Below are positions 1 through 53,945 of a DNA stretch of 53,945 bases, one piece after another. Under the pieces are notes generated by a model. The model worked only from the letters and a program-made list of their open reading frames with translations. It did not search any database and had not been told where the DNA came from. The position numbers and the translations under genes were made by a program. The stretch is taken from NCBI GenBank assembly GCA_027031485.1, contig JALVQI010000004.1, positions 1 to 53,945 on the forward strand, read 5' to 3'. The stretch's first letter is position 1, and the number at the start of each line of letters is the position of its first letter. This DNA is from Candidatus Aminicenantota bacterium. GTDB lineage: Bacteria > Acidobacteriota > Aminicenantia > JAMOAD01.

Positions 1-2
1 TG

Positions 3-932
3 ACTGATCTTACAATGAATAAAAGATATTGCGATATACTGGGAATAACAGAAGAAGAAATAGACAGGGATTTAACTCCCTATATTGAAAGATTTTGTAA
101 GGAAGAAAATCTCAATTTCGAGGAGTTGAGGGAAGAATTAAGGAATTATTACAATGGCTACAGATTCTCATCAAAAGATATAAGAGTGTATAATCCATTT
201 TCTTTATTTACAGCATTAGAATATCATTCAATAGAGAACTACTGGTTTGAGACAGGAACACCTACATTTTTGATAAATCTTATAAAGGAACAAAATATAT
301 ACATACCTGAGTATGAGCACTTCAAAGCTGATGAGTTTATGTTTTCAACATATGAGCTTTCGGATTTAAACCCTCTGCCCCTGATGTTTCAATCAGGCTA
401 TTTGACAATAAAGGATTATGATAAAAGGTTAAGAATATATGAGCTGAGCTATCCTAACAGAGAGGTTAGAGAATCCTTTACAAAGAGTCTTTTTGTCGAA
501 TATTCCGGACTGAAATATAATGTAAAGTATGCGAATGTAAGGGTAAAGATAGAGGACGGAGAGATAGAGGAGGCGATAGAGATAATAAAGAGTATATTTT
601 CGGAGATACCGTATACATTGATGAAAAAGAAGAAGTTAGATGAGGCTGATTTTCATATTTTGTTTTATTTGATAGTATCATCAAGTGGAGTAGGAATTAA
701 ATCGGAGATATTGACATCGGAGGGAAGGATAGATGCACTTATAGAGACGAGGAACAGGTATTATATAATTGAGTTTAAATGCAATCAGGATTCAAGTAAA
801 GCGATACAGCAGATAAAAGAAAAGGGATACTATGAGCCTTATAAGAACAGAGGTAAGGAGATAGTGTTAATAGGGATAAATTTTTCGACGAAGGATAAGA
901 ATATCAAAGATTATAAGGTAGAGATATTGTGA
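3..932 (+). CDS. AAA-ATPase-like / PD-(D/E)XK nuclease-like protein (3' part)
   Basis: The frame is open to the left window edge, so the gene is truncated there; the ATG at 15 is internal, because the codons before it (T-D-L-T) continue the family pattern. What remains is the lid/sensor part of an AAA-ATPase-like domain followed by a C-terminal PD-(D/E)XK fold. The nuclease-like motif is visible as GRIDALIE, then a spacer, then IIEFK, giving the D...ExK triad. Proteins of this architecture (Pfam AAA-ATPase_like plus PDDEXK_9) are common and multicopy in anaerobes and candidate phyla, and their function is unknown. The stop codon lies at the edge of a heptamer repeat tract. Family assignment is firm; any role in DNA metabolism or defence is inference. 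Confidence 0.85.
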   Translation, partial: TDLTMNKRYCDILGITEEEIDRDLTPYIERFCKEENLNFEELREELRNYYNGYRFSSKDIRVYNPFSLFTALEYHSIENYWFETGTPTFLINLIKEQNIYIPEYEHFKADEFMFSTYELSDLNPLPLMFQSGYLTIKDYDKRLRIYELSYPNREVRESFTKSLFVEYSGLKYNVKYANVRVKIEDGEIEEAIEIIKSIFSEIPYTLMKKKKLDEADFHILFYLIVSSSGVGIKSEILTSEGRIDALIETRNRYYIIEFKCNQDSSKAIQQIKEKGYYEPYKNRGKEIVLIGINFSTKDKNIKDYKVEIL

Positions 933-951
933 ATCGTGAATTGTAAATTGG
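931..951 (+). repeat. degenerate heptamer repeat GAATYGT
   Basis: Three 7-nt units (GAATCGT, GAATTGT, AAATTGG) start inside the stop codon of the nuclease-like gene. An inverted copy lies at 1049-1070; the exact 14-nt arms are 937-950 and 1055-1068. Confidence 0.65.
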
Positions 952-978
952 TATATTAAATCAGGAGTGATACAGTAG

Positions 979-998
979 GGGCAATTCATGAATTGCCC
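979..998. repeat. 20-nt perfect palindrome
   Basis: GGGCAATTCATGAATTGCCC equals its own reverse complement and can fold into an 8-bp stem with a CATG loop. It is preceded by GTAG and followed by AGTAG. No T-run follows on either strand, so an intrinsic terminator is unlikely. It resembles GTAGGGGC-type mobile hairpins that I recall from other genomes (not searched). Confidence 0.75.
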
Positions 999-1048
999 AG
1001 TAGTCAATTTAATAAAAAAAAAACAATAAACCGAACACTAACAGCTCC

Positions 1049-1070
1049 GATTCACAATTTACAATTCATC
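1049..1070 (-). repeat. inverted copy of the GAATYGT heptamer tract
   Basis: Read on the minus strand this is GAATTGT-AAATTGT-GAATCGG. It is the inverted partner of 931-951, with a 14-nt perfect match between arms, and encloses the 979-998 palindrome. Confidence 0.6.
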
Positions 1071-1281
1071 CAGCACTATCTTTTTTGATAAGCTATACTT
1101 TGGGGAAGATTTCTTCTTATATTTTTTTTCATTGAAACATTCTCATATTTTCCGTTAGAAAGAAAGTGAGTTTACTTGTCCAGCACTTATTTTCAAAGTT
1201 TAATGAAATAACATTCAAAATTTTAAAAATCATTTGATAAACATCTTGGTGTCTCGTTTTCTCAAAAAAATTAGTGCAGGA
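1069..1281. repeat. possible MITE-like remnant with short inverted ends
   Basis: The left end TCCAGCACTA (1069-1078) and right end TAGTGCAGGA (1272-1281) are inverted copies with one mismatch. A third copy, TCCAGCACTTA, lies at 1179-1189. I see no clear target-site duplication and no coding capacity. This is a weak call that depends on finding other copies. Confidence 0.25.
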
Positions 1282-1311
1282 TCGTCACTACATTCCGACC
1301 TTCAAAATTCA

Positions 1312-1370
1312 GCTCAATGCTCAAAGCTCAAAGCTCGAAGCTTATAAAGGGCTCAAAGCTTGCTGCTCAA
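1312..1370. repeat. degenerate heptamer repeat GCTCAAA
   Basis: Four consecutive 7-nt units (GCTCAAT, GCTCAAA, GCTCAAA, GCTCGAA) run from 1312 to 1339, with further units at 1351-1357 and 1364-1370. The tract runs into the 3' end of the adjacent lipoprotein gene and supplies its last codons and stop. Confidence 0.75.
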
Positions 1371-2316
1371 TATTAATGTCTTTTTCCAATTTATCCAAAA
1401 ATCGCCGGGGTATGGAAAAATGAAGAATTATCTTATCATCCGAAGAGGAAAAATTCATATAATTGGTTAATTCAGATATTTTGCCATTTGCCATTGAAAT
1501 AAATGCCTTTATTCCGTTTAAAATTTCAACTGTTTTTTTATTTGTTTCAGGATTATTCGATAGTATTTTAAAATTCCCGGTTAACTTTGAATCATTGTAA
1601 TCAATTTGAAATAAAAGAATGTTGAAAGAATCCGTTTCAAGACCAAAGTTTTTACCCTTATCCTCAATTTTTTTAAAAAACATATTTTTAAAATCAAAAA
1701 AGCCCCAGGCAATTGAGCTTGTATCAATTTCATTTATTTTTTTCACTATCTTTGGTTTTTTTAAAAGTGACTCCATCTCTCCTTTGAATACATCAATTGT
1801 TTTTTCCACAAAGGATTTTTCTCCGATAATCAGAAGGTTATCGGCAAGAGAGCCTAAAAAATAATTATTATTATTGTTCGGGCCTGGAATGTTTAATTTG
1901 AGTATGGGGATATTTTTATATTTCATTTCACTATAATCTATTTTTTTGCTTTTAACATAATTTTTAATTTTTTCAAGACTATGTTTCACCCCGATCAACA
2001 CCCCGGAGTTTATGTCTTTTCCGCATCCCACTATATAGCTAATATCCTTCTCAGGGTCAATACCGGTTTCTTTTATAAAATTATTGTATTCCTCTCTGTT
2101 TTTATCAACATTTAATAATTCTCTGATAAACTTTTTCTCTTTTTCCTTTATATATTCTCTCTTAAAACCTTTTTTCAGATTGAAAGCAAATATGAAGTTC
2201 GTATCTTCCGGCATAATAGTAAGAGCATCTCTGATGTCCGAGTATTTTTTTGAGCATGAAACAAAACCAAAGAGAAATATTAATAAAAATGACAAAACAT
2301 AGAACTTTTTCCTCAT
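1342..2316 (-). CDS. secreted lipoprotein of unknown function (DUF3352-like)
   Basis: The start is the ATG at 2316, preceded by AAGGAGG at 5-nt spacing; an upstream in-frame extension to 2397 has no ribosome site and is rejected. The N-terminus is a lipoprotein signal peptide (MRKK, hydrophobic stretch, then FGFVSC), so the mature protein should be lipid-anchored. The body (MPEDTNFIFAFNLKK..., later LADNLLIIGEK) has the feel of DUF3352-type proteins, which carry repeated alpha/beta modules and have no known activity. That similarity is from pattern memory and is weak. The C-terminal residues EQQALSPL are encoded by the GCTCAAA repeat, suggesting the original 3' end was altered. Confidence 0.7.
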   Translation of the reverse strand: MRKKFYVLSFLLIFLFGFVSCSKKYSDIRDALTIMPEDTNFIFAFNLKKGFKREYIKEKEKKFIRELLNVDKNREEYNNFIKETGIDPEKDISYIVGCGKDINSGVLIGVKHSLEKIKNYVKSKKIDYSEMKYKNIPILKLNIPGPNNNNNYFLGSLADNLLIIGEKSFVEKTIDVFKGEMESLLKKPKIVKKINEIDTSSIAWGFFDFKNMFFKKIEDKGKNFGLETDSFNILLFQIDYNDSKLTGNFKILSNNPETNKKTVEILNGIKAFISMANGKISELTNYMNFSSSDDKIILHFSIPRRFLDKLEKDINIEQQALSPL

Positions 2317-2333
2317 TATTTCCTCCTTTTTAT
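2306..2333 (-). repeat. 28-nt start-region repeat, copy 1
   Basis: This 28-nt block spans the ribosome site and first codons of the lipoprotein gene. It is identical to 7790-7817, which spans the same region of another secreted-protein gene. Confidence 0.8.
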
Positions 2334-2385
2334 TCATAATCATATCATACAAGTACGAAAAGCATAAAGTCGGACTGTCGTTTTT

Positions 2386-2414
2386 TTGACTTCTCAAATC
2401 ATTTTATATATAAT
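2386..2414 (+). promoter_or_regulatory. sigma-70 promoter of the korDABC-thi4 operon
   Basis: TTGACT at 2386-2391 and TATAAT at 2409-2414 are separated by 17 nt. The expected transcript start is about 25 nt before the korD start codon. Confidence 0.8.
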
Positions 2415-2445
2415 AACTTTTAATTACTTTTATAAGGAGTAATAT

Positions 2446-2736
2446 ATGGATATTATTGAACAGAGAACTAATGAAGAGGCGAGGAAAAGAAGAAAAAAAC
2501 CGGCTCCTCGGCCTCACACTGTAGTAATCAAAGAGATATACTGCAAAGGTTGCTCTATTTGTGTTAATGTTTGTCCCACAGGTGTTTTAGTAATAGAGGA
2601 AACCTCCAAAAGCGTATTCGGACTAATTGCAAAAATTGAGGAACCGGATTATTGTATCGGCTGTATGCTATGTGAGCTACACTGTCCTGACTTTGCAATT
2701 GTTGTGGATCCCGAAAAGAGAGGAGGAACGGAATGA
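2446..2736 (+). CDS. korD: 2-oxoglutarate:ferredoxin oxidoreductase, delta (ferredoxin) subunit
   Basis: A 96-residue ferredoxin-like subunit with two complete [4Fe-4S] motifs: C33-x2-C-x2-C-x3-C43-P and C70-x2-C-x2-C-x3-C80-P. It should carry electrons between the catalytic subunits and free ferredoxin. The size and the D-A-B-C gene order match the Helicobacter OorDABC type rather than the pyruvate enzymes. TAAGGAG precedes the ATG. The C-terminal RGG codons (GGAGGA) form the ribosome site of korA, which starts in a 4-nt ATGA overlap. Confidence 0.92.
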   Translation: MDIIEQRTNEEARKRRKKPAPRPHTVVIKEIYCKGCSICVNVCPTGVLVIEETSKSVFGLIAKIEEPDYCIGCMLCELHCPDFAIVVDPEKRGGTE

Positions 2737-3863
2737 GTAATGTAAAAATCAGATCAGGTAATGAGTTGGTTGTAGAGGGTGCAATAGCTGCAGGCTGTAA
2801 CTTTTTTGCAGGCTATCCAATCACACCTTCTTCTGAAATAGCCGAAGGGATGGCAAGAGAATTGCCAAAGGTAGATGGTGTTTTTATTCAGATGGAGGAT
2901 GAACTTGCTTCTATCGGAGCTGTAATAGGAGCTTCTCTCGGGGGGAAAAAGGTTATGACAGCAACAAGCGGACCCGGGTTTTCATTAAAACAGGAAAATC
3001 TCGGAGTGGCACTCATTGCCGAAGTTCCGGTTGTTATAGTAAATGTAATGAGGGGAGGCCCCAGTACAGGATTACCCACAAGGGGTGCCCAGGGAGATGT
3101 CATGCAGGCAAGATGGGGGACACATGGGGATCATCCCGTAATCGCACTTGCTCCCGCTTTTCCTGAAGAAGTATTTCTATCCACAATTGATGCCTTTAAT
3201 TTAGCCGAAAAATTTATGACTCCCGTTATACTTCTTCTTGATGAGCTGGTCGGACATTCCCATGAACCGGTTGAAGTTCCGGGCCCTGATAAGTATGAAA
3301 TTGTTAACAGAAAATATCCCGAAAAACTTGAAACTCTTGAGATTTACAAAAGAGAAATGGGAGAACCTCCATTGAGGCCTGATTTTTTTATGGGCTATCC
3401 CATACACATTGAATCTCTTGAGCATAATGATTACGGATATCCGACAACAAACCCCGAGATAGTGGAAGTTCAACAGAAAAGAAGGCTTGAGAAAATTGAA
3501 CAACATAAGGATGAAATAATAAGGTATAAGACATACCATATGGATGATGCGGAAATTGTTATTTTTGCCTTTGGTTCCATGGCAAGATCAGCACTTGAGG
3601 CAATCGAAATTTTAAGAAAAGAGGGTGGCCCCAGAGTTGGCCTTTTTCAACCGATTACTATCTGGCCATTTCCAGAAGAACAGTTGAAAAAAGAGGTTGG
3701 AGATAGAGATGTTTTGGTTGTTGAACTTAACTGGGGACAGCTTATCTATGAAGTTGAAAGGGTTTTAAAGAATAATAGGATTGATGGTCTTCTTAAAATG
3801 ACAGGTATGCCTATAAGGCCTGATGAAATAATTGAAAAAATAAAGGAGATTAAGAATGCTTGA
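2733..3863 (+). CDS. korA: 2-oxoglutarate:ferredoxin oxidoreductase, alpha subunit
   Basis: Catalytic alpha subunit of the enzyme that interconverts 2-oxoglutarate, CoA and oxidised ferredoxin with succinyl-CoA, CO2 and reduced ferredoxin. The N-terminal pyrimidine-binding domain shows GYPITPSSEIAE and the ATSGPGFSLKQENLG segment; the C-terminal transketolase-like domain begins near residue 270 (EIVIFAFGSMARSA). At 376 residues it is the length of OorA/KorA and has no fused gamma domain. It overlaps korD by 4 nt and korB by 8 nt, implying translational coupling. Substrate assignment rests on family likeness; a related 2-oxoacid is possible. Confidence 0.92.
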   Translation: MSNVKIRSGNELVVEGAIAAGCNFFAGYPITPSSEIAEGMARELPKVDGVFIQMEDELASIGAVIGASLGGKKVMTATSGPGFSLKQENLGVALIAEVPVVIVNVMRGGPSTGLPTRGAQGDVMQARWGTHGDHPVIALAPAFPEEVFLSTIDAFNLAEKFMTPVILLLDELVGHSHEPVEVPGPDKYEIVNRKYPEKLETLEIYKREMGEPPLRPDFFMGYPIHIESLEHNDYGYPTTNPEIVEVQQKRRLEKIEQHKDEIIRYKTYHMDDAEIVIFAFGSMARSALEAIEILRKEGGPRVGLFQPITIWPFPEEQLKKEVGDRDVLVVELNWGQLIYEVERVLKNNRIDGLLKMTGMPIRPDEIIEKIKEIKNA

Positions 3864-4677
3864 TTATGAAAAATATTTAAGATACAGGACATTTCCTGTT
3901 CCATGGTGTCCCGGATGTGGAATAGGAACTATTTTTAAAGCGGTTGTAACAGCTTTTGCCAAACTAAATTGGGATCCGAATGATATTGCAGTGGTTTCAG
4001 GTATCGGATGTTCAGGGAGACTTTCCACCTATTTTAATACAAATACTCTTCACACGACCCATGGAAGAGCACTTACCTTTGCAACCGGAATAAAATTATC
4101 CAATCCTGATAAGCATGTGGTTGTTTTTTCAGGTGACGGAGATGCTCTTGCTATCGGAGGAAATCATTTTATCCATGCTTGCAGAAGAAATCTTAATATA
4201 AAAATGATTGTTATTAATAATAATATTTACGGAATGACAGGAGGTCAGGTTTCACCAACGACTCCGACAGGTTTTGTAACAACTACGACACCCTATGGAA
4301 ATACCGAGCCCCATTTTGATACTGTTGAACTTGCAAAAGCGGCAGGTGCCACTTATATTGCAAGGGAAACTGTAAACAGGCCCAGGCAGATGCTTAAAGT
4401 CATTGAAAAATCCTTCAAACACACAGGTTTTTCCGTTGTTGAAATTATTTCTAATTGTCATATAAATCTCGGGAGAAGAAATAAGCTAAAACATCCTCTT
4501 CCAATGCTCAAATGGATAGATGAAAATACCGTTCCTTTAGCAAAAGCAAAGGATATGAGCGAAGAGGAGCTCAAGTTCAAGTATGTTGTCGGAGAATTTT
4601 GCCACAGACATAGACCTGACTATTTTTCAGTCTATGAAGATCTTGTAGTGAAAAAGGCCGGAGGTGATAAAAAATGA
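3856..4677 (+). CDS. korB: 2-oxoglutarate:ferredoxin oxidoreductase, beta (TPP) subunit
   Basis: Thiamine-diphosphate-binding beta subunit. Cluster-ligand cysteines are visible in WCPGCG (C18, C21), GIGCSGR (C52) and SNCHINLG (about residue 199). The TPP/Mg motif is GDGDALAIGGNHFIHACRRN followed by NNNIYGMTGGQ. Its 273 residues equal the usual OorB length. It needs TPP, which fits with the thiazole synthase gene two positions downstream. The C-terminal AGG codons contain GGAGG, the ribosome site of korC, which starts in a 4-nt overlap. Confidence 0.93.
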   Translation: MLDYEKYLRYRTFPVPWCPGCGIGTIFKAVVTAFAKLNWDPNDIAVVSGIGCSGRLSTYFNTNTLHTTHGRALTFATGIKLSNPDKHVVVFSGDGDALAIGGNHFIHACRRNLNIKMIVINNNIYGMTGGQVSPTTPTGFVTTTTPYGNTEPHFDTVELAKAAGATYIARETVNRPRQMLKVIEKSFKHTGFSVVEIISNCHINLGRRNKLKHPLPMLKWIDENTVPLAKAKDMSEEELKFKYVVGEFCHRHRPDYFSVYEDLVVKKAGGDKK

Positions 4678-5210
4678 AAGAAAGATATGAAGTAAGGTTA
4701 GCTGCTGTCGGAGGACAGGGTCTTATTACAGCAGGAGCTCTTCTTGCGAAAACAGCAATAAATAAAAAGAATCTTTATGCAACTCAGAGTCCCACATATA
4801 CATCACAGGTCAGAGGAGGTCCGACAAAGGTTGATGTGATAATAGATTCAAAGCCCATTATCTATCCGCAGGCAGTAAGCATTGATCTTTATTTTGCAAC
4901 AGCTCAAAAGTCTTTTGATCTATATTACAGAAACATAAAAGAAGATGCTGTAATAGTTGTAGATTCTGACCTTGTTACAAAATTACCGGAAAATGATAAT
5001 CATAAAATATACAAAATCCCTCTGACAGAGGCAACATCTAAGGAAATCGGGAATATGGTCGTTGTGTCTGTGGTTTCACTTGCGGTAGTTTCAAAACTTT
5101 CCGGACTTTTTACAAAGGATGAGCTTAAAGAGGTAATATTATCTTCGGTTCCGAAAGGCACAGAGGAAATAAATATGAAGGCTCTTGACCTTGGGTTTAA
5201 GTTAGTTTAG
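4674..5210 (+). CDS. korC: 2-oxoglutarate:ferredoxin oxidoreductase, gamma subunit
   Basis: Gamma subunit. The family hallmark [16 protein letters not shown] begins near residue 14, followed by [22 protein letters not shown], which contributes to the CoA and subunit interface in characterised oxidoreductases. At 178 residues it matches OorC. It overlaps korB by 4 nt and sits 8 nt before thi4. Confidence 0.92.
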
Positions 5211-5218
5211 GAGCGAAA

Positions 5219-5995
5219 ATGAAACTTGATGAGATTAAAATATCAAAAGCAATAGTTGAAATTTATTTTAAGGATTTAATGGATAGCCTTGAGAGTGATG
5301 TCATTGTAGTCGGGGGAGGTCCCTCTGGCTTAACAGCTGCTTACTATCTTGCAAAGGCAGGGAAAAAAGTCGTTCTTCTTGAAAGAGCTTTGAAAATAGG
5401 CGGAGGAATGCCCGGTGGCGGTATAATGTTTAATAAAATCGTTGTCCAGGAGAATTCAAGATTTATACTTGATGAGTTTGAGATAAATCATACTGAGTAT
5501 GACAAAGGTTATTACGTGGCATCTTCGGTGGAAGCTACTTCTCAACTCACTGCTAAAGCAATAAAGGCAGGTACCAAAATATTTAACCTTATAACAGTTG
5601 AAGATGTGATGATAAGAGGAGAGGAGATTACCGGAGCTGTTATTAATTGGACTGCCGTTGAAATGGCACATCTTCACATAGACCCTATTACGATGAGGTC
5701 AAAGTTTCTAATAGATGCAACCGGACATGATACGGAGATTGTTAGAATCGTGGAGAAAAAAACAGGAGGAAAACTTTTTACGGATACAGGAAGAATAATG
5801 GGAGAAAAATCAATGTGGGCAGATGTTGCAGAAAATATAATAGAAGAAAACACAAAGGAAGTTTATCCGAATCTCTTTGTGTGCGGGATGGCGGCAAATG
5901 CAACTTTCGGTTCCCCCCGTATGGGTCCCGTATTCGGAGGAATGTTATTATCAGGGAAAAGAGTGGCAGAGCTTATATTAAGTAAAAGCAAATAA
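5219..5995 (+). CDS. thi4: Thi4-family ADP-thiazole synthase, His-type (sulfide-dependent)
   Basis: Makes the adenylated thiazole precursor of thiamine from NAD and glycine. The dinucleotide fold is VVGGGPSG (residues 31-37), followed by [26 protein letters not shown] and [20 protein letters not shown] are also family signatures. Yeast Thi4 has its sulfur-donating Cys in CMDP; here the aligned position is His153 in HIDP, as in methanogen enzymes that use free sulfide catalytically. The start has AGGAG at 6-nt spacing. The gene follows the TPP-dependent Kor subunits by 8 nt, so cofactor supply and user are probably co-transcribed. Some His-type paralogues are annotated ribulose-1,5-biphosphate synthetase, which is the main alternative. 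Confidence 0.88.
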
Positions 5996-6017
5996 ATAGA
6001 ATAGATAAACAAGAGAG

Positions 6018-6461
6018 ATGAAGAAAACTGTTTTTATAAGTGTATTATTTTTTATATTAATTGTTTCCTCTCCCGATTTAAAATCCACAGAGCTTGCAAT
6101 TCACGGTGGGCTGGAGAATGGAGGGAAACAATTTTATGGATTGTATGCTAACTGGGGATTTCTTCCCTTTATAAGTTCGGAGGGAGAATATAACTACAAT
6201 CTGGATACCAAAAATAAGCTTTTTTCAGTGGGACTTTCTGTAAAATTAAAGTTCTCCTTTTTCTCACCATTCGCAAGAGCAGGAATAGGGTTCAGGGAAG
6301 AGGAGTTTTCGTATTCCGGAATACATCTCTTTTACTATCTGGGAGGAGGTTTAAAATTTTATCTTGCTCCGATTATGGGATTAAAAAGCGGTGTTACTCT
6401 TTTAAATGAGAAAAATCTTTCGTACTACAGAATTTACGGAGGAGTATTCATCGAGTTTTAA
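6018..6461 (+). CDS. small outer-membrane beta-barrel-like protein
   Basis: 147 residues with an N-terminal signal peptide (MKKTVFISVLFFILIVSS) and then alternating hydrophobic strands rich in aromatic residues and glycine. It ends in VFIEF, a C-terminal Phe typical of outer-membrane barrels. No named family is recognised; OmpX/OmpA-like small barrels have this size. It probably forms the last gene of the kor-thi4 transcript (22-nt gap). Its stop codon directly abuts the stop of the convergent gene. Confidence 0.55.
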   Translation: MKKTVFISVLFFILIVSSPDLKSTELAIHGGLENGGKQFYGLYANWGFLPFISSEGEYNYNLDTKNKLFSVGLSVKLKFSFFSPFARAGIGFREEEFSYSGIHLFYYLGGGLKFYLAPIMGLKSGVTLLNEKNLSYYRIYGGVFIEF

Positions 6462-7010
6462 TTATCTAAGATAGCCGGGAGGTACCCCTGCTCTACGGGC
6501 ATTTTCTTTGAAATCCTCAAGCTCTTTTTTTAGCTTTTTTAAATTCTCGTTAGCTTTTGCCACCTCTTTTTCTTTTTCGCTTATTTTCTTCGGCAAAGCA
6601 AATTTTTCATTGGGATTATTGGTTATTTTAAACCTGAAAATCAGAGCATCAAGCTCTTTTTTCCTTTGCTTAAATAAATCCTCAGCTACTTTTATCTTAT
6701 GCACTAATTCTCTGTATTTTTTACCCCAACTCTCATAGTTATTCTTATTGAAAGGAGAATCTATTTCTTTTCCCTCAGTAGCACCTCGCCGGGAGATGTG
6801 TGCAGAATTTCCTGTATTGGATGAAATTATATATCCGTATCCTTCTCTTTTCTTAATTTTACCGAGAGTTTTGTTTGTAATAATGGGAACCTTTTTTTTA
6901 ATCTTTTTTCTCCTCTCCTTCTCTTTTTTAGCCACTTCAGCAAGACTTTGAGGATTGGCAAAAGAAATTAAGAAAAATAAAAGAATGAAAAAAGATAGGA
7001 ACTTATTCAT
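6462..7010 (-). CDS. secreted coiled-coil protein with ARRAGVPPGYLR tail
   Basis: A signal peptide (to about residue 20, FANPQS) is followed by a Lys/Arg-rich stretch and a long coiled coil (about residues 90-170). The final residues are ARRAGVPPGYLR; I associate this tail with uncharacterised periplasmic proteins of Acidobacteriota-like bacteria. The function is unknown. It lies 22 nt after the preceding minus-strand gene and is the last gene of the long division operon. The ribosome site is weak (AAGAA). Confidence 0.6.
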   Translation of the reverse strand: MNKFLSFFILLFFLISFANPQSLAEVAKKEKERRKKIKKKVPIITNKTLGKIKKREGYGYIISSNTGNSAHISRRGATEGKEIDSPFNKNNYESWGKKYRELVHKIKVAEDLFKQRKKELDALIFRFKITNNPNEKFALPKKISEKEKEVAKANENLKKLKKELEDFKENARRAGVPPGYLR

Positions 7011-7032
7011 TTTTTAATTCTTCTTTTTAAAC

Positions 7033-7800
7033 TTATTTTAAAACAGCCCAATAATTTCCTTTATAAAGAGGATTTTTTAAATGAAGAATCTTAGCAATTG
7101 AATATCTTTCATTAGAAACCACAATTATACCGTTTCCAAGATAAATTTTGTTACCAACAGAAGGTTCTACCTGAAAAAAGATTATTGGAGTGCCTCTTTT
7201 AAGTCCGACCTTACTTCCGGATTGTAAAAGAACTTTCATCCCCTGTGTCCCTTCATTCACATCATTTTCAATATAAACGATTTTACCTTTTGCTTGAAAA
7301 ATCTTATCCGATAAAGTTTTAATCTCTTTTGGTTCCTTTCCCCTATAGGGCTTATACTCCATATATGGGATCAGAAAAGAACCTATAGTTAAATCAGCAC
7401 ATAGGTTTACGACTTTTACCTTTGTAAAATTTTTTTCTTTTCCTGTTACCATTACTCTTCCGACTTTTCTAATTATTCCTTTAACCCTAACTCCTTCCCT
7501 GTTATAAACAGGCTTTACCACTTCAAAAATGTCACCTTTTTCAATATTTTTTTTGTTAAATTTAGCTATAAGAATTTCATTTATACTGAAATTATTTCTT
7601 ATAAGCTCGTTCTCCTCCGAGGCAACAATTTTTCCGACATGATCGAGGTCATCAAGATATATTCCGCAATAATCATCTTCACCAACAATAAGAGGAAGAT
7701 CCTGAACATAAGTTTTCTTTATTTCCGTAAGCTGTTGTTGACTGAACAATAAACCGGCAAAGATTATTAATAAAAACAATAAAAAAATATTTTTCCTCAT
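7033..7800 (-). CDS. secreted protein of unknown function, division-operon tail
   Basis: The signal peptide (MRKNIFLLFLLIIFAGLLFSQQQ) is clear and the mature part is beta-rich. It shows repeated phrases such as GKIVASE, NIEKGDIFEVVKPVY and GRVMVTGKEKNFTKVKVV, resembling the C-terminal region of LysM-type or FlgT-C-like envelope proteins where 'G-x-I-V' and 'GD-x-V' repeats occur. That likeness is tentative and no LysM motif is visible. The start has AAGGAGG at 5-nt spacing and overlaps the cpoB-like stop as TAATG. Its start region is a 28-nt perfect repeat of another gene's. Confidence 0.55.
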   Translation of the reverse strand: MRKNIFLLFLLIIFAGLLFSQQQLTEIKKTYVQDLPLIVGEDDYCGIYLDDLDHVGKIVASEENELIRNNFSINEILIAKFNKKNIEKGDIFEVVKPVYNREGVRVKGIIRKVGRVMVTGKEKNFTKVKVVNLCADLTIGSFLIPYMEYKPYRGKEPKEIKTLSDKIFQAKGKIVYIENDVNEGTQGMKVLLQSGSKVGLKRGTPIIFFQVEPSVGNKIYLGNGIIVVSNERYSIAKILHLKNPLYKGNYWAVLK

Positions 7801-7817
7801 TATTTCCTCCTTTTTAT
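7790..7817 (-). repeat. 28-nt start-region repeat, copy 2
   Basis: Identical to 2306-2333. It covers the ribosome site, start codon and first codons (MRK...) of the 7033-7800 gene. Confidence 0.8.
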
Positions 7818-8414
7818 CTTTTTTAAATAATTCTCAGATAATTTCGCAGCTTCCGTAAAAGGATAATCCTTTATAACCTTATTAAAGTAAATTTTAGCTG
7901 TTTTATATTTCTTCCGATTGAAATATATTAAGCCTATTTTAAAGTATGCATCCGGGACTTTGTTGGAAGTCGGATACTCTTTATAGACTTTACGAAAGTA
8001 TTGTCTGGCAAGCTGGGTATTATTCTGTTTCAGATATGATTCCCCGATCCAATAAAGGGAATTATCCGAAAGAGAGTTGTCAGGAAATTTTTGTAAAAAA
8101 AGCAAAAAAGTTTCTATTGCCTGAGAATATTTTTTCTGATTATACAGATTTAAACCTTTGGAATACAGTGAATAGGGATCATTTTCTTCTTTTAGCTTAT
8201 TATCTTCTTTTAACTTGTCTATTTGTTGTTTCAACGCCTCGCTATCTTTCTGAAGAGCAACTATCTTTTTTTCCTGATCCTCTGTTTTATTTTTTAATTC
8301 ATAAACCTGTTCCTGAAGAGAATTAAAATTTCTCTCCAGAACTTCGATTTTTTTGTTAACACATCCCGAAGCTAACAGACTTAATACCAAAATTAATGCT
8401 AATTTATTTTTCAT
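7800..8414 (-). CDS. CpoB/YbgF-like TPR lipoprotein
   Basis: The signal peptide MKNKLALILVLSLLASGC has a textbook lipobox. A coiled coil follows (about residues 20-70), then a spacer and three TPR-like repeats (YSKGLNLYNQKKYSQAIETF, IGESYLKQNNTQLARQYF, IGLIYFNRKKYKTAKIYF), the architecture of CpoB/YbgF. In E. coli CpoB links the Tol-Pal system to PBP1B during constriction. No tol or pal genes are in the window; instead the gene lies 52 nt after ftsZ, which supports a role in division. An alternative ATG at 8447 has a weak GGGGA site; I prefer 8414 because of the signal peptide. Confidence 0.75.
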   Translation of the reverse strand: MKNKLALILVLSLLASGCVNKKIEVLERNFNSLQEQVYELKNKTEDQEKKIVALQKDSEALKQQIDKLKEDNKLKEENDPYSLYSKGLNLYNQKKYSQAIETFLLFLQKFPDNSLSDNSLYWIGESYLKQNNTQLARQYFRKVYKEYPTSNKVPDAYFKIGLIYFNRKKYKTAKIYFNKVIKDYPFTEAAKLSENYLKKIKRRK

Positions 8415-8466
8415 TTTTTTTATTTTATAAAAAAAACCAAAAAACATCAAATTTCCCCGAATCTAA

Positions 8467-9666
8467 TTAATCTCCCTTTTTATTTCTTTTGAAAGTGGGT
8501 TCCTTAAAATCCTCCAGAGCGGATGAACCCATTGAACTTTCCAAAGAAGTAGGTGTATTTATCCAGTTAACATTTGTATTATGATCATCATTCGCCTGAT
8601 TTACTCCCACGGTATCCATAGGATTAAGAAGACCTCCCAATCCTGAAGGAGTCTCTACTCCTCTTGAGCTTACCGGTATGGAACTTGTTTTACCCGCATT
8701 AAATCCGGTGGCTATTACCGTCACTCTTACTCTCCCCTCATAATTTTTATCCAGTACGACTCCGAATTTAATCTCAGCTTCTTTGCTAACTTCCCTGGTT
8801 AAATATTCAACGCCTCCTGTTATCTCTTCCATAGTGATATCTTCCCCACAGGTAAAATTAATAAGAAGACCTCTTGCTCCCTTTATGCTCTTTATGTCAA
8901 CGAGAGGATTCTCTATGGCTTGTTTAATCGCATCATACACTCTTTCATCACCTTCCCCTTCTCCCATTCCCATTACAGCCTGCCCCCCCGCACTCATAAC
9001 TGTTTTCACATCTTCAAAATCAACATTCATAAATCCTGTTGTAGTTATAATATCTGCAATACCTTTCACTGCATTCATCAAAAGTGAATCAGCCTGTTTA
9101 AATGCATCTTTAAATGAAATATTTCCATTGTTTAATTCCTTTACCTTTTCATTGGGAATAATTATTATTGAATTAAGTTTTTCTCTTAAGTTTTCTATTC
9201 CACTCATAGCTTTCTGCATCTTTTTGGCACCCTCAAATAAAAAAGGAGTGGTAACGACTCCCACCGTAAGTATTCCTAACTTTTGAGCTATCTCTGCAAT
9301 AACTGGAGCTGCCCCGGTTCCTGTTCCCCCACCCATTCCGGCGGTTATAAAAATCATATTTGAATTTTTTAATTTTTCACTTATCACCTCTTCACTCTCT
9401 TTTGCAGCCTCCTCTCCTTTTCTCGGATCCCCTCCGGTACCCCTTCCTCCGGTTAATTTTTCTCCTATTTGAATTTTTATCGGTGCCAGATTTTTTTGGA
9501 GATCCTGTGCATCCGTATTAACAGCAATAAAATCAACCCCTTCTATCCCCTCTTCAATCATGTGGTTTAGAGCATTCCCCCCTCCTCCGCCAATTCCTAT
9601 TACTCTTATTGAAGTTAAAGGTTGTCTATTTTCAGCTGGCTTTATTCTCATAAAATTTCCTGCCAT
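8467..9666 (-). CDS. ftsZ: cell division protein FtsZ
   Basis: Tubulin-like GTPase that forms the division ring. [13 protein letters not shown] lies near residue 24, the tubulin signature GGGTGTG at 112-118, and the T7-loop region includes [11 protein letters not shown]. The ATG at 9666 has AGGAGG at 7-nt spacing; an in-frame TTG at 9672 sits too close to that site. The C-terminal peptide reads [11 protein letters not shown], keeping the PTF..R core of the usual D-I-P-x-F-L-R tail that binds FtsA and other partners but with a Lys for the Leu. Last canonical dcw gene, following ftsA by 29 nt. Confidence 0.98.
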
Positions 9667-9695
9667 CTCCAATCCTCCTTCTTTAATTTATCATA

Positions 9696-10910
9696 TTAAA
9701 AACTCTCAAACAAGCTTTTTATCTTACTCCAAAAACTCTTCTTTTTACTAACCTGAACATCATCAAGGTGTCTCAAAGAAAAAAGCAGAAGGCCCACGCT
9801 AACGGAAAATTCCGGATACCTAACTCTATCTAAAAGCCCTTCAATTCCCGTATCAGGTTTACCTATCCTTGCAGGAAGATTAAAAATCGTTTCAGCCACC
9901 TCGTCCAGACCATTTAAGTTTGCTGTTCCCCCTGTTAATACAATACCTGCATTCATTCTTCTCAGAATACCATTTTTTTCAAGTGTATCTTTGATTAATT
10001 TTAACATTTCCTCAGCACGGGGATATAAAATTTCCACCAGCAAATCCATAGGTATCTGTTTCTCTTCACCGCTTTTGTTTGTCCTTATTTTAATTGTTTG
10101 ATCTCTATTCTGTTCAGTAAGAATAACACTTCCGTACTTTTTTTTAATCTTTTTTGCTTCTCCCATAGTTGTCTTTAAACCTATCGCTATATCATTCGTA
10201 AAATAAAATCCTCCGAGGGGAATTACGACAGAACTCCACAGACTTCCTCTCTCATAAAAAGCAATATCAATTGTTCCTTCCCCGAAATCTATCATCCCGA
10301 CTCCTAACTCTTTTTCATCATAATTTAGAACTGTTTCAGAAGCAGCAATAGCTGACGGGATAAAGGCTTTAATCTCAACCCCAGCTTTATTTACTGCTGT
10401 TGTAAGATTATGAACGGCTGTGGAAAGAGCTGTTACTATGTGAACTTTTATATCCAACTTGTTACCCGTCATTCCTATCGGATTAATAATTCCATCCTGA
10501 GAATCAAGAGTATATTCCTGAGGTAACATATAAAGGATTTCTCTATCATTCGGAATCGGGAGGTTTCTTGCCTGGTTCATAAGTTTGTTTATTTCTTCTT
10601 CAGTTATCTTCTCCTTACCTGTAACATTTATTGTTCCGACAGAGTTTATACTTTGAAGATGGCTACCCGATATGGATACCACCGCTTCCTCAACATCAAC
10701 AAGTGCCATTGTCTCCGCTTCTTTCACAGCCTCTCTTATATCATTTGATACAATCTCAAGATCTTTAATCCCACCTGACCTGATTCCTTTGCTCTCTCTT
10801 ACGCCTATTCCCACAACATTAAGCTCCTCTGTTTCACCTTTTTTCCCTATAAGACAAACTATTTTGTCTGATCCGATATCTATTCCCACCGAATAATTTT
10901 CTTTACCCAT
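9696..10910 (-). CDS. ftsA: cell division protein FtsA
   Basis: Actin-like ATPase that tethers FtsZ to the membrane. The N-terminal phosphate-binding motif is VGIDIGSDKIVCLIG; GMIDFGEGTIDIAF and VLTGGTANLNGL are the later nucleotide-site motifs. The last residues (SFWSKIKSLFESF) form an amphipathic helix, the expected membrane anchor. It starts within ftsQ (8-nt overlap) with AAGGAGG at 5-nt spacing, encoded by the FtsQ C-terminal codons Q-G-G. Confidence 0.97.
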   Translation of the reverse strand: MGKENYSVGIDIGSDKIVCLIGKKGETEELNVVGIGVRESKGIRSGGIKDLEIVSNDIREAVKEAETMALVDVEEAVVSISGSHLQSINSVGTINVTGKEKITEEEINKLMNQARNLPIPNDREILYMLPQEYTLDSQDGIINPIGMTGNKLDIKVHIVTALSTAVHNLTTAVNKAGVEIKAFIPSAIAASETVLNYDEKELGVGMIDFGEGTIDIAFYERGSLWSSVVIPLGGFYFTNDIAIGLKTTMGEAKKIKKKYGSVILTEQNRDQTIKIRTNKSGEEKQIPMDLLVEILYPRAEEMLKLIKDTLEKNGILRRMNAGIVLTGGTANLNGLDEVAETIFNLPARIGKPDTGIEGLLDRVRYPEFSVSVGLLLFSLRHLDDVQVSKKKSFWSKIKSLFESF

Positions 10911-11700
10911 TGAATCCTCCTTGAGCAGGCATTAAATAGGCTCTGTCCTTAAATCTTAAATCTATGTATTCAAAGTTTTTTCTGTTCCTTGAGAGCTCTC
11001 GTTTTATCTTTAAAAAATATCTCCACTTTTTCACTAAATTCGTTTTCCCTAAAAACACTTTTTTGTTATTATCCAATATTGTAACCCCAAAAGGTTCAAT
11101 AAAATAAATTATCATATTTTTCCTGTAATAGGAAGAATGAATAAATTCATTTAATTCATCAAGGGGAAGCAGGTTAAGAACATCTCCCCCATTAAAAAAA
11201 ATAAGGGGAATATCCAGGTTGAATTTTTTAAAACTTGTTTTTATTACATCTCCGTTTTTATCTATCAATATATATTTATGGTTTTTTAACATTAGAAATG
11301 GGATTTTTTCTTTAACAATTAAGACAAGGGTAGAGGGGAATTCTTTTTTTATCACTATTTCTTTAAACTCCGGAAATTTTTTCAATTCTTCTTTAATTTT
11401 ATATGGATTTATAAGAAAAAGATTTTTATGAAGAAACTTTGAGCTTATATCTTTTAACATATCTTTTGTCCTTTGAGATTTTGCCTGAATTTCAATTTCT
11501 TTTACTTCAAAATAGGGGGAAGTTGTAAAATATTTAATGATCTTATAACTTAATAAGAGAGAAAGAGAGAAAATGAGAATTAAAAGGATGGTTTTCAATA
11601 TATTTTTTGCAAAGTGTCTTCTCCTTTTTAAAACTCTTTCACCATTATTAACTCTTTTATATACTCCTTTGGTTGTATATACATATGTGTATCTACTCAT
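10903..11700 (-). CDS. ftsQ: cell division protein FtsQ/DivIB
   Basis: Bitopic divisome protein. A basic cytoplasmic N-terminus (to about residue 35) precedes one membrane span (ILKTILLILIFSLSLLLSY), then a POTRA-like segment (YFEVKEIEIQ...LKKFPEFKEIVIKKEFPSTLVLIVKEKIPFLML) and the beta domain. Sequence is weakly conserved, as is usual for FtsQ; the position between murC and ftsA is decisive. The start overlaps murC by 4 nt (ATGA) with AAGGAGG upstream. At 265 residues it is of normal length. Confidence 0.9.
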   Translation of the reverse strand: MSRYTYVYTTKGVYKRVNNGERVLKRRRHFAKNILKTILLILIFSLSLLLSYKIIKYFTTSPYFEVKEIEIQAKSQRTKDMLKDISSKFLHKNLFLINPYKIKEELKKFPEFKEIVIKKEFPSTLVLIVKEKIPFLMLKNHKYILIDKNGDVIKTSFKKFNLDIPLIFFNGGDVLNLLPLDELNEFIHSSYYRKNMIIYFIEPFGVTILDNNKKVFLGKTNLVKKWRYFLKIKRELSRNRKNFEYIDLRFKDRAYLMPAQGGFNG

Positions 11701-13064
11701 TTTACCCTCCTTATAAATTCCGGGATCAGGTTTCTAATATCACCCGCTCCCTGAAAGATTATTAAGTCTCCAGTTTTTTTTATCCGGATTAATTTATCCA
11801 CAATATCCTCTCTTTTTTTTACAAAAATAATATTATCAAATCCCTGATCTTTAAATTCCCTGAACAAAAGCTTAGAGTTAATACCTTTTATCGGATCTTC
11901 CCCCGCAGAATAAATTTCCGTAAGAATAACAAGGTCCGCTTTTTTAAAGGCACCGGGAAAACTCTTTAAAAGTATTTTTGTTCTTGAATACCTGTGAGGC
12001 TGAAAAACCACAATTAATCTATCTCTCTTTTTCAAACTTGCTATTTCCAGATTTGCTTTAATTTCAGTGGGATGATGTCCATAATCTTCCACAACAATAA
12101 TATCATTTTCATATTTAACATCATATCTTCTACCGACTCCTTCAAATTCTTCAAGAGCTTTTTTTATTGTGGTAAAAGGGATTTTAAGATAACATGCAGC
12201 AGTTATTGCAGCAAGAGCATTCATAATATTGTGCTTCCCAGCAACCCTTAAATTTATTATTCCCTGCTCTTGTCCATTATAAAAAACTTTAAATCGGGAG
12301 GATTCTTTATTTAAAATTTCTCCTCTGACATTGGAAGCACCTGAAAATCCGAATGTTTTAACTATTCTATTAATTTTACTTATTATACCTTTTGATATTT
12401 TATCATCAGCCGATAGAACAGTGATTCCATAAAACGGAACAGAATTTGCAAATTTTACGAATGCTTCTTTTAGTTTTGCAAATGTTCCATAGTGATCAAG
12501 ATGTTCTCTGTCAATGTTCGTTATTATACTTACCGCGGGAGAAAATTTCAAAAATGTTCCGTCACTTTCATCGGCTTCAACAACCATTAAATTTCCCTTT
12601 CCAACCTTTGCTGAAGTTCCGAAGTTCTTAACAATCCCTCCGACAACCACAGTAGGTTGAAATTTTGACACTTCAAGGATTTGTCCCAACATGGATGTTG
12701 TTGTGGTTTTACCGTGTGAGCCGGAAATTGCAATTCCGAATTTTAATCTCATAAGTTCCGAAAGCATCTCTGCTCTTCTCAAGATAAGCAATTTTTTCTC
12801 TTTAGCAGCAACAAGTTCAGGGTTGTTTGCCCTTATGGCTGATGAATAGACAGCAACCTGCTCATCTTTAATATTTTCTTTTTTGTGACCTTTCAATACT
12901 TCAATACCAATCTCTCTTAAATACTTAACTGTTTCAGTATTTAAGTTTATATCAGAACCTCTGACTCTATAACCCATATTATGTAAAATTTCCGCAATAC
13001 CACTCATTCCACTCCCGCCAATACCTATCATAAAAACTTTGTCAATCTCTCCGTATCTTTTCAT
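11697..13064 (-). CDS. murC: UDP-N-acetylmuramate--L-alanine ligase
   Basis: Adds the first stem-peptide residue (L-Ala) to UDP-MurNAc in the cytoplasm. The N-terminal Rossmann motif is MIGIGGSGMSGIAEIL, the ATP loop SGSHGKTTTTSM, and the central-domain signatures are VEADESDGTFL, TNIDREHLDHYG and VEDYGHHPTEI. At 455 residues it is full-length. It follows ftsW with a 4-nt overlap, in the place where murG would normally intervene. It is distinct from the Mpl paralogue at 36976. Confidence 0.97.
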   Translation of the reverse strand: MKRYGEIDKVFMIGIGGSGMSGIAEILHNMGYRVRGSDINLNTETVKYLREIGIEVLKGHKKENIKDEQVAVYSSAIRANNPELVAAKEKKLLILRRAEMLSELMRLKFGIAISGSHGKTTTTSMLGQILEVSKFQPTVVVGGIVKNFGTSAKVGKGNLMVVEADESDGTFLKFSPAVSIITNIDREHLDHYGTFAKLKEAFVKFANSVPFYGITVLSADDKISKGIISKINRIVKTFGFSGASNVRGEILNKESSRFKVFYNGQEQGIINLRVAGKHNIMNALAAITAACYLKIPFTTIKKALEEFEGVGRRYDVKYENDIIVVEDYGHHPTEIKANLEIASLKKRDRLIVVFQPHRYSRTKILLKSFPGAFKKADLVILTEIYSAGEDPIKGINSKLLFREFKDQGFDNIIFVKKREDIVDKLIRIKKTGDLIIFQGAGDIRNLIPEFIRRVK

Positions 13065-14155
13065 TTGCTCTTTCCCGAACCTATTTTTATCAAAATACTA
13101 ACTGCAAAAATTAGCACAACAAGGGAGGAGCCTCCATAACTTAAAAATGGCAGAGGAATCCCCTTGGGAGGAAAAATTCCTATTACAACTGAAATGTTTA
13201 TTAATGTTTGAATGATAATCCAGAAGGTTATCCCGGAGGCAATCAAATAGTTCTGGATGTTCTTTGTTTTGAGAGAAACCTTTATTCCCTGTAAAGCAAA
13301 ATAAAGAAATAAAATAACAATGAGGAATGTCATTATGAAACCTCCCTCTTCCCCGATAACAGAGAATATAAAATCCGTATGAGCATAGGGGAGGTAGTAG
13401 AGTTTCTGAGTGGAATCTGCAAGCCCAACTCCACTAATTCCCCCCGAACCAAGAGCAATCAATGATTGAATTATCTGAAAGCCTCTTCCCAGCGGATCCG
13501 ACTCATAATCAAAGAGAGTCACAATCCTTTTTAATGCATAATTGTAAAAATACAGGGTAACAGCACCAAACATAAGAAAAACTGTTCCTATGCTTAAAAG
13601 ATATTTAATCCCAACTCCACCAAGGTATAGGATTATTCCACTTAATATGATTATCATAGCGGCTGTTCCGAAATCAGGTTGCTTGATTATTAAAATAACT
13701 ATTAATCCCACTATAATCAATGGAAGAATAATACCATAAATACCCTTGTTTACTTGTTCCCTTTTCCTTGAGAGAAAATAAGAGAGGTAAAGTATAATAC
13801 TCAGTTTGGCAAGCTCTGACGGTTGAAAAGAAAAGCTTCCGAATCTTAGCCATCTCTGGGTGTTGTTTATAATAGGAGATGAAAATGTCAAAAACAGTAA
13901 TATTATGGTTAGAATAAGAAGGCTATATACAAAAACAGGAGATTTATAAAACTCTGTTTTTGAACGGATAACAAGATACATAATCGTAAATCCTACCATT
14001 AAATAGAAAAGATGCTTGGCAAAAAAATAATAGGGTTTACCGTAAAGCTCAGAAGATAGAATCGCAGAAGCACTGAAGACAGCAATCGCTCCTATAATAC
14101 TTAACAGGATGATGGGGACTATAAGTTTTTTGTTTATTCCGGGAGGTTTAACCAT
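13061..14155 (-). CDS. ftsW: peptidoglycan glycosyltransferase FtsW
   Basis: SEDS-family integral membrane protein (about 10 spans) that polymerises lipid II at the septum with FtsI. Typical motifs: RWLRFGSFSFQPSELAKL, IIKQPDFGTA, GLADSTQKLYYLPYAHTDFIFSVIGEEGG and PFLSYGGSSL. It overlaps the murD end by 8 nt and murC by 4 nt. RodA is the alternative, but the operon position favours FtsW. Confidence 0.95.
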   Translation of the reverse strand: MVKPPGINKKLIVPIILLSIIGAIAVFSASAILSSELYGKPYYFFAKHLFYLMVGFTIMYLVIRSKTEFYKSPVFVYSLLILTIILLFLTFSSPIINNTQRWLRFGSFSFQPSELAKLSIILYLSYFLSRKREQVNKGIYGIILPLIIVGLIVILIIKQPDFGTAAMIIILSGIILYLGGVGIKYLLSIGTVFLMFGAVTLYFYNYALKRIVTLFDYESDPLGRGFQIIQSLIALGSGGISGVGLADSTQKLYYLPYAHTDFIFSVIGEEGGFIMTFLIVILFLYFALQGIKVSLKTKNIQNYLIASGITFWIIIQTLINISVVIGIFPPKGIPLPFLSYGGSSLVVLIFAVSILIKIGSGKSK

Positions 14156-15485
14156 TTCCTATCTCCTTATTTAGCTTTTTAACCAAATCCTTAAAATCTT
14201 TTCCTCTCTCTTCAAAGTTTTTATACATATCAAAGCTCGCACAAGCAGGAGAGAGAAGAACAATATCTCCCTTTTCCGCCAAAGCGTATGAGTTTCTTAC
14301 CGCTTCTTCCATAGTATTAACTTCAATGAATTCTATGTCCCTGTTCAGCTGCCCTTTTATCTTCTCTCTGGCTGCACCAATTAAGATTAATTTTTTTACC
14401 TTTGATTTTATAATGTCATTTAAAAGAGTAAAATCTCCCCCTTTATCCTTTCCACCTAAAATGAGAATTACGGGAGAGCTAAAGCTTTTAAGTGCCTTAT
14501 AAGTAGCATCAATATTTGTGGCTTTTGAATCATTTATAAATTTTACCCCGTTTATTTCTCCGCATAATTCAGTTCTATGTTCAAGCCCTTTGAAAGTTTT
14601 TATTCCTTTTTTAATCTCAGAATTTCTCAGACCTATAATCTTCATCACTCCCACAACAGCCAAGGTGTTTTCAATATTGTGAATTCCCAAAAGAGGTATA
14701 TCCGAAAAATCCAAAATCTCTTCTTTCTTGTAAAAAATCTTATTATTTTTTGTATAAATATCGGTATCTTCTTTTTCAATTGAATACAATACTTTTGTGG
14801 CCTTTATATTGTCTAAATTATTTTTTATATATTCATCCTCTATATTCAGGACTGCAAAATCCGTTTTTTGCTGATTTTTAAACATATTAAACTTGGCAAT
14901 GGCATAATCTTTAAAATTACTGTATCTGTCAAGATGATCAGGTGTTATATTTAGCAGTACGGAGATAAATGGTTTGAATTTTTTTATTTTCTCAAGCTGA
15001 AAACTTGAAAGTTCAACAACAAAATATTCGGAATCCTCTTCTGTAAATTTTATCAAAGGAATTCCGATATTGCCGCCTATCGTTGCCTTTACTCCAGCCT
15101 CTTTTAAAATATGATAAATCATTGAAGTGACCGTTGATTTTCCGTTTGAGCCCGTAATTCCGATTATCTTACTATTTATAAAATAAGAAGCAAACTCTAT
15201 CTCCGAAATAATATCTTTCCCTTTTTCTTCAAGCTCTGAAACAAAGGGGCTTTTTGAAGGAACTCCGGGAGAAATCACTATAAGATCACACTCTTTTAAA
15301 AATTCAAGACTATTTTTCCCGAGTTCATATTCATATCCCTTTTCAATGAGCTCTTCTTCTAATTCCCTGGAAGCTGACAGCTCTGAGACTTTTACCTTGC
15401 CTCCTCTTTTTCGAACAAACTCTGCAACAGCTCTTCCTGTTCTTGAGTAGCCTATAATACCAATAATTTTATTTTTTAATTCCAT
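14148..15485 (-). CDS. murD: UDP-N-acetylmuramoyl-L-alanine--D-glutamate ligase
   Basis: Adds D-Glu to UDP-MurNAc-L-Ala. The N-terminal domain shows IGIIGYSRTGRAVAEF, the ATP loop is GITGSNGKSTVTSM, and VELSSFQLE, LLNITPDHLDRY and NDSKATNIDAT mark the central and C-terminal domains. The ATG has GAGG at 6-nt spacing and lies 17 nt inside the end of murF. In canonical dcw clusters mraY sits between murF and murD; here there is no room for it. Confidence 0.96.
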   Translation of the reverse strand: MELKNKIIGIIGYSRTGRAVAEFVRKRGGKVKVSELSASRELEEELIEKGYEYELGKNSLEFLKECDLIVISPGVPSKSPFVSELEEKGKDIISEIEFASYFINSKIIGITGSNGKSTVTSMIYHILKEAGVKATIGGNIGIPLIKFTEEDSEYFVVELSSFQLEKIKKFKPFISVLLNITPDHLDRYSNFKDYAIAKFNMFKNQQKTDFAVLNIEDEYIKNNLDNIKATKVLYSIEKEDTDIYTKNNKIFYKKEEILDFSDIPLLGIHNIENTLAVVGVMKIIGLRNSEIKKGIKTFKGLEHRTELCGEINGVKFINDSKATNIDATYKALKSFSSPVILILGGKDKGGDFTLLNDIIKSKVKKLILIGAAREKIKGQLNRDIEFIEVNTMEEAVRNSYALAEKGDIVLLSPACASFDMYKNFEERGKDFKDLVKKLNKEIGNG

Positions 15486-16854
15486 CTTTTGCCTCTTCGA
15501 CTAATTTAAAGAGATTTGTTCCATGGGAACCTTTTATAAGGATTGAGACATTCTCTTTCAACAGGGAGAAAAATCTTTCCCTAAACTCTTTGTAAGAATC
15601 GTAAAAAAACACTCTTTCAGTCCACTCTTTATCCTTTCTTAAAATTTCGTATGGATAAATCATATTCCCCTGAACAAAATAAATCTTTTCTGTTTTATCC
15701 TTCAATTTTTTTAAGTATGAAGCTATCTCTTTATGTATCTGAACACTTTTTTCTCCCAATTCCAAGATTTCCCCTACAATAATAATCTTCTTACCTTCAA
15801 TAAGTTTAAAATCATTAAGAATAAGTTTTAATGCATCAGGATTTGAATTATAGCTGTCATCTAATATTAAAGAATTGTTTATTTTAATTATCTCTCCTCT
15901 GTGGATATATGGTCTTAAAACCTTTACTCTTTCCTTTATTTTCTCAGATTTTAAGCCTAAAGCTTTAGCAAGTGAGATTGCAGCTATAAGGTTCTCTATA
16001 TGGGTTGAGAGAAATATATTTGATTGGAAAATTTCACTTTCATTCCCATCTGTAAAAGCTAATCTTGTTCCATTCAAAAGATCCCTTTTGATAATTTTAA
16101 AACTGAAATTTGCTCCCTCCGAGATCCCATAGAATATTTTATTTTGATATCTATCTCCAATTTTTTTTGTAAACTCATTGTCAATATTTAAAAGAATTTT
16201 TCCATCTTTTTTAAGACCTGCGAATATTTCTTCCTTTGCTCTGATTACACCTTCCACTGACCCTAATTTTTCCAGATGAGTCCTTAATATGTTTAATATT
16301 GCAGCTATATCGGGTCCTATCATAAGGGAATTTTTCTCTATTTCTCCAAATCTGTTTGTCCCCAATTCAAAAACAGCAACTTCTGTTCCTTCCTCAAATT
16401 TTTCCAGTATCCCGAGAGGAACTCCGATATCACTGTTAAAATTCCCGGGGGTTTTAAAGGTTTTATAAAAATCCTCTAAAATAAAAGACAAAAATTCCTT
16501 TGTCGTTGTTTTACCAGCACTGCCGGTTAAAGCTATCACTTTTGCCGAAGACTGTCTCAGGATTTCTTTTGCAATGCCATACAAAAACTCATGGGTATTA
16601 TCTACAATTATCCCCGTAAATCCATTCACCAGTTGAATCTCTTTCTGACCAACATAACCTTTTGCTCCATTTTTGAGAGCTGATTCTATATAATTATTCC
16701 CATCATTTTTATCTGTTTTAAAGGCAAAGAAAAGCTCTCCTCCCTTAATAAGCCTTGAATCAAAGGCAAAAGAGGAAAATTCATTTTCAATGTTTCCTAT
16801 TATCTTTTTTACTCCCTCAATCCTCTTTAAAAAATCAACTGATAGTTTTACCAT
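15469..16854 (-). CDS. murF: UDP-N-acetylmuramoyl-tripeptide--D-alanyl-D-alanine ligase
   Basis: Adds D-Ala-D-Ala to complete the UDP-MurNAc-pentapeptide. The N-terminal domain (FSSFAFDSRLIKGGELFFAFK) binds the substrate, the ATP loop is ALTGSAGKTTTKEF, and NFNSDIGVPLG, VFELGTNRFGEI and LDDSYNSNPDA are MurF-specific. The start overlaps the murE end by 7 nt. It is full-length at 461 residues. No ddl gene for its dipeptide substrate is in the window. Confidence 0.96.
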   Translation of the reverse strand: MVKLSVDFLKRIEGVKKIIGNIENEFSSFAFDSRLIKGGELFFAFKTDKNDGNNYIESALKNGAKGYVGQKEIQLVNGFTGIIVDNTHEFLYGIAKEILRQSSAKVIALTGSAGKTTTKEFLSFILEDFYKTFKTPGNFNSDIGVPLGILEKFEEGTEVAVFELGTNRFGEIEKNSLMIGPDIAAILNILRTHLEKLGSVEGVIRAKEEIFAGLKKDGKILLNIDNEFTKKIGDRYQNKIFYGISEGANFSFKIIKRDLLNGTRLAFTDGNESEIFQSNIFLSTHIENLIAAISLAKALGLKSEKIKERVKVLRPYIHRGEIIKINNSLILDDSYNSNPDALKLILNDFKLIEGKKIIIVGEILELGEKSVQIHKEIASYLKKLKDKTEKIYFVQGNMIYPYEILRKDKEWTERVFFYDSYKEFRERFFSLLKENVSILIKGSHGTNLFKLVEEAKDGIKK

Positions 16855-18308
16855 TCCCCTTTGACCTCCTCAAGAGCCTTTTTAACTTCCTCAAAATCCG
16901 AAAAGTGAATGACCTTATCCGCTAATATCTGATAATCCTCATGCCCTTTCCCGGCTATTAAAACAACATCATTTTTATTTGCCATTTCCACCGCCCTTCT
17001 TATTGCCTTTCTTCTATCGCTCTCCACTATATAATTATTGTTTACCGTTCCTTTTATAATATCATCAATTATTTTTTCAGGATCCTCTGTTCTCGGATTA
17101 TCAGATGTTATAATTACAATGTCAGATAATTCCGTTGCAACCTTTCCCATTCGCGGTCTCTTTGTTTTATCCCTATCCCCACCGGCTCCGAATACGGTTA
17201 TGATTCTTTCAAAACTCAGATCCTTTAAGGTAAGAATAGCCCTTTTCAAAGAATCATCAGAGTGGGAGTAATCTATGTAAACATTTGTATATGGATTTTC
17301 CACAAAGTCCAACCTTCCCGGGACTTTTATAATTAATGAGGAAAAAGCCTCCTCTATTTTTTTGGAAGTAAATTCAAGATCTGATAAAAGACCTATTACA
17401 GGCAGGATATTATAAATATTTGTTTTACCTATTAAATTTGTGTGTATATGAAAAATTTTATTTTTATAATTTATTTCTATATTAGTTCCGCTTCTTTTAA
17501 GAGAATAATTTACTACTTTAATTTTGTTAAGAGAGGAAAAACCAAAGGAGACAGAGCAATCTTTCAAATCTTTTAAAAGTCTTTTCCCATATTCATCATC
17601 ACCATTTATAAAACAGAGCCCACCTTCATCGCATATCTTTTTTAAAAAACTCTTTTTAACTGAAAAATAGCTTTCCATGGTTTTATGATAATCAAGGTGA
17701 TCTCCCGAAAGGTTAGTAAATACTCCGTATTTGAATTTTAGCGAGGATACTCTCTTTGTATCAATGGCATGGGAAGAGACTTCTAAAATCGCTGTTCTTA
17801 CTCCATCATTATACATTTTTTCAAGGAGCTCAAAGATTGTGTGAGCCTGGGGAGTGGTAAGCTTTGCTTTAATTTTCCTGTCTTTCCACCTGTAATTTAT
17901 CGTCCCAAAAACTCCTACGGGAATTGAAAGTTCTTTTAACAAAGCCTCAAGAATGTAAGCCACGGAGGTTTTCCCGTTTGTCCCCGTTATTCCTATAAGA
18001 TTCATCTTTTCATCAATCTTCCCATAAAATCTCTTAACAAGCAGGGAAAAAACCTCCCTTTCCCTATGGGAAATTAGTACGGGAACATCTTTTAAATTTA
18101 ATTTTTGATGGGTCAAAATCGCAGAAGCTCCTTTGCTCATTGCATCACTCACAAATTTAATGCCATCTGTTTTCAACCCTTTAAAAGCTCCGAAAAGATT
18201 CCCTTTTTTAACCTCAGCAGAATTATCCGTAAAACCTGTAATCTCCACATTTTTAAAGTTTTGAAATTTCAGATCTTCAATACCTTTAATTAAATCTGCT
18301 ATTTTCAT
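16848..18308 (-). CDS. murE: UDP-N-acetylmuramoyl-tripeptide synthetase, meso-DAP type
   Basis: Adds the third stem residue. The ATP loop is GITGTNGKTSVAYIL, and LEVSSHAI, TNLSGDHLDYHKTM and AGKGHEDYQ are family signatures. The specificity motif DNPR in TSDNPRTEDPE indicates meso-diaminopimelate rather than lysine. The start is taken at the ATG 18308 (MKIADLIKGI), inside the ftsI end by 23 nt; a longer frame to 18389 adds residues unlike the family. The ribosome site is weak (AAGAGAG directly before the ATG), so coupling to ftsI is likely. Confidence 0.95.
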   Translation of the reverse strand: MKIADLIKGIEDLKFQNFKNVEITGFTDNSAEVKKGNLFGAFKGLKTDGIKFVSDAMSKGASAILTHQKLNLKDVPVLISHREREVFSLLVKRFYGKIDEKMNLIGITGTNGKTSVAYILEALLKELSIPVGVFGTINYRWKDRKIKAKLTTPQAHTIFELLEKMYNDGVRTAILEVSSHAIDTKRVSSLKFKYGVFTNLSGDHLDYHKTMESYFSVKKSFLKKICDEGGLCFINGDDEYGKRLLKDLKDCSVSFGFSSLNKIKVVNYSLKRSGTNIEINYKNKIFHIHTNLIGKTNIYNILPVIGLLSDLEFTSKKIEEAFSSLIIKVPGRLDFVENPYTNVYIDYSHSDDSLKRAILTLKDLSFERIITVFGAGGDRDKTKRPRMGKVATELSDIVIITSDNPRTEDPEKIIDDIIKGTVNNNYIVESDRRKAIRRAVEMANKNDVVLIAGKGHEDYQILADKVIHFSDFEEVKKALEEVKGEW

Positions 18309-20037
18309 CTCTCTTACCGTTTTGTTTTGTATTTTCAGCCTTTGCAAATATGATTTTATTCTTTTCCAAGAATGAAGGGAATATACCAAGATGTCTAAGA
18401 GATTCCTCTGCTACGGTTTTAAAAACCGGAGCTGCGATTTCACCACCATAATACTTTTTGTTCTGGGGGTCATTGATCACAACTATTATTGATAGTACGG
18501 GTTTTTTTACCGGAACAAAGCCCATAAAAGAGCTGAAATAGTGGTTGGTAGAGTACTTACCATTAATTGCCTTTCTTGCAGTTCCCGTTTTACCCGCAAC
18601 TTCAAATCCTGCTATTGACGCTTCTTTGCCCGTTCCATAGTCAACAACGGCTTTTAAAAAGGATTTCATAATTCTAACTGTTCTGTTAGACAGAACCTTT
18701 CTTTCCTTCCTCTTTTTGAGTATAGGGCCCTCCTTAACTATTGTGGGAGGAACATAGTAGCCCCCCGAAGCGATTACATTGAGAGCTGTTAGCATCTGAA
18801 TTGGTGTTGTTAATAACCCATAGCCAATTGCCATTGAAGCCTGAGTAACTCCGCTCCATCTTTTCAAAGGAGCTAATATACCGGAGGATTCCCCCGGAAG
18901 TTCAATACCGGTTCTATACCCTATTCCGAATCTTTTTTCAAAATGATAGATTTCTCTTGGCTTTAAGAGCAAAGCGAGTTTGATTGTTCCAATATTGGAT
19001 GAATGGGAAATTATCTCTTTGGGAGAGAGATAGGTGAATCTTGTGTGATCTGTAAAGACCTCTCCTTTGTAATTAAACCTTCCGTCTTCACAGTAAATCG
19101 GTTTTAAAAGATTGATCTTTGCTCTCTCAAGCACTGAAGAAACTGTTATAACTTTAAATATTGAGCCCGGTTCATAGTTTAGCTCTATTGCAAGATTTTT
19201 TCTTCTGTCCATTCTAAGAGTTTTTAAATTATTCGGATTATAATCGGGATAGGAGGCCATGGCCAAAACCTCCCCTGTCATAGGATTCATCACGATGATT
19301 GTTCCATTGATAGCTTTGTTTTCCATAACCGCTTTTGTTATCTCTCTCTGAGCTATATATTGAATTATAAGGTCAATGGTCAGTACAATGGACTCCCCCT
19401 TTTCCGGCTTTTTGATTATTTTTGCCTCATAAATCTTTCTCCTTGCATCCTGCTTTATGATAGCCTCCCCTCTTTTACCCTTTAAATAATTATCAAAGTA
19501 TTTTTCTATACCTTCAAGCCCCTCATTATCAATGTTAACTGTTCCAAGTATATGGCATCCTATCCTCATATTCGGATAATGCCTCTTTTTGTCCTTTATT
19601 GCATGAACATTTTTTAAATTTAAACTGAAAATCTTTTCCTTTTCCACTTCCCCTGTTTTTCTTAAAATCCACACAAATCTTTTTTTATCTTTTATCCTTT
19701 TTAATATTTTTCTGTACTCTTCCGGTTGAAGATAAATTTTTCTGCTGATTTGCTTGATTTCTTTCAGGGATTCTCTCTGATTTTTATTCTCAAGATAGAT
19801 TGAATAACTTTTTGATGTTAGCGCGAGGACTTTACCATTTCTGTCATATATATATCCTCTCTCAGGGTTTATTTTTATGATTCTTTCATTTTGTTTTATC
19901 TTTATTTTTTTAAATTTTTCTGCATTGAGCACCTGAACATAAAAAAGTCTTGCTATAACGACAAAAAACCATAAAAAGATAGTTATACTTAAAATAATAA
20001 GTCTGTTTTTATCCACTGAATTATTAGTTTTTACCAT
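18286..20037 (-). CDS. ftsI: septal peptidoglycan transpeptidase FtsI (PBP3-type)
   Basis: Class B penicillin-binding protein with one membrane span (LIILSITIFLWFFVVIARLFY), a pedestal domain containing ERGYIYDRNG, and a transpeptidase domain with the three active-site motifs: S-x-x-K (EPGSIFKV), S-x-N (HSSN) and K-T-G (AGKTGTA). At 583 residues it is normal for FtsI; no PASTA domain is present. It overlaps ftsL by 14 nt. No Shine-Dalgarno is visible, so translation is probably coupled. Confidence 0.96.
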   Translation of the reverse strand: MVKTNNSVDKNRLIILSITIFLWFFVVIARLFYVQVLNAEKFKKIKIKQNERIIKINPERGYIYDRNGKVLALTSKSYSIYLENKNQRESLKEIKQISRKIYLQPEEYRKILKRIKDKKRFVWILRKTGEVEKEKIFSLNLKNVHAIKDKKRHYPNMRIGCHILGTVNIDNEGLEGIEKYFDNYLKGKRGEAIIKQDARRKIYEAKIIKKPEKGESIVLTIDLIIQYIAQREITKAVMENKAINGTIIVMNPMTGEVLAMASYPDYNPNNLKTLRMDRRKNLAIELNYEPGSIFKVITVSSVLERAKINLLKPIYCEDGRFNYKGEVFTDHTRFTYLSPKEIISHSSNIGTIKLALLLKPREIYHFEKRFGIGYRTGIELPGESSGILAPLKRWSGVTQASMAIGYGLLTTPIQMLTALNVIASGGYYVPPTIVKEGPILKKRKERKVLSNRTVRIMKSFLKAVVDYGTGKEASIAGFEVAGKTGTARKAINGKYSTNHYFSSFMGFVPVKKPVLSIIVVINDPQNKKYYGGEIAAPVFKTVAEESLRHLGIFPSFLEKNKIIFAKAENTKQNGKRDENSRFN

Positions 20038-20323
20038 TTTTAATCACAATTATTTCATCCTCTTTTACCTTTACAAGTCCCAATTTGTTTTTTGCTATTT
20101 CATCAACCCTATCAAGTCTTATCAATTCACTCTTTTTTATTTTCAATTGCCTGATTTCCTCCTGAAGTTCCTTTTTTTCATTTTTCAGTTCCTCTATCTT
20201 ATAACCTGCCCTGATTACATCAATGTGGTGCCAGAGATAAAACATTATAGAAGCGGCAAAGAGAAAAATAGCGAACAGATAAATCAAAAAAGAATCATTG
20301 CTATTTCTCTTTTTCCCATTCAT
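20024..20323 (-). CDS. ftsL: cell division protein FtsL-like
   Basis: 99-residue bitopic protein: short cytoplasmic N-terminus, one membrane span (FLIYLFAIFLFAASIMFYLWH) and a leucine-zipper-like coiled coil (EELKNEKKELQEEIRQLKIKKSEL), then IAKNKLGLVKVKEDEIIVI. This fits the FtsL/DivIC family, which bridges FtsQ and FtsW-FtsI. The position between rsmH and ftsI supports FtsL. It overlaps rsmH by 4 nt and ftsI by 14 nt. Confidence 0.88.
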   Translation of the reverse strand: MNGKKRNSNDSFLIYLFAIFLFAASIMFYLWHHIDVIRAGYKIEELKNEKKELQEEIRQLKIKKSELIRLDRVDEIAKNKLGLVKVKEDEIIVIKNGKN

Positions 20324-21183
20324 ATTCTTATCCCCGCTCTTAACTTTGCCGAACGAGATCTCGGATTATTTTTTTTTTCCGTGTCAGATGGAATTACAGG
20401 TTTTTTTGTCAAAATCTTAATATACCCATCCTTTGCAGCTTTTCTGAAACTGTTTTTTACTATTCTGTCTTCCAGAGAATGAAATGAAATCACCACAACT
20501 TTTGCTCCCTTTTTAATTTTCATAAAGAGTGTGTGAAAAAAATCATCCATTCCTTCCAATTCTCGGTTAACTTCAATTCTTATTGCCTGAAATACTCTTG
20601 AAAGAGGATCCATGGTTTTTCTTCTTTTATATAGTGCCCTTATCACCTCCTTTAATTCTCCGCTTTTTTTTATTCTCTTTCTTTTTCTTGCCAGTAATAT
20701 CTCCTTAACCAATTTTTCCGGGTTTTTAAACTCTCCGAATTCACTGAATACTCTTGTCAATTCCTTATAGGAATAATCGTTTATGACCTTTTCTGCCGTC
20801 AGTTCCTGAGTTTTATCCATTCTCATGTCAAGGGGAGAATCTTTTGAATAGGAAAATCCCATTTCAGGATTATCCAGCTGAAAGGATGAAATCCCGAGAT
20901 CAAAAAGATAGCCATCTATTTTATTAAATGGGAGAGAGTGATTAAACATATTCTTAAAATTATCATGAATCACCCTTATTCTTTCTCTGAATTTTGAAAG
21001 ATTTTTTAATGCAATTTTAATTGATTCCCGGTCCATGTCAAAAGCAAAGACGAAGGCATTGTTATTATTAGAGAGAATAGCTTTAGTGTGTCCTCCCATT
21101 CCCAGTGTTCCGTCTAAAAAGTAAGCTCCTTTTTCCACTTCCAAAAACTCCATTACCTCTTTTTCCAAAACCGGTACATGCAA
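20320..21183 (-). CDS. rsmH: 16S rRNA (cytosine1402-N4)-methyltransferase
   Basis: SAM-dependent methyltransferase modifying C1402 in the ribosomal P site. Signatures: HVPVLEKEVMEFL, the SAM loop FLDGTLGMGGHT, LFDLGISSFQLD, GFSYSKDSPLDMRMD and VISFHSLEDRIVK. The start is a TTG abutting the mraZ stop, with GAGG at 5 nt; no in-frame ATG fits the N-terminus. At 287 residues it is near the family norm. Confidence 0.96.
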   Translation of the reverse strand: MHVPVLEKEVMEFLEVEKGAYFLDGTLGMGGHTKAILSNNNNAFVFAFDMDRESIKIALKNLSKFRERIRVIHDNFKNMFNHSLPFNKIDGYLFDLGISSFQLDNPEMGFSYSKDSPLDMRMDKTQELTAEKVINDYSYKELTRVFSEFGEFKNPEKLVKEILLARKRKRIKKSGELKEVIRALYKRRKTMDPLSRVFQAIRIEVNRELEGMDDFFHTLFMKIKKGAKVVVISFHSLEDRIVKNSFRKAAKDGYIKILTKKPVIPSDTEKKNNPRSRSAKLRAGIRI

Positions 21184-21624
21184 TTAATCCTCGCCCCTGG
21201 GTAAAAAGGATAAATCTTCATCGGTTAAGGGTTTTTCAATATTGAGCTTTTCAAACACTTCCTTATTCCAGAGAACAAGGTGATCAATGTTTCCTATTAA
21301 CACCAATTCACCTTCAAGTTTTGCTTTTTCCCTTAAAATTGATTGAATTAATATTCTTTCTTTTTTATCTATTGAAGTGATTTTCCCATAATAGCCTGTT
21401 ATATTAAGATATTTTCTTAAAACCGGGTAATTTTTAGCTGACTGCTGAACCTTTTTTAACCATTTCTTCCATACTGGAAGAGGATAAATCAAAACACTAT
21501 CCCCTCTATCTGAGGTAATATAAAGTTCATTGCCATAGTTAGAGATTATATATTTTGAAAAGTCTCCGGGTATCTTTATTCTACCAGTCCCATCAATCTT
21601 AACTAAAGCACTACCTAAAAGCAT
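21184..21624 (-). CDS. mraZ: transcriptional regulator MraZ
   Basis: 146-residue AbrB-like regulator with two tandem SpoVT/MraZ domains (LLGSALVKIDGTGRIKIPGDF and ITGYYGKITSIDKKERILI). MraZ oligomerises and binds direct TGGGA-type boxes ahead of its own operon, usually repressing it. The frame is open to an ATG at 21669, but that stretch is the operator itself, so I start at 21624. The N-terminus MLLGSALVKID then aligns with known MraZ. First gene of the division operon. Confidence 0.92.
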   Translation of the reverse strand: MLLGSALVKIDGTGRIKIPGDFSKYIISNYGNELYITSDRGDSVLIYPLPVWKKWLKKVQQSAKNYPVLRKYLNITGYYGKITSIDKKERILIQSILREKAKLEGELVLIGNIDHLVLWNKEVFEKLNIEKPLTDEDLSFLPRGED

Positions 21625-21629
21625 CTCTC

Positions 21630-21664
21630 TCCCGTTTTCTCCCAAAATTTCCCAAATTTTCCCA
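21630..21664 (-). promoter_or_regulatory. MraZ operator: four TGGGA-type boxes at 10-bp period
   Basis: On the minus strand there are three TGGGA boxes and one CGGGA box. On the plus strand they are TCCCA at 21660-21664, 21650-21654 and 21640-21644 and TCCCG at 21630-21634, each separated by exactly 5 nt. Characterised MraZ operators are TGGGN direct repeats with 5-nt spacers. The boxes lie between the promoter and the mraZ start codon. Confidence 0.88.
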
Positions 21665-21671
21665 GTCATTA

Positions 21672-21700
21672 AATATAAAGCTTTTTTACTTAAATGTCAA
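21672..21700 (-). promoter_or_regulatory. promoter of the mraZ/dcw operon
   Basis: On the minus strand TTGACA (21700-21695), 17-nt spacer, TATATT (21677-21672). The predicted transcript start near 21665 coincides with the first MraZ box, so bound MraZ would block initiation or early elongation. Confidence 0.85.
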
Positions 21701-21778
21701 GCATTTTTTATCCATTTTTTAAAAAAGATTTAATATTTTTTTTATTTTTGATAACATTAAACATTAAGGAGGCTGGAA

Positions 21779-23326
21779 ATGAGAAAAAAAATATTAGTAT
21801 TTATTTTTAGTTCATTATTCGTTTCTTTTGTTTATGGCAAAATTCCTGATAAGGTAATGAAAGTAATCAATAAAGCAGGAAACAATAAGAGTGAATTTTT
21901 CAGGGCAATTAATTATTTTGAAAAACAGAAAGATAACAGAAAACTTGAAGCTCTCTATTTTTTGATAAGAAATATGGAGGATAAAAGTTATATAAAATAC
22001 TCGGTTGTGGATAAAAACGGGAATCCGATAAACTTTAATCCGCTGATTTATAAAAATTACAAAGAAATGAGTAAGGTATGGTTTAAATTGGTCAAGGAAA
22101 GGGGAGCTCATCATATTAAATCGGAGGAGATAAAGGATATTAATACGATAACTGCGGATTTATTAATAGAGAATATTGAACTTGCTTTTAAAGCCCGGGA
22201 GGAAAAGCCATGGGCAAGTTCATATGATTTTAAAGAGTTCCTTGAATACATATTACCTTACAGGGGGAGCAATGAACCTCTTGAACACTGGAGAAAATAT
22301 TTTTTTAACAGATATGTTAAGCTTGAAAAACAGATGAAAGATAGAACAGATCCTGTGGAAGCCACAATTATGATCAACAGTTCTTTAATGAAATGGTTTA
22401 GGTTTGATGATATATACTATGAACACCCGACCGATCAGGGTCTAAAGGAAATGTTAAAAAGCAAAAGAGGAAGGTGTGAGGATATGACAAACCTTGCCAT
22501 TTATGCTCTAAGAGCCAATGGAGTGGCGGTTGTAACTGATTTTACTCCATTCTGGGCAGTTTCAAACAATAATCACGCCTGGAATGCAGTAATTACCCGT
22601 AATAAAAAAGTTGTCCCCTTTATGGGGGGTGAAAAAAATCCCTATGATTATGGTATAACCAACAGAGTTGCCAAAGTCTATAGAAAGACATTTTCAATAA
22701 ATCATAATTCATTACCCTTTAAAATTGGTGCTGATAAAATTCCGAACAGATATCTGAAAGTTAAATCAATGGTGGATGTTACCCCTTCTTATACCACGGT
22801 TTCAAATCTATCAATAAAAACCAAAAATAATATAAATAACAAATATGCATATCTCTGTGTTTTTAACACGGGAAACTGGGAAGCAGTAGGCTATGGAAAG
22901 ATTGAAAAAGGTTTTGCCAAATTTAATAATGTGGGAAACAACAACATAGTATATATAATTTTTCTTTTTAATAAGAAAAAGCTTATCCCGGTTACCTCTC
23001 CTTTCATACTTAAATCAGACGGGAGTATGCACTTTCTGATCCCCGACAAAAGCCACAGAGAAGATGTTCTGATTAATAGTATTACAAAGAGAACAATAAA
23101 GGATGCCACAGTTGTTTCTCAAAAGGGAAAAATAGAAAATAAAAGCGGATATGATCTATTTTATTTTGATGGCAAATGGATAAAGGTTGAAAATTCAGAA
23201 TTAACGGAAAATGGATTAATTTTTAAAAATGTTCCTGAAAATTCACTCCTCTGGTTAGTTAAAAGGGACGGGAGAAAGGATGAACGCATCTTTATATATA
23301 AAAACAATAAGCAAATTTTCTACTAA
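21779..23326 (+). CDS. secreted transglutaminase-like protein
   Basis: 515 residues. A signal peptide ending near residue 20 (FVSFVYGK) is followed by a helical N-terminal region and a transglutaminase-like cysteine-protease fold. The catalytic Cys is visible in KRGRCEDMTN and the His in NNHAWNAV, with DVTPSY further on. The last 170 residues look like beta sandwiches. Similar exported proteins with this RCED-MTNLAIYALRANG pattern occur in Bacteroidota and related diderms; their substrate is unknown, with peptidoglycan or glycopeptide cleavage the usual guess. AAGGAGG at 7 nt supports the ATG. It is transcribed away from mraZ across a 109-150 nt shared region. Confidence 0.75.
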   Translation: MRKKILVFIFSSLFVSFVYGKIPDKVMKVINKAGNNKSEFFRAINYFEKQKDNRKLEALYFLIRNMEDKSYIKYSVVDKNGNPINFNPLIYKNYKEMSKVWFKLVKERGAHHIKSEEIKDINTITADLLIENIELAFKAREEKPWASSYDFKEFLEYILPYRGSNEPLEHWRKYFFNRYVKLEKQMKDRTDPVEATIMINSSLMKWFRFDDIYYEHPTDQGLKEMLKSKRGRCEDMTNLAIYALRANGVAVVTDFTPFWAVSNNNHAWNAVITRNKKVVPFMGGEKNPYDYGITNRVAKVYRKTFSINHNSLPFKIGADKIPNRYLKVKSMVDVTPSYTTVSNLSIKTKNNINNKYAYLCVFNTGNWEAVGYGKIEKGFAKFNNVGNNNIVYIIFLFNKKKLIPVTSPFILKSDGSMHFLIPDKSHREDVLINSITKRTIKDATVVSQKGKIENKSGYDLFYFDGKWIKVENSELTENGLIFKNVPENSLLWLVKRDGRKDERIFIYKNNKQIFY

Positions 23327-24469
23327 TTAATAAATATCATACCTGACAAATCTTCCTTCAAGTCCTCCATTGAAAATTATCCTTTTGTACTTTGGCCGTA
23401 AGCCCATACTTTTAATAAGCTCCCTGTTCCCGAAATAGATAAAAGCAGAGGAATCTTTAATTTCCCTTTTTAAAAAATCCCCCAGATCTTTGTAAAGGGT
23501 TTTTATCGGTTCCTCTGTTTTTAATCTTATTCCATAAGGCGGGTTTGTTATTATGATAGTATCCTTTTTCAGTTTAAGCTTTCTAAAATCCATCCTCTTA
23601 ACTATTATTTTATTCTTTTTATCAATTAAAGAGCAATTCTTTAAAGTGGCTTTAACAGCTGTTTCCGAAATATCACTCCCTGAAATTAGACCTTTTGGTA
23701 TCTCCTTTATCTTATTGATAGCTTTTTCTTTCACCTTTTGCCATGTTTTTCTATCAAAATCCGGTAAATTCTCAAAACCAAACCTTTTTCTTAAAATCAT
23801 GGAGGGAGTGTTTGTTACATGCATAAATGCTTCACAGAGGATGGTTCCCGAACCGCAAAAGGGATCATAAAGAAATTTGTCCGAAGTCCATCCTGAGATT
23901 TTTATTAATGCGGCAGCGACAATTTCGGATATCGGAGCTTCAACACTTTGTTTCCTGTATCCTCTTTTATGAAGAGAACCACCGGAGGTATCCACGCTTA
24001 TTATGGCTTTATTGTTTCTGATAAATAAATTTATGTAAATATCAGGGTCTTTATTATTAACAGATGGCCTTTTACCATATTTTTTTGTAAAATAGTCAGC
24101 TATTGCATCCTTTAATCTCTGAGCTGCAAACTTTGAGTGTCTGATATTACTATTACTCACATTGGACAAAATAAAAAAGGTTGAACTTTCAGATAGGAAA
24201 TCCTCCCAATTTATATTATTGTATGCGGTTTTATAAAGATATTTATCAGAATGACAATCAAAAGTAATAATAGGAGCCAAAACTCTGACTATTAATCTTG
24301 ATTGATAATTGACTTTGTAAAGGGTTTCTTTGTCAGCTTTAAAGTAGACTCCTTTATATGTTCCTCTTATCTCCTCAGCTCCCAGAGATTTGAGCTCTTC
24401 CACCGCATACTCTTTTAAATCTTCCGGTATTTGAGCAAGATATATTCCGGTTTTTTGATATTGATACAA
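23327..24469 (-). CDS. THUMP-domain class I RNA methyltransferase (RlmL-like)
   Basis: N-terminal ferredoxin-like/THUMP region (about residues 45-160) and a C-terminal Rossmann methyltransferase with the SAM motif FLYDPFCGSGTILCEAF and catalytic NPPYG. This matches the N2-guanine rRNA methyltransferases (RlmL, m2G2445 of 23S rRNA) without the fused RlmK half found in E. coli. The start is a TTG with AGGA at 7 nt, directly after the glycosyltransferase stop; no ATG is available. The stop abuts the convergent stop of the transglutaminase gene. Confidence 0.85.
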   Translation of the reverse strand: MYQYQKTGIYLAQIPEDLKEYAVEELKSLGAEEIRGTYKGVYFKADKETLYKVNYQSRLIVRVLAPIITFDCHSDKYLYKTAYNNINWEDFLSESSTFFILSNVSNSNIRHSKFAAQRLKDAIADYFTKKYGKRPSVNNKDPDIYINLFIRNNKAIISVDTSGGSLHKRGYRKQSVEAPISEIVAAALIKISGWTSDKFLYDPFCGSGTILCEAFMHVTNTPSMILRKRFGFENLPDFDRKTWQKVKEKAINKIKEIPKGLISGSDISETAVKATLKNCSLIDKKNKIIVKRMDFRKLKLKKDTIIITNPPYGIRLKTEEPIKTLYKDLGDFLKREIKDSSAFIYFGNRELIKSMGLRPKYKRIIFNGGLEGRFVRYDIY

Positions 24470-24471
24470 AT

Positions 24472-25683
24472 CTAATCCTGTAATATTAAATTCAGAAATT
24501 TCTTCTTAATCTCTTTTGAATCAGCTATCTTCATCAATTTTTCCCAGTCTTTCTGGATTTTCAAAAGATTTTCAAAAGGATTTTTTAAGGGAATTGCACT
24601 TTTTTTAGCGATTTTTATATTATTTAAACTTTCCTCTGCGTCTTCTGTTTTCCCTTCTATAAGATATTGGGTTGCAAGTACTTCACTTGCCTTTGCGACC
24701 TTTTCTTCAAGGTCATCTTTTAAAAATACTCCGGGATAGGGGTCAAACTCTTCGGCTTCAATTTTCCTCATTCCGGAGATTTCCCTCTGCTTCCTTATTT
24801 TTTCCCTTTCATAGAAGAACCTTAATATATCCTCCCTTATTCTTCTCCAGGTAGGATGGGGTTTCGGAGGGGGAAGATGTTTGATTGCAAGTTTGTTGTC
24901 AAGATAAAATTCATATCCGAACATTTTCGCATTCATAAGATAATCAATATCTTCTCCTCTTGTAACATCAGGATCAAATGGCACTTTTGTAAAAAGTTTT
25001 TTGTGAATTACCATATTGCCACCAAAAACAAACGGAGTTTTTTTAAGTCTCGGTTCTTTGCCGATAATCTCTTTGAATCCTCTGTTCATTGCTTCAAATT
25101 TATTCCAATAAAACATATATGGTTTGAAATCTTTCTTTAAAAGATAATCATTGTTTTCCTGCAAATAATAACCTGCAACAGCTAATATTTCCTCGCCATC
25201 AACAGTTTTTCCGATAAATTCCTTTGCTTTTTCAATAAAATACGGGTCCTCAAAAACCTCATCATCATCTATTAAAAGAGCAATCTCAGAATCCAATATA
25301 TGGGGTAAGAATAAACAGAGATTTCTTATATTTGAATAACCTCTCAGCTGAAGAAGATAGTTTTGTTCTTGAAAAGGGCTATTTTGCCTTATTCTGTTTA
25401 AATGCGAATGGGAGAAAAAATAGGTTTTCACAGGGCTTTTGGACTTTGAAATAATCTTTCTTACTCTTTTTTCAACCTCTTTCTCAATCTCTTCAGATGT
25501 TGCAGCTGCTATTATAACAAGTTCAAAATCTCTCTCATTTAAAACATTCAAACTCTCTATAGCTCTTCCCAGAGTTCCTTCCTCATCAAGGGGAGTCGGA
25601 TGATCATAAATGGCATCTCCTTCTTTCCATCCGATTTTCTTTTCTCTTCCCCAATATGTAGGTATAACCATTGTTAGTTTCAT
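24472..25683 (-). CDS. GT2-like glycosyltransferase
   Basis: 403 residues with an N-terminal GT-A fold: TMVIPTYWGR at the start, IALLIDDDEVFEDP as the D-x-D metal/nucleotide-sugar motif, and a later acceptor-side TRGEDIDYLM (the E-D pair typical of GT2). The C-terminal third is helical and charged. The ATG at 25683 has GGAGG at 5 nt; the longer frame to 25734 runs through the promoter and is rejected. Donor and acceptor are unknown. It is co-transcribed with the rRNA methyltransferase (2-nt gap). Confidence 0.75.
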   Translation of the reverse strand: MKLTMVIPTYWGREKKIGWKEGDAIYDHPTPLDEEGTLGRAIESLNVLNERDFELVIIAAATSEEIEKEVEKRVRKIISKSKSPVKTYFFSHSHLNRIRQNSPFQEQNYLLQLRGYSNIRNLCLFLPHILDSEIALLIDDDEVFEDPYFIEKAKEFIGKTVDGEEILAVAGYYLQENNDYLLKKDFKPYMFYWNKFEAMNRGFKEIIGKEPRLKKTPFVFGGNMVIHKKLFTKVPFDPDVTRGEDIDYLMNAKMFGYEFYLDNKLAIKHLPPPKPHPTWRRIREDILRFFYEREKIRKQREISGMRKIEAEEFDPYPGVFLKDDLEEKVAKASEVLATQYLIEGKTEDAEESLNNIKIAKKSAIPLKNPFENLLKIQKDWEKLMKIADSKEIKKKFLNLILQD

Positions 25684-25705
25684 TTTATCCTCCATTGAGA
25701 AAAAA

Positions 25706-25734
25706 ATTATACCTGAAAGATAAAATAGTGTCAA
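25706..25734 (-). promoter_or_regulatory. perfect-consensus promoter of the glycosyltransferase operon
   Basis: On the minus strand TTGACA (25734-25729), 17-nt spacer, TATAAT (25711-25706). Both hexamers are exact consensus. Its -35 box is one arm of a palindrome shared with the divergent gene. Confidence 0.88.
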
Positions 25735-25737
25735 AGT

Positions 25738-25766
25738 TTGACAATGTTTCCTTTTTATATTATTTA
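25738..25766 (+). promoter_or_regulatory. candidate promoter for the zinc-finger/MshEN gene
   Basis: TTGACA at 25738-25743 is exact; at 17 nt the -10 would be TATTTA (25761-25766), a weak match. The predicted start is at or within 1-2 nt of the ATG at 25773, which would make the mRNA leaderless. Confidence 0.5.
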
Positions 25767-25772
25767 TTTAAT

Positions 25773-26597
25773 ATGAAAGTTTGCGCCAATAATAAATGCA
25801 AAAAGAGAAAACCCAATATTTTAAAAATATTGATTTTTCCGGAGTTAAGGGGAATAGAAAAGGGAGATAAATGGTTCTGTTCCAGAAAGTGTTATGTTGA
25901 CTGGTTGGTTTCGGAAACCATAAAAAAACATAAAGCAAGGGAGTATATATCCGAGAGCAGAATGAAATTGGGAATGCTTTTGATTGATAAAGGGGTAATA
26001 ACTCCGACACAGCTTCAAATAGCTTTGAAGGAGCAGGAGAAAACAGGAAAAAAGTTAGGAACAATACTTTTGAAAAGCGGTTATATCAATGTACAGGATT
26101 TGCTTTCAGCTCTATCAAAACAGTATGGTATTTCCTTTATAAATGTTGATAATTTGAAAGAGGTTAGCCCTCCAATGGGGTTAATTCCAGAGGAGATAAT
26201 TTTTGAATTTAATCTTTTCCCTTTTTTGATTAATAAAAAAGAGAAATTTGTCAATATTGTGATTTCTGATCCGACCGATCTAAGACTTTTAATCTCATTT
26301 TTTAATGAAATACTCCCCGGGTATAAAATTTCCTTTTTCCTTGGTGATTTTGATAGGGTTGAGAAATTGATCCTGGAATTTTTCCCTGAAAAAAAATTTA
26401 AATTCACCTTGCCTGAAGAGTATAAAAGTTTAGAGATAGAAAATAAGATTATGGAAATAATAAGTTTTCTTTCAAAGAAAAAGGATGTTAAGAACTTTAG
26501 TTTTAATTATCTTGATGAGTCTCTCTGGTTAAAGTTTGATTGGGGAAATGTCGGATGCGATTTTTATTTTACTCAAAAGAGTAAGGAAAAAAGTTAA
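25773..26597 (+). CDS. zinc-finger plus MshEN-domain protein, no ATPase
   Basis: 274 residues. A putative treble-clef zinc site lies at the N-terminus (C4, C9, C36, C40: CANNKC ... WFCSRKC). It is followed by a tandem MshEN motif at about 66-117: LGMLLIDKGVITPTQLQIAL, then KLGTILLKSGYINVQDLLSAL. MshEN domains head type II secretion and type IV pilus ATPases (GspE/PilB/MshE), and some bind c-di-GMP. Here no Walker motif follows; the rest (about 120-274) is the GspE-N continuation and an unassigned tail. No Shine-Dalgarno precedes the ATG. A longer frame to 25671 overlaps the divergent promoter and is rejected. Function unknown; a pilus or second-messenger adaptor is inference. Confidence 0.7.
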   Translation: MKVCANNKCKKRKPNILKILIFPELRGIEKGDKWFCSRKCYVDWLVSETIKKHKAREYISESRMKLGMLLIDKGVITPTQLQIALKEQEKTGKKLGTILLKSGYINVQDLLSALSKQYGISFINVDNLKEVSPPMGLIPEEIIFEFNLFPFLINKKEKFVNIVISDPTDLRLLISFFNEILPGYKISFFLGDFDRVEKLILEFFPEKKFKFTLPEEYKSLEIENKIMEIISFLSKKKDVKNFSFNYLDESLWLKFDWGNVGCDFYFTQKSKEKS

Positions 26598-27517
26598 AAA
26601 TAATCTCCTACCTTCAATCGAGCCCCATTTATAAAATCATATGCAGGCATAACCTTTTTACCTTCGGGTTTTACAGAGAGAATGGTTAAAGACGTATTAT
26701 CACCGCATGTTACTCCGATGCCCTCTTTTGAAATTTTAAAAATCTCTCCGGGCTTTCCCTCTCTTTTTTCCGATAATACAGCATCTGTGATTATTAGTCT
26801 CTTTCCCTTAAAAAATGTATAAGCGGAGGGCCATGGTGTAAATGCTTTTATCATTCTGAAAATCTTAATTGAAGGAAAATCCCATTTAAAAAAGCCATCT
26901 TCTTTCCTTAGTTTTGGGGCATATGTTATCCCTTTTTCCGGTTGGGGTTCAGGCTTAATGTTCTTTATGTTTTTTATAACTTTTAAAATCTCTCTTGCGC
27001 CAAGCTCAGAAAGCTCCTCTCTTATTTCATAAGCAAATTTGTCTTTATTCAGAGGGATCTCTATCTTTGAATAAATTGGTCCTGCATCAAGTTTCTTTAC
27101 TAACTCTATGATTGAAATTCCTGTTTTTTCATCACCATTTAGTATCGCATGTTCTACCGGAGAAGCTCCCCTCCATTTAGGAAGAAGAGAAAAGTGGATA
27201 TTTAAAGTTTTATATTCAGGATAAAATAATATAGATTCCGGAATAATCTTGCCATAGGAAACCACAACTGCCAAATCTATCTTTTTTGAGAAATAAAAAC
27301 TTTTAAATGCTTTATCCAATCTTTCGGGAGTGTGAATCTCTTTTATTCCGATTCTTAAAGCCTCCTCTTTCACAACCGACGGTAAAATTTTTTTACCCCT
27401 GCCCTTCGGACGATCCGGAGATGTTATTACAACTTCCATTTTAAATTCTTGATTGAGAAGTCTTAAAGTAGGAAGTGAATCTACGGAACTTCCCCAGAAA
27501 GCAATCCTCTCTACCAT
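26594..27517 (-). CDS. fmt: methionyl-tRNA formyltransferase
   Basis: Formylates initiator Met-tRNA using 10-formyl-THF. The formyl-donor site signature SLLPKWRGASPVEHAILNGD and LDAGPI are clear, and the C-terminal OB-like tRNA-binding domain begins near residue 205. 307 residues, normal for Fmt. It starts 7 nt inside the end of def. Its stop overlaps the stop of the convergent gene by 4 nt. Confidence 0.96.
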   Translation of the reverse strand: MVERIAFWGSSVDSLPTLRLLNQEFKMEVVITSPDRPKGRGKKILPSVVKEEALRIGIKEIHTPERLDKAFKSFYFSKKIDLAVVVSYGKIIPESILFYPEYKTLNIHFSLLPKWRGASPVEHAILNGDEKTGISIIELVKKLDAGPIYSKIEIPLNKDKFAYEIREELSELGAREILKVIKNIKNIKPEPQPEKGITYAPKLRKEDGFFKWDFPSIKIFRMIKAFTPWPSAYTFFKGKRLIITDAVLSEKREGKPGEIFKISKEGIGVTCGDNTSLTILSVKPEGKKVMPAYDFINGARLKVGDYF

Positions 27518-28059
27518 CCTTCCTGCTTTCTCTGCTTTTTTAATTTTTTGACAAGAAAGGCTTTTTTTATCGGGGATAAATAATCTATAAAAAGTTTTCC
27601 ATTTAGATGATCTATTTCATGTTGAAAGACTCTTGCCAGAAGATTATCAGCCTCTATTTCAATTTCCTTTTCATTAAGGGATATTCCTTTCAATAGAACC
27701 CTTTCTTTTCTTTTCACGCTCTCAGTTACTCCGGGAACACTTAAACAGCCCTCTTCTCCTGTCTCCTCCCCCTCAGCTTCTACTATTACAGGGTTTAATA
27801 TTACAAGTTTTTTCCCCGGTTCCTGATTTAATGTCATATCAACTATGAAAAATCTCTTTTTTAAGCCAACCTGAGTGGCAGCAAGTCCAATCCCTCTGTT
27901 GTTATACATCGTAAAAAACATCTTTTTTACAATGTTTACCAGCTCCCCATCAATATTTTTAACCTCTTCGGCTTCCTCCCTTAATACTTCATCACCGACT
28001 TTATATATTTTAACCTCTTCCTCTATTATGGGGATTTCTTCATACGGTATATTTGTCAT
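27511..28059 (-). CDS. def: peptide deformylase
   Basis: Removes the N-formyl group from nascent proteins. All three metal-site motifs are present: GIGLAATQ (56-63), EGCLS (103-107, metal Cys105) and HEIDH (147-151). At 182 residues it has a 15-residue acidic N-terminal extension before the usual start. AGAGGA precedes the ATG. It forms a def-fmt pair, the standard functional coupling. Confidence 0.97.
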   Translation of the reverse strand: MTNIPYEEIPIIEEEVKIYKVGDEVLREEAEEVKNIDGELVNIVKKMFFTMYNNRGIGLAATQVGLKKRFFIVDMTLNQEPGKKLVILNPVIVEAEGEETGEEGCLSVPGVTESVKRKERVLLKGISLNEKEIEIEADNLLARVFQHEIDHLNGKLFIDYLSPIKKAFLVKKLKKQRKQEGW

Positions 28060-28082
28060 ATTTTCCTCTTAACAGTGTTTTT

Positions 28083-28111
28083 ATTTTAACTTAAAAATGG
28101 TTTTAAGTCAA
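28083..28111 (-). promoter_or_regulatory. promoter of def-fmt
   Basis: On the minus strand TTGACT (28111-28106), 17-nt spacer, TAAAAT (28088-28083), about 24 nt before the def start codon. Confidence 0.75.
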
Positions 28112-28160
28112 TTTGGCGGCCCTCGTTTCCTTTAAGAAAAGAGTTATGTTAAAATAAAAA

Positions 28161-29084
28161 ATGAAAAAACTTTTTAAAAAGAAGAAAACAGCTCTTGTTT
28201 TAGGTGGAGGTGGCGCAAGGGGTATAGCCCACCTCGGCATAATAAAATTTTTAGAAGAAAATGGCTATAATTTTGACTTTATTGTAGGAACATCCGCCGG
28301 CGGAGTTTTTGGTTCCTTTTATCTTAAATATAAAGATGTGGATAGAGCCTGGCAGGAATTAAAAAAAGAAGTTTATGAGAAAGAAGATGTAATAGAGCAT
28401 TTATCAAAAATTACTTACAATAGTGAAAAAATGTCCCTTATTGATAATTTCAGAGAGAAGATATATGCTGCAAAGGTTTTGTTTAAGGAAGGGGTACTTG
28501 AAGAGAAGTTGATGAGAGAGCCCTATGAAATTATGTTTAAAGGGATTAACAATATTGAAGAGCTCAAGGGAAAGATTTATATGGTCGCAATAGATCTTCT
28601 CAGCGGACAGGATATTGTCTTTTCAAGAGGAGAGCTTTTACCTGCTCTTATGGCTACTTCCGCCTTGCCGGGGATTTTTCCCCCTGTTAATTATAAAGGA
28701 TATTATCTTATAGACGGAGGAAGCACTCAGAAGCTACCCACGATAATTGCAAGAAAGCTTGGAGCGGATAGGGTTTTGGCTGTGGATGTGGGAACAAATC
28801 TTGACAAAAAAGTGAAAAAGCATCCTACAGGAGTAAAAATAATGATAAGAGTTGAAGATATCGTATCTTACAGACTTCATGAAATAAACATCAAATTCTC
28901 CGATCTGTATATAAGACCCGAGATTGAAAAATTTAAATGGTTTGAATTTGATAAGTATGAGGAAATATTTAAAATCGGTTACAATGCAGCCCAACAAAAG
29001 GCTTCGGAAATAGAAGATTTCTTTTATTCAGGGAAAACAAAATCTTTTCCTTTTGAGTTTTTTGAGGATTTTGTATTAATCTAA
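28161..29084 (+). CDS. patatin-like phospholipase
   Basis: Serine acyl hydrolase of the bacterial patatin/RssA-YchK type. The oxyanion loop is GGGGARG, the nucleophile is Ser45 in GTSAG, and the catalytic Asp is D185 in IDGG, forming a Ser-Asp dyad. No signal peptide or membrane span is seen, so it should be cytoplasmic or peripheral. Likely substrates are phospholipids or lysophospholipids. There is no Shine-Dalgarno; a TAAAAT lies 6-11 nt before the ATG, so a leaderless transcript is possible. Confidence 0.88.
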   Translation: MKKLFKKKKTALVLGGGGARGIAHLGIIKFLEENGYNFDFIVGTSAGGVFGSFYLKYKDVDRAWQELKKEVYEKEDVIEHLSKITYNSEKMSLIDNFREKIYAAKVLFKEGVLEEKLMREPYEIMFKGINNIEELKGKIYMVAIDLLSGQDIVFSRGELLPALMATSALPGIFPPVNYKGYYLIDGGSTQKLPTIIARKLGADRVLAVDVGTNLDKKVKKHPTGVKIMIRVEDIVSYRLHEINIKFSDLYIRPEIEKFKWFEFDKYEEIFKIGYNAAQQKASEIEDFFYSGKTKSFPFEFFEDFVLI

Positions 29085-29085
29085 T

Positions 29086-30294
29086 TTATTTGAAAAAGAG
29101 GTCTACAATTTTTTTTATTCTAATTGCTTCAAAATAGCTATCTTCCATGGTTAAATATTTCCACCTCCCCATTCTTCCCGCAGGGAAAATACTGTAATTT
29201 GATAATTGATCTAACAGCATTTCCGTATAGGCTTTGTCTTTTATTCTCATAATAGGATAGGCATATTTAAGGTTTAAAACCAAGGCATATAAAGCTTTGC
29301 CTTTAATTCCAATAGTTTTCATCAATCTTCTTGCCTCAAGAAAAAGGTTCTCTACCTTGGGATATTCACCCTTATGGGAGAATTCAAAATATAAACCGAA
29401 GATGCCTTCTGAGTCAGGAAGTATGTATTTACCAACTCTGAAAAACGGAGTGCTTTCATCCGGCAAATAAAGCCAGCTAAAATCCTTGTTTATCTCTCCT
29501 CTAATTCCCATGTTTAGAATCAAAATTGAAAGATATTCCATATTATATAAACCTAAATCCGAAATTCTCACAAGCTTTTCCAGAGGTATGGTTGAAACCA
29601 ATGTGTCATAACTAAAAGTGCCATTGTTTGTGATAACAATTTTCTGTTTTACATCAATTTTTTTGACTGTTGTATTCAAGTGAATTTCTTTGTCTTTAGC
29701 TAAATTATCCGCAATCTGCTGGATGCCATTTTTAGGATAATAAAATATTTTATTATAACCAATCTCCTCGGGAGGATTATTAATCTTATTCTCATCTGTT
29801 TGAGGAATATATCTTTCACTCCATTTAGGATCTATTGTTTCCAGATCTGTCTTCCAGAATTTTTTATTGTAAGGATAAAAAAATTTTTCAAAAAGAATTT
29901 CTCCGAAACTTGATTTTAAATAAGTAAGATAATTGGTTTTGTCAATTTTTTTGTTTTTCTGATGTTCTAAAATCTGCTCTTTATACAGGGGAAATGCCTC
30001 AGGAAAAAAAATCTGAACAGGATATTTTACGAATTTGTCTTCTATTAACACAAACGAATTTCTTCTTCTCTCTAAAAGTTCTCCTGAAAATTTTTTAAAG
30101 AATTCAAAAGAGCTATCCTCTTGAAAATGTAAATAATGCCCACCGTATTCAAAGAAAAAGGGGCCTTTTTTAAAAGTTTTTGCCATACCTCCTACCCTAT
30201 CGGTCTTTTCTATAACAACAGGAGAATATTCTTTTAAAAGCTCAGCCGTTATAAGACCGGTTAGACCTCCTCCAAGTATTACAACCTTTGCCAC
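29086..30294 (-). CDS. FAD-dependent UDP-galactopyranose-mutase-like oxidoreductase
   Basis: 402 residues. The N-terminal dinucleotide fold VVILGGGLTGLITAELL is followed by ERVGG-like VEKTDRVGGMAKTF and EYGGHYLHF. Further segments (FFYPYNKKFWKTD, YYPKNGIQQIADNLA, STIPLEKL) fit the UDP-galactopyranose mutase/amine-oxidase superfamily. It may rearrange or oxidise a nucleotide sugar for surface glycans. The start is GTG with AAGGAGG at 6 nt. It lies 10 nt after the pilus-cluster lipoprotein gene and is probably co-transcribed. Confidence 0.75.
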   Translation of the reverse strand: MAKVVILGGGLTGLITAELLKEYSPVVIEKTDRVGGMAKTFKKGPFFFEYGGHYLHFQEDSSFEFFKKFSGELLERRRNSFVLIEDKFVKYPVQIFFPEAFPLYKEQILEHQKNKKIDKTNYLTYLKSSFGEILFEKFFYPYNKKFWKTDLETIDPKWSERYIPQTDENKINNPPEEIGYNKIFYYPKNGIQQIADNLAKDKEIHLNTTVKKIDVKQKIVITNNGTFSYDTLVSTIPLEKLVRISDLGLYNMEYLSILILNMGIRGEINKDFSWLYLPDESTPFFRVGKYILPDSEGIFGLYFEFSHKGEYPKVENLFLEARRLMKTIGIKGKALYALVLNLKYAYPIMRIKDKAYTEMLLDQLSNYSIFPAGRMGRWKYLTMEDSYFEAIRIKKIVDLFFK

Positions 30295-30304
30295 TTAAAC
30301 CTCC

Positions 30305-31171
30305 TTAAAACCCGATCGTCCGTATTGGAATACCTTCTCCCTTCTTGAGTTCTTTTTTCTTCTTTGAGCTTTTAACTTTTTTAATGGAACCCTTTTTCTC
30401 TCCCACTTTAACTGTTTTTGATTTTAAGTTAAACTTTAACTCCTGTGTTATATAGCTATTTTCATCGTCTTCAACCTTTATGTTTAAAGAAATAGTTTTG
30501 TTAAAATCCTCTTTTGAAAGATTCAAAAGAATCTCAGCTTCTGTGGGAGAAACTTTATTTAAAACAGCATTAACCTCTGGATTGATTTTTTCCAGAGAAA
30601 ACTTTAATTCATCTTTATCAGGATCTTCAGCTTTTATGTAAATCTTATACGGATCAGGTTTATTTAAAGTTTTGGGATATTTAATCTCCACAATTTCCGG
30701 TGGAAGGTCAAGCACCTGTACATAATTGCTCCTAACTCTTTTAACCTCCTTTCCATCCTTTAAAATAACAGCATCACAATAAATAACATCATTTTTTTTG
30801 TATTGGTCAGAACTCAGAATATTGCTTTCTCCCTCTTTAATAATCTTATTGTTTTTATAAAAAATGTAATAGAACTTAATTCCTTCGACATCCTGAGCTT
30901 CAACTTCAATATTAGCCTCTATGTTGTCTCTTATTGTGGGATTATCAGGGATTAGCCTGAAAGATTTTATGATAACTCTATCAGGATCAAGCGTTGAAGG
31001 AGGAAATTTCTTAAGGAACTTCCCCGTACTCTTCTGATTAGATGGATTTTTGTCAGAAGCTATAATATTTTTAAGCTCTGACTTTTTATTGTTTTCACCT
31101 TTGTTACAATTGTTGAATAAGAAGGTGAGAAATAGAATAAAAAAAATAAATATTAAATTTATTTTCTTCAT
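30305..31171 (-). CDS. lipoprotein with Ig-like domains, pilus-cluster associated
   Basis: Signal peptide and lipobox (FLTFLFNNC) at about residue 22, then a Ser/Lys-rich linker. Two beta-sandwich-like segments follow: residues about 65-150 (FRLIPDNPTIRDNIEANIEVEAQD) and about 155-250, with DPDKDELKFSL, a cadherin/Ig-like Asp-rich pattern. The tail is very Lys-rich. No named family is recognised. It lies 2 nt after the PilY1-like gene, so a pilus or adhesin assembly role is plausible but inferred. Confidence 0.6.
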   Translation of the reverse strand: MKKINLIFIFFILFLTFLFNNCNKGENNKKSELKNIIASDKNPSNQKSTGKFLKKFPPSTLDPDRVIIKSFRLIPDNPTIRDNIEANIEVEAQDVEGIKFYYIFYKNNKIIKEGESNILSSDQYKKNDVIYCDAVILKDGKEVKRVRSNYVQVLDLPPEIVEIKYPKTLNKPDPYKIYIKAEDPDKDELKFSLEKINPEVNAVLNKVSPTEAEILLNLSKEDFNKTISLNIKVEDDENSYITQELKFNLKSKTVKVGEKKGSIKKVKSSKKKKELKKGEGIPIRTIGF

Positions 31172-31173
31172 TA

Positions 31174-34100
31174 CTATCTCCTTTTTTCTTTCCAGTATAC
31201 AAGTCCACCTGCGTATGGGAGAGAAATCTCCTTAACTTTCTTCAATGTGGTAGAACCTAATTCGGGAGTCCCTTCATACATAATATAATCATTCCCCTTG
31301 AGAAAACCGCCACCGGCGACTCTTCCTTCTTCTTTCTCTCCCGATATTTTACCAGCGGGGCATGTTGATATTTTTATATTATAAAACACCATCTCTCCTC
31401 CACTGGCACACGGATCGGTATTAATTCCTTTCGGTGGCTGATAAGTATTAAAATACAAATGGGGCACCATATCATCGTCAGGAAGAATAATTGGTTCAGG
31501 ATCAAACATCTTTTCTCCGTCTGAAGGAAATTTGAAGTAAAAACCTTTCTTTGTTTCATCAAATGTTTCATTGAACGTATCTCCCGACCAGTTTATTTGT
31601 TGTAAATCGGAAAGTTCAATTCCTGTGCTTCCTGTATCCTTTATTGCAATCAATTCCCCTTTATCATCTGTCTTCATGTTGTTCCTATCCCCTGTTCCGA
31701 AGGTTACCCAGAGATTGTAACAATTATCATAGGCAACTGCTGGAGACAGATAGATTGGTTGTTTTGGATCTCCGCTACCGTATGTAGCATGGTATAGTAT
31801 GTCAGGTTCCCAGTTTCCAGGATCAGGATCTGATATATCAAGTTTGAAAAGATTTCCATAGGTATTTCCGAAATAAATTGTGTCTATATAATTATCATTG
31901 TTCAGGTCTATTGCTGTCAAACTCGATGGTATGGGATAGTTAAAGGCCGCATCACTCGTAAGATAGTGATCAGAATTTTGTTCGTCAGAGTTTGCATATC
32001 CTAACATCCACAACAAATCTCCGTTCCAGGCATCAACAAAAAAGATGGCTTTACCTTCAAGGCTTGAAGAATCTCCTCCATTATCGGCATAACCACCGGT
32101 TAATATAACCACATATTTATTAACAATATTTCCAGAAGTTGTCTTATACTTTATCATCCCGATTGCAGGTTTTCCCCATGTATAACCTAAATATTGGACA
32201 TAAGAGGGTTGAGAACCACCGTTAACTTTCCCGAATTTCCACTTGAAGGTTGGGTTATCGGGATCACTTACATCAAATGCATAGTAAGCTTTACCTCCAT
32301 TTCTTAATCCAAAGTAAAGCATTGTTCTCCATATCCTGTTTCCTCCTGAAGTATAAAAAATATCATCAGCGGAGATTCTTCCATCAACCGTAATCTGGTG
32401 TTGTTTATCCAGTACTATCTTTTTTAGTTTTGGTAAAACCTCATCGGGAATAAAGCCGTAAAGCTCCTTTCCTTCTGAACCCGGATCTATATTAGGGTCA
32501 GCATCCACTTCATGTAAAATTCCATCATTTGTTCCAAAATAAATGACTTTTTTTCTATTTTTATGGTTATCATAAAATGTTTTATAGCTCGGATCCAGAG
32601 CTTTTTTCCAGGCAAGAGGAGAACCTATGAATTGAATGTCAGAGTGAAAAAGGTCTCCTAATTTGTATTGCGGGTCGGAAGCTGCCCTATCCCCCCTGAT
32701 AAAGTTAATAATTTTTGTAGCATCTGAGTCCGTAGTAACATCCAATAGGGGTTTTAGAGTGGATAAATTTGATGTTGAAAATTCAAGTATGTTGCCGTTT
32801 CCATCATAGGTATACAAATTCCTTTGAGATGCTTCGGGTATTTCATTAGCTGCATCCCATTCAGGGGTGGAAGAGAGAGAATATTGGGATTCACAAGTTT
32901 TGCCGGCATTTGCTGATTCGCAATCTCCCTTGGTGTCATAAGTACAATTGGTTAGTGCTCCCTGATTATTGACCACACACCATTTTTTTTCTAATTTTTT
33001 TGCAACTAAATGTCCTTCCCAAATAGATGTGTATTTGGGAAGAAAATAACCCATAAAGGTAATATTTTCACCATTCGCCAGCTTTTTGGGTGCTGTAAAG
33101 GAGGTGAATGCGTATGTTTTTTGAAGTATATCATAAATGGCTTCCAATAATCTTTCCTTTAAACTCCTGTAATTGTCCACTGTAAAATATTCACCATGTC
33201 CGTTTCTTGCTGTATTCTCAAGCAGTTGAATATCTATTCTTACACCAACAGTATAGGTTATAATATTTTGCTTTTGATTAAAACCAGACGGATAATTATT
33301 ACCTAAATTAAAAAATGTTTTATCATCCGAAATTAAATCATGATCATAAATATACTTTGCCACATCATCAAGAAGGTGCCCTTGCTTTATTTTTTCATCA
33401 AGACTATCACTATCCCCGTCATAATCCCATGTGTTACTGTTAATATCTCTTATATAGGGATAATACTTGTAGGCATCGGTTGAATGATTATCAAACTCGT
33501 CACTTGTAGGAGCTCCGTCTGTTAGTAATATCACAAAGTTTTTCTGACACCACCACTTAATGGGGGAAGATGCACTTGAATTGGTACAAGAACCCGCATT
33601 GTCAATACTTGAACATGTTCTAGGTCTGCTGTTGTAATCGAAGAAAGCATTACCGTCTCCGTCATAGATGGAACCTTTGTAATATCCATAAGCTGTATCA
33701 AGTGACTCAGCAAGAGGAGTGAAATTGTCCGCTGTTATATCGTTAACCAGATCAAACATCATATTAAGGTTTTCCGTACAGACCGAAGGATTGGAAGTGT
33801 CTTCGCATTGGTCCTGCGTTGAAAGGTCTTTTATTGATAGCCTTATCTGTCCGCCCAACGATCTGTTACTTCCACTACCCGAATAAAAGAATGTTTCTAT
33901 TCCCATATACGCATCATTTCTGAATTTATCCAAAAGCTCAGTCGTAATTCTCCTTATGGCAACCACTCTATTTACCCAATATTTTGTGATAACCCAGCTA
34001 AATCCACCTCCATTGTCCCATACCCACTGCCTGTCTGTTCCACAATAGTTGTAAGTATAGGTTTTTCCCGTGGATGTTGTGTAAGATTTGAAATCATCCC

Positions 34101-34293
34101 ACTCAGAAGGCTCTATACTGACATCACAACTCCCCATTGAACCTGAGTTATCGAGCAAAAAGAGTATGTTCGGCTTAACTTTTACTGAGAAAAGATCTTT
34201 ATCATCCGCAAAACTTTTTTTTGATTGTATAAATGGGAATAGCATAATCAACATTAATAAAAATCTTAATAAAACTATCTTGTTTATTTTCAT
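31174..34293 (-). CDS. PilY1-like type IV pilus tip adhesin
   Basis: 1039 residues. The signal peptide ends near residue 29. A von Willebrand A domain follows with an intact MIDAS start (D48-N-S-G-S-M) and LLTDGAPTSDE. The C-terminal half is the PilY1/PilC beta-propeller (VIYFGTNDGILHEVDA ... YYAFDVSDPDNPTF), including a Ca-binding-like loop DLNNDNYID near residue 795. It contains 14 cysteines, several as close pairs around residues 440-475. PilY1 primes pilus assembly with minor pilins and mediates adhesion or surface sensing. AGGAGG precedes the ATG; the pilX-like gene ends 14 nt upstream. Confidence 0.9.
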   Translation of the reverse strand: MKINKIVLLRFLLMLIMLFPFIQSKKSFADDKDLFSVKVKPNILFLLDNSGSMGSCDVSIEPSEWDDFKSYTTSTGKTYTYNYCGTDRQWVWDNGGGFSWVITKYWVNRVVAIRRITTELLDKFRNDAYMGIETFFYSGSGSNRSLGGQIRLSIKDLSTQDQCEDTSNPSVCTENLNMMFDLVNDITADNFTPLAESLDTAYGYYKGSIYDGDGNAFFDYNSRPRTCSSIDNAGSCTNSSASSPIKWWCQKNFVILLTDGAPTSDEFDNHSTDAYKYYPYIRDINSNTWDYDGDSDSLDEKIKQGHLLDDVAKYIYDHDLISDDKTFFNLGNNYPSGFNQKQNIITYTVGVRIDIQLLENTARNGHGEYFTVDNYRSLKERLLEAIYDILQKTYAFTSFTAPKKLANGENITFMGYFLPKYTSIWEGHLVAKKLEKKWCVVNNQGALTNCTYDTKGDCESANAGKTCESQYSLSSTPEWDAANEIPEASQRNLYTYDGNGNILEFSTSNLSTLKPLLDVTTDSDATKIINFIRGDRAASDPQYKLGDLFHSDIQFIGSPLAWKKALDPSYKTFYDNHKNRKKVIYFGTNDGILHEVDADPNIDPGSEGKELYGFIPDEVLPKLKKIVLDKQHQITVDGRISADDIFYTSGGNRIWRTMLYFGLRNGGKAYYAFDVSDPDNPTFKWKFGKVNGGSQPSYVQYLGYTWGKPAIGMIKYKTTSGNIVNKYVVILTGGYADNGGDSSSLEGKAIFFVDAWNGDLLWMLGYANSDEQNSDHYLTSDAAFNYPIPSSLTAIDLNNDNYIDTIYFGNTYGNLFKLDISDPDPGNWEPDILYHATYGSGDPKQPIYLSPAVAYDNCYNLWVTFGTGDRNNMKTDDKGELIAIKDTGSTGIELSDLQQINWSGDTFNETFDETKKGFYFKFPSDGEKMFDPEPIILPDDDMVPHLYFNTYQPPKGINTDPCASGGEMVFYNIKISTCPAGKISGEKEEGRVAGGGFLKGNDYIMYEGTPELGSTTLKKVKEISLPYAGGLVYWKEKRR

Positions 34294-34307
34294 TTTCTCC
34301 TCCTGAT

Positions 34308-34778
34308 TTAATAACCCATCATCAGAGAATAAATTCCGGCTTCGATTTCCGAATACGCTTTCCTTTTTCCTTTGGTTAACTCGGAAGCAAGATTTATTTC
34401 CCAGATGATTGGTTTTATTGATGTTGTTGTTCCAAGACTTATACCCGGCAATGGCGGAGGTTGGAATCCCTGAAAAATGGTTATAGATGATACTCCTGTT
34501 TCAAAATCACCTGTAAACAATTTTACTTTTGCACCATCCTCAGTGTTTTTTGTTTCATTAAGTGTGATTGAGGAAGGGTCTTCACTGTTTTTCACAAGAA
34601 TTGCCACACTTTCAACTCCCCCCACTGCATAATAATATGAAGCTTTTTTCAAATAATAATTATAAGTGGTAAAAAGTTCAGTGGTGGTTGTTCTTATTCC
34701 TGAAGCTACGATAAATGACAAAATTAAAACTGTTATCAAAGCGATTATTAACATACTTCCTTTTTCTTTTATATTCAT
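34308..34778 (-). CDS. PilX-like minor pilin
   Basis: Type III leader (MNIKEKG, cleaved before SMLIIALITVLILSF) followed by the hydrophobic N-terminal helix. PilX proteins typically lack Glu5, as here. The body is about 135 residues. The ATG at 34778 has GAGG at 6-7 nt; a GTG at 34790 is the alternative and overlaps pilW. The position between pilW and pilY1 supports the call. Confidence 0.75.
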   Translation of the reverse strand: MNIKEKGSMLIIALITVLILSFIVASGIRTTTTELFTTYNYYLKKASYYYAVGGVESVAILVKNSEDPSSITLNETKNTEDGAKVKLFTGDFETGVSSITIFQGFQPPPLPGISLGTTTSIKPIIWEINLASELTKGKRKAYSEIEAGIYSLMMGY

Positions 34779-34786
34779 TTTAAACC

Positions 34787-35911
34787 TCACAAAATAATGT
34801 TGAAATTTCTTGGGTCTACAGAAATCGTTAAAATTCTTGCTTTATAAGTTCCGGTTAATGTATATTGATTTTCATCTCCGATAATAGGAATTTTATTTGT
34901 AATATTCCCCTTTCCCGAATAATCATCTGTGAGCATAACAACCCTTATTGTTACTTCCTTTAATTGTTTCTGTCGTATGGAATCAATAAATGTTTCGCAG
35001 TTGTTATTGTTGGAACACGGATTTTCAAAAGGATTTGTCCATTTATTTGAATCTTTTGCACAGTAGTCCACCTCTGTAGTAAGATCATTTAAATCCGGGA
35101 TAATTGTATAAACTATCTGGATATCCCATATATTTTCAGCCTCCACTCCTTTGACTACAGTTTGATTGTTAAGCGCATCTGCCTGCCCCTTCGTATCTGT
35201 TATTCTAATCAGTTTTCTCACATTTCTCTTTTTCTCCCGGTCATAAACCTGTTGGACAAGATAAATAGAAAAAGAATAAAGTTTTATTACAGGGGTTCCT
35301 GAAGGATAAACTATATTATCACCATCCTGTGTGGCAGGTTGAATTAAATTATCCTTATAGTTGGTGGTGTTTAATAATCCAGAATAGTAAACTGCTGAAG
35401 CTCTTATTGACAGACTATTCGCGTTTACCCCTGTCACATAAAAAACATAATAACCATTTTGAGTAATAACGAGACCTTTGTCTCCAACAGACCAGGCATA
35501 TATATTCCCTGTTATATCCTTTCTATAGGTAGTTTTAACAGAGAGTTGAGTTGAAGAGGAGGGATTAAAATTTGAAGTAAGGCTTGTTACCGCGTTGGGT
35601 TCTCCCTTTGCTATTATTATCCCGTCAGCAAAATTTGTATTATTTAAGGGAAATATTCCATTAAAATAAGGAGTTGTTTTCAGAAAACCACCCGTGTTTA
35701 AAAGAGTTAAAACAGCTCCCGCGTCCTTTAATTCTTCGGAAAGGTTTGATAAAACAAACCTTGACTCCTGCATCAACCTGACTCTGGCTTGCTCGGTGGA
35801 AGCAACATTTCTATAATATATTATCATTGTATAAAGACCACCGAGGATGAATGCCATCATAGCCATGTATACCAGAGCCTCTACGAGAGTAAATCCTTTG
35901 TTTTTTATCAT
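34787..35911 (-). CDS. PilW-like minor pilin
   Basis: Prepilin leader MIKNKG with cleavage before FTLVEALVYMAMM, including the conserved Glu5 of the mature protein. At 374 residues it is long, as PilW proteins are. A cysteine-bearing segment (DYCAKDSNKW...NPCSNNNNCE) lies near residue 275-300. The start has AGGAGGA at 5 nt, encoded by the C-terminal RGG of PilV. Part of a fimU-pilV-pilW-pilX-pilY1 order as in Pseudomonas. Confidence 0.85.
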   Translation of the reverse strand: MIKNKGFTLVEALVYMAMMAFILGGLYTMIIYYRNVASTEQARVRLMQESRFVLSNLSEELKDAGAVLTLLNTGGFLKTTPYFNGIFPLNNTNFADGIIIAKGEPNAVTSLTSNFNPSSSTQLSVKTTYRKDITGNIYAWSVGDKGLVITQNGYYVFYVTGVNANSLSIRASAVYYSGLLNTTNYKDNLIQPATQDGDNIVYPSGTPVIKLYSFSIYLVQQVYDREKKRNVRKLIRITDTKGQADALNNQTVVKGVEAENIWDIQIVYTIIPDLNDLTTEVDYCAKDSNKWTNPFENPCSNNNNCETFIDSIRQKQLKEVTIRVVMLTDDYSGKGNITNKIPIIGDENQYTLTGTYKARILTISVDPRNFNIIL

Positions 35912-35912
35912 C

Positions 35913-36353
35913 TTATCCTCCTCTCTTTGTGGTTAATACAACCCTGAAAGGATACTTGTTTCCTCTTTTCCCGTATTCGACTATTACCTTTATATCCAAT
36001 AGCTCATTATTATTCGGATCCTGAGTAATTATCGTGGTTCTTTTCATACCCTTATAATCTTTAAGATTATTATATTTTGATTTTATGAAAGGGGTATTGC
36101 TGTTACCTGGATGTGAAAAATCTTCCACTATCGTACTTCCTATAACTCCCATATCATTTAATTGATCCTTTTTGTATTTTAGTACCTCTTCTACTCTTTC
36201 TTCAGCAAGGGATATCGCAAGATTTTTTTCTCTTGTTTTGCTGTTAGTATATATTTGGGCTGAAAAACCAGCCAGAATAGCTGTAACTATAAAAGCTAAA
36301 ATTCCCAACGCAATTAAAGCTTCAAGCAGGGAAAAACCTTTTTTATTTTTCAA
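35913..36353 (-). CDS. PilV-like minor pilin
   Basis: Leader (M)KNKKG with cleavage before FSLLEALIALGILAF; the protein is 146 residues. The start is TTG with GGAGG at 8 nt, encoded by the C-terminal GGI of the upstream pilin (11-nt overlap). The SLLEALIALGIL segment and ISLAEERVEEVL are typical of PilV/type IV pilus modification proteins. Confidence 0.82.
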   Translation of the reverse strand: MKNKKGFSLLEALIALGILAFIVTAILAGFSAQIYTNSKTREKNLAISLAEERVEEVLKYKKDQLNDMGVIGSTIVEDFSHPGNSNTPFIKSKYNNLKDYKGMKRTTIITQDPNNNELLDIKVIVEYGKRGNKYPFRVVLTTKRGG

Positions 36354-36858
36354 CTTTAATACCTCCGTATGGATAAATTCTTATTGTCCTTTGATAAATA
36401 AGAGGATTGGAAAGAGAACCGTCTCCTTTCCTAATCCAGATCCTTAAAATGATTTCGGAAGGAAGAGCTGTGGGATTCGATAGATCTGAGACCTTTTTTA
36501 CCTCGCCCCTTGAGTTTATGGCAAAATCCGTTACATCATTTCCTCCAGGAGTAAAAAACATCTTTCCTTCCATAGGTTGTCTTCTTTTTACTACTACAAA
36601 TTGTGATAAGTCTCCTATTTTCTTTTGCTTATCAATTGTGTATGTTTTTCCATCATTTTTAAAATCAATCTTAACCCATCTATTCTCTTTTGAAGCAAGC
36701 TCCTTTGCATAGGCAATATCCGCTATTATTTTGTTTACACCTCCGGAAAACTTTGATTTTGTGATTACATTGCTTGCTATATTGATGCTCACTATGAGCA
36801 AAACTCCGGCAATTACCATTACAACTAAAAGTTCAACAAGAGAAAATCCTCTTTTCAT
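36343..36858 (-). CDS. FimU/GspH-like minor pilin
   Basis: Short leader MKRG, cleavage before FSLVELLVVMVIAGVLL with Glu5 present. The rest shows the GspH/FimU pattern (NKIIADIAYAKELASKENRWVKIDF, FTPGG, INSRGEV). At 171 residues it fits FimU. GGAGGAAG precedes the ATG. First gene of the pilin-PilY1 operon. Confidence 0.85.
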   Translation of the reverse strand: MKRGFSLVELLVVMVIAGVLLIVSINIASNVITKSKFSGGVNKIIADIAYAKELASKENRWVKIDFKNDGKTYTIDKQKKIGDLSQFVVVKRRQPMEGKMFFTPGGNDVTDFAINSRGEVKKVSDLSNPTALPSEIILRIWIRKGDGSLSNPLIYQRTIRIYPYGGIKVEK

Positions 36859-36876
36859 ATCTTCCTCCGATTTTTT

Positions 36877-36882
36877 ATTATA
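36877..36882 (-). promoter_or_regulatory. candidate -10 box of the pilin operon
   Basis: An exact TATAAT lies 18 nt ahead of the fimU-like start codon (minus strand), but no acceptable -35 is found at 16-18 nt, suggesting a weak or activator-dependent promoter. Confidence 0.35.
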
Positions 36883-36912
36883 AAAAAATATGCCATTAAA
36901 AAGATAGCCTAT

Positions 36913-36948
36913 ATTCTTTTAATAATCAATACCTTGATTAAAAAGAAT
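36913..36948. other. AT-rich hairpin between mpl and the pilin operon
   Basis: The arms ATTCTTTT-AA-TAATCAA and TTGATTA-AAAAGAAT pair over 15 bp with a 2-nt bulge and a TACC loop. It could be a bidirectional terminator or regulator site; the stem lacks G/C, so strength is doubtful. Confidence 0.4.
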
Positions 36949-36959
36949 AAAAAAATTTT

Positions 36960-36976
36960 GTGTAAATATTTTACAC
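36960..36976. other. small palindrome at the mpl 3' end
   Basis: GTGTAAA-TAT-TTTACAC is a perfect 7-bp inverted repeat that ends on the first base of the mpl stop codon (plus-strand order). It could be an operator half-pair for the downstream pilin operon. Confidence 0.35.
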
Positions 36977-38406
36977 TAATTCCCGCATTTTTCTCTTCGG
37001 TTTTTTAAAGCTTCCCTTAACTCAATCTCTAAATTCAGCCGTGTGCTGTTTGACAGTATTAATATAACATAATTTCCATCTTTTATATCTCTCCTTACCT
37101 TTTCTACAACTATTTCACTTCTATTCATCTTTCCTTCAAAAAGAGAAACTTCTTTTAAACTCCCTATTAAACTTTTTTTCATAGCTTTTAAGTTAAGTCT
37201 ATCATCGCAGGGAATTTTTTCTTTACCTTTTATATCAAGGATATAAATTAAATCTGACTCCTTTAATGAATTTACCAGTTTTTTCTGAAATATTTTTTTT
37301 CTTAGCGACCATGAAGCCGGTTCAAAAATAGTCAGGATTTTTTTATCAGGGAAACTATTTTTAACACTTTTTATCGTTTTCTCTATTGATGTAGGGTGAT
37401 GAGCAAAATCATCAATTAGTGTAACCCTTTCAGAATCATACAGTATCTCCTGCCTTCTTTTAACTCCTTTAAAATCCGCAATAATTTTCTTGATTTTTTC
37501 AATTTTTACTCCGTTCTCATAGAGAAAATATATAGAAGGCAGAGCATTTTCTATATTGTATTCACCTATTAGATTTAATTCAAATTCCCCGACTCTCCTA
37601 TTGTTAATAAAAACTTCGAACACATAGGGAAAGCTTTTATTTCCCAATTCATAGAAAACATCATCATTTTTCTTTTTCCCGTAAGTAATATTCTTTGAGA
37701 AACTGAATGGGACCAAAGATAATGCTTTTTTAGAGGAGGAAGGAAAAAAGACTTTACCCTCCGAGGGGATTTCTCTTAACAAAAATTTAAAAGCTTTCAC
37801 ATACTCCTTTTCCGATGAGAAAATATCCACATGATCATATTCAAGTGATTTTAAGATAAGTATATTTGGGAAGTAGTGAAAGAATTTGCTGTGTTTATCA
37901 AAAAAAGATGTCTCGTATTCATCACCTTCAACCACAAAAAATTTACCATTCCCTAACCTGTAATTTTTTCCAGAGTTCACAGGAATTCCACCGATGAAAA
38001 ATCCAGGAGCAAATCCGGCTTTTTCCAGACTGTAAGCCAAAAGAGATGCTGTTGTAGTTTTTCCATGAGTCCCTGCAACCACTATTCTTTCCCTGTCTTT
38101 TAAAAAAAAATAGCGAAGGGCTTCAGGCATTGATAAAAATTCATATCCTTTATTTAAAACAAATTCGCCCTCGGGGTTTCCCCTTCCCACGATATTTCCA
38201 ATTATTACAAGGTCAGGCTCAAAATCCTTAATGTTTTTTTCTGAAAAATTTTCATAAAGTTTCAAATTTAGTTTCTCGATTTCATTCCTTACAGGAGGAA
38301 AGCAAGCCCTATCTGAACCCCCCACCTCAAATCCCTTTTCTTTTAAAAGACCTGCAAGAGCAGACATGCCGGTACCGCAAATCCCAATCAAATAGATTCT
38401 TCTCAT
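36976..38406 (-). CDS. mpl: UDP-MurNAc:L-Ala-gamma-D-Glu-meso-DAP ligase (Mpl)
   Basis: Murein-peptide recycling ligase that attaches recovered tripeptide to UDP-MurNAc. MurC-like folds are present (YLIGICGTGMSALAGLL, ATP loop AGTHGKTTTASL), but the diagnostic segments are Mpl-type: IIGNIVGRGNPEGE and EGDEYETSFFDKHSKFFHY. 476 residues, near the Mpl norm. It presupposes DAP-containing peptidoglycan, consistent with MurE. It overlaps the FIST-like gene by 4 nt (ATGA). Confidence 0.9.
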   Translation of the reverse strand: MRRIYLIGICGTGMSALAGLLKEKGFEVGGSDRACFPPVRNEIEKLNLKLYENFSEKNIKDFEPDLVIIGNIVGRGNPEGEFVLNKGYEFLSMPEALRYFFLKDRERIVVAGTHGKTTTASLLAYSLEKAGFAPGFFIGGIPVNSGKNYRLGNGKFFVVEGDEYETSFFDKHSKFFHYFPNILILKSLEYDHVDIFSSEKEYVKAFKFLLREIPSEGKVFFPSSSKKALSLVPFSFSKNITYGKKKNDDVFYELGNKSFPYVFEVFINNRRVGEFELNLIGEYNIENALPSIYFLYENGVKIEKIKKIIADFKGVKRRQEILYDSERVTLIDDFAHHPTSIEKTIKSVKNSFPDKKILTIFEPASWSLRKKIFQKKLVNSLKESDLIYILDIKGKEKIPCDDRLNLKAMKKSLIGSLKEVSLFEGKMNRSEIVVEKVRRDIKDGNYVILILSNSTRLNLEIELREALKNRREKCGN

Positions 38407-39209
38407 AAATCAACTCTTATAATGGTTTGCTCAGTTAATGATAAATCCGTATCTGAAAAACAGTAGAATTGAGAAGTTGTACCTATACCTAAAAACGGAT
38501 GTTTGGGTAAAATTTTTCTTACGATTTCAGGATAAACTGAAAAGCTCTGCCCCAGCAGTATAGAACCTGTTTTTTTTTCGCTACCAAAATTTTTATCTTT
38601 TCCCAATATGCTTGTAGAAAATTCCTCCTTTTTAAATAATCCGAGTAATAACATGGACTTTTCTGTAATTTTTGTATTGTAAAATATACCTGACTCATCA
38701 CTGTTTAATTTAGACTCTCCTATAAAACCTCCGACAACTTTAATGTTTGATTGTCTGGCTGATTCTGCAATATGTTTGAAAAGACTTTTTCTATAATAAA
38801 ACCCATCGTCTACAAAGATTAAAATCAGAAGATCATCTCCGTTTTTCCTGCCATGAAGATAGAGTAAGGATTCTTTAATCTTTTGATAAAGATTTTTACT
38901 ACCCCCCTCTATTAAAACAGGTTCTATTCTGATCCTATCCGATCTTAGTCTTCCTCCTATTACTCCCTTTTTGTAAAAACCAGAGCTTGTTATTATTGAG
39001 CCTGATGAGATTATACCAAAAACCAAATTATTTCCTTCGGTTTCTTTTAAAAAAATTTCTCTTACAAGATTGGGCTCTTTGTATGAATCTGTAACACTGA
39101 AGAAAAAGTAATCCTTTTCATTGCTATCCTTTAAAAGCTTTTTTATAACCTTCTCCCCTGCTTTTATTACATTACCATCTATGCTACATGCAACCTTTAG
39201 TGGGCTCAT
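38403..39209 (-). CDS. FIST-domain-like protein
   Basis: 268 residues without signal peptide. The pattern FGIISSGSIITSSGFYKKGVIGGRLRSD followed by LLILIFVDDGFYY and IKVVGGFIGES, and a C-terminal GSILLGQSFSVYPEI...LGIG, resembles FIST-N/FIST-C sensory domains, which bind small ligands such as amino acids. The match is by eye and moderate; the protein is shorter than usual FIST proteins (about 350-400). Coupled by 4-nt overlaps to hisS and mpl, which suggests an amino-acid or peptide-related role (inference). Confidence 0.45.
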   Translation of the reverse strand: MSPLKVACSIDGNVIKAGEKVIKKLLKDSNEKDYFFFSVTDSYKEPNLVREIFLKETEGNNLVFGIISSGSIITSSGFYKKGVIGGRLRSDRIRIEPVLIEGGSKNLYQKIKESLLYLHGRKNGDDLLILIFVDDGFYYRKSLFKHIAESARQSNIKVVGGFIGESKLNSDESGIFYNTKITEKSMLLLGLFKKEEFSTSILGKDKNFGSEKKTGSILLGQSFSVYPEIVRKILPKHPFLGIGTTSQFYCFSDTDLSLTEQTIIRVDL

Positions 39210-40519
39210 TTCAATCTATTTTTTATCTCCTCCAATAGATCTTCTCTATTGATTTTTATCTGGACATTCTCCGATAATATCTTGAGATTAAGTGTGTTCT
39301 CCTTTAATTCATTCTCCCCCATAATTATCATCAAATTTATTCCTTTTTTCAGAGCATAGTTTATCTGACCTCTCAGATCCTTGTTCCCTATATATAGTTC
39401 AGTGGAAATTTCATTTTCTCTCAAATATTCGGTTAATGAGATTAATTCCTTTTTCAGCCTTTTATCCTGAACAGCAACAAGAACATCAGTATAGGTCTTT
39501 TTGTCAAAAGGATACATATTAAGCTCATCCATTACCGTTATAATCCTCTCAAGACCTATTGAGCTTCCCGTGGCAGGAATATCTTTATTTGAAAAAATAC
39601 CTATAAGATTATCATATCTTCCGCCACCTGTGATACTACCTATTTTGGGAGAGGTTATCGTCGTTTCAAATATTGGCCCTGTATAATAATCCAATCCTCT
39701 GGCAAGGAATGGATTAAAGTTTATTGTTTTTGTCGGGATTTTAAAATCTTCAGCATAATTTATTAGCTCATTTATCTCTTCATAAAAAAGTGAAAAACCC
39801 TGAGTTTTTTCAAGTATTTTCTTCAGACTATTGATTTTTTCAGCATTAGTTCCTTTTACACCTAAAATATCTTCCATTCTTTTTACATTATCATCACTAA
39901 AGCCATATTTTTTGAGCTCCTCTTTTACTCCTTCAATTCCTATCTTATCAAGTTTATCTATTGCTCTTGCTATCAAAAACTCCTTTTCTTTTCCTTCTCC
40001 TAAATATTCTGTGAGAACATTAAAAATTTTTCTCGAATTTATGTTAATAGTGAAACTTTTAAATCCCAATTTAATAAGGACAGAATAGAGAACCTTTAAA
40101 ATCTCGGCATCAGCCAAAGTGGATCTGACACCAATTATGTCAATATCACACTGATAGAATTCTCTGAAACGCCCCTTTTGCGGCCTGTCAGCTCTCCATA
40201 CGGGTTGTATTTGATATCTTTTGAAAGGACGGGGTAATTCATTTAAATGGTTTGCAACAAATCTTGAAAAAGGGACTGTTAGATCATACCTCAAACCCAC
40301 CCTTCTTTTTCCTCTATCCTCAAAGGTGTAAAGTAATTTTTCCTCATCTCCATACTTACCTGATAAAGTCTCCCACAATTCTATGGCCGGGGTTTCTATC
40401 GGATCAAATCCATAGTTTCTGAATATTCTCTCTATTATCCCTATTACATAGTTTCTTTTTATCATTACTTCAGGAGTAAAATCTCTCATCCCTTTGTATG
40501 CAGAAACCTTAATACCCAT
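39206..40519 (-). CDS. hisS: histidyl-tRNA synthetase
   Basis: Class II synthetase. Motif 2 is visible as FKRYQIQPVWRADRPQKGRFREFYQCDIDIIG, the histidine-specific segment as RGLDYYTGPIFE, and motif 3 as GSSIGLERI, with GGGRYDNLI before it. The C-terminal anticodon-binding domain starts near residue 335. At 437 residues it is normal. HisZ is unlikely because the catalytic motifs are complete. It starts 11 nt inside the DUF362 gene. Confidence 0.96.
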   Translation of the reverse strand: MGIKVSAYKGMRDFTPEVMIKRNYVIGIIERIFRNYGFDPIETPAIELWETLSGKYGDEEKLLYTFEDRGKRRVGLRYDLTVPFSRFVANHLNELPRPFKRYQIQPVWRADRPQKGRFREFYQCDIDIIGVRSTLADAEILKVLYSVLIKLGFKSFTININSRKIFNVLTEYLGEGKEKEFLIARAIDKLDKIGIEGVKEELKKYGFSDDNVKRMEDILGVKGTNAEKINSLKKILEKTQGFSLFYEEINELINYAEDFKIPTKTINFNPFLARGLDYYTGPIFETTITSPKIGSITGGGRYDNLIGIFSNKDIPATGSSIGLERIITVMDELNMYPFDKKTYTDVLVAVQDKRLKKELISLTEYLRENEISTELYIGNKDLRGQINYALKKGINLMIIMGENELKENTLNLKILSENVQIKINREDLLEEIKNRLK

Positions 40520-41450
40520 TGTTTATTTCTCTCCACTTTTTTTGGTTTTCAAAGTTAGGGTGGGCTCTGTATGGGAATTTCACATAATCAAGTCTCTCCC
40601 CTATAACAGCTCTGAAGTCTGTTGAGCCCAATCTTTTTTTTCTGGCATAATGTATGTACCCTATATCATCGGGTTTAAATCCCATTACATAGGAACAAAG
40701 TGCATCCGCTTTAACAAAGTCCGTGGAGGCGATAGCAAAGCCGTGAAAAACAGGGCTTCCTTTCAAAGGCCCTCTTCCCTCCATACCATACAATCCGTCA
40801 ATAATGCTAAGGTCAGGGTGGATTCTTGTCACAAGTTCCACAAGGTTTCTGTGAGCAACCCTGATTGCATGTAAAAATCTTGGCATTGAGTAAAGGCTTC
40901 TCTTACTCCCATCTTCATACCTTACTCCGAAAAGTTTCAGCTTGTCCTTCGGGTGGACAAAGCCAATCATATTAAGCATTCCCAGAGATAGTATCAAAAA
41001 ATCGTGGGTTTTCGGAGGAACGAGGGAGACCATATAATCGTATTTCGGCCTTACTATTCTAACTGTTTCCCTGGTCCCATCTATCAATTGAACGGACATT
41101 GTCTCATTATGCTCCATCTCATCAAGGTCAAGAAGTGAAACATTAAATCTCTCCAATTGTGTATAATTGAATCTTTTGAAAATTTCCGTGGTGGGTTTAT
41201 TATAATAAAAGCCCTGAGAGCCCTCCGCTATAATTATATTTTTTATCGAAGGAAACCTCTTAAGATAACTAATTAAAATCTCAACAGCTTCAACATTTGT
41301 ATTAGAATAGATTTCCTTGAAACCCGGCAATGCCACCTTTATCAAAATTGTCTCTTTGTTGTAAAGCTGAATATCCTTTGAGATTAAATCAAGAACTTTG
41401 TAAATATTATCCTTCCTCTTTGCATATTTTACCAGTGCTATTTTTTTCAT
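40509..41450 (-). CDS. DUF362-family protein
   Basis: 313 residues with the DUF362 pattern: ETILIKVALPG near residue 33, MVSLVPPKTHDFLILSLGMLNMIGFV, and the signature IIDGLYGMEGRGPLKGSPV. Many relatives carry a ferredoxin domain; none is present here. Biochemical function is unknown. First gene of a four-gene operon with hisS, the FIST-like gene and mpl, behind a clear promoter. Confidence 0.8.
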   Translation of the reverse strand: MKKIALVKYAKRKDNIYKVLDLISKDIQLYNKETILIKVALPGFKEIYSNTNVEAVEILISYLKRFPSIKNIIIAEGSQGFYYNKPTTEIFKRFNYTQLERFNVSLLDLDEMEHNETMSVQLIDGTRETVRIVRPKYDYMVSLVPPKTHDFLILSLGMLNMIGFVHPKDKLKLFGVRYEDGSKRSLYSMPRFLHAIRVAHRNLVELVTRIHPDLSIIDGLYGMEGRGPLKGSPVFHGFAIASTDFVKADALCSYVMGFKPDDIGYIHYARKKRLGSTDFRAVIGERLDYVKFPYRAHPNFENQKKWREINNGY

Positions 41451-41475
41451 TTACCCTCTCTTTTTAAAGTATCAT

Positions 41476-41504
41476 ATGATAAATTCAAACGGATTTATTG
41501 TCAA
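41476..41504 (-). promoter_or_regulatory. promoter of DUF362-hisS-FIST-mpl operon
   Basis: On the minus strand TTGACA (41504-41499), 17-nt spacer, TATCAT (41481-41476), 25 nt before the start codon. Confidence 0.78.
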
Positions 41505-41622
41505 CCGCCTCACTTACCCGTCTTTTTTTCGTTAAATAAGAAAATTTTTCAATAAAAAATAATTCAAAAAGAAAGTTTCACCAAAGAAACATTAATCAAA
41601 AAAGATGGGGCAGAGGGGATTC

Positions 41623-41651
41623 TTGCTATCTTTCACTATTTGGTATATAAT
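41623..41651 (+). promoter_or_regulatory. promoter of tatA-methyltransferase
   Basis: TTGCTA (41623-41628), 17-nt spacer, TATAAT (41646-41651). GGAGG and the tatA ATG follow within 17 nt, so the leader is very short. Confidence 0.75.
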
Positions 41652-41667
41652 TTTTTCGGAGGTTAAG

Positions 41668-41856
41668 ATGTTTGGATCTTTAGGATTGCCAGAATTATTA
41701 TTAATAGCATTTATAATCGTTTTACTCTTCGGAGCGAACAAAATTCCTGAGGTTTTCAAAGGACTTGGAAAGGGCATAAAAAGCTTTAAAGAAGAGATGA
41801 AAAAGGATGAGGCGGATAAAAAAGAAGAGAAAGAAAATAAAAAAATCCAGGATTAA
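41668..41856 (+). CDS. tatA: Sec-independent translocase subunit TatA
   Basis: 62-residue twin-arginine translocation pore subunit. Short membrane span ([25 protein letters not shown]), the FG hinge, the amphipathic helix ([16 protein letters not shown]) and an acidic/basic tail are all present. The ATG at 41668 has GGAGG at 6 nt; the in-frame start at 41605 lies upstream of the promoter's -10 and is rejected. tatC is not in the window. Confidence 0.93.
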
Positions 41857-42881
41857 TGAAAAGGTATATTGAAGGCCTTGAGAGAGAGGAAAAGGAGTTA
41901 GAAGAACAACTAAAAGAAATAGATAAAAGATTAAGAAATTTCAAAGGTTTTAAAGCTCTATTTTCGATTGCTTCCATTATTAAATTAATCCAGAAAAAAG
42001 AGGAAATTTTATTAAAATTAATAGATGTAAAAGACAGAAAGTGGGATGCGCTCTCCAACAATCATGCAACCCTTCATTTTAAAAGCATTTTATGGCAAAT
42101 TGACAGGCTTTCAGCTACCTATGAAGATGTTAGAACCCTTCTTCTTGAATTTAATGAAATCGGAGAGACTTTAAGAAAGCTTAAAAATGGAGAGAAAATA
42201 GAAGAGAGTGAAAAAGAAGAGATACTCTCAATAATAGAGCTTGCAGATTATTCATCTTTTGAAAGAAGGTTTAGAAAGGAGGAGGAGCTTAAAAAATCTC
42301 TGAAAAGCTATATCAAATATTTTCCTGAAAATGGGCTTATTCTTGACCTTGGTTGCGGAAGAGGGGAGTTTTTAGAAGTTCTCGAAAAAAATGGTAGATT
42401 CGGAATCGGTGTTGATATTGATGATGGTATGGTGAAGATAGCCAAAAGAAAGGGACTAAAAGTTTATAAAGATGATCTTTTAACTTTTCTTGAGAAGAGG
42501 GAGGATAATTCACTTGATGGAATTTTTTCATCGCAGGTTATTGAACACTTAAAATATAGTGAAATAAAAAAGTTAATTAACCTGAGCTATAAAAAACTAA
42601 AAAACGGAGGTACCCTTATTTTTGAAACAGTAAATCCACTCTCCTGGTTTTCCTTTTCCCAGATATTTTTGCTTGACCCGACTCACAAAACAGCTGTCCA
42701 TCCCGAATTAATGAGATTCTTATTTGAAAAAAACGGATTCTCCTCCGTTGAAATAATTTTCTCCGTGCCTCCTGATATCAAATTAAAGGAAACTGAGGAT
42801 TCAACAATGAACTATAATATTGACCTTTTAAACAAATATCTTTTTTCAGAAACCAATTTTGCAATAAAAGGGAAAAAATAG
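41856..42881 (+). CDS. WbdD-like class I SAM methyltransferase with coiled-coil N-terminus
   Basis: 341 residues. Residues 1-145 form a long helical/coiled-coil region. The methyltransferase domain begins near 160 with LILDLGCGRGEFLEVLEKNG, then GVDIDDGMVKIAKRKGL, SSQVIEHL and FETVNPLSWFSFSQIFLLDPTHKTAVHPEL. The last segment resembles O-antigen chain-terminating methyltransferases (WbdD type), which cap surface polysaccharide. No kinase domain is present. It starts in a TAATG overlap with tatA. Confidence 0.75.
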   Translation: MKRYIEGLEREEKELEEQLKEIDKRLRNFKGFKALFSIASIIKLIQKKEEILLKLIDVKDRKWDALSNNHATLHFKSILWQIDRLSATYEDVRTLLLEFNEIGETLRKLKNGEKIEESEKEEILSIIELADYSSFERRFRKEEELKKSLKSYIKYFPENGLILDLGCGRGEFLEVLEKNGRFGIGVDIDDGMVKIAKRKGLKVYKDDLLTFLEKREDNSLDGIFSSQVIEHLKYSEIKKLINLSYKKLKNGGTLIFETVNPLSWFSFSQIFLLDPTHKTAVHPELMRFLFEKNGFSSVEIIFSVPPDIKLKETEDSTMNYNIDLLNKYLFSETNFAIKGKK

Positions 42882-42891
42882 TTTGCAAATG

Positions 42892-42920
42892 TTGATAAGT
42901 AGTAATTTTTATTTTATAAT
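42892..42920 (+). promoter_or_regulatory. promoter of pckA operon
   Basis: TTGATA (42892-42897), 17-nt spacer, TATAAT (42915-42920), 33 nt before the pckA start codon. Confidence 0.78.
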
Positions 42921-42952
42921 CCTATAATTTATTATAAGGAGGTGGTTTTTTC

Positions 42953-44599
42953 ATGAAGATAGAAGAAATGGCCGAAAACCTTTTAAATGGCCATAATAAT
43001 GTAAAAGAGGATTTAAAGAGAAGTGAATTAATCAAAAAAAGTGTTGAAAGAAAGGAAGCAATTGTAAGCAAGAATGGAGCACTTGCAACATGGACTCCAC
43101 CTGAGTCAACAGGAAGAAGCCCCAAAGACACCGTAACAGTTAAAAGAAAGGAGAGTGAGAACAATATAGACTGGGACTCTCCATACAATATTCCGATTGA
43201 TGAAAAAACCTTTGATATGCTTTTGGAGGATGCTTTAAATCTTTTGAAAAACAAAGATGAAATATTTGTTACAAATAGAGTAATAGGGGCGGACAGTAAA
43301 TATGCCCTTCCCGTAAAGACCATAACAGACAAAGCATTAACAGCTCTTTTCACAGACAATATGTTCAGACCTGTACCATCGGATATTTCAAAGAGCATTT
43401 TTTCAGATTCTCCTTTCACACTTTTTGTTTTACCTTACGATAAACTGGATAGTAAAAGATATGAAGGAAGGTTAAGAAAATTACCGAGCGGTGAGACAAC
43501 AAATATGGCCATTGCTATAGACTATGATAGAAGGGCAGGAATTGTCATAGGGTCTGCATATCTTGGCTCTGTTAAAAAACTCATGTTCACAGTCATGAAT
43601 TATTATTTGCCTGAAAAGGGTATATTACCTCTTCATGCATCAGCAAATGAAGGAAAGGATGGAAGTTCAGCTTTGTTTTTAGGGCTTTCAGGAACAGGGA
43701 AAACAACATTGTCAGCTGATCCTGAAAGGGCTCTGCTTGGAGATGATGAGCATGGATGGAGCGATGATGGTATTGCAAATTTTGAAAATGGTTGTTATGC
43801 GAAAATGATAAGACTCAGCGCTGAAAAAGAGCCCGAAATCTACAATGCTGTTATGCACAAAGATGATTATCTCAACCATGGAGCAATAGTGGAAAATGCA
43901 ATGATATATCCGGATGGTGAGTTTGATTTCTATGATGCAAGGTTAACCGAGAACTCAAGATCCTCATATCCGCTTATCTATCTTACCAATATCAAAGAAT
44001 CATCCACTTCAGGACATCCTAAAACAATAGTATTTCTCACTGCCGATGCAAACGGTGTTTTGCCTCCTGTGGCAAAGCTCAATGAAGAGCAGGCAATGTT
44101 GTGGTTTTTAATGGGATATACGAGTAAATTAGCGGGAACCGAAACAGGGATTGTTGATCCTGTTTCAACATTTTCAAGATTTTTCGGAGAACCTTTCATG
44201 CCTCGAAATCCGAATGAATATGCGGAAATGCTAGGAGAAAAGATGAAGAAACACAATACGGATGTTTATCTGATAAATACCGGATGGACAGGCGGCCCCT
44301 ATGGTGTTGGTAAAAGATTTGATATTGATATTACAAGAAAAATTGTTGAAGCAGCTGTAACAGGGAAATTAAGAGATCTGGAGTATTATGAAGACCCACG
44401 ATTCCACATAAATATTCCCAAAAAATGTCCGGGAGATGTCCCTTCTGAAATTTTAGATCCAAAATTCACATGGAAGGATAAAGAAGCCTTTGAAAGAAGA
44501 GCTGAGAAATTGGCACGGGATTTTAGCGATCATTTTGACAGAGCATATGGGAATAAGAATCTTCCTGAAAAAATTATAAAACAGTGCCCCGGTAAATAA
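42953..44599 (+). CDS. pckA: phosphoenolpyruvate carboxykinase (ATP)
   Basis: Interconverts oxaloacetate plus ATP with PEP, CO2 and ADP. The P-loop GLSGTGKTTLS starts at about residue 244, and the kinase-2/metal motif is LLGDDEHGWSDDGIANFENGCYAK; NTGWTGGPYGVGKR is the adenine-side signature. This is the ATP-dependent, not GTP-dependent, family. 548 residues, normal length. AAGGAGGTGG precedes the ATG. Role: gluconeogenesis or energy-conserving reverse flux, fitting an anaerobe. Confidence 0.97.
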   Translation: MKIEEMAENLLNGHNNVKEDLKRSELIKKSVERKEAIVSKNGALATWTPPESTGRSPKDTVTVKRKESENNIDWDSPYNIPIDEKTFDMLLEDALNLLKNKDEIFVTNRVIGADSKYALPVKTITDKALTALFTDNMFRPVPSDISKSIFSDSPFTLFVLPYDKLDSKRYEGRLRKLPSGETTNMAIAIDYDRRAGIVIGSAYLGSVKKLMFTVMNYYLPEKGILPLHASANEGKDGSSALFLGLSGTGKTTLSADPERALLGDDEHGWSDDGIANFENGCYAKMIRLSAEKEPEIYNAVMHKDDYLNHGAIVENAMIYPDGEFDFYDARLTENSRSSYPLIYLTNIKESSTSGHPKTIVFLTADANGVLPPVAKLNEEQAMLWFLMGYTSKLAGTETGIVDPVSTFSRFFGEPFMPRNPNEYAEMLGEKMKKHNTDVYLINTGWTGGPYGVGKRFDIDITRKIVEAAVTGKLRDLEYYEDPRFHINIPKKCPGDVPSEILDPKFTWKDKEAFERRAEKLARDFSDHFDRAYGNKNLPEKIIKQCPGK

Positions 44600-45174
44600 T
44601 GGAAAGTATCAAAATCGGTTTGACCGGACCTCTTGCTTCGGGAAAGGGAGAGGTTTCAAAATTTTTAAAATCAAAAGGATTTAACTATATCTCCCTTTCT
44701 GACATGGTTAGAGATGAGCTTAGAAAAAGAGGACTTGAGGAAACAAGGGAAAATCTCATGATGGTGGGAAACAGTCTTAGAAAAGAGGAGGGAGCCGGAG
44801 TTTTAGGTAAAAGAGTGAGAGAAAAGATTGAAAGCGATGGTCCTGAATTAAACTGGGTTATAGATGGTATAAGAAATCCCGCCGAAATAAAAGAGTTAAG
44901 AAAGATGGGGAAATTTTTTCTTCTTGCAGTGGCCGCCCCAAAAGGGACATTAATAGAAAGAGTAAAGAGCAGAAAAAGGGGCTCAGATCCTTTAAGCAAT
45001 GAAGAAATAGAGAAAAAGTTAATAAGAGAATGGGGTATTGATGAACCCCCGGACGGACAGCAGGTAGGTGCCTGCATGGGAGAAGCTGATTTTTTTGTCA
45101 TGAACGACGGAACACTTGAAGAACTCCATGATTATTTAAGCTCACTTCTTGAAGCAATAGAAAAAAATATTTAA
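44599..45174 (+). CDS. P-loop nucleoside/dephospho-CoA kinase-like protein
   Basis: 191 residues. Walker A is GLTGPLASGKGEVSKFL at the N-terminus; LSDMVRDELRKRG, VIDGIRNPAEIKELR (Walker B-like) and RVKSRKRGSDPLS (lid with basic residues) follow. This fits the dephospho-CoA/dNMP kinase-like group also seen fused to dCMP deaminases and in archaeal UPF0200 proteins. True CoaE is less likely because the sequence signatures differ. It starts in a TAATG overlap with pckA. The substrate is unknown. Confidence 0.65.
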   Translation: MESIKIGLTGPLASGKGEVSKFLKSKGFNYISLSDMVRDELRKRGLEETRENLMMVGNSLRKEEGAGVLGKRVREKIESDGPELNWVIDGIRNPAEIKELRKMGKFFLLAVAAPKGTLIERVKSRKRGSDPLSNEEIEKKLIREWGIDEPPDGQQVGACMGEADFFVMNDGTLEELHDYLSSLLEAIEKNI

Positions 45175-46869
45175 ATGAAAATAAAAAAGTTTTTCTTCCT
45201 TTTGTTTCTTATAGGAGGTATCCTAATGATAATTTCATCCTGTGGGAAAACAGATTATGATAAAAAAGCGGAAAACTTTATAAAAAGCATAGAAAAAAGA
45301 GTGAAACCAATGGAGAAAAAGGCTTCATTATCCTACTGGAAAGCTGCAACGACTGGAAAAAGCAAATTTTATTCAGAATATGAAGGATATACAAAAAAGC
45401 TTGCGGATATTTATTCAGACAAAAAGGATTTCAAAATTTTAAAAGAGATTAGAGAGAGTGGAAAAATCACAGAACCTGAAATTAAGAGAGAATTAGACAT
45501 TCTCTATCTCAATTTTTTAAAAAATCAAATTCCCAAATCTTTAAGGGATGAAATTATCATTCTTGAAACGAAAATTGAAAGGGAGTTTTCAAAATACAGA
45601 CCGAAGGTTGACGGGAAAGAGATAACCACAAATAAAATTTATGAAATTCTAAAAAATTCAAATAATTCGGAAGAGAGAAAAAAGTATTGGACTGCTTCAA
45701 AAGAAGTTGGAGAAATAGTTATTGGTGATTTTTTAAAACTTGTTAAAATGAGAAATAAAGCCGCAAGAATATTGGGATTTAAAAATTTTTATATAATGGC
45801 ACTGGAAACATCCGAGCAGACAGAGGAAGATATCCTGGCCATATTTGATGAAGTTGATAATAGGACAAAGGATATTTTTAAAAAATTAAAGGCTGAGATA
45901 GATATAAAATTATCAAAAAAATTCAATATAAATCCCGATGAAATTATGCCATGGCACTATGATGATCCTTATTTTCAGGAAGGACTTTCAATATTTGAAA
46001 AGAATACTGATAATTTGTTCAAGGGAAAAGACATTGTAAAGATAGCCGAAGAATTTTATAAAAGCATAGGAATAGATTTAAAAGATATTATCAAAAGGAG
46101 TGATTTTTACGAAAAGAAGGGTAAAAACCCCCATGCTTTTGAAATAATGATCGGCAGAGAGGGAGATGTAAGAGTTTTAATGAATATAGAGGATAATTCC
46201 CAATGGATGGAAACAGCCCTTCATGAATTCGGGCATGCAGCTTATTCAAAATATATTAGCAGAAAATTGCCCTATTTTTTAAGGGAAGAAGCTCACATTT
46301 TTGTAACGGAAGCCATTGCCATGCTCTTCGGGAGGCTATCAAAAAATCCGGAATGGCTGAAAAAAGCTTTGAATTTATCCGATGAAAGAACAAAGGAGTT
46401 AACACCTTTAATGATTAAAAATTTCTTATCCTCTCAGCTGATTTTTTCAAGATGGGCTCAGGTTATGATAAGATTTGAAAGGGAGCTTTACTATAACCCG
46501 GAGCAGGATTTGAATACTCTATGGTGGAAACTAAAGGAAAAGTATCAGCTTATGAAAAAACCGGAAAACAGAAATAAACCTGACTTTGCGGCAAAAATTC
46601 ACATTGTTTCTGACCCTGTTTATTACCACAATTACCTGTTAGGTGAGATTCTGGCATCTCAACTGAATAATTACATAATTTTGCATTTTTTTAAAAAGCA
46701 CAAGATTATTTTTGTCCCTTACTATGGGAAAAAAGAGATAGGAAGTTTTCTGATTGACAAAATATTTCGGCACGGAGCAAGGTATAGATGGGATAAACTT
46801 ATTCAGTTGGCAACAGATGAAGAATTATCGCCCCGTTATTATACCGATATGTTCTCCCTTCTGAAATAG
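45175..46869 (+). CDS. M2/M3-like zinc metallopeptidase, lipoprotein
   Basis: 564 residues. The signal peptide ends in a lipobox (LMIISSC, Cys at 23). The zinc site is H350-E-F-G-H354 with a third ligand probably E379 in TEAIAML, 25 residues on. The segment LPYFLREEAHIFVTEAI parallels the ACE-type M2 pattern, so it is closer to M2 than to the oligopeptidases F. It is probably a periplasmic peptidyl-dipeptidase or oligopeptidase. The ATG directly follows the kinase stop without a Shine-Dalgarno; a strong AGGAGG (45213-45218) lies inside the signal-peptide codons ahead of Met18. Confidence 0.8.
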   Translation: MKIKKFFFLLFLIGGILMIISSCGKTDYDKKAENFIKSIEKRVKPMEKKASLSYWKAATTGKSKFYSEYEGYTKKLADIYSDKKDFKILKEIRESGKITEPEIKRELDILYLNFLKNQIPKSLRDEIIILETKIEREFSKYRPKVDGKEITTNKIYEILKNSNNSEERKKYWTASKEVGEIVIGDFLKLVKMRNKAARILGFKNFYIMALETSEQTEEDILAIFDEVDNRTKDIFKKLKAEIDIKLSKKFNINPDEIMPWHYDDPYFQEGLSIFEKNTDNLFKGKDIVKIAEEFYKSIGIDLKDIIKRSDFYEKKGKNPHAFEIMIGREGDVRVLMNIEDNSQWMETALHEFGHAAYSKYISRKLPYFLREEAHIFVTEAIAMLFGRLSKNPEWLKKALNLSDERTKELTPLMIKNFLSSQLIFSRWAQVMIRFERELYYNPEQDLNTLWWKLKEKYQLMKKPENRNKPDFAAKIHIVSDPVYYHNYLLGEILASQLNNYIILHFFKKHKIIFVPYYGKKEIGSFLIDKIFRHGARYRWDKLIQLATDEELSPRYYTDMFSLLK

Positions 46870-46873
46870 AAAA

Positions 46874-47962
46874 TTAAGCTCTTATATCAACCCTTCCGCT
46901 CAAATAATCCATAACGCCTATGTACTCTTCATAATACTCCGAGTTTTCCTTTCCCTCCCTAAAAAGTCTAAATTTTATCTTCTTTTGAGATTCTCCCTCT
47001 TTACCTTTTTCATTTCCCTTTTCTCCTGAATTAAATTCACTCAAAGTCTGAATTACTGGAAGATCAAACTTTAAACCGAGATTCTCAATATTTGTTTTCA
47101 AAGTTTCAATTCCTGAGTTTAAATAGTGCTGAACCTCAGGTTTTTGAACATATATCTTCATGTCCATTTTCTTATCCTGAGAAAAGGAGAGCTGAATATA
47201 CATTTTGCCAAGCTCGGGAGGTTCAATGTGAATTCTGAAAATTTTACTTCCCTTCGGGGTTGTATTCTGAACAATTCTTGCAACCTCCTCAATCAGATTG
47301 CTTTTCCTGACCTCCGCCTTGTTAACTTCCGGTTTTTCGGGTTTAAAATTTTCAAACTTTATCTCCTTTGTATTTGGTGAAATTTTAATCTCCTCTATTT
47401 TTGAAACCTTTGCCCTTGAGACTTCTCCTTTCTTTTTATTATTTATTAATTCTGTTTTGAATTCATTTTCCTTTGAATTTTTGATTTCAGAAATTTTTTT
47501 GTTAATTCCGTTCTTTTTTACTTTTCCCCGTGCCTTTTCAGGAATGAATTTTTCAAGAGCAACTTTTGCACTCTTTGTTTTTGAGAACTTTTCTCTATTT
47601 TTCATAAGTTTTTCAGCATGCAAATTTATGTTATCCTTAGCTCTGTTAATTTTACCCTTTTTAATCTCACTTTTAACCGTTTTTTTTACTTTGACCTTTT
47701 TTTCATCTTTCCCATTTTCCATTTTTCTTACACTCTTTTTATTCACCCCCTCTTTTTTCAAAAAATGATGAACCAATATTGCCAAAAAATTCTTTTCGTC
47801 AAAGCTAAGCTTTCCATCCTTTTTGTTCTTAATCCCTTTTTTCTTAATAGCATTATGTTTTGCCGCTCTATTCTTCTTTCCTGTTTTCTTTTTTCCTCCT
47901 TTCACCGATTGAATGTCCTGCTTTTTAAAATCATTATTTGTCAGAATGATTTGATTATCCAT
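46874..47962 (-). CDS. fliK: flagellar hook-length control protein FliK
   Basis: Secreted molecular ruler and export-specificity switch. The N-terminal two thirds are low-complexity and extremely Lys-rich. The conserved C-terminal hook domain (about residues 230-320) shows IFRIHIEPPELGKMYIQLSF ... VQHYLNSGIETLKTNIENLGL. The ATG at 47962 has AAGGAGG at 8 nt; a GTG at 47971 lies within that site. It carries a 10-residue segment (SAKVALEKFI, about 130-139) shared with the upstream gene. It overlaps the MotE-like gene by 8 nt. Last gene of the flagellar operon here. Confidence 0.85.
   Translation of the reverse strand: MDNQIILTNNDFKKQDIQSVKGGKKKTGKKNRAAKHNAIKKKGIKNKKDGKLSFDEKNFLAILVHHFLKKEGVNKKSVRKMENGKDEKKVKVKKTVKSEIKKGKINRAKDNINLHAEKLMKNREKFSKTKSAKVALEKFIPEKARGKVKKNGINKKISEIKNSKENEFKTELINNKKKGEVSRAKVSKIEEIKISPNTKEIKFENFKPEKPEVNKAEVRKSNLIEEVARIVQNTTPKGSKIFRIHIEPPELGKMYIQLSFSQDKKMDMKIYVQKPEVQHYLNSGIETLKTNIENLGLKFDLPVIQTLSEFNSGEKGNEKGKEGESQKKIKFRLFREGKENSEYYEEYIGVMDYLSGRVDIRA
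47553..47576 (-). repeat. 24-nt repeat within fliK
   Basis: Identical to 48421-48444 in the MotE-like gene and in the same reading frame; both encode KSAKVAL. Confidence 0.85.
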
Positions 47963-48533
47963 TCCCGCCACCTCCTTTCTTTTTAAATTCTTTTAATTTT
48001 TCCTGATACCCTGCCTGTTTGGCAAGAAAATCTATTAAATCAATAAATATCTGCTTATGCTCTGTTGATAATCCCTGCAAAATACTCGTTCTCACCCCTT
48101 TCTTCATTGTGAGGATACTCAAACCTATGGAGTAAAACATATTTTTATCTGTTTTATAATAATAGACAATACTATCTATGGCAGCTTGAGGGTCCAAAGT
48201 TTCAAGAATGGTTTTTATCCTGGAATCAAGTTTTTTTGCTTTTCTTGCTTCCTCAAGCTTTTTCCACTCTTTATTTAACCTCTTCCTCTCTTCCTCAAGT
48301 TTCTTTGCCTTTCTTTCAATTTCTCCCTGCCATTGTCTCAGTGCCTCCTCTTTGTTTTCCAGGATTTTAACTAACCTTGAATAATGTTCCTTTTCACTTT
48401 TCAATTCTTTTATAAATTTATCAAGAGCAACTTTTGCACTCTTTTCGGCATTTTGAGAGCTTAAGGGTAGTATAAAAATCAAATTTAAAAAAACCATCAC
48501 TCCAATCAATTTTTTACAATGACTAATTCTCAT
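47955..48533 (-). CDS. MotE/MgtE_N-like flagellar chaperone candidate
   Basis: 192 residues. A membrane/signal segment (LIGVMVFLNLIFILPLSS) is followed by a long coiled coil (about 45-105) and a helical domain (LDPQAAIDSIVYYYKTDKNMFYSIGLSILTMKKGVRTSILQGLS). The pattern of repeated short helices resembles the MgtE-N/FliG-like domain of MotE and FlbB, proteins encoded after fliJ in many flagellar operons that stabilise the stator MotC or organise the motor. It overlaps fliJ by 11 nt. The C-terminal GGGGNG codons supply the fliK ribosome site. Confidence 0.7.
   Translation of the reverse strand: MRISHCKKLIGVMVFLNLIFILPLSSQNAEKSAKVALDKFIKELKSEKEHYSRLVKILENKEEALRQWQGEIERKAKKLEEERKRLNKEWKKLEEARKAKKLDSRIKTILETLDPQAAIDSIVYYYKTDKNMFYSIGLSILTMKKGVRTSILQGLSTEHKQIFIDLIDFLAKQAGYQEKLKEFKKKGGGGNG
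48421..48444 (-). repeat. 24-nt repeat within the MotE-like gene
   Basis: Second copy of the 47553-47576 repeat, located just after the signal segment of this protein. Confidence 0.85.
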
Positions 48534-48969
48534 GATATCTCTTGGAATTTAAAAAAATATCATCGACTATTTTCTGTTCCTCTTTGTCCAGCTCATAGAC
48601 ATATTCTCTCCATTTCTTTTCTCTGTAGTTCTCAAGTACTTTTTTTGACTTTCTTGCTTCAATCCACTCTTTTAATTTTTCTTCCTCAATCTTTTTTTTC
48701 TCTTCAACTATTTTTGACTGAATTTTTTCAAGTCTCATCAATTGCCCTATATATCTCTGAGTAAGATTAAAAAGCTTTAAATCAATTTCTCCCTCCATTA
48801 AAGATTCTAACTGTTCTCTCCTTTCTCTCTCCTCACGGTATATTTGTTTTAGCCTCTCTTCAGCTTTAACTCTCTCCTTTTTTGCTCTTGCCCAATCCTC
48901 CTTTTTCTTTTTTTCCATATTTATTCTATATTTTAAAAGAGTTTCCAATGAAAATTTAAATCTCTTCAT
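48523..48969 (-). CDS. fliJ: flagellar export chaperone FliJ
   Basis: 148-residue, almost entirely coiled-coil protein starting MKRFKFSLETLLKYRINMEKKKKE, the usual FliJ N-terminus. FliJ acts as the central stalk in the FliI ATPase ring of the export apparatus. The position between fliI and the MotE-like gene supports the call. It overlaps fliI by 14 nt. Confidence 0.85.
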   Translation of the reverse strand: MKRFKFSLETLLKYRINMEKKKKEDWARAKKERVKAEERLKQIYREERERREQLESLMEGEIDLKLFNLTQRYIGQLMRLEKIQSKIVEEKKKIEEEKLKEWIEARKSKKVLENYREKKWREYVYELDKEEQKIVDDIFLNSKRYHEN

Positions 48970-50272
48970 TCTTAAATATCTCCTTTAATCTTTTCAGTGT
49001 CTCATCATATTTTGAGCTTTCATCAATCCTCTGTTTTAAAAAAGCATTGATGGAATTAATCCTTAAAAGAGCTTCATCTATGATAGGATTACTCCCTTTG
49101 ACATAAGCTCCTATATTAATAAGATCCTCAGCATCATTATATGCCGACAGAAGTTCCCTTACCTTGCCTGCATAAACAAGATGTTCCTCATTTACTACCG
49201 AGTTCATAACTCTGCTCACGCTTTGTAAGACATCAATCGCAGGATAATGGTTTTTATTGGCTAACTTTCTATCGAGCACTATGTGTCCATCTAAAATTGA
49301 TCTACTGATATCCGCCACAGGTTCTGTTATATCGTCTGCCTCAACAAGAACAGTGTAAATACCGGTAATACTCCCTTTGTTTTCAAAGTTTCCCGCTCTT
49401 TCCAAAAGTCGCGGAAGGGCTGAAAAAACAGAAGGAGTATAACCCTTTGTTGAAGGAGGTTCACCTGTCGCAAGACCGACTTCTCTCTGAGCATAGGCAA
49501 ATCTGGTCAAAGAGTCAAGCATAATCAGAACATCGTATCCCTTTTCCATAAAGTACTCGGCAACTGCTGTACCAGCATAAGCCGCTCTTAATTTTAAGAG
49601 GGGTGGTTCATCAGAAGTTGCCACAACCACAACGGATCTTTTGAGCCCTGCCCCGAGATCTCTTTCCATAAACTCTTTTACCTCTCTTCCTCTTTCTCCA
49701 ACAAGAATTATAACATTGATATCAGCACTTGTGTTTCTTGCTATCATTCCCATAAGGGTACTCTTTCCCACTCCAGAACCTGCAAAAATTCCTATTCTCT
49801 GACCTTTCCCTATTGTCGTAAAACCATCTATGGCTCTAACTCCCGTTTCCACTTTCTCGGCAATAATTTCTCTTTTCAGAGCTTTGGGAGCTCTTCTGTA
49901 AATAGGATAATAGTCTTCACTGATAATAGTTTCCCTATCATCAATTGGATTACCCAGAGAATCTATAACTCTTCCCAATAATTTTTTCCCGACTTTAATC
50001 CTTGGATACTTCCTTGTTGCAATAACTTTATCGCCAATACCTATTCCTGTCATTTCATCAAGAGGCATGGAAATAATATTGTTTCCCTTAAAACCAACAA
50101 CTTCAGCTATCAAATTTTTCCCTGAAGTTGTTTTAATTTCAAGAAGCTCTCCCACTGAAGAAAGAGGACCTTCACTCTCTACCATAACACCTGTAACTTT
50201 TACAACTTTCCCGTAAAATCTGTAGGGGGTGCTAAGTCTTATTCTATCCACTAAAGATGAACCCTCATTCAT
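48956..50272 (-). CDS. fliI: flagellum-specific ATPase FliI
   Basis: F1-beta-like ATPase energising type III flagellar export. Walker A is GIFAGSGVGKST, followed by NVIILVGERGREVKEF, the Walker B strand VLIMLDSLTRFAYAQREVGLATGEPP and the SITGIYTVLVEADD segment. 438 residues, full length. It starts in an ATGA overlap with fliH. Confidence 0.97.
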   Translation of the reverse strand: MNEGSSLVDRIRLSTPYRFYGKVVKVTGVMVESEGPLSSVGELLEIKTTSGKNLIAEVVGFKGNNIISMPLDEMTGIGIGDKVIATRKYPRIKVGKKLLGRVIDSLGNPIDDRETIISEDYYPIYRRAPKALKREIIAEKVETGVRAIDGFTTIGKGQRIGIFAGSGVGKSTLMGMIARNTSADINVIILVGERGREVKEFMERDLGAGLKRSVVVVATSDEPPLLKLRAAYAGTAVAEYFMEKGYDVLIMLDSLTRFAYAQREVGLATGEPPSTKGYTPSVFSALPRLLERAGNFENKGSITGIYTVLVEADDITEPVADISRSILDGHIVLDRKLANKNHYPAIDVLQSVSRVMNSVVNEEHLVYAGKVRELLSAYNDAEDLINIGAYVKGSNPIIDEALLRINSINAFLKQRIDESSKYDETLKRLKEIFKNEEI

Positions 50273-50994
50273 CGTTTTTCCTCTAAAATATTTAATACTT
50301 CTTCAAGCTTCGTCTCCACCGTGGAATCCACTTCTCCCATATCCGTTTGTATTAAACATCCACCGCGCGTGATCCCTGGGTCCTCTACAATCTCTATTTC
50401 CTTTCCAGAAAGAAGTGAATCGAGTTTCTCTCTATTGCTTGTTAAAAATTTATAATCTTCTGAACTAACCTTTATTACTATCTTCTTTGAATCAATTATA
50501 TTTTTCGTTGTCTCCTTTATAACATTCAAAATAAACTCTTCACTGCTCTTTATTTCAGCTGATACTATCTTTTTCAAAGCTTCTTTAACTATTAATATCA
50601 TTTCACTCTGAGCTTCTTCATAAATCTTTTCTCGCAAGATGTTAAGTTTTTCAAGGGTTTCTCTGTATTTTTCCATTAATTCTTTTGACTTTTCCTCTCC
50701 CTCTTTTAAACCTATAACATAACCTTCTTCATACCCTTTCTCATATCCTTCCTTATATCCTTTTTCATAACCTTCCTTATAACCCTCTTCCGTCTTTTTT
50801 CTTTTCTCTTCGTCTGTTTCAAAAGTATTTTTCTTTACCACTTCAAACATTTCTTTCTCTTTTTCTTCTTTCTCCCTTTTCTCCCTCCTTAAATTCTCTT
50901 CCTTTACAAAATTATCAAAAGAAAATTTCTTTATTTCAAATTTATTCTGCATCTCTTTTTTTATAACCTTAAACAATATACTCTTCACCACCAC
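50269..50994 (-). CDS. fliH: flagellar assembly protein FliH
   Basis: Regulator of FliI. The charged N-terminal region leads into G-x3-G repeats (GYKEGYEKGYKEGYEKGYEEGY, about residues 70-92), the helix-packing repeats typical of FliH, then the V-type-E-subunit-like C-terminal domain (EIVEDPGITRGGCLIQTDMGEVD). The start is one of three tandem GTG codons (50994, 50991, 50988) behind AGGAGGAGG; 50991 or 50988 have the better spacing. It overlaps fliG by up to 26 nt. Confidence 0.9.
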   Translation of the reverse strand: MVVKSILFKVIKKEMQNKFEIKKFSFDNFVKEENLRREKREKEEKEKEMFEVVKKNTFETDEEKRKKTEEGYKEGYEKGYKEGYEKGYEEGYVIGLKEGEEKSKELMEKYRETLEKLNILREKIYEEAQSEMILIVKEALKKIVSAEIKSSEEFILNVIKETTKNIIDSKKIVIKVSSEDYKFLTSNREKLDSLLSGKEIEIVEDPGITRGGCLIQTDMGEVDSTVETKLEEVLNILEEKR

Positions 50995-51988
50995 CTCCTC
51001 CTATTGAAATTACCCCTTCTTCCTCAAGTTCTCTGACAACTTCAACAATTTCATGCTGAGCCTTTTCCACATCTTTAACCCTGATCGGTCCCATATACTC
51101 CATTTCCTCTTTCAGCATTTCCACAGCCCTCTGAGACATATTCCTGAAGAATTTTTCTTTAAGTTCGTCAGATGCTCCTTTAAGTGCAATGGCAAGGCTC
51201 TTTTTATCCACCCTCTTCAATATTTCCGCTACACCGTGATCATCTATCATAAGAATGTCTTCAAAAACAAACATCATATCTCTAACCTGAACAGCAAGTT
51301 CCGGATTTTTGACTTCTATTTGTTCCAATATTTGTTTTGCAACTCTTCTTTCCATTCTATTAAGAAGATCAGCGACGGCTTTAACCCCTCCGTACTCTTC
51401 AAGCTTATACGAACCGAGCGATTGTAACCTCTGATCAAGAACAGATGAAATCTTTTTTACAATATCAGGAGAAATTTCCTCTAAATTCGCCATTCTGATT
51501 GTAATTTCAGCTCTAATGTCCTCAGGTAAGGATTCGAGCAATTCCGCAGCTCTTGATGCCGAAAGATGAGCCAGAATGAGAGCAATTGTCTGGGGATGTT
51601 CATTTTGTATGAATTTTGATATTTGCTGAGGATTTACCTTTTCAAGGGAGGCAAAACCAACGGATTTTTCAAGAAGCTTCACCAATCTATCTATTATCTT
51701 TCTTGCCTGTTCGGGTCCCAATGCTTTTATTAAAACACTTTTTGCATAGTCTATACCTCCTATTGCAATATATTGTTTTGCAATCGCCATATTATAGAAC
51801 TCTTCCATAATTCTTTCGGAGACCTCAGCTGGTATGGGGCCCAATAAGGTTATCTCCCTGCTTATATCAGCAATTTCTTCTTCATCAAGACGACTAAAAA
51901 CTTTAGAAGTTATCTCATCCCCTAAAATTACCATTAGAATTGCTATTTTTTGAAGATTTGTCAGACTTTCATACTTAAGTTTAGCCAT
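50969..51988 (-). CDS. fliG: flagellar motor switch protein FliG
   Basis: Rotor protein of the switch complex. FliG-N, the EHPQ motif (NEHPQTIALILAHL) of the middle domain, and the FliG-C torque helix with charged residues (LMIDDHGVAEILKRVDKKSLAIALKGASDELKEKFFRNMS) are all visible. 339 residues, normal. The C-terminus ends GGGGGEEYIV, an unusual Gly run whose codons contain the fliH ribosome site. TAATG overlap with fliF. Confidence 0.96.
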   Translation of the reverse strand: MAKLKYESLTNLQKIAILMVILGDEITSKVFSRLDEEEIADISREITLLGPIPAEVSERIMEEFYNMAIAKQYIAIGGIDYAKSVLIKALGPEQARKIIDRLVKLLEKSVGFASLEKVNPQQISKFIQNEHPQTIALILAHLSASRAAELLESLPEDIRAEITIRMANLEEISPDIVKKISSVLDQRLQSLGSYKLEEYGGVKAVADLLNRMERRVAKQILEQIEVKNPELAVQVRDMMFVFEDILMIDDHGVAEILKRVDKKSLAIALKGASDELKEKFFRNMSQRAVEMLKEEMEYMGPIRVKDVEKAQHEIVEVVRELEEEGVISIGGGGGEEYIV

Positions 51989-53622
51989 TATTCCTCCAGA
52001 AGCATACTTCTAATTATGGCCACAAGATCATCAGTATTTTCAGTGGCGAATTTCTGCAGCTTTTCCCTTATTATTTCAATCTTTTTTGCCTCTTTAGGAG
52101 GTCTATATTGACTTTCAATTTCCTTTTCAAGCTGTTTTCTCTCTTCGACCGCATCCAATTGAGGGGGAGCTTTTTCTTCTATTTCCCCTACGGAAATGCC
52201 TCCCGGAGGAAGGTGAGATTTTTGTTTTCCAATCTCAGCGGTGACTTTTTTAACCATCGGTTTTAGCACAAAGAAAATAAGGATAAGTGCCAAAAGCAAA
52301 ATAATACCATATTTCATACCAATGGCTAAAAATTTCCTCTTTTCCTGACTTTTCATATATTTTTCAGACTCTATCTTATATGTTTCATCAAAAGACAAAT
52401 TCGCAACTTCAAGAGTATCTCCCCTATCTTTGTTTATCCCCACGGCGGCAGCCACAAGTTTTCTTATCTTATCAAGTTCTTCAGGAGTTCTCGGCACCTT
52501 CTTTTCTACAATCTCTTTTCCTTTCTTTTCCAGTTTAACGGCATCATCAACTATAACAGAAACCGAGAGCTTTTTAATCTCACCGGAAGGAAAAACCGTT
52601 TTTAAAACAGTTTTGTTTATTTCATAATTTATTAAATCCTTTTTTATTTCACTTTTTTTTGTTGTTCCACCTGAAGTTTGGGTGGTATTGCCGGCAACAT
52701 TTGAACCGACACCCGGAGTTCCCCCCTGAGTACCCTCAGTTATTTTTTGAGTTTCACTTTTTTCACTTCTTTCCACCTGACCATTCGGGTCATATATCTC
52801 ATCTACCTTTTCTTTTTTTGTAAAATCAAGGTCGGCCACAACACTTGCTCTGACCTTTCCTATTCCCACTATCGGTTCAAGAAGGGTAACTATCTTTTTT
52901 GCCATCTCTCTGCTGACCTTTTCCTTTATTTCAAGTTGCTTTGAGCTAAGCTTAACATCTTTGCCGGAAAATTCAGGTGAAGCAAGGAGTCTTCCATAAA
53001 CATCAACAATTGTAACATTTTCAGGAGTAAGCCCCTCAACAGCGGAGGAAACAAGATGAACGATTGCTCCTATTGTTGAGCTTGAGAGAACTACTCCCGG
53101 ATATACATTCAAAACAATAGATGCTTTTGCCGGTTCTCTTTCTTCAAGGAAAACAGATTTTTTCGGAAGAACAAGATGAACCTTTGCAGATTTAACCTCT
53201 CTAATGGAGGAAATCGTCCTGCTTAACTCCCCTTCAAGGGCTCTCAGGTAGTTTATCTTTTCCATAAACTCAGTCATTCCAAGTTTGGATTTATCAAAAA
53301 CCTCAAATCCGACCCCTCCTCCTTTGGGTAAACCCATTGCGGCAAGATTAATTCTCAACTCATTAACTTTATTTTCGGGTACCTTTATTACATTACCACT
53401 TAACCTGTACTTTACTTTCATATCTTTCAGCTTTTGGATTATAAGAGACGCATCTTCATCACTTAAATTGGAAAAAAGAACAGCATATTGAGGAGTATTT
53501 GCCCACATAATCAAACCAATTAACCCGGCAAAAACTATTAAAATAACTGAAACAAAAAATATCCTTTGTGAGGTTGAAAGATTTTTAAAAATATCTCTCA
53601 TTTGAGTTAATATGTTTGGCAT
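51988..53622 (-). CDS. fliF: flagellar MS-ring protein FliF
   Basis: 544 residues with two membrane spans (about 20-42, FFVSVILIVFAGLIGLIMWA, and about 432-452, YGIILLLALILIFFVL). Between them lie YscJ/FliF ring-building motifs (GGGVGFEVFDKSKLGMTEF, LEGELSRTISSIREVKSAKVHLVLPK). The C-terminal tail (TDDLVAIIRSMLLEE) is the FliG-binding region. The ribosome site is weak (AAGGGTG); it starts 6 nt after the fliE stop. Confidence 0.96.
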   Translation of the reverse strand: MPNILTQMRDIFKNLSTSQRIFFVSVILIVFAGLIGLIMWANTPQYAVLFSNLSDEDASLIIQKLKDMKVKYRLSGNVIKVPENKVNELRINLAAMGLPKGGGVGFEVFDKSKLGMTEFMEKINYLRALEGELSRTISSIREVKSAKVHLVLPKKSVFLEEREPAKASIVLNVYPGVVLSSSTIGAIVHLVSSAVEGLTPENVTIVDVYGRLLASPEFSGKDVKLSSKQLEIKEKVSREMAKKIVTLLEPIVGIGKVRASVVADLDFTKKEKVDEIYDPNGQVERSEKSETQKITEGTQGGTPGVGSNVAGNTTQTSGGTTKKSEIKKDLINYEINKTVLKTVFPSGEIKKLSVSVIVDDAVKLEKKGKEIVEKKVPRTPEELDKIRKLVAAAVGINKDRGDTLEVANLSFDETYKIESEKYMKSQEKRKFLAIGMKYGIILLLALILIFFVLKPMVKKVTAEIGKQKSHLPPGGISVGEIEEKAPPQLDAVEERKQLEKEIESQYRPPKEAKKIEIIREKLQKFATENTDDLVAIIRSMLLEE

Positions 53623-53628
53623 TTTAGA

Positions 53629-53945
53629 TTACACCCTTGTCCTCATTAATTCTTGATATGCATCCATAAGTTTGTTTTTTATTTCCATCATTAATTGAAA
53701 TGATAGATCAGCCTTTTCAACCGCAATCAGGGTTTTATGAATATTTTTCTCTTCTCCGGTGACAACTTTCTTTATTTCCTCATCAGCTTTTTGTTCAACT
53801 CTGGAAACCTCATCTATAGCATCCTTCAAGATCTCAGCAAACTTCCCACCTTCTTCTTTCTCTGTTTTGTTAGCTTTATCAATGGAAATTCCTTTCTCTA
53901 TCTGTTGAATTATTTTTGAATAATCTGTAATTTTTGGATCAGACA
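53629..53945 (-). CDS. fliE: flagellar hook-basal body protein FliE (partial)
   Basis: The frame is open from the right window edge to the stop at 53629, giving at least 104 residues, about the full FliE length; the start codon is outside or just beyond the window. The conserved C-terminal half is clear: ILKDAIDEVSRVEQKADEEIKKVVTGEE, IAVEKADLSFQLMMEIKNKLMDAYQELMRTRV. FliE joins the MS ring to the rod and is the first rod protein exported. Earlier internal start candidates (TTG at 53829) are not needed. Confidence 0.9.
   Translation of the reverse strand, partial: SDPKITDYSKIIQQIEKGISIDKANKTEKEEGGKFAEILKDAIDEVSRVEQKADEEIKKVVTGEEKNIHKTLIAVEKADLSFQLMMEIKNKLMDAYQELMRTRV

Follow-up and report, generated by a model that had tools for sequence, protein, structure and literature searches.

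Are the three genes that lie directly behind ftsZ in a genome of Candidatus Aminicenantota new division genes? The question is raised by the window, i.e. the whole 53,945-nt stretch of DNA analyzed here, which is contig C4 of a 2.97-Mb, 245-contig MAG (coded G000). It was originally predicted that the trio, comprising a TPR lipoprotein resembling CpoB/YbgF, an exported beta-rich protein and an exported coiled-coil protein, supplies divisome or outer-membrane constriction factors, two of them undescribed. We compared the locus across a set of 60 genomes, including G000 itself.

Gene order, ftsZ linkage and promoter-like sites

The gene at the head of the row is certainly ftsZ, given its score against TIGR00065 (Table 1). 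It is followed on the same strand by the genes for the TPR lipoprotein, the beta-rich protein and the coiled-coil protein, with spacers of 52, −1 (a TAATG overlap) and 22 nt. The genes, coordinates, strand and gaps of the original prediction were thus all recovered, as was its description of one tight unit in which a CpoB/YbgF-like TPR lipoprotein stands with two exported proteins, and in other genomes relatives of the trio or of its last pair show the same order and close spacing. The trio is therefore a real gene unit that is kept in order elsewhere. In our reading of the translations, the second and third proteins start with signal-peptide-like stretches. The site of the trio is probably the outer membrane/peptidoglycan. 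At the far end of the unit, a gene for a beta-barrel-like outer membrane protein (6018-6461, + strand; weak OMP_b-brl match, below the cut-off) is convergent with the coiled-coil gene, with zero bases between them.

Table 1 Coordinates of the ftsZ-trio locus and of the flagellar genes in the window
Feature	Coordinates	Strand	Remarks
ftsZ	8467..9672	-	TIGR00065, 388.9 bits vs cut-off 295.2
Sigma70-like promoter-like site TTGATG-17-TAAAAT	8422..8450	-	Ends 7 nt before the lipoprotein ATG
CpoB/YbgF-like TPR lipoprotein (predicted), 204 aa	7800..8414	-	Lipobox Cys18, coiled-coil-like stretch, then TPRs
Exported tandem FlgT_C/TsaP-type (beta-rich) protein, 255 aa	7033..7800	-	Profile matches; no OmpA domain
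First FlgT_C-like domain, residues ~40-160	7321..7683	-	Contains Cys45 and Cys134
Second FlgT_C-like domain, residues 161-255	7036..7320	-	Homologous to first domain (hhalign)
Exported coiled-coil protein, 182 aa	6462..7010	-	N-terminal KKExxRRKK motif, C-terminal ARxAGVPPGYLR end
Flagellar genes (FliK-like, FliJ, FliI-type ATPase, FliH, FliG, FliF)	46874..53622	-	Same contig as the trio

We looked at 58 ftsZ loci, 53 of which had sequence downstream of ftsZ. The trio was found behind ftsZ in only two of these 53 genomes, G000 and G002, which belong to one genus; in G002, the lipoprotein gene and the second gene follow ftsZ, and the contig ends within the second gene. Outside the window, the trio is complete in G004, a member of the same family, and in two f5 genomes, G021 and G056. 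In these three genomes, the trio and ftsZ are on separate contigs, the G004 trio being placed behind a sodium:alanine symporter gene; the MAGs G021 and G056 are fragmented and may contain binning errors. In 37/53 genomes, the first same-strand gene after ftsZ belongs to one other gene cluster (a single BLAST cluster, L166-L215), two members of which were scanned and both matched a Pfam amidohydrolase family; we read this cluster as imidazolonepropionase-like. The conservation of genomic context that had been proposed as a check on a division role was thus not observed. With the trio behind ftsZ in so few genomes, all of one genus, and with ftsZ and the G004 trio on different contigs, the case for a division role is weaker: these data do not support the ftsZ neighbourhood as a mark of divisome factors, nor the special meaning given to it. 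Linkage within the unit, scored on stop-to-stop reading frames, has a wider distribution: the second gene and the coiled-coil gene stand side by side in all 21 f5 genomes where both are visible (in a 22nd, G036, the coiled-coil gene is at a contig end) as well as in G000 and G004, and they were not seen together in the 29 genomes of other families with a coiled-coil gene.

At four of the five trio loci, the first ATG of the lipoprotein gene is preceded by a sigma70-like site (spacer 17 nt) that ends 6-7 nt before it: TTGATG/TAAAAT in G000, TTGACA/TAACAT in G002, TTGACA/TAATAT in G004, and TTGACA/TATTAA in G056. In simple dinucleotide shuffles that we made ourselves (1000 per locus), these scores were reached anywhere in 98, 9, 44 and 15 shuffles, respectively, and at a like position in 25, 2, 7 and 2. 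G021 had no convincing site (742/1000 shuffles reached its score anywhere and 140/1000 at a like position), and when the region, which is AT-rich, was scanned for the general consensus, sigma70-like sites were not in excess (14 vs 11.8 expected). A Shine-Dalgarno sequence, present on many genes of the window, is absent from its lipoprotein gene; this absence, together with sites that end 6-7 nt before the ATG, suggests that the trio has its own leaderless mRNA. Judging from these sites, the trio probably has a promoter of its own, and read-through from ftsZ may also occur. A strong promoter or terminator between 8414 and 8467, combined with a lack of conserved linkage, had been named as evidence that would speak against the original prediction. 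This is largely what was found, since linkage was confined to 2/53 genomes and the gap holds a sigma70-like site with positional counterparts in G002, G004 and G056, but the window's own site is only a moderate match.

Features of the three encoded proteins

The TPR lipoprotein passed the cut-off of the tol_pal_ybgF equivalog (TIGR02795; 103.9 vs 90.1 bits; the query in the Pfam/NCBIfam scans carried one extra codon at its start), and its PDB matches were YbgF (3.2e-18) and CpoB (6.6e-15). The G021 and G056 lipoproteins scored under the same cut-off, with 62 and 64.5 bits. YbgF was favored far above PilW (8e-30 vs 5.5e-5), and the FlcA model matched weakly (4.3e-6, 25.5 bits vs a cut-off of 300). 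The sole Cys sits in the lipobox in all five trio lipoproteins; no lipobox-like motif was found near the start in the full frames of the other 19 YbgF rows (16 distinct; L064 is cut at a contig end). E. coli CpoB is a soluble periplasmic protein without a lipobox. The trio protein is like CpoB/YbgF of the Tol-Pal system in having a YbgF-type TPR domain that follows a coiled-coil-like stretch, but it is predicted to be lipidated, is shorter, forms one clade with the other trio lipoproteins in the YbgF tree (support 98/95), and is not encoded next to pal in the window. Among the matches listed, G001-G004 have a separate YbgF-type gene ~0.8 kb from pal, a spacing read by eye in these four genomes only. 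No Pal above the cut-off was among the matches listed for the G000 assembly, from which pal-cpoB is probably missing. In G000, the counterpart of the gene preceding pal in G002 stands at a contig end (L108 1-125, G000:C214). The TPR lipoprotein is thus predicted to be a paralogue that is lipidated, and not the CpoB that is linked to pal.

The second protein did not match any Pfam or NCBIfam model above the cut-off on its own. Among 28 aligned relatives, 18 matched FlgT_C at E≤0.01, and no other FlgT domain was detected in the 28. The scores of L053 (27.1) and L043 (27.0) were right at the FlgT_C cut-off of 27, and the window protein itself gave no match. A profile of these 28 relatives retrieved TsaP chains from the PDB (6ve2, 2.5e-8; 3jc8, 1e-6) as its only matches at E≤1. 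FlgT, the structure of which has been solved, was not matched at E≤1 in this PDB sequence search. The two halves of the protein are mutually homologous (hhalign; probability 96%, E 3e-9 for one comparison), and Cys45 and Cys134 are each kept in 44/46 homologues. A Pal-like OmpA domain occurs in 11 of the 28 aligned relatives, which are all 11 f5 members of the set; this fusion was also seen for the G021 homologue on a single-sequence scan. In L053 and L050 (family f5), FlgT_C-type domains fused to the OmpA domain adjoin the coiled-coil gene. The f5 homologues resemble Pal in this domain and differ from it in that two FlgT_C-like domains precede it, and it is absent from the G000 and G004 second proteins. 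The family shares with TsaP, which is associated with the type IV pilus secretin, a homologous C-terminal FlgT_C-like domain region and export; unlike TsaP, it has no LysM domain (none in 28 members at E≤0.01), has the OmpA domain instead in f5, and sits in a cassette with the TPR lipoprotein and the coiled-coil protein. Of the two proteins that were considered undescribed, the beta-rich one can therefore be assigned to an FlgT_C/TsaP type.

A FlgT_C/TsaP-like gene was found in 54/60 genomes (43 by single sequence and 11 beside the coiled-coil gene), and in other families it sits elsewhere, e.g. by ddl, ruvX or mltG. Support in the tree for joining the second proteins of f1 and f5 is weak and the branches are long, so their orthology is based on gene order. 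A weak paralogue match at G000:C35 (26% identity) was not found again by the profile, had no Pfam match and was dropped. The structure model of the second protein (pLDDT 32.9) was too poor for a structure search, which we counted against the flagellar reading discussed below.

The coiled-coil protein fits its description as undescribed in that no Pfam or NCBIfam model matched it above the cut-off, yet its family is common in the phylum: it was found in 53/60 genomes of the comparison set and matched in at least 155/297 Acidobacteriota genomes. Among 59 rows (some genomes occur twice), 55 have the N-terminal [KR]xExxRR motif and 33 a PGW/PGY end; in families f3, f8, f9 and f10 (L138-L161), the C-terminal end is often IWIR or IWIK rather than PGWLR. 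No FlgT_C/TsaP-like gene was found within ~1.5 kb flanks of the coiled-coil gene at 17 loci, 16 of them from other Acidobacteriota.

Co-occurrence with FliF and rival explanations

Using FliF as a marker for flagella, we found it in 7/60 genomes (G000-G004, G021 and G056). Among the 54 genomes with a FlgT_C/TsaP-like gene, again on stop-to-stop frames, the lipoprotein lies upstream of this gene in 5/5 genomes with FliF and in 0/49 without it (Fisher 3e-7, kinship ignored), and the match holds within f5 too. Contig edges were dismissed as a cause of the missing lipoprotein, as all 49 loci lacking FliF have at least 1.3 kb available upstream of the FlgT_C/TsaP-like reading frame; as only three positives (G000, G004 and G021) went into the lipoprotein profile, very diverged lipoproteins could escape it. 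On an FtsZ tree with long-branch warnings, in which 49 rows were scored for both traits, three changes were needed for each and 3/3 independent pairs agreed, a number too small for a sign test to reach 0.05 (p 0.25). It is the lipoprotein that shows the link to FliF; the FlgT_C/TsaP-like gene does not. Many genomes lacking FliF have the second and third genes, and a flagellar role for the whole class-wide FlgT_C/TsaP-like family was rejected, as 49 of the 54 genomes with the gene lack FliF. FliF is present in G001 (99% complete) and G003 (85%), in whose assemblies (~370 and 390 contigs) the second and third trio genes were not found and the lipoprotein search returned only the pal-linked type and weak matches. 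The flagellar genes of the window are 38-45 kb from the trio, and a single gene separates the G021 trio from cheA-cheR-cheB, ~1 kb away; apart from these che genes, none of the annotated trio neighbours in G004, G021 and G056 (one neighbour only in G056) is flagellar.

Since, among the genomes compared, the lipoprotein is found beside the ring gene, as we call the FlgT_C/TsaP-like gene in view of its possible role, only in genomes with FliF, the trio most likely scaffolds the flagellar basal body in the periplasm and is encoded as its own, movable cassette, rather than supplying new division proteins; we give this reading a probability of roughly 0.4. The trio could instead form a secretin collar, in which the second protein would be the TsaP of these bacteria, tying PilQ or GspD to the cell wall, with the lipoprotein being pilotin-like. 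TsaP-type chains were, after all, the only PDB matches at E≤1, secretins occur in 59/60 genomes and the FlgT_C/TsaP-like protein in 54/60, and the window carries pilin-like and PilY1-like genes. However, the lipoprotein tracks FliF and not the secretins, which are too near-universal to discriminate; it fits YbgF far better than PilW, LysM is absent, and the trio contigs of G000, G002, G004, G021 and G056 lack secretin matches. TsaP itself varies in role: excerpts of PMC8811193 and PMC7545093 suggest it as an anchor of the PilQ secretin to peptidoglycan, while describing a deletion without effect on pili in P. aeruginosa and no implication in V. cholerae. We thus regard a secretin collar as unlikely. 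The PilY1-like propeller protein of the window is encoded in a row with minor-pilin-like genes (31174-36858, - strand), most pilin matches being below the cut-off.

The trio might also be a general outer membrane-peptidoglycan tether without a dedicated machine, the flagellar link being a by-product of kinship. The class-wide presence of the second and third genes, the OmpA domain in f5 and the small number of independent events are all consistent with this, but the exact match between lipoprotein and FliF in 54 genomes, f5 included, argues against it, and we consider it about as doubtful. The original view, that divisome/outer-membrane constriction factors are co-expressed with ftsZ, seems improbable, also when the trio is taken for a second Pal/CpoB-like unit at the septum. 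The short gap behind ftsZ is kept in G002, the TPR protein is of the CpoB type, f5 homologues carry a Pal-like OmpA domain, and CpoB couples peptidoglycan synthesis with outer-membrane constriction in E. coli, according to part of PMC4458516. These points have to be set against the rarity of the ftsZ linkage, the promoter-like sites before the lipoprotein gene and the separate pal-cpoB pair of G001-G004 (among the matches listed), and the divisome view leaves the co-occurrence with FliF unexplained.

A possible periplasmic scaffold of the flagellum

A scaffold of the flagellar basal body might work as follows. A self-contained outer-membrane/periplasm cassette would have landed behind ftsZ in this genus, where a promoter of its own would probably give it a leaderless mRNA. 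The TPR lipoprotein would be anchored in the outer membrane, the tandem FlgT_C/TsaP-type protein would form or line a periplasmic ring, and the coiled-coil protein, from a family common in Acidobacteriota, would join the two. The ring and coiled-coil proteins may be class-wide envelope components, the lipoprotein being seen beside the ring protein only together with FliF. We infer that the scaffold would contact the flagellum and act like the H/T rings of Vibrio or the disks of Campylobacter.

Flagellar scaffolds elsewhere include TPR proteins, outer-membrane lipoproteins, FlgT and the peptidoglycan-binding MotY, as described in parts of PMC7990780 and PMC6504787. The second-protein family resembles the Vibrio H/T rings (FlgO, FlgP, FlgT, MotX and MotY) in a FlgT_C-type domain, matched in 18 of its 28 aligned members, and a lipoprotein and a peptidoglycan-binding protein around the flagellum, reported in the same excerpts, offer an analogy. 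In contrast to Vibrio FlgT, the Pfam matches of the family are near the cut-off and absent in the window protein, with the other FlgT domains and the PDB FlgT unmatched. PflA/PflB and FlcA are likewise analogous as periplasmic TPR scaffolds of flagella (PMC7990780, in part), but no specific homology to the trio lipoprotein was seen and the FlcA model matched weakly. Literature searches combining FlgT with OmpA domain, LysM and two further terms, FlgT_C with OmpA, Aminicenantes with ftsZ, and TsaP with FlgT and LysM returned nothing.

More specifically, and tentatively, flagellated Aminicenantes may have built a new scaffold on a TsaP/FlgT_C-type ring protein found throughout the class, whose Pal-like wall-binding domain is present in some genomes and absent in others, and on a coiled-coil protein from a family that no curated model covers; what they added would be a CpoB-type TPR protein that is lipidated. 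Such a scaffold would be a ring module common to secretin and flagellar machines. The coiled-coil family with its PGWLR-type end stands out as a candidate for initial functional work. If the flagellar reading is true, the trio would be a warning that nearness to ftsZ in a single genome is poor evidence for a division role. For a phylum that has received little study, it would also add a flagellar scaffold that did not turn up in the literature searched, and it would support the view that the wall-contact domains of TsaP, around secretins, and of FlgT, around flagella, go back to one origin.
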